Shown: positions 1 to 17,058 of the stretch, piece by piece
Position numbering within the stretch: the first letter of the stretch is position 1
Layout of the letters: each line of letters opens with the position of its first letter
Source of the DNA: Nitrospinota bacterium
GTDB taxonomy: Bacteria > JADFOP01
Assembly (NCBI GenBank): GCA_022562795.1
Contig: JADFOP010000044.1
Location: forward strand, 1 to 17,058
Direction of reading: 5' to 3'
Length of the DNA: 17,058 bases
Program-made: the position numbers and the translations under genes
The notes under the pieces: generated by a model
Told to the model about the DNA's origin: nothing
Databases searched by the model: none
What the model saw: the letters and a program-made list of their open reading frames with translations, nothing else

Positions 1-638
1 CTTCTAACAGAGCGAAAAGCTCTCGACAGAATGGCGAGCCGCAACTTTCGCTGGCATCAGCCCAATCGAAGACTGCCGCGGCGGCGGAGGCGGCTGCCGC
101 GGGCACCACGCTCGGTCAGCTGGCCACTGCCCTCGGTTTTCACGCCTCTGGTGTCCAGATTCAGCCGCTCGAGGCGAGAAGTTTTGCGGGGCCTTTCGAA
201 GAACTCCGTGACGCGACCGACAACTGGCAGGCGAAACATGGTCGGCGTCCGCGTGTGTTTCTGGTGAAAATGGGCCCCCTCGCGCAGCATACGGCTCGGG
301 CTGCGTATGCGAAGAATTTCTTTGAAGTCGGCGGCTTTGAAGTGGTGACCGACGACGGATTTCAGACGGATGCCGACGCTTCGGTCGCCTCGTTCCGCGA
401 AAGCGGCGCCTCGATCGGTGTGATCTGTTCCTCTGACAAACTCTATCCGGAACTCGTGCCGAAGGTCGCGCGCGAGCTCCGGGCAGCCGGCGCGCGGTCG
501 GTCGTGTTGGCAGGTAATCCGGGAGACAACGAAGCGACCTGGCGCGATGCTGGCGTTGATCGGTTTATTTTCAAGAAGTGCGATGTGCTTGCCACGCTGC
601 GAGAAATGCTCCAAGAGGAAGGAGTGTTGACGACATGA
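1..638 (+). CDS. mutA: Methylmalonyl-CoA mutase small subunit, C-terminal part (5' end outside window)
   Basis: Partial gene, open from the left edge, reading frame starting at base 3, to the TGA at 636-638. Visible residues include [19 protein letters not shown], a stretch with FEV..DDGF, and a C-terminal Rossmann-like part ending [19 protein letters not shown]. These match the MutA small chain of heterodimeric methylmalonyl-CoA mutase. That chain resembles the catalytic chain but does not bind B12; no DxHxxG cobalamin motif is seen here. An Ala-rich linker lies near 75-101. The gene overlaps the next by four bases (ATGA at 635-638), the usual mutA-mutB arrangement. The enzyme interconverts methylmalonyl-CoA and succinyl-CoA in propionate metabolism. 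Internal starts such as the GTG at 255 are in frame, but homology continues upstream of them. Confidence 0.88.
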
Positions 639-1906
639 CAACCATCCCCGATTTCGCGGTTGTGCCCCTGAACTCCACCGCCGGCCGACATGCGAGCAGG
701 AAGGATTGGACCGACCTGGTCGGTGAGCCGCAGCAGCTGCCCGCGTGGCAGACTCCTGAGAAGATTCCCGTCCAAGCGCTCTACTCCGCGGCTGATCTGG
801 AGGACGTCGACCATCTCGAATCGATGCCGGGCTTCCCGCCTTTTCTGCGCGGGCCGTACGCCACGATGTACGTCACGCGCCCCTGGACCGTGCGGCAGTA
901 CGCCGGCTTTTCCACTGCCAAGGACTCCAATGATTTTTACCGACGCAATTTGGCTGCCGGGCAGATGGGGTTGAGTATTGCCTTCGACCTGGCCACGCAT
1001 CGCGGTTACGACTCCGACCATCCCCGCGTTGTCGGCGACGTGGGCATGGCGGGCGTGGCGATCGACAGCATTGTGGACATGCGCACCCTCTTTCAGGGCA
1101 TTCCCTTGGATCGCATGAGCGTGTCGATGACGATGAACGGCGCCGTGCTGCCGATCATGGCGCTGTACATCGTGGCGGCCCAAGAGCAGGGCGTGTCACC
1201 CGAGCAGCTCGCCGGCACGATTCAGAACGATATTCTCAAAGAATTCATGGTCCGCAACACCTACATCTACCCTCCTGAGCCAAGCATCCGCATCATTGCG
1301 GACATCTTTGACTATACCAGCCGGCGGATGCCCAAGTTCAACAGCATCAGCATTAGCGGTTACCACATGCAAGAGGCCGGGGCCACGGCCGACCTGGAGC
1401 TCGCTTACACTCTGGCGGACGGATTGGAGTACGTGCGGACCGGCATCAAAGCGGGTTTGGAGGTCGACGCCTTCTGCCCAAGACTCTCCTTCTTCTGGGC
1501 AATCGGGATGAACTACTTCATGGAGGTGGCCAAGCTGCGGGCCGCACGCATGATCTGGGCCAAGCTCATCAAGCAGTTCGAACCCAAAAACCCCAAAAGT
1601 CTGTCGCTCAGAACCCATTGCCAAACCAGCGGTTGGAGTCTCACGGCGCAAGACGTCTATAACACCGTCGTTCGCACCTGCCTGGAAGCGATGGCCGCTA
1701 CGCACGGTCATACGCAATCGCTGCACACCAACGCGCTCGACGAGGCGGTGGCCCTGCCGACCGACTTCTCGGCACGCATCGCACGCAACACGCAGCTGTT
1801 TCTGCAGCAGGAGACCGACACCTGCGACGTGGTCGACGCCTGGGGAGGCAGCTACTATGTAGAGAAACTCACCCACGACCTGGCCTGCCGCGAACTCGAT
1901 GCCTAA
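635..1906 (+). CDS. mutB: Methylmalonyl-CoA mutase large subunit, truncated after about 420 codons
   Basis: The start is the ATG at 635, overlapping the mutA stop, with a purine-rich site (AAGAGGAAGGAG, 613-624) upstream. The N-terminal CoA-binding TIM barrel is clear: [83 protein letters not shown] and [12 protein letters not shown]. The family is normally about 700 residues. This protein ends at 423, shortly after [15 protein letters not shown], and lacks the end of the barrel and the whole C-terminal B12-binding domain. It would therefore be inactive. The stop at 1904-1906 lies at or just past a junction with sequence that reads, on the other strand, as a permease gene. So the loss comes from a rearrangement or an assembly join, not a point mutation. 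Confidence 0.9.
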
Positions 1907-1910
1907 AAGC
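1866..1910. other. Breakpoint joining truncated mutB to truncated permease
   Basis: mutB homology on the plus strand runs to about 1880-1890. Permease-like sequence on the minus strand ([11 protein letters not shown], perhaps on to EFAAGQVVG) runs leftwards into the same bases. Two convergent genes both lose their 3' ends here and no intergenic sequence remains. I see no insertion sequence or long repeat at the join. The overlap of the two homologies suggests a short microhomology. An assembly chimera and a real deletion or inversion are both possible. Confidence 0.65.
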
Positions 1911-2248
1911 AGAGTGAGGAAGGCAATATAATAGATCACCATGGTGTGGGTTGAAATGACGTACGCCATGACTGTGGCCGGCGCGGCACCAGCTCTCCAC
2001 AGTTCACCTGCTGTAGCCAGTGCCGTGCTTCGACGGGGCGAATGGGTGGCCCCCATGCCCAAGGCGGCCACGACTGCACGCAAGGATCCCTGAGCCTCGA
2101 GGGTCCGTCGGCGCAGGGGATTGTGAGCCTTCAGGGCCAGCAAGCCCCATACCAGCAGGCCCGGCACCCAGACCCAGTACATCATCTGGAAGATATGCTT
2201 AGAGAGAAAATACGAATAGGTAAGGCCCTCTCGGGCAAATTCAGCCAT
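1907..2248 (-). CDS. Putative membrane permease, N-terminal part only
   Basis: ATG at 2248, with AAGAGG a few bases upstream on the minus strand. About 114 residues can be assigned. There are two clear hydrophobic segments: near residues 18-40 (FQMMYWVWVPGLLVWGLLAL) and near 93-115 (VMAYVISTHTMVIYYIAFLT). Between them is a loop GMGATHSPRRSTALATAGEL followed by WRAGAAPATVMAYVIST. This spacing recalls the DUF318/YraQ-type permeases linked to metal efflux, but I am not certain of the family. The frame stays open into the antisense of mutB down to 1196; most of that is shadow, since mutB is unmistakable on the other strand. It is the last gene of the metal operon, 53 bases after the HMA gene, and would move the metal across the inner membrane. 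Its 3' part is missing. Confidence 0.5.
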
Positions 2249-2301
2249 CAGAACCTCTTGGCCTCCTTCTCATTCCCTCAACGAGCCCGAAGAGTTCTCC
2301 G

Positions 2302-2811
2302 TTACTGCGCCTCGAAGGACTCCAGGCGGAGCGCTACTGGGTCGCCCTCCTCCACCGAGCCCATAACGAGAATCTCTTTCCCTTCAAGCTCTGCTCTGAC
2401 CTGCAGGTTCTTAAGGACGTCGTTGTCGATGAGCGCGAAGGTCTGCGCGCTACCAGCGGCCTGGAAGACCGGGCTCCCTCCGCGGCTTGCCACCATCCCC
2501 CGCACCCTGGCCTTCATCCACGTGGGGGTAAAGCCGGTATCTTTAATGGCGCCTCGCAGGAGCTCCGGCTTCAGGGGAGCCCCCTCTTTCAGCGTAATCG
2601 TCCCCATCGCATCTTCTAAACTGACCTCAACTTTATCCACGCCTTCCAGGCGGGCGAGGGCCTTACGGGCCCCGTAAGCTCACGTGGGTCAGACCATGCC
2701 GTCGATGCCCATGGTCACCTGGACGGCCTGAGCCTGGGCCGCCGTCGGGAACACCATCCCCGCCACGAGCAGGCCTGCGAGCATAAGCCAGATGAACCGG
2801 TATTTTGCCAT
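2302..2811 (-). CDS. Secreted HMA-domain metal-binding selenoprotein with UxxU motif (two in-frame TGA codons)
   Basis: The start is the ATG at 2811-2809, with AAGGAG ten bases upstream. Read-through of two TGA codons (2691-2689 and 2682-2680) gives 169 residues. Residues 1-28 form a signal peptide: a basic start MAKYR, hydrophobic IWLMLAGLLVAGMVF, and cleavage near AQA. The HMA fold spans about 30-98: VQVTMGIDGMV-U41-P-T-U44-AYGARKALARLEGV, then VEVSLEDAMGTITL and LLRGAIKDTGFTPT. HMA and MerP domains carry GMxCxxC, which binds soft metals through the two Cys; here both Cys are TGA. Residues 99-169 form a second small region (ARVRGMVAS ... ALRLESFEAQ) that I cannot name. The frame has no other stop. 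It lies between a beta-barrel gene and a permease gene in a MerR-controlled operon, so a periplasmic metal carrier is likely. The alternatives are two sequence errors or a pseudogene. Both are less likely because the changes hit exactly the two expected Cys codons. Confidence 0.82.
2640..2652 (-). promoter_or_regulatory. Candidate SECIS hairpin for the second TGA
   Basis: On the minus strand CGCC pairs with GGCG around the loop UGGAA. The loop starts 32 bases after the second TGA (2682-2680), with G at loop positions 2 and 3. This meets the usual bacterial SECIS distance for the second TGA, while the hairpin at 2662-2678 suits the first. The stem is only four pairs, so it is weaker evidence than the upstream one. 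Confidence 0.35.
2662..2678 (-). promoter_or_regulatory. Candidate SECIS hairpin for the first TGA
   Basis: On the minus strand CUUACG pairs perfectly with CGUAAG around the loop GGGCC. The loop begins 17 bases after the first TGA (2691-2689) and starts with G. Bacterial SECIS elements lie in the coding region just 3' of the UGA, with the apical loop roughly 16-37 bases away and a G in its first positions. The stem also starts one base after the second TGA. Fit to the family rule is good, but I have not computed a fold. Confidence 0.5.
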
Positions 2812-2838
2812 GACCTGTTTTCTCCTTCACCAAAGTGG

Positions 2839-3729
2839 TTAAAATAAGTAGCGCAGCCCTAAGAGGACATTGTAGTCCGTCTCCGGCTGCGTTCCGTTAA
2901 GCTCTTGCACGACTGGAAGTTGGACCGAGCCCTCAACAATAACCGTGTTGATTAGGAACTGGAGTCCCGGAGCGACGAAAATGGTGTCGCCCCCCGAGTT
3001 TTCCACCTTCCGGCCGGCGAGCTCGTGTTTCTCCACGTGCTTTCCGTTGAGCTCCACGGTGAGGTTGAGCTGGGAGTTTTCAATTTGAGGCGGAAAAATC
3101 TGATACTGGTACGTGAGGTCATAGCGGACGGTATCGCCGAGCTCGAACTCCTCACCTTTGGTGTTTATCTGGTACTGCGCCCCGCCTTCGAGGCTGTGGG
3201 TGCGTCCGGTCCGCCCGAGGGCTACCCCGAAGAACGGATCGACGGAGCCAGAGCCCAGCTGAAGCGAGATGGGCAGGAGGGCCCCGAGGTTATCCCTCTC
3301 GCTATCCGAGCCCGTCGGGACCTCCAGTCCCCCAAAGACCGCCGCCTGAGTAACCCCGAACGGAACGTCCTTGTGCCAAAACCGGTATTTACCCGTCACC
3401 CGGACGTCGCCCAGCCCGTGGGTGGAGCGGACGGAGGTCGTCCCGCCGCTGGTCACCTTCAGCCGCTTCTCCACGTAGGGAACCGCCACCGCCAGCGTGG
3501 CATCGGGCATGATCTGGTACTGGGCGATAGCCGGAATCCTGTATATATCAAGCTCTTTCGAGCCGTCTTCCTTGTGGACCAGCTCCCCGAAGGTCCTGAG
3601 AGCCGTTCCCTCCACAAAGGTCGTCCGGGGAGAAAGCCCCCGAATGGGGGCCGCCCACGACTCAATCGGGAGGAGCGACAGTAGGAGAACCAGCAGAGTT
3701 ACCAGCCTAATGGCGCCAATTCCTTTCAC
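2839..3729 (-). CDS. Outer-membrane beta-barrel protein of the metal operon (MetA/phenol-degradation transporter-like)
   Basis: I chose the GTG at 3729 because GAGG lies eight bases upstream, overlapping the stop of the preceding gene; the GTG at 3735 is too close to it. The 296-residue product has a signal peptide (MKGIGAIRLV, a Leu-rich core, cleavage near SWAA). After it come alternating amphipathic strands with many Gly and aromatic residues: GLGDVRVTGKYRFWH, AAVFGGLEVPTGSDSERDN, VRYDLTYQYQIFP. It ends LLGLRYLF, with the terminal Phe typical of outer-membrane barrels. This pattern resembles the transporter family named after MetA of phenol degradation. It lies between the thioredoxin-like and HMA genes, so I infer an outer-membrane channel or structural partner for metal handling. 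Substrate unknown. Confidence 0.65.
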   Translation of the reverse strand: MKGIGAIRLVTLLVLLLSLLPIESWAAPIRGLSPRTTFVEGTALRTFGELVHKEDGSKELDIYRIPAIAQYQIMPDATLAVAVPYVEKRLKVTSGGTTSVRSTHGLGDVRVTGKYRFWHKDVPFGVTQAAVFGGLEVPTGSDSERDNLGALLPISLQLGSGSVDPFFGVALGRTGRTHSLEGGAQYQINTKGEEFELGDTVRYDLTYQYQIFPPQIENSQLNLTVELNGKHVEKHELAGRKVENSGGDTIFVAPGLQFLINTVIVEGSVQLPVVQELNGTQPETDYNVLLGLRYLF

Positions 3730-3739
3730 GACCACGTCC

Positions 3740-4009
3740 TCACTCGACTCCGACTCCCACCTCCCGCAGGACCGCCTCGCTCACGGTAGAGCGCGTGCAG
3801 CACTCCGCCAGACGGCCGTCAACCACCACAGCCGGGACGGCGTTGACGCCGTATCCCCGGGCCCGGCTTACGGCCTCGCCGTCGGCCCTGAGATCGTGGA
3901 CCACAACCTCGCAGGATGGGCAGGCGAGCCCCTTAACCAGCGCGACCGCATCCTCGCACAGCGGGCATCCCGCCGTGAAGACTTCCACCTGTCGTTTCAC
4001 CGATGTCAT
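3740..4009 (-). CDS. Small thioredoxin/glutaredoxin-fold protein with CPLC and CPSC motifs
   Basis: I chose the ATG at 4009 over the upstream alternative at 4063 because AAAGGAGG lies about seven bases before it. The product has 89 residues. It opens VEVFTAGCPLCEDA, a strand followed by a CxxC (C15, C18) at the start of the first helix, as in thioredoxin-fold proteins. A second CPSC pair follows at C30 and C33. VNAVPAVVVDGRL provides the cis-Pro before the next strand, followed by adjacent Cys near ECC. There is no signal peptide, so it should be cytoplasmic. It is the first gene of the MerR-controlled operon. I infer a thiol-based role: reduction, or passing metal to or from the membrane partners. 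The six Cys in 89 residues are high for a simple glutaredoxin. Confidence 0.72.
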   Translation of the reverse strand: MTSVKRQVEVFTAGCPLCEDAVALVKGLACPSCEVVVHDLRADGEAVSRARGYGVNAVPAVVVDGRLAECCTRSTVSEAVLREVGVGVE

Positions 4010-4047
4010 TAGTGTTTCCTCCTTTGCTGTTGGTATCGGCCGAGCCC

Positions 4048-4086
4048 TTGAAAAGAAGGGCAACGACGCTTTATATTCTGAATATA
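4048..4086 (+). promoter_or_regulatory. Divergent promoter for the MerR-family gene, with a palindrome over both -10 boxes
   Basis: Plus strand: TTGAAA (4048-4053), 18-bp spacer, TATATT (4072-4077). The -10 forms the left half of the perfect palindrome TATATTC-T-GAATATA (4072-4086), whose right half holds the -10 of the opposing operon promoter. The two promoters therefore overlap face to face, so one protein bound at 4091-4106 could affect both. Confidence 0.5.
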
Positions 4087-4112
4087 GAGATTCCAGCTAA
4101 CTGGAAGGTCAA
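4081..4112 (-). promoter_or_regulatory. MerR-type promoter and operator of the metal operon
   Basis: On the minus strand: -35 TTGACC (4112-4107), a 20-bp spacer, and -10 TATATT (4086-4081). The spacer holds an inverted repeat TTCCAG-TTAG-CTGGAA (4106-4091). Promoters activated by MerR-family proteins have over-long 19-20 bp spacers with a dyad operator between the two hexamers, and the metal-bound regulator untwists the DNA. Every part of that design is present, and a MerR-family gene lies directly divergent. The start of transcription would be near 4074. Confidence 0.85.
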
Positions 4113-4140
4113 GAAGAAAAGGGAAAAAAGGAGAAAAAAA

Positions 4141-4548
4141 ATGGCCGATGGGCAAAAATTATTGATCGGCGAGGCGGCTAGGCGGGCGGACCTCAACCCG
4201 AAAACCATCAGGTTCTACGAGGAGATGGGCCTGATCTCACCGCTGGGGCGCACTCCCAAGGGCTATCGCCTCTTTGACGAGGAGGCGGTATCCCGTCTAG
4301 GCTTCATAAAGAAGGCTCAGGCCCTCGGCTTCACCCTGACGGAGATCGGCGAGATTCTGGCTCTCAGGGACGGCGGGGCCATGCCGTGCGACCACGTGGA
4401 GGTCGAGGTGACCCGCAAGGTGGCGGCTATCGAGGAGCGGATCGCCGAGCTTACCCGCCTCAAGACTTCTCTGGAGACCCTCCTTGAGAGGTGGAAGGAG
4501 GCGGAAGCCTCCGGCGCCGCCGTCTGCCCCCGCATCGAGTGGACCTAG
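4141..4548 (+). CDS. MerR-family metal-responsive transcription regulator
   Basis: The ATG at 4141 has AAGGAG at 4128-4133. In-frame sequence upstream to 4003 overlaps the promoters and is not coding. The product has 135 residues. The N-terminal winged helix-turn-helix is plain (IGEAARRADLNPKTIRFYEE, then GLI and GYRLFDEEAV), followed by ALGFTLTEIGEIL and a long dimerisation helix (about 87-122). Metal-binding Cys are C83 (AMPCDHV) and C129 (AVCPRIE). These match C82 and C126 of mercury MerR, but the equivalent of its C117 is Trp118, so this is not a canonical mercury sensor; a zinc-, cadmium-, lead- or copper-type response is possible. It should regulate the divergent operon and perhaps itself. 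Its last bases overlap the convergent TauE gene. Confidence 0.9.
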   Translation: MADGQKLLIGEAARRADLNPKTIRFYEEMGLISPLGRTPKGYRLFDEEAVSRLGFIKKAQALGFTLTEIGEILALRDGGAMPCDHVEVEVTRKVAAIEERIAELTRLKTSLETLLERWKEAEASGAAVCPRIEWT

Positions 4549-5270
4549 CGCAACAAAAACCGGATCGCCACAATAAGGATTGCCGCCATGACGACCCGCT
4601 GGAGAGTCGCCTCGGGGAGGCGCATGAGGCCTCTTCGGCCGATCCAGGCCCCGGCGAAGGCGCATACAACGAGCGGCGGGACCAGCCAGTAGAGCTCGGC
4701 AGGCAGCGCCCCCCATGGCAGGTAGACCGAGAGGCGGGCAGTATCGACGGCCACGGCGATGGCGGCCGAGGTCCCGATGTAGGCCTCCTTGCTGAGCGGC
4801 GTGGCGATGAGGAAGGCCCCTCGGATGGCCCCTCCGAGGCCGATGAGCCCGCTGGTGAAGCCCGAAAGGATCCCTCCGACGACGAGGGCCTTATCGCTCG
4901 TCGGCACCCGCCAGGAGCGGCCCGCGAGCGACGAGACGGCGTAGGCCCCAAGAAAGAGGCCGAAGGCGAGCCGTAAAGGCCGAGTCCCCGAAAGCATGGT
5001 CAACAGAAACGCCCCCAATGCCGCGGCCAGCAGGCTCGGCGCGCCGTAGATAGCCGCCGTTCGCCGGTCGACATGGCTCCGCATGAACCAGAGACGGGAG
5101 GCATTGGCGAGGAAGTGGAAGATGGCCACCAGGACGATGGCTGGCTCGAGCGCGACAAACAGGGTCGTGAAGGGCAGCAGCACCGTGGCCGTGCCGAACC
5201 CTGTCACCGCCGCCATGGCCGAGGCGAAGAGAGCGACGGCGAAGAAAGCTGAAGCGGCGATAAAACCCAT
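4545..5270 (-). CDS. TauE/SafE-family membrane transporter
   Basis: 241 residues from the ATG at 5270. Almost entirely hydrophobic, with about eight membrane segments in two halves. The first half begins AFFAVALFASAMAAVTGFG; the second repeats it at VVGGILSGFTSGLIGLGGA. The duplicated Gly-rich entry helix is the mark of the TauE/SafE (DUF81) family, usually linked to export or uptake of small anions such as sulfite, sulfoacetate or related organic acids. Substrate cannot be told from sequence. It starts 14 bases after the AIR-synthase-like gene, so it belongs to that transcript. It runs tail-to-tail into the MerR gene with a four-base overlap and no room for a terminator. Confidence 0.85.
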   Translation of the reverse strand: MGFIAASAFFAVALFASAMAAVTGFGTATVLLPFTTLFVALEPAIVLVAIFHFLANASRLWFMRSHVDRRTAAIYGAPSLLAAALGAFLLTMLSGTRPLRLAFGLFLGAYAVSSLAGRSWRVPTSDKALVVGGILSGFTSGLIGLGGAIRGAFLIATPLSKEAYIGTSAAIAVAVDTARLSVYLPWGALPAELYWLVPPLVVCAFAGAWIGRRGLMRLPEATLQRVVMAAILIVAIRFLLR

Positions 5271-5284
5271 GGGACACCCCGAGG

Positions 5285-6310
5285 CTACGGTCCGTCTGAT
5301 AACGCTTTGAGGATCTCATCCCGCTCGTAGCGCGGAAGGGGGCGCTCGGCCCCGTCGGCCCCGACGAGCAGGCAGCCGTCCGCCTCCTCGGTGGTCCGGC
5401 CTATGGTGGCCACCTCGACCCCGGCTCGTGCGACCGCCCGCCGGGCGGCCTCGGCGGCCTCGGGCCTGCAGGCGATGAGAAGGGCCCCCGAGGCGATAGT
5501 CCCCAGGGGATCGATGCCGAAGGCATCGCAAATCGCGCGGCCCTCGCTCACGATGGGGATGGCGGCCTCTTCGAGCCGCACGCCGACACCCGCCGCGCGG
5601 GCGAGCTCGTGGCAGGCCTGGGCGAGGCCCCCTTCGGTGGGGTCGTGCATGGCGCTCACTCCCTCGACGGCGGCGGCCGCAAGGGCCTCGTCTACCACAT
5701 TGATCCCAGGCTCGACCAAGAGCGAGGCAGCCCGGGCGATGACCTCTTCTGCCACCCCTTTGGCCCTGAGCGAGGCGGCGCAGTCGGTGGCCAGGATGGC
5801 GGTCCCTTCTAGGGGGACCGCCTTGGTCAGTAGCAGCACGTCTCCGGCCTCGGCCCCAGAGGTTGTTATGAGCCGTCTTCCGTCAGTCTCGCCCAACATG
5901 GTTCCGGACAGGATGGGCCTCTCCAGGCCCCGGCTCACCTCGGTGTGGCCCCCTATGACGGCGACCCCCAAGGCCCGGCAGGCCCGGCCCACCTGATCGG
6001 CAAGGGCTGAGGCCATACTCCAGTCAGCAGAGCCCTCCGGCATACAGCAGGTCCATAGAAACCAGCGGGGCCGAGCTCCGTAGACGGCGACATCGTTGGC
6101 GTTAACCGCCACGACGTAGGCGCCCGGCTCTTTGGTGGCGAAGGTGATGGGGTCACTGGCCACTACGAGGTAGCTCTCCCCGAGGTCCAGCACAGCGGCG
6201 TCCTCGCCCGGGGCAGGGCCGACCACCAGCCGCTCGTCGGCCGTGGGGAGGCGCTCCAAGAGGCGGGCCAGCTGGTCCAGGGTGAGCTTTCCCTCGGCAA
6301 GAGGCTCCAT
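5285..6310 (-). CDS. PurM/HypE-like (AIR synthase-related) ATP-binding protein
   Basis: 341 residues if started at the ATG at 6310 (MEPLAEGKLTLDQLARLLER), which fits the usual start of HypE-like proteins. A GTG at 6391 would add 27 residues without a ribosome site. Motifs of the PurM/HypE/SelD/ThiL superfamily: GPAPGEDAAVLD (nucleotide/Mg binding), VASDPITFATKE, VNANDVAVYGARPRWF, GVAVIGGHTEVSRG, MHDPTEGGLAQA. HypE dehydrates a carbamoyl group to cyanide for NiFe hydrogenases, but this protein lacks a HypE-type C-terminal PRIC-like tail; it ends EILKALSDGP. No hyp genes are nearby. It also lacks the Cys/Sec-Gly-Cys-Lys start of SelD. The exact reaction is unknown. Downstream is the TauE gene; upstream is tyrS. 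Confidence 0.75.
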   Translation of the reverse strand: MEPLAEGKLTLDQLARLLERLPTADERLVVGPAPGEDAAVLDLGESYLVVASDPITFATKEPGAYVVAVNANDVAVYGARPRWFLWTCCMPEGSADWSMASALADQVGRACRALGVAVIGGHTEVSRGLERPILSGTMLGETDGRRLITTSGAEAGDVLLLTKAVPLEGTAILATDCAASLRAKGVAEEVIARAASLLVEPGINVVDEALAAAAVEGVSAMHDPTEGGLAQACHELARAAGVGVRLEEAAIPIVSEGRAICDAFGIDPLGTIASGALLIACRPEAAEAARRAVARAGVEVATIGRTTEEADGCLLVGADGAERPLPRYERDEILKALSDGP

Positions 6311-6445
6311 GGGCTTGCCCTCAAGCGGCCATAAGGTAACAGCAGCCCCGGTGGTTTGCAAGGGCTCGGAAGGCGCTCCATCCCCTTCCACGACAAGGTG
6401 CGCGTTCCCCTAGGTAACCGTAACGGATTTACCTATAAAACGATG

Positions 6446-7669
6446 TTAATTAGAGGCCGCTACCTGGAATATTCGCTTTTTCCCGACCTTGATGAGATAC
6501 GACGCGCTGGGCGGCGGAGGCAACTCGAGCTCGGAATCTGTAATGCGCTCCCCGTCGATGGAGACAGCCCCCTGGTCGATCAGACGGCGGGCCTCGCTCG
6601 AGCTGGCTGCCGCCCCGACGGCTACGAGAAGCTTCGGCAGCCACATGAGATCGTCCTCCCAAGGTACCTCCACGGCGGGGATCTCGTCGGGCAGCCCGCC
6701 TTCGCGAAAGACCAAATCGAACTCCTCGGCGGCGCGACGGGCGGCTTGCTCCGAATGGAATCTGGCGACGATCTCCTCGGCCAGCGCCACCTTCGCATCC
6801 CTGGGGTTCATCTGCCCGGCTTGACACTGCTCCTTCCACGAGAGGACCTCGCTCCGAGATCGGTCGGAGAGCAGTTCAAAGTAGCGCCACATGAGATCGT
6901 CCGAGACGCTCATGAGCTTGCCGAAGATCTCCCGTGGGGGCTCGTCAATGCCGATGTAGTTGCCGAGACTCTTGGACATTTTCTGGACGCCGTCGGTCCC
7001 CTCCAACAGGGGCATGGTGATGACGATCTGTGGCGGCTGGCCGTAAGACCGTTGGAGGTCGCGGCCGACAAGGAGGTTGAACTTCTGGTCCGTCCCTCCC
7101 AGCTCGACGTCGGCCTGAAGGGCCACCGAGTCGTAGCCCTGAATCAGAGGGTAGAGGAACTCGTGGATGGCTATCGGACGATGGTCGGTGAAGCGGCGGG
7201 AGAAGTCGTCCCGCTCAATCATCCGGTGGACGGTGTATCGCATGGCGAGCTGGATGAGACCCTCGGCGTCCATGGCGCGCATCCACCGGGAGTTGAAGTC
7301 GACGACCGTCAGCTCCGGGTCGAGAATCTTGAACATCTGCTTCCGGTAGGTCTCTGCGTTAGCCTCCACCTCTTCCCGGCTTAGAGAGCTTCGAGTCTCG
7401 GACGAGCCGCTTGGGTCGCCGATCATCCCGGTGAAGTCGCCGATGAGGAAGATAACCTCGTGGCCCAATATCTGGAAGTGGCGCAGTTTCTGAATGAGGA
7501 CCGTGTGGCCTATGTGGAGATCGGGCGCTGTGGGATCGAAGCCGGCCTTGACCCGAAGCGGCCGGCCGCTCTCGACGGCCTCCTTGAGGCGGTCGGCCAA
7601 TTCCACCTCGGTAAGAATCTCCTCTACCCCTTGGCGGATTAGCTCAAGCTGTTCGTCAACTGGCCGCAT
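6446..7669 (-). CDS. tyrS: Tyrosyl-tRNA synthetase
   Basis: Charges tRNA-Tyr with tyrosine in the cytoplasm. The ATG at 7669 gives [19 protein letters not shown] and 407 residues, a typical length; AGAGGA lies about nine bases upstream. The frame is open for 99 more codons, but those overlap the CorC-like gene. Class I motifs: HIGH at 52-55 ([14 protein letters not shown]) and KMSKS at 230-234. The catalytic fold includes [13 protein letters not shown] and [16 protein letters not shown]. The C-terminal S4 RNA-binding domain is at about 345-405 ([33 protein letters not shown]). HIGH rather than HVGH and the overall layout suggest the TyrZ-like subtype. An 80-base gap separates it from the upstream CorC gene. 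Confidence 0.95.
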
Positions 7670-7748
7670 AGGGGACGGTCCTCTGCTGGAGAGACTGCTG
7701 TGGGCTTCTACCACATCGACAGAATTGAGACAAGATGACGCCCTCGCC

Positions 7749-9020
7749 TTAAGGCTCGTCAGGGTCTGGCGTGGCTGCCGGCGGCTCGATGATTTCGACC
7801 AGTACCGACTTGACACTCCTATCATCGGCCTCATTAACTTTAAGGCGAGCCCCTCGAACCTCCACGGCTTGGCCCGGACGAGGGATGGTCTCCAGGTGGG
7901 TGAGAAGGAAGCCGCCCAAGGTCTCATAGTCACCGAGGGGCAGCGCCAGGCCAAGCTCCTCCTCAAGGTGGTCTAGCTCCATTCGGGCATCCACCATGTA
8001 GGACCCATCCGGCAACTCTTTATACCATGCCTGCGAGGCGTCGTACTCATCATGAATCTCCCCTACAATCTCCTCGAAGAGGTCCTCGATGGTCGCGATC
8101 CCGACGGCCCCACCGTACTCGTCCACGACGACGGCCACATGCATTTTCTCTTGCTGAAGCTCGCGCAGGAGGTCGTCCTTGCGCTTTGCCTCGGGCACGT
8201 AGTGGACGGGCCTTATGATGTCCTCGATTGTGCTCACATTCTCGGGCAAGATAAGGAGGTCGAAGGCGTTGACGAGCCCGATTATGTCATAAATCTCGTC
8301 CCGGTATACCGGGATGCGGGAAAACCCGCTTGTAACGACCTTGTCAATGACCCTCTCCGGGGTTGCGTCTGCGGGCACGGCGACGAGATTCACCAGTGGG
8401 ACCATCACCTCCTTGACGGGCGTGTCCCCGAACTCGAAGATGCGCCGGATCATCAGCCGCTCCCCAACCTCCAAGTCCACTCCCCTCTCGGAGCTATGGA
8501 CCAAGCTCTCGATTTCTTCCTTCGTAACGAAGGGGCTGCGGGCGGGCGCCTTACGGGCCACGAGGAGCCGAGCGACCCCTCCGACAACAATGCTGATGGG
8601 TCGAAAGGCTACCATCGCCCACCGAAGCGGGCGGATGACGCGAAGAGCCAGGCGATCAGCGTTCTCCTGAAAGATCGTCTTCGGCAAAATCTCGCCGAAG
8701 ACCAAGGCAAGCGGCCACATGAGGAGGAGCGCGTATAGCTCCCCGGCCCCCCCAAAGAGGCGGATAAGTGCGACCGTAGCCAAGGTCGTCGCCACCACGA
8801 CGGAGATATTCGTTCCCACCAAGGTTGTCGCTAGCAGCTGGTCAGGGACCTCGAGCAAATCAAGGAGACTTTGGGCTCGCCTGTCGCCATGGTCTGCCCG
8901 GTGACGCAACCGGATTCGGTTGGCCGAGATGACGGCTATCTCCGAGCCTGAGAAAAACCCCTCTAGGCCGACGAAGACCGCGACTAGCAGGAGGTCTATC
9001 CAGAACCAAGCGTCGATCAT
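7749..9020 (-). CDS. CNNM/CorC-family membrane protein with CBS pair (second of a tandem pair)
   Basis: 423 residues from the ATG at 9020, which overlaps the preceding gene's stop by four bases (ATGA). An N-terminal CNNM/DUF21 membrane domain (about 1-175) starts [21 protein letters not shown], with [17 protein letters not shown] and [10 protein letters not shown]. Then come two CBS domains (about 200-310), with [30 protein letters not shown] and [20 protein letters not shown], and a C-terminal CorC_HlyC domain (about 330-415), with [18 protein letters not shown] and [14 protein letters not shown]. Family members are linked to magnesium or cobalt transport and ion homeostasis; the old name 'hemolysin' is not supported. 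Confidence 0.92.
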
Positions 9021-10273
9021 GGCGTCCTCTTGACCTGAACTTCCAGGATACGTAGCCCGGCGGTCTTCTCGACGGTGAATGTCAGGTTTTCATAGGAGAT
9101 CGTCTCGCTAGGCTTAGGCGGGCGCCCGAAGAGATGGAACACGAACCCGCCCACGGTGTCAAATTCATCCTCGGGCAGGCTAACCTCGGTCACGGCACTC
9201 AACTCGTCTAAGGGCGCCTTGCCCGCCACCCGCCACTGCTCCCTTCCCACAAGACTGATGAGCTTGACGGCGGTGTCGAATTCGTCGGCGATCTCGCCGA
9301 AGAGCTCCTCCAGGATGTCCTCCATCGTGACGAGACCCGCCACCCCGCCGTGCTCATCGGCGACGATGGCCATATGGACCTTCTCGGCCTGGAACTCCTG
9401 GAGCACCTCGCTGACGAGCTTCGTTTGGGGGACGAAGTAGACGGGGCTTAGGGCGTCTCGAAGGCGCCAGCTATCGCGGTCGCCCCGGCGGGTGACCTTG
9501 AGGAGGTCTTTGACGTAGAGAATCCCCACGATGTTATCCAAACGCCCTAGGTATACCGGCAATCGGGAGAAGATGGAGCGACGGACCAGGGCGAGCACGT
9601 CCTCAAAGGTCGCCTCCTCGGCGAGACAGGTCATGTCACCCCGGGGGGTCATGACTTCGCTGACTCGCGTATCGCCGAATTCGACCACCGAATGAATGAG
9701 CTCCTTTTCCTCGGCATCCAACACGCCCTCGGCATGTCCCACCTCCACGAGGGTCTTGAACTCCTCTTCGGTCAGGCGGGCCTCGCGGGCCTTTGCCTTG
9801 CTCCCCGCGAGAGGGGCAATGAGGTTGACCAGTCCGACAAAGACGACCCTCACCGGGGTGATGAGCCACCGAAAGGCCATCAATGGCCTGGCCACGAGCC
9901 TGGCGTGGGACTCTGGCCGGTGGACGGCATACGTCTTCGGGACGACCTCGCCAAACAAGAGCAGCAGGAGGATCGAAACGGCCATCGCGTAGAACTTTCC
10001 GGCAGGCCCAAAGATACTCAACGCCACGGCGGCAACTAGGATGGAGACCGAGACGTTGACGAGTTCGTTTCCGATTAGGAGGGTCACGATGAGCTGGCGT
10101 GGCGCCTCCAGGAGCCGGGCGATTGCTCGAAGGCTTTTCACCGGCGCACTCTTATACTTTCGGACCCGAAAGGGGCTGAGGCTGAAGAGAGCAGTTTCCG
10201 ATGAGGCGAAGAAGGCCGAAAGGACAAGGCAAAGGCCTATGAGCCCAAAACGCAGGAGATTTTCAGGGGCCAT
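9017..10273 (-). CDS. CNNM/CorC-family membrane protein with CBS pair (first of a tandem pair)
   Basis: The ATG at 10273 (MAPENLLRFGLIGLCLVLSA) overlaps the TGA of the DUF2062 gene as TGATG; upstream in-frame codons lie inside that gene. 418 residues with the same layout as its neighbour: CNNM domain (FFASSETALFSLSPF, FGEVVPKTYAV), CBS pair (DTRVSEVMTPRGDMTCL, SRLPVYLGRLDNIVGILYV, VADEHGGVAGLVTMEDILEE) and CorC_HlyC domain (WRVAGKAPLDELSAVTEV, FDTVGGFVFHLFG). The two proteins are clearly related but diverged. They may form a heteromer or handle different ions; that is inference. Confidence 0.92.
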   Translation of the reverse strand: MAPENLLRFGLIGLCLVLSAFFASSETALFSLSPFRVRKYKSAPVKSLRAIARLLEAPRQLIVTLLIGNELVNVSVSILVAAVALSIFGPAGKFYAMAVSILLLLLFGEVVPKTYAVHRPESHARLVARPLMAFRWLITPVRVVFVGLVNLIAPLAGSKAKAREARLTEEEFKTLVEVGHAEGVLDAEEKELIHSVVEFGDTRVSEVMTPRGDMTCLAEEATFEDVLALVRRSIFSRLPVYLGRLDNIVGILYVKDLLKVTRRGDRDSWRLRDALSPVYFVPQTKLVSEVLQEFQAEKVHMAIVADEHGGVAGLVTMEDILEELFGEIADEFDTAVKLISLVGREQWRVAGKAPLDELSAVTEVSLPEDEFDTVGGFVFHLFGRPPKPSETISYENLTFTVEKTAGLRILEVQVKRTP

Positions 10274-10761
10274 CACGTGACCGAAGACCCCCTCTGAGCA
10301 CGCCTCGTCTGGTAGGCCTGGATTATTGGGCGGGCGATGAAGTAGGCGACGAGACCCGCTATGACACCCGACGCGATCGCTCCAACACAAAAGGGCCAGA
10401 GCACCGGTTTTAGAGCATCCCAAATTGCTAAAATTTCCATCTCCTTCCACTCTATCCGTAAGGATGGCGGGGAGCTCCCCGTAAGGAATAGTCCAAACCA
10501 GAAAGCGCCGCCGTAGATGGGTGCGATAGTCCAGGGATTGTTCACAAAGGTGCCTGCAATAAGGACCGGGACGCTGAACCGCCCCACCCAGGCTATGGTC
10601 AACGCCAGGATGGTGTGTACACCCATGACGGGGAAGAAGGCAAGGAAGACCCCTATGGCGAAGGCCAGGGCCACGCGATGGGGGGAATCATCGACCCGGA
10701 AGATAGAGACGAGGCGCTCGCGGATGCTTTTGGACTGGGAGCTGGAATCTGACGAGTCCAC
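10273..10761 (-). CDS. DUF2062 small membrane protein
   Basis: Core match: IFRVDDSPHRVALAFAIGVFLAFFPVMGVHTI and then GTFVNNPWTIAPIYGGAFWFG, which are the family's conserved segments. Four hydrophobic stretches, ending with VGAIASGVIAGLVAYFIA. The start is uncertain. I take the GTG at 10761, ten bases after the thiL stop, giving 162 residues; TTG at 10842 would overlap thiL by 74 bases, and neither has a strong ribosome site. An AAGAGGGA lies within the thiL end. The function of the family is unknown. The gene ends in TGATG with the next CorC gene, so they are translated together. Confidence 0.82.
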   Translation of the reverse strand: MDSSDSSSQSKSIRERLVSIFRVDDSPHRVALAFAIGVFLAFFPVMGVHTILALTIAWVGRFSVPVLIAGTFVNNPWTIAPIYGGAFWFGLFLTGSSPPSLRIEWKEMEILAIWDALKPVLWPFCVGAIASGVIAGLVAYFIARPIIQAYQTRRAQRGSSVT

Positions 10762-10768
10762 GGAGCTT

Positions 10769-11785
10769 TTAGTAAGTGGTCCGAAAGTGGTTGAATCCCT
10801 CTTCAGACAGGGGACGTGCCCGGCCGTCTGGCTCAACGACAAGCACTCCCTCCGTCGCTTCGGTCATTGTTCCGATCCGGGTGATTCGCGGACCCGGCCC
10901 ACGGGCCTCTCGTTCGAGGGCCTCCAGCTTCTCCTCAGGAACTGTGAACAGAAGCTCGTAGTCCTCTCCGCCAGTGAGAGCCATCTTGAGCGGTTCGAGG
11001 CCTCGAGCCGGGGCGATCTCTTTAAGCGGCGAGGAGCATGGCAAGCGTGCGAGCTCGATGCGAGCTCCCAGCCCTGAAGCCCCGCAGAGGCGCTTGATGT
11101 CTGTGGCCAAGCCGTCGGAGATGTCGATCATGGAGGTGGCGAGACCCTCCTCGGCAATCCGGCGCCCGATGAGCAGGCGCGGCAGGGGGGCCACGTGGCG
11201 GTGCAGCAGCCACTGGACATCGGTCGAGGCGCCGTCGGCGCGCACCCCCTCCTCCAGCAGGGCAAGGCCTAATGCGGCATCCCCCAGGGTCCCTGTGACA
11301 CAGATCGTATCGCCAGGGGAAGCTCCGCTCCGGGCCACCACCAGCTCTTCGTCTTGCTCCCCGATGAGAACCAAGGAAAGGAGCATATGAGGCGCGCAAG
11401 CCGTGTCGCCCCCGACCAGAGAGAGGGCGTAGTGCTCGCAGGAGCGCCGAATCCCCCGGTAGAGCGCCTCGACATCAGCCACAGGGGTGCTGTCCGGCAG
11501 ACATATCGTCACGAGGACGAACCGGGGCGTGCCACCCATCGCGGCGATGTCGCTGACGTTGACCGCGACGGCTTTGGACCCTAGCTCCTCCAGGGTCATA
11601 AAGGCCGGGCGAAAGTGGACGTCCTCGACGAGGCAGTCGGTAGTCAAGAGCCAGGCCTTCCCGTCGGGGCGTCGTATCACGGCGCAATCGTCGCCAATGC
11701 CTATCTGGAGAGATTCGTCTTCCTGTCGGGACAGCGACCGGAGCCGTTCAACGAGGTTGATCTCTCCGATCTCAGCGACCCGCAC
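10769..11785 (-). CDS. thiL: Thiamine-monophosphate kinase
   Basis: Phosphorylates thiamine monophosphate to thiamine pyrophosphate, using ATP, in the last step of TPP synthesis. The GTG start at 11785 (MRVAEIGEINLVERL) is backed by GGAGG six bases upstream and by the family's usual N-terminus. It overlaps the preceding gene by 14 bases. 338 residues with IGIGDDCAVIRR, LLTTDCLVEDVHFR, SKAVAVNVSDIAAMGG, LSLVGGDTACAP, SMIDISDGLATDI and LTGGEDYELLFTVPEE. All key Asp and Gly positions of the PurM-like fold look intact. No other thiamine genes are visible. Confidence 0.95.
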   Translation of the reverse strand: MRVAEIGEINLVERLRSLSRQEDESLQIGIGDDCAVIRRPDGKAWLLTTDCLVEDVHFRPAFMTLEELGSKAVAVNVSDIAAMGGTPRFVLVTICLPDSTPVADVEALYRGIRRSCEHYALSLVGGDTACAPHMLLSLVLIGEQDEELVVARSGASPGDTICVTGTLGDAALGLALLEEGVRADGASTDVQWLLHRHVAPLPRLLIGRRIAEEGLATSMIDISDGLATDIKRLCGASGLGARIELARLPCSSPLKEIAPARGLEPLKMALTGGEDYELLFTVPEEKLEALEREARGPGPRITRIGTMTEATEGVLVVEPDGRARPLSEEGFNHFRTTY

Positions 11786-12956
11786 GCGGCGCCTCCATCT
11801 TGCGATGCTCCCCTATCTGGTCCAAGACCCGTTTGCGGATCGCCTGGGGCGGCTCGACGGGCCCCACGGCGCGGCCGCCCTCGATGAGGTCAACGAGCAG
11901 AGGCTCGACGGGCCCACCGCAGCCGCAGCTATCCGGTATGCTGCCGGCTGGCACCACTGCCCGAGCGGCGCAGGCGGCGCACCGGATAATCTCTTTGCGG
12001 CCGGACCACTTCCCTCGCTTGGCGATCGGCTCGCCTTCGATTTCGACTATATCAAGGGAAAAATCGATAACCTTTGCGCTGGAGATCGACGTACCCACCC
12101 CGAAGCCGTCCACGATGTCCGAATATTCGGCGATGTCCTTGGCACTAATCCCTCCCGAAAGAAAGATCTTCACGTGCTCGTAGCCTCGAAGATCGAGCTC
12201 CCAGCGCACTTCCTCAATAATCTGGCGCAGGTTGCCCCGGCGGGAGCCGGGAGTGTCTAGACGTACCGCCCACAGGTCTTTACCCAAGGCCTCCGCCACC
12301 TTCAGGCTCTCAAACTTTTCGTCGTCAAAGGTGTCGACCAGGGCGACCCGGCGCACGGTTGGGTCGATGACTTCGTGGAAGGCGAGGGTGGCCTCGGCCA
12401 CCCCGTCGAGCATGAGGATTAGGGCATGGGGGATGGTTCCGACGGGCTCCTCATTGATCATCTCGGCGCTGGCCACCACTGACACCCCGTCGCAGCCGCC
12501 GATAAAGGCGTTGCGCTCGATCATCGGAGCGATCGCAGGGTGCATCCTGCGGGCCCCGAAGCTTATGACCATCTTGTCACCAGCGGCGAGCTTGCAGTGG
12601 GCCGCTTCGGTCGCGATGCCGCTTGCCTGGCAGAGCAGACCGAGCAGGGCCGTTTCGAAGACTGCGAAGTCGGTGTAGATGCCTTCTAGGACGGCAACGG
12701 GCTCGTCCGGCTTAAAGAAGCTCCCTTCGGGCAGGGCCCTCACGTCGACGGGCACGCCCGTCAAAAGCTCTGCCACCTCCTCCTGGCCAGCAATCACCCC
12801 GAAGTCCCATTCAGGCCTGCGGGTCTTTAGGGCCACCTCCGCCACACACCGTTTGCGAATCCCCTTGGCCCGGAGAATCTCCACCGTCCTGGCGAAGTAA
12901 ACATCGGTGACCTTGCCGGCTTTTATCGCCTCGCCGTCGACCGTGTGGAAAGGCAT
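11772..12956 (-). CDS. pncB: Nicotinate phosphoribosyltransferase, archaeal-type with C-terminal Cys zinc knuckle
   Basis: Makes nicotinate mononucleotide from nicotinate and PRPP, in NAD salvage. 394 residues from the ATG at 12956, which overlaps the lon stop as TGATG. Motifs: DVYFARTVEIL, the core MVISFGARRMHPAIAPMIE followed by FIGGCDGVSVV, VALVDTFDDEKFE, the phosphate-binding IFLSGGISAKDIAEY and FGVGTSISSAK. Near 340-365 it has CAAC ... CGCGG, a four-Cys zinc-knuckle pattern like that known for the Thermoplasma-type enzyme. This short form differs from the E. coli-type enzyme. It is embedded between lon and thiL, which is unusual company for NAD salvage. Confidence 0.9.
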   Translation of the reverse strand: MPFHTVDGEAIKAGKVTDVYFARTVEILRAKGIRKRCVAEVALKTRRPEWDFGVIAGQEEVAELLTGVPVDVRALPEGSFFKPDEPVAVLEGIYTDFAVFETALLGLLCQASGIATEAAHCKLAAGDKMVISFGARRMHPAIAPMIERNAFIGGCDGVSVVASAEMINEEPVGTIPHALILMLDGVAEATLAFHEVIDPTVRRVALVDTFDDEKFESLKVAEALGKDLWAVRLDTPGSRRGNLRQIIEEVRWELDLRGYEHVKIFLSGGISAKDIAEYSDIVDGFGVGTSISSAKVIDFSLDIVEIEGEPIAKRGKWSGRKEIIRCAACAARAVVPAGSIPDSCGCGGPVEPLLVDLIEGGRAVGPVEPPQAIRKRVLDQIGEHRKMEAPRAGR

Positions 12957-15373
12957 CAGGCGCCTCCGTCGTCTGGCGATTCGCCTACCGCAGAGCCTTC
13001 GGCCGGGGGCCTCATGAGGGCTTGGTCGAGCACTTCGTCCATGGTCTCGCAGAAGATAAAGTCCATCTTTCGCCGAATTGGGCGGGGGATATCCTCCAGG
13101 TCCTTCTTGTTTCGGTTGGGCAGAATGATGTGGGGAATGCCTGCCCGCTGGCTGGCGAGAGTTTTTTCCTTGATCCCACCGATGGGGAGCACCCGGCCAC
13201 GCAGCGTAATTTCGCCCGACATCGCCACATCGCTCCGTGCGGGGATGCCCGTCAGAACGCTGGTCAGTGCGACCACCATGGCGATGCCGGCCGATGGGCC
13301 ATCCTTCGGGATGGCGCCGGCGGGAATGTGGATATGGATATCGTGCTCTGAGAAGAACTTCTCGTCGATCTTGAGCCGCTCGGCACGGGCCCTCAGATAT
13401 GAAAGGGCGGCCTTGGCGCTCTCTTTCATCACATCGCCCAAGTGGCCGGTGAGGGTCAGCTCCCCCTTGCCTTTCATGGTCGTGGCCTCAATCTTAAGTA
13501 TCTCACCACCCGCTTGGGTCCACGCCAACCCGTTGGCCACACCCACCTGGGGCGCTTCGACCTCGGTGTCGGGCAAGAACTTCGTCACCCCGAGGTAGGA
13601 GTGAAGGTTCGATACAGAGATCCCGAAATTCTTCTCCTCGCCCTCTGCAACCCGCCTGGCCACCTTCCGACAGATGGCCGCTACTTCCCGCTCGAGGTTG
13701 CGCAGGCCCGCCTCTCGCGTGTAGTGCGAGATGATTCGGTATAGGGCGTCACGCGATATGGTCAGCCGCTCGGGGGTCAGCCCGTGCTCCTCCAACACCT
13801 TGGGGATGATGAACTTCCGAGCGATGTGGTACTTCTCGTTCTCGGTGTAGCCGGGGATGGTGATGACCTCCATCCGGTCTTTCAGGGCGGGGAGGATGGG
13901 GTCCATGAGGTTGGCCGTCGTGATGAACATAACTTTGGATAGATCGAAAGGCACCCCTAAGTAATGGTCGGAGAAGGCGGCGTTCTGCTCGGGGTCGAGG
14001 ACCTCGAGAAGCGCCGCGGTGGGATCACCTCGGAAATCGGCCCCCACCTTGTCGATCTCATCCATCATGAATACAGGGTTATTGGAGCCGGCTTGACGTA
14101 TGCTCTGGAGGATGCGACCCGGCAGGGCGCCCACGTAGGTTCGGCGGTGGCCCCGTATTTCTGCCTCATCGCGGACCCCGCCAAGGCTGATGCGCACGAA
14201 TTTGCGTCCAAGGGCCCGGGCGATGCTCTTGCCGAGGCTGGTCTTGCCCACCCCTGGCGGGCCAACGAAGCAGAGGATCGGGCCTTTTGTCTGCTCTTTG
14301 AGTTTCCTCACCCCCAGGTACTCGAGAATCCGCTCTTTCACTTTTTCCAAATTGTAATGGTCCTCGTCGAGAACCTCGGCGGCCAGTTTGATGTCGAGGG
14401 AGTCCTCGGTGGAGGTGCTCCAGGGCAGCTCCACCATCCAGTCGAGGTAGGTCCTAACGATGCTCGCTTCGGCGGCGTCGGGGTGCATCCGCTCCATCCG
14501 CTTGAGCTGCTTTTCGGCCTCCTCCCGAACCTCATCGGACATCCCGGCTGCTTCGATATTCTGTCGGTACTCGGCGATCTCCTCAGACCGTTCATCCGTC
14601 TCGCCCAACTCTTTCTGAATGGCTTTAAGCTGCTCCCGAAGGAAGTACTCCCTCTGGGTCTTGGTCATCTCTTCCTTCGCTTCGGTCTGAATTTTATGTT
14701 GAATGGTGATAAGCTCAAACTCCCGGTTGAGAAGATCGGCCACAGCTTTGAGTCGCTCCACTGGATCATCTATCTCCAGCACACGTTGACCGTCTTCGAC
14801 CTTTAAGCCCAAATTGCTGGCTACGAGGTCAGCTAACCGGCCCGGCTCCTCGATACTCTCGGCTACGATGAGGACGTCCTGAGGGATGGCCTTGCCATGG
14901 GTGATTACCTGATCAAGCTGCTCCTTGACGTTCCGGATGAGGGCTTCAACCTCGACTGACACCTCCGCATCGGGCTGGTCCTCGAAGAGTTCGATCTGGA
15001 CTCGGAAAAAGGGCTCTCGTTGTATGAACTCCGTCATGCGGGCTTTCGACATCCCCTGGACGAGGACCTTGACCCGCCCATCGGGCAGCTTCAACATCCG
15101 AACGATCATGCCTACTGTACCGATGGAATAGAGCTCTTCGGGGCCCGGCTCCTCCAGATCGGCATCCCGCTGGGTTGCCATCATGAGCATACGGTGGGAG
15201 GCTAAGGCGTCATCCACAGCCTGGATGGAGCCTTCCCGACCGACGAAGAGCGGCAGGACCATGTAAGGGAACACAACGATATCCCTAACAGGCAGCAGCG
15301 GAAGGGTTGTTGGGATTTCGAACTGCTCTCCACTCTCGGGAGGAATGGCGGGCGCTTGGGACTTGGTCTTCAT
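12956..15373 (-). CDS. lon: ATP-dependent protease Lon
   Basis: 805 residues, a standard LonA length; degrades misfolded and regulatory proteins in the cytoplasm. The ATG at 15373 has AGAGAGG about ten bases upstream. N-terminal LON substrate domain about 22-225 (LPLLPVRDIVVFPYMVLPLF), a coiled-coil linker about 230-310, and the AAA domain with Walker A GPPGVGKT (371-378) and Walker B VFMMDEID (434-441). The C-terminal serine protease domain has PKDGPSAGIAM with Ser694 and GGIKEK with Lys737, 43 residues apart as in E. coli Lon (679/722). It begins 29 bases after galU with no visible terminator, so it is co-transcribed. No heat-shock operator was seen. Confidence 0.97.
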   Translation of the reverse strand: MKTKSQAPAIPPESGEQFEIPTTLPLLPVRDIVVFPYMVLPLFVGREGSIQAVDDALASHRMLMMATQRDADLEEPGPEELYSIGTVGMIVRMLKLPDGRVKVLVQGMSKARMTEFIQREPFFRVQIELFEDQPDAEVSVEVEALIRNVKEQLDQVITHGKAIPQDVLIVAESIEEPGRLADLVASNLGLKVEDGQRVLEIDDPVERLKAVADLLNREFELITIQHKIQTEAKEEMTKTQREYFLREQLKAIQKELGETDERSEEIAEYRQNIEAAGMSDEVREEAEKQLKRMERMHPDAAEASIVRTYLDWMVELPWSTSTEDSLDIKLAAEVLDEDHYNLEKVKERILEYLGVRKLKEQTKGPILCFVGPPGVGKTSLGKSIARALGRKFVRISLGGVRDEAEIRGHRRTYVGALPGRILQSIRQAGSNNPVFMMDEIDKVGADFRGDPTAALLEVLDPEQNAAFSDHYLGVPFDLSKVMFITTANLMDPILPALKDRMEVITIPGYTENEKYHIARKFIIPKVLEEHGLTPERLTISRDALYRIISHYTREAGLRNLEREVAAICRKVARRVAEGEEKNFGISVSNLHSYLGVTKFLPDTEVEAPQVGVANGLAWTQAGGEILKIEATTMKGKGELTLTGHLGDVMKESAKAALSYLRARAERLKIDEKFFSEHDIHIHIPAGAIPKDGPSAGIAMVVALTSVLTGIPARSDVAMSGEITLRGRVLPIGGIKEKTLASQRAGIPHIILPNRNKKDLEDIPRPIRRKMDFIFCETMDEVLDQALMRPPAEGSAVGESPDDGGA

Positions 15374-15402
15374 GAACGTCTAACCTCTCTCAGGGTATGA
15401 TA

Positions 15403-16265
15403 TCATATCATCAGAGAACGTAGGTAGTCTCGGAAGGCTTCTCCCAACTCTCCGTTCTTCAAAGCGTACTCCACCGTTGCCTGAAGATAGCCGAGCTTAT
15501 CCCCGGCGTCGTACCGTTTGCCTTCGAAAACGACCCCGTAGACGGGCTCCTCAGCCGCCAGGGCCCTCAGAGCGTCGGTAAGCTGGATCTCCCCTCGTCG
15601 ATCGGGCTTTGTCTCAGCTAGCAGAGGAAATATGGCAGGCGTCAAGATGTAACGCCCAATAATGGCCAGGTCGCTCGGAGCCTCCTCGGGAGTCGGCTTC
15701 TCCACCAGGTCCGTTATGCGCCAGAGCCTCTCGCCCATCTGGGTGCCGGCGATGACCCCATAGCGGCCGATCGCTTCACCGGGGATCCGCTCAAGGGCGA
15801 TCACCGAGGCGCGATGTTCGACTGCCACCTCTAGGAGCTGCTTGAGACACGGCACCTCGGAGTCGATGATATCGTCGCCCAGTACGACGGCGAAGGGCTC
15901 TTCTCCCACCGCCCCTGAAGCGCAGAGGATTGCATGGCCCAAGCCCAGAGCCTCCTTCTGGCGCACGTAGCAAAAGCTCGCCATATCGGCAATGGCACGG
16001 ACCTCCTCGAGGAGCTCGAATTCCCCTTTCGCCTCCAAGGTGTGCTCAAGCTCAATGGAGGCGTCGAAGTGATCCTCGATGGCCCGTTTGCCCCGGCCCG
16101 TGACGATGATCGCCTGAGTAATTCCGCTGGCGACGGCCTCCTCGACCCCGTACTGAATAAGCGGTTTGTCCACTAGCGGCAACATCTCTTTGGGTGAGGC
16201 CTTAGTCGCTGGCAAGAACCGGGTCCCAGACCACCGGCAGGGAAAACGGCTTTACGAACATTCAT
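15403..16265 (-). CDS. galU: UTP-glucose-1-phosphate uridylyltransferase with an apparent one-base frameshift
   Basis: Makes UDP-glucose for sugar-nucleotide and envelope polysaccharide synthesis. The true N-terminus is the ATG at 16265 (MNVRKAVFPAGGLG). The frame then shifts, and TRFLPATKASPKEMLPLVDK continues in another frame. Adding one base in the run CTGGGACCC (16221-16229) restores the family motif GLGTRFLPATKASPKEM. The rest is intact: AIIVTGRGKRAIEDHFD, VVLGDDIIDSEVP, YGVIAGTQMG, GKRYDAGDKLGYLQA, ending LRSLMI. Without the correction, translation would need the TTG at 16215, which loses the nucleotide-binding loop. A short homopolymer error is the simplest explanation; a recent inactivating mutation is the alternative. 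Confidence 0.9.
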
Positions 16266-16346
16266 CGTGAAATGAGTCCAACTAGGTCATGCGGGGGGAA
16301 CGGGAAATAAAATGTAGTTGTTAAATTCTCCGTCATCCGAAGGGAT

Positions 16347-16373
16347 ATTATAGCCAATCCCTTGAGAAGTCAA
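16347..16373 (-). promoter_or_regulatory. Sigma-70-like promoter for galU and the lon operon
   Basis: Minus strand: TTGACT (16373-16368), 15-bp spacer, perfect TATAAT (16352-16347). The predicted start near 16340 leaves a leader of about 75 bases before the galU ATG. The spacer is slightly short, but both hexamers are strong and nothing else fits upstream of galU. Confidence 0.55.
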
Positions 16374-16395
16374 GGCATCTTGGTCAGTCTTGCCG

Positions 16396-16425
16396 TTGAC
16401 GCCTTCCATGGGGCTCTGCCATAAT
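16396..16425 (+). promoter_or_regulatory. Sigma-70-like promoter for anmK
   Basis: Plus strand: TTGACG (16396-16401), 18-bp spacer, CATAAT (16420-16425). The predicted start near 16432 lies about 29 bases before the preferred anmK GTG at 16461. The promoter stands back to back with that of galU in the only divergent gap of this region. Confidence 0.5.
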
Positions 16426-16460
16426 CTGCGGCGGTGCACCTCATACAGCGAGGCCGAGTC

Positions 16461-17058
16461 GTGCGAAAATCAGGTTCAGCCATCCGAAGGGGGAGAAAGC
16501 GCAGGGGGCCCCGCCAGTTCATCGGTCTTATGAGCGGCACCTCCGCCGACGGGGTGGACGCGGCCTTAACGACCGTCGAGCGCTACCGACGTGGCGCCGT
16601 AGGCGTGAGGCTCAAGGCCTTCGCCACGTTCCCCTACCCCCCGGACCTTCGGGCTCGAGTTCTCAAAACGGCTGGTGCGGGCCGGGTCCGCCTCGAGGAG
16701 TTGGCGAGCCTAAACGTGGAGCTGGGCGAGGTATTCGGCGAGGCGGCCCGCCGGATCGCACGCAGAGCCAAGACGCCTCTGGCCTCCGTAGCCGCAGTCG
16801 GCTCCCACGGCCAGACGGTCTTTCACGGACCTCGACCCTCTGAGGGGGAAGGGCGGCGGGCAGCCACGCTTCAGATCGCAGATCCGGCGGTGATCGCCGA
16901 GCGGACGGGGTGCACTGTGGTCGCCGACTTCAGGTCTGCTGACGTGGCCGCCGGGGGCGAGGGCGCCCCGCTTTCTCCCCACGGCCACGCCCTGCTATTC
17001 CGCCATCCCCGCCGAGGCCGCCTCATTCTCAACCTCGGCGGCATCGCCAACATCTCGG
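16461..17058 (+). CDS. anmK: Anhydro-N-acetylmuramic acid kinase, N-terminal part (3' end outside window)
   Basis: Phosphorylates and opens 1,6-anhydro-MurNAc during recycling of cell-wall fragments. The frame is open to the window edge. Clear family motifs: FIGLMSGTSADGVDAAL (phosphate loop), VAAVGSHGQTVFHGP, ATLQIADPAVIAERTG, VVADFRSADVAAGGEGAPLS (catalytic Asp region), LILNLGGIANIS. I prefer the GTG at 16461, which leaves a basic tail (RKSGSAIRRGRKRRGPR) before the usual start; a GTG at 16434 would sit almost on the predicted transcription start. No ATG precedes the conserved phosphate loop (the first is the Met inside LMSG), so the start is unsure. The peptide shown is about 199 residues of a normal ~370. 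Confidence 0.92.
   Translation, partial: MRKSGSAIRRGRKRRGPRQFIGLMSGTSADGVDAALTTVERYRRGAVGVRLKAFATFPYPPDLRARVLKTAGAGRVRLEELASLNVELGEVFGEAARRIARRAKTPLASVAAVGSHGQTVFHGPRPSEGEGRRAATLQIADPAVIAERTGCTVVADFRSADVAAGGEGAPLSPHGHALLFRHPRRGRLILNLGGIANIS

Follow-up and report, generated by a model that had tools for sequence, protein, structure and literature searches.

A predicted secreted HMA protein with two selenocysteine codons, encoded behind a MerR-type promoter in a Nitrospinota bacterium

Our analysis of a 17,058-nucleotide stretch of Nitrospinota DNA (the window) revealed a gene on the minus strand, at positions 2302..2811, whose two in-frame TGA codons fall on both ligand positions of a heavy-metal-associated (HMA) motif, and we hold with high confidence that both are read as selenocysteine (Sec, U). 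In conjunction with the comparison of related genomes, we consider the following reading probable as a whole: the gene encodes a periplasmic protein with an HMA domain, two Sec residues and an OB-like domain, which binds a soft metal, probably Hg(II), and is expressed from a MerR-type promoter. We propose the following model for its action. The metal-inducible promoter would drive the HMA gene together with genes for a small thioredoxin-like protein and an outer-membrane protein, and tRNA-Sec would read the UGAs as Sec with the aid of bSECIS-like hairpins downstream. The product, with an HMA domain of the MerP/CopZ type, would be exported to the periplasm, where the diselenolate pair of its UxxU motif would most likely hold the metal ion, probably Hg(II), and from there the metal would pass to a partner protein, for instance an ArsP-like permease or MerT-UU and MerF, both described below.

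The gene and its predicted product

From the ATG at 2811 to the TAA at 2304-2302 the frame is open apart from the two internal TGAs, giving a predicted product of 169 residues with both codons read as U. The first TGA (2689..2691, minus strand; residue 41 counted from the ATG) and the second (2680..2682, minus strand; residue 44) occupy the first and second Cys positions of GMxCxxC. Read on the minus strand, TGA (2691-2689), CCC, ACG and TGA (2682-2680) yield G-M-V-U-P-T-U-A-Y-G, exactly where a preliminary description of this DNA had placed the pair. That description also took the gene to be whole, and the parts are indeed there: a ribosome-binding site, AAGGAG, at 2822..2827 (minus) 5' of the ATG; a predicted signal peptide at 2728..2811 (minus; residues 1-28, ending in PTAAQAQ), recognized from its sequence pattern by inspection and falling in the low-confidence N-terminus of the structural model; the HMA domain; and a further 74 C-terminal residues. 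A simple list of open reading frames reduces the gene to the residues after the TGAs, a truncation foreseen for automatic gene callers, and one that would also fit a pseudogene or a sequencing error, with TGC or TGT mutated or miscalled as TGA; the comparative evidence given below makes this very improbable.

The MerP-like HMA domain spans residues 30-95 (2527..2724, minus), and the Pfam HMA family (PF00403) matches residues 37-95 of the 170-residue query with an E value of 2.5e-9. The AlphaFold model of the protein has a mean pLDDT of 84.5, and its structural matches are MerP (1osd, TMt 0.84) and copper chaperones. The last 74 residues (residues 96-169; 2305..2526, minus) matched no known family. 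Modeled alone, they form a small b-b-b-a-b-b barrel (pLDDT 91.5), for which the top match in the PDB is NlpE (E 3e-3, TMq 0.71); numerous proteins with an OB-fold come next. The C-terminal domain of NlpE is an OB-fold. On the basis of these matches, "OB-like" is a reasonable label for the predicted domain, one that tells nothing about its function.

According to the bacterial SECIS model given in PMC13188914, the loop lies 16-37 nt after the UGA, with a G within the first two loop positions. Each of the two UGAs is followed by one candidate hairpin that satisfies this rule. The candidate for the first (2657..2673, minus) pairs GGGGCC with GGCCCU around CGUAA, its loop 21 nt after the UGA; that for the second (2640..2652, minus), identical in the same-genus genome G001, pairs CGCCU with AGGCG around GGA, its loop about 33 nt after the UGA. 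The minimum-energy version at the second site, CCUCGCCCGCCUGGAAGGCGUGG, has a larger loop 27 nt after the UGA. Compared with plain shuffles, the stability of the post-UGA RNA is unremarkable (z near 0). In a second test, which recoded the genes synonymously with local codon use, the two hairpins of the window gene are not significant singly (p 0.15 and 0.45, respectively). When pooled, the Sec members of the long, two-domain family do exceed such shuffles (Fisher p 0.001), as do the remaining Sec genes (Fisher p 0.003); the combined p values are too small, as the tests pool overlapping sites and related genes and overstate independence. CxxC controls have no hairpin at all. We take the pooled statistics for these candidate hairpins as supporting evidence only.

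Conservation, cysteine exchange and Sec decoding

How well is the pair of TGAs conserved? The genome that carries the window (G000) was compared with G001, its sole relative of the same genus in the set. The G001 orthologue shares 74% protein identity and retains both TGAs. Nei–Gojobori dN/dS between the two is 0.22 for the whole gene and 0.066 for the HMA domain, which indicates that protein-level purifying selection acts on both sides of the TGAs. The recurrence of both codons in a second species, assembled independently, this selection on the flanks, the occurrence of TGA only opposite Cys in relatives from other families, and the conservation of further UGA-containing genes (MerT-UU, the second HMA gene and a glutaredoxin gene, described below) all argue against a pseudogene or error. 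Decay in particular is ruled out by the conservation in G001, in agreement with the earlier argument that chance would not place two TGAs at these positions.

Beyond the genus, a profile search across 386 genomes recovered full-length relatives with all four combinations at the motif: UxxU in G000, G001, G363 and one copy in G192; UxxC in G152; CxxU in G365 and G099; and CxxC in G178 and the second G192 copy. In this HMA+OB subfamily the two motif positions vary independently, each being Sec in some members and Cys in others; the in-frame TGAs stand opposite Cys, and no internal TGA occurs in the long-form relatives outside the two motif columns. Cys homologues aligning CxxC to UxxU, which the preliminary description had proposed to seek, therefore exist, among them a paralogue in G192, where a single gene run holds a UxxU copy, an outer-membrane protein gene and a CxxC copy (GLSCPFCAYG). 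This pair appears to be the clearest instance of Sec/Cys exchange. A tree of the nine full-length relatives is too unresolved for the switches to be counted. Some reference translations that proved to be out of frame were left aside, as was one alignment that held a row from the wrong strand (L043).

Other searches reached less far. A pattern scan of a broad genome set recovered G001 alone, because its patterns were drawn from the signal peptide and from the few residues that follow; a plasmid scan gave ordinary MerA/HMA matches only, and a scan of viral contigs gave no matches. Two further Sec-containing HMA loci were observed along the way. One, on G139:C19 (L074), has two HMA segments with GMTUPFTUP, in which the spacing is UxxxU and not UxxU, in a cluster that also holds UxxC-type glutaredoxin, MerT-like and MerA-like genes. 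The other, at G109:C6:129386-129652 (L104), is a short HMA protein with GMTUGLC and a single Sec (UxxC).

The components for reading UGA as Sec were present in part. G000 encodes a tRNA-Sec with anticodon TCA (UCA) at C37:1708-1797 (77.6 bits) and a selD gene at C27:1-672 (L079; 307 bits) that ends at the contig edge; this SelD is itself a selenoprotein, its catalytic residue being encoded by an in-frame TGA (GGGUACK). ARAGORN made a second tRNA-SeC (tca) call on C37, at 15725-15811 (L006), which reaches no more than 39.4 bits against Rfam's tRNA-Sec model, and a C-terminal piece of SelD lies at C45:16036-16257. Searches of the G000 assembly, which is 97% complete, recovered neither selA nor selB. 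Among the genes that had been suggested as a check on the genome (selA, selB, selC and selD), those for tRNA-Sec and SelD were thus recovered, and selA and selB only in the same-genus genome, where they are adjacent and lie beside scpA/scpB. A synteny gap was considered as the reason for their absence from G000 and leaves it unexplained: scpA lies on C34 among other neighbors, with no selA alongside. As G000 has a tRNA-Sec, a selD of the Sec type and several UGA genes that are conserved, an assembly gap is likelier than a true loss. The absence of the pair does count against our reading and lends something to the pseudogene explanation. Comparison across the two genomes places the gene in a Sec-decoding lineage, and we infer incorporation of Sec into its product.

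Several genes here read through TGA, as they would if the codon had been reassigned genome-wide, to Gly or Trp for instance. Other genes of the window end normally at TGA, so we reject such a recoding; tRNA-Sec and selD are present and the internal TGAs align to Cys, and the probability left to it is negligible.

Operon, promoter and the mer-type cluster

The HMA gene lies in an operon whose first gene encodes a small thioredoxin/glutaredoxin-like protein with a CPLC motif (3740..4009, minus). Between them, upstream of the HMA gene, is a gene for an outer-membrane beta-barrel-like protein of the PF13557 family (2839..3735, minus), and similar outer-membrane proteins occur in the G001 and G192 clusters. 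The promoter (4081..4112, minus) consists of TTGACC and TATATT around the dyad TTCCAGTTAGCTGGAA, with a spacer of about 20 bp, TTCCAGTTAGCTGGAATCTC, and the same element is found in G001. A dyad inside such a long spacer is the layout of MerR-controlled promoters, and on comparison we assign the element to this type. Divergent from the operon is a gene for a MerR-family metal regulator (4141..4548, plus), whose best model is MerR, with a score below the MerR cut-off.

The next gene downstream of the HMA gene encodes an ArsP_1-like permease, of which the window has the 5' part (1907..2248, minus), cut at a contig joint; the fragment matches ArsP_1 (PF03773) weakly (E 0.021), and in G099 a full-length ArsP_1 permease stands beside the long HMA gene. 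Two genes break off near 1907, the permease gene on the minus strand and, on the plus strand, one for a methylmalonyl-CoA mutase-like protein, and because both end there the joint is probably false (chimeric) or a rearrangement. The first 1.9 kb of the window also deviate most strongly in tetranucleotide use. On the other side of the operon, a gene for an AIRS-family protein (HypE/ThiL/SelD-like; 5285-6391, minus) scores below all cut-offs. It was considered as selD and rejected, as it scores best to HypE/ThiL models and lies under the selD cut-off, the true selD being on C27. A similar AIRS-family gene lies at G001:C233:2525-3295, on the contig that carries the G001 selenoprotein cluster.

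In G001 the HMA gene is followed by genes for MerT-UU, an ArsR regulator, a MerF-like protein, a UxxC glutaredoxin, a CC MerT-like protein, a second UxxU HMA protein and a UxxC protein, so that the cluster holds five selenoprotein genes with eight Sec codons. MerT-UU is a MerT-like protein in which two adjacent TGAs replace the CC pair of the first membrane helix (LLPNIUUILPLV). Its gene is found at G001:C233 (L035:5733-6044) and, on the minus strand, at G000:C46 (L032:6435-6746), with the TGA pair kept between the species. Contig C46 of G000, separate from the window contig, carries the same block as the G001 cluster, with a MerF gene (PF11431, 63 bits), the second HMA gene (87.4 bits to NF041115) and, directly before MerT-UU, another HMA+OB gene cut by the contig end. 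The TGAs of MerT-UU, the second HMA gene and the glutaredoxin gene are kept between G000 and G001, with dN/dS values of 0.17, 0.30 and 0.11, respectively. No MerA match above the TIGR02053 cut-off was found in G000, G001 or G192. It is conceivable, and we put this forward tentatively, that selenium has taken over most of a mer-type pathway: the soft metal would pass from periplasmic UxxU HMA proteins to MerT-UU, as a channel in the membrane, and on to the UxxC redoxins, with selenolates taking the place of thiolates at successive hand-overs.

Metal, redox and relation to known selenoproteins

What might the double-Sec motif do? The regulator, the promoter and the MerF-, MerT- and MerP-like partners suggest inducible handling of a soft metal, and given this mer-type context, trafficking of Hg-like metals is in our judgment the likely function. 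A real double-Sec protein could instead serve thiol or diselenide redox chemistry, for example by acting as reductant of a substrate or of the thiols of its partners, with no transfer of metal. Redox proteins are where Sec is found most often (PMC9312934 and PMC13188914), UxxC glutaredoxin and thioredoxin-like genes share the cluster, and the operon itself begins with the CPLC protein. The fold around the UxxU motif, however, is that of an HMA domain, with MerP and copper chaperones as its matches, and not that of a thioredoxin; this, together with the MerR-type promoter and the MerF and MerT-like neighbors, makes a purely redox role unlikely.

Within the trafficking reading, Hg(II) is our first choice of metal, by a modest preference, since mercury is what MerF and MerT transport, and since MerR is the model to which the regulator scores highest. 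Selenium binds Hg(II) more tightly than sulfur does. Tighter binding of Hg, Cu, Ag or Cd by the diselenolate site itself, as put forward in the preliminary description, would be a possibility. The same system might have Cu(I)/Ag(I) or Zn/Cd as its physiological metal, which we regard as the lesser but real possibility: copper handling commonly relies on CxxC HMA domains, CopZ models fit the window protein about as well as MerP does, the downstream permease resembles a family that includes efflux proteins, and MerA over the cut-off is missing. Against these stand the MerF and MerT-like genes of the cluster and the regulator's best score, even though that score is under the cut-off. Mercury would head the list of candidate ligands, and hand-over would probably run toward the membrane. 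The mer-type neighbors in G001 are established by comparison.

The preliminary description mentioned earlier reports of Mer-type selenoproteins, and the precedent is real. NCBI's NF041115 describes a "UxxU metal-binding (seleno)protein", Sec-containing MerP and MerT-type proteins have already been listed (PMC2398784), and PMC13188914 cites a UxxU metal-binding selenoprotein with two Sec from Olavius Delta 1 after Zhang and Gladyshev (2007). As a kind, an HMA protein with two Sec residues is already known, NF041115 being an established family. The window protein shares with it an HMA-type domain with both Cys replaced by Sec, but scores 46.5 bits against a cut-off of 95, over profile positions 1-47 of 74 only, and is set apart by the OB-like domain at its C terminus and by Sec/Cys variants of its own; the near member in the cluster is the second HMA gene (87.4 bits). 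With MerP (TIGR02052; 1osd, 1afi) it has in common the predicted signal peptide, the HMA fold, the position of the metal motif and the mer-type context, but it carries Sec at both ligands and an OB-like extension, and reaches 39.2 bits against a cut-off of 92.55. By sequence, the window gene belongs to an HMA+OB subfamily distinct from the short NF041115 type, within an unusually Sec-rich mer-type cluster.

The neighbors, too, have known counterparts. Sec-containing MerT proteins (PF02411, C/SxxU; the MerT/CopZ fusion NF045683) likewise place Sec in Hg-transport-type proteins, but those reviewed in PMC13188914 (2026) have a single Sec in C/SxxU, whereas the MerT-like protein of the cluster has a tandem UU at the CC pair. 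The tandem site is not in the list of that review as available to us, and an earlier mention of such a site is possible. The SAO system, as described in the same review, also gathers several selenoprotein genes in one metal-linked operon, but the present cluster has mer-type HMA/MerT/MerF genes instead of Sao proteins, and no Sao model was among the NCBIfam matches of the cluster proteins scanned. With the mer operon, the window operon shares the MerR-type regulator and the long-spacer dyad promoter; MerF and MerT-like genes lie in the G001 unit and on G000:C46, off the window contig.

What is the relevance of a second architecture? Double-Sec HMA proteins have so far been a short annotated family without a tested mechanism. 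The HMA+OB form adds all four Sec/Cys combinations, a MerR-type promoter and a link to MerT-UU with its two neighboring Sec codons, and it makes testable the question of whether bacterial selenolates serve as metal ligands in a detoxification relay. Gene callers would lose genes of this UGA-containing type, and a marine Nitrospinae-type lineage gains several conserved selenoprotein genes. If the reading is true, the pathway may use selenium in place of sulfur to catch toxic soft metals.
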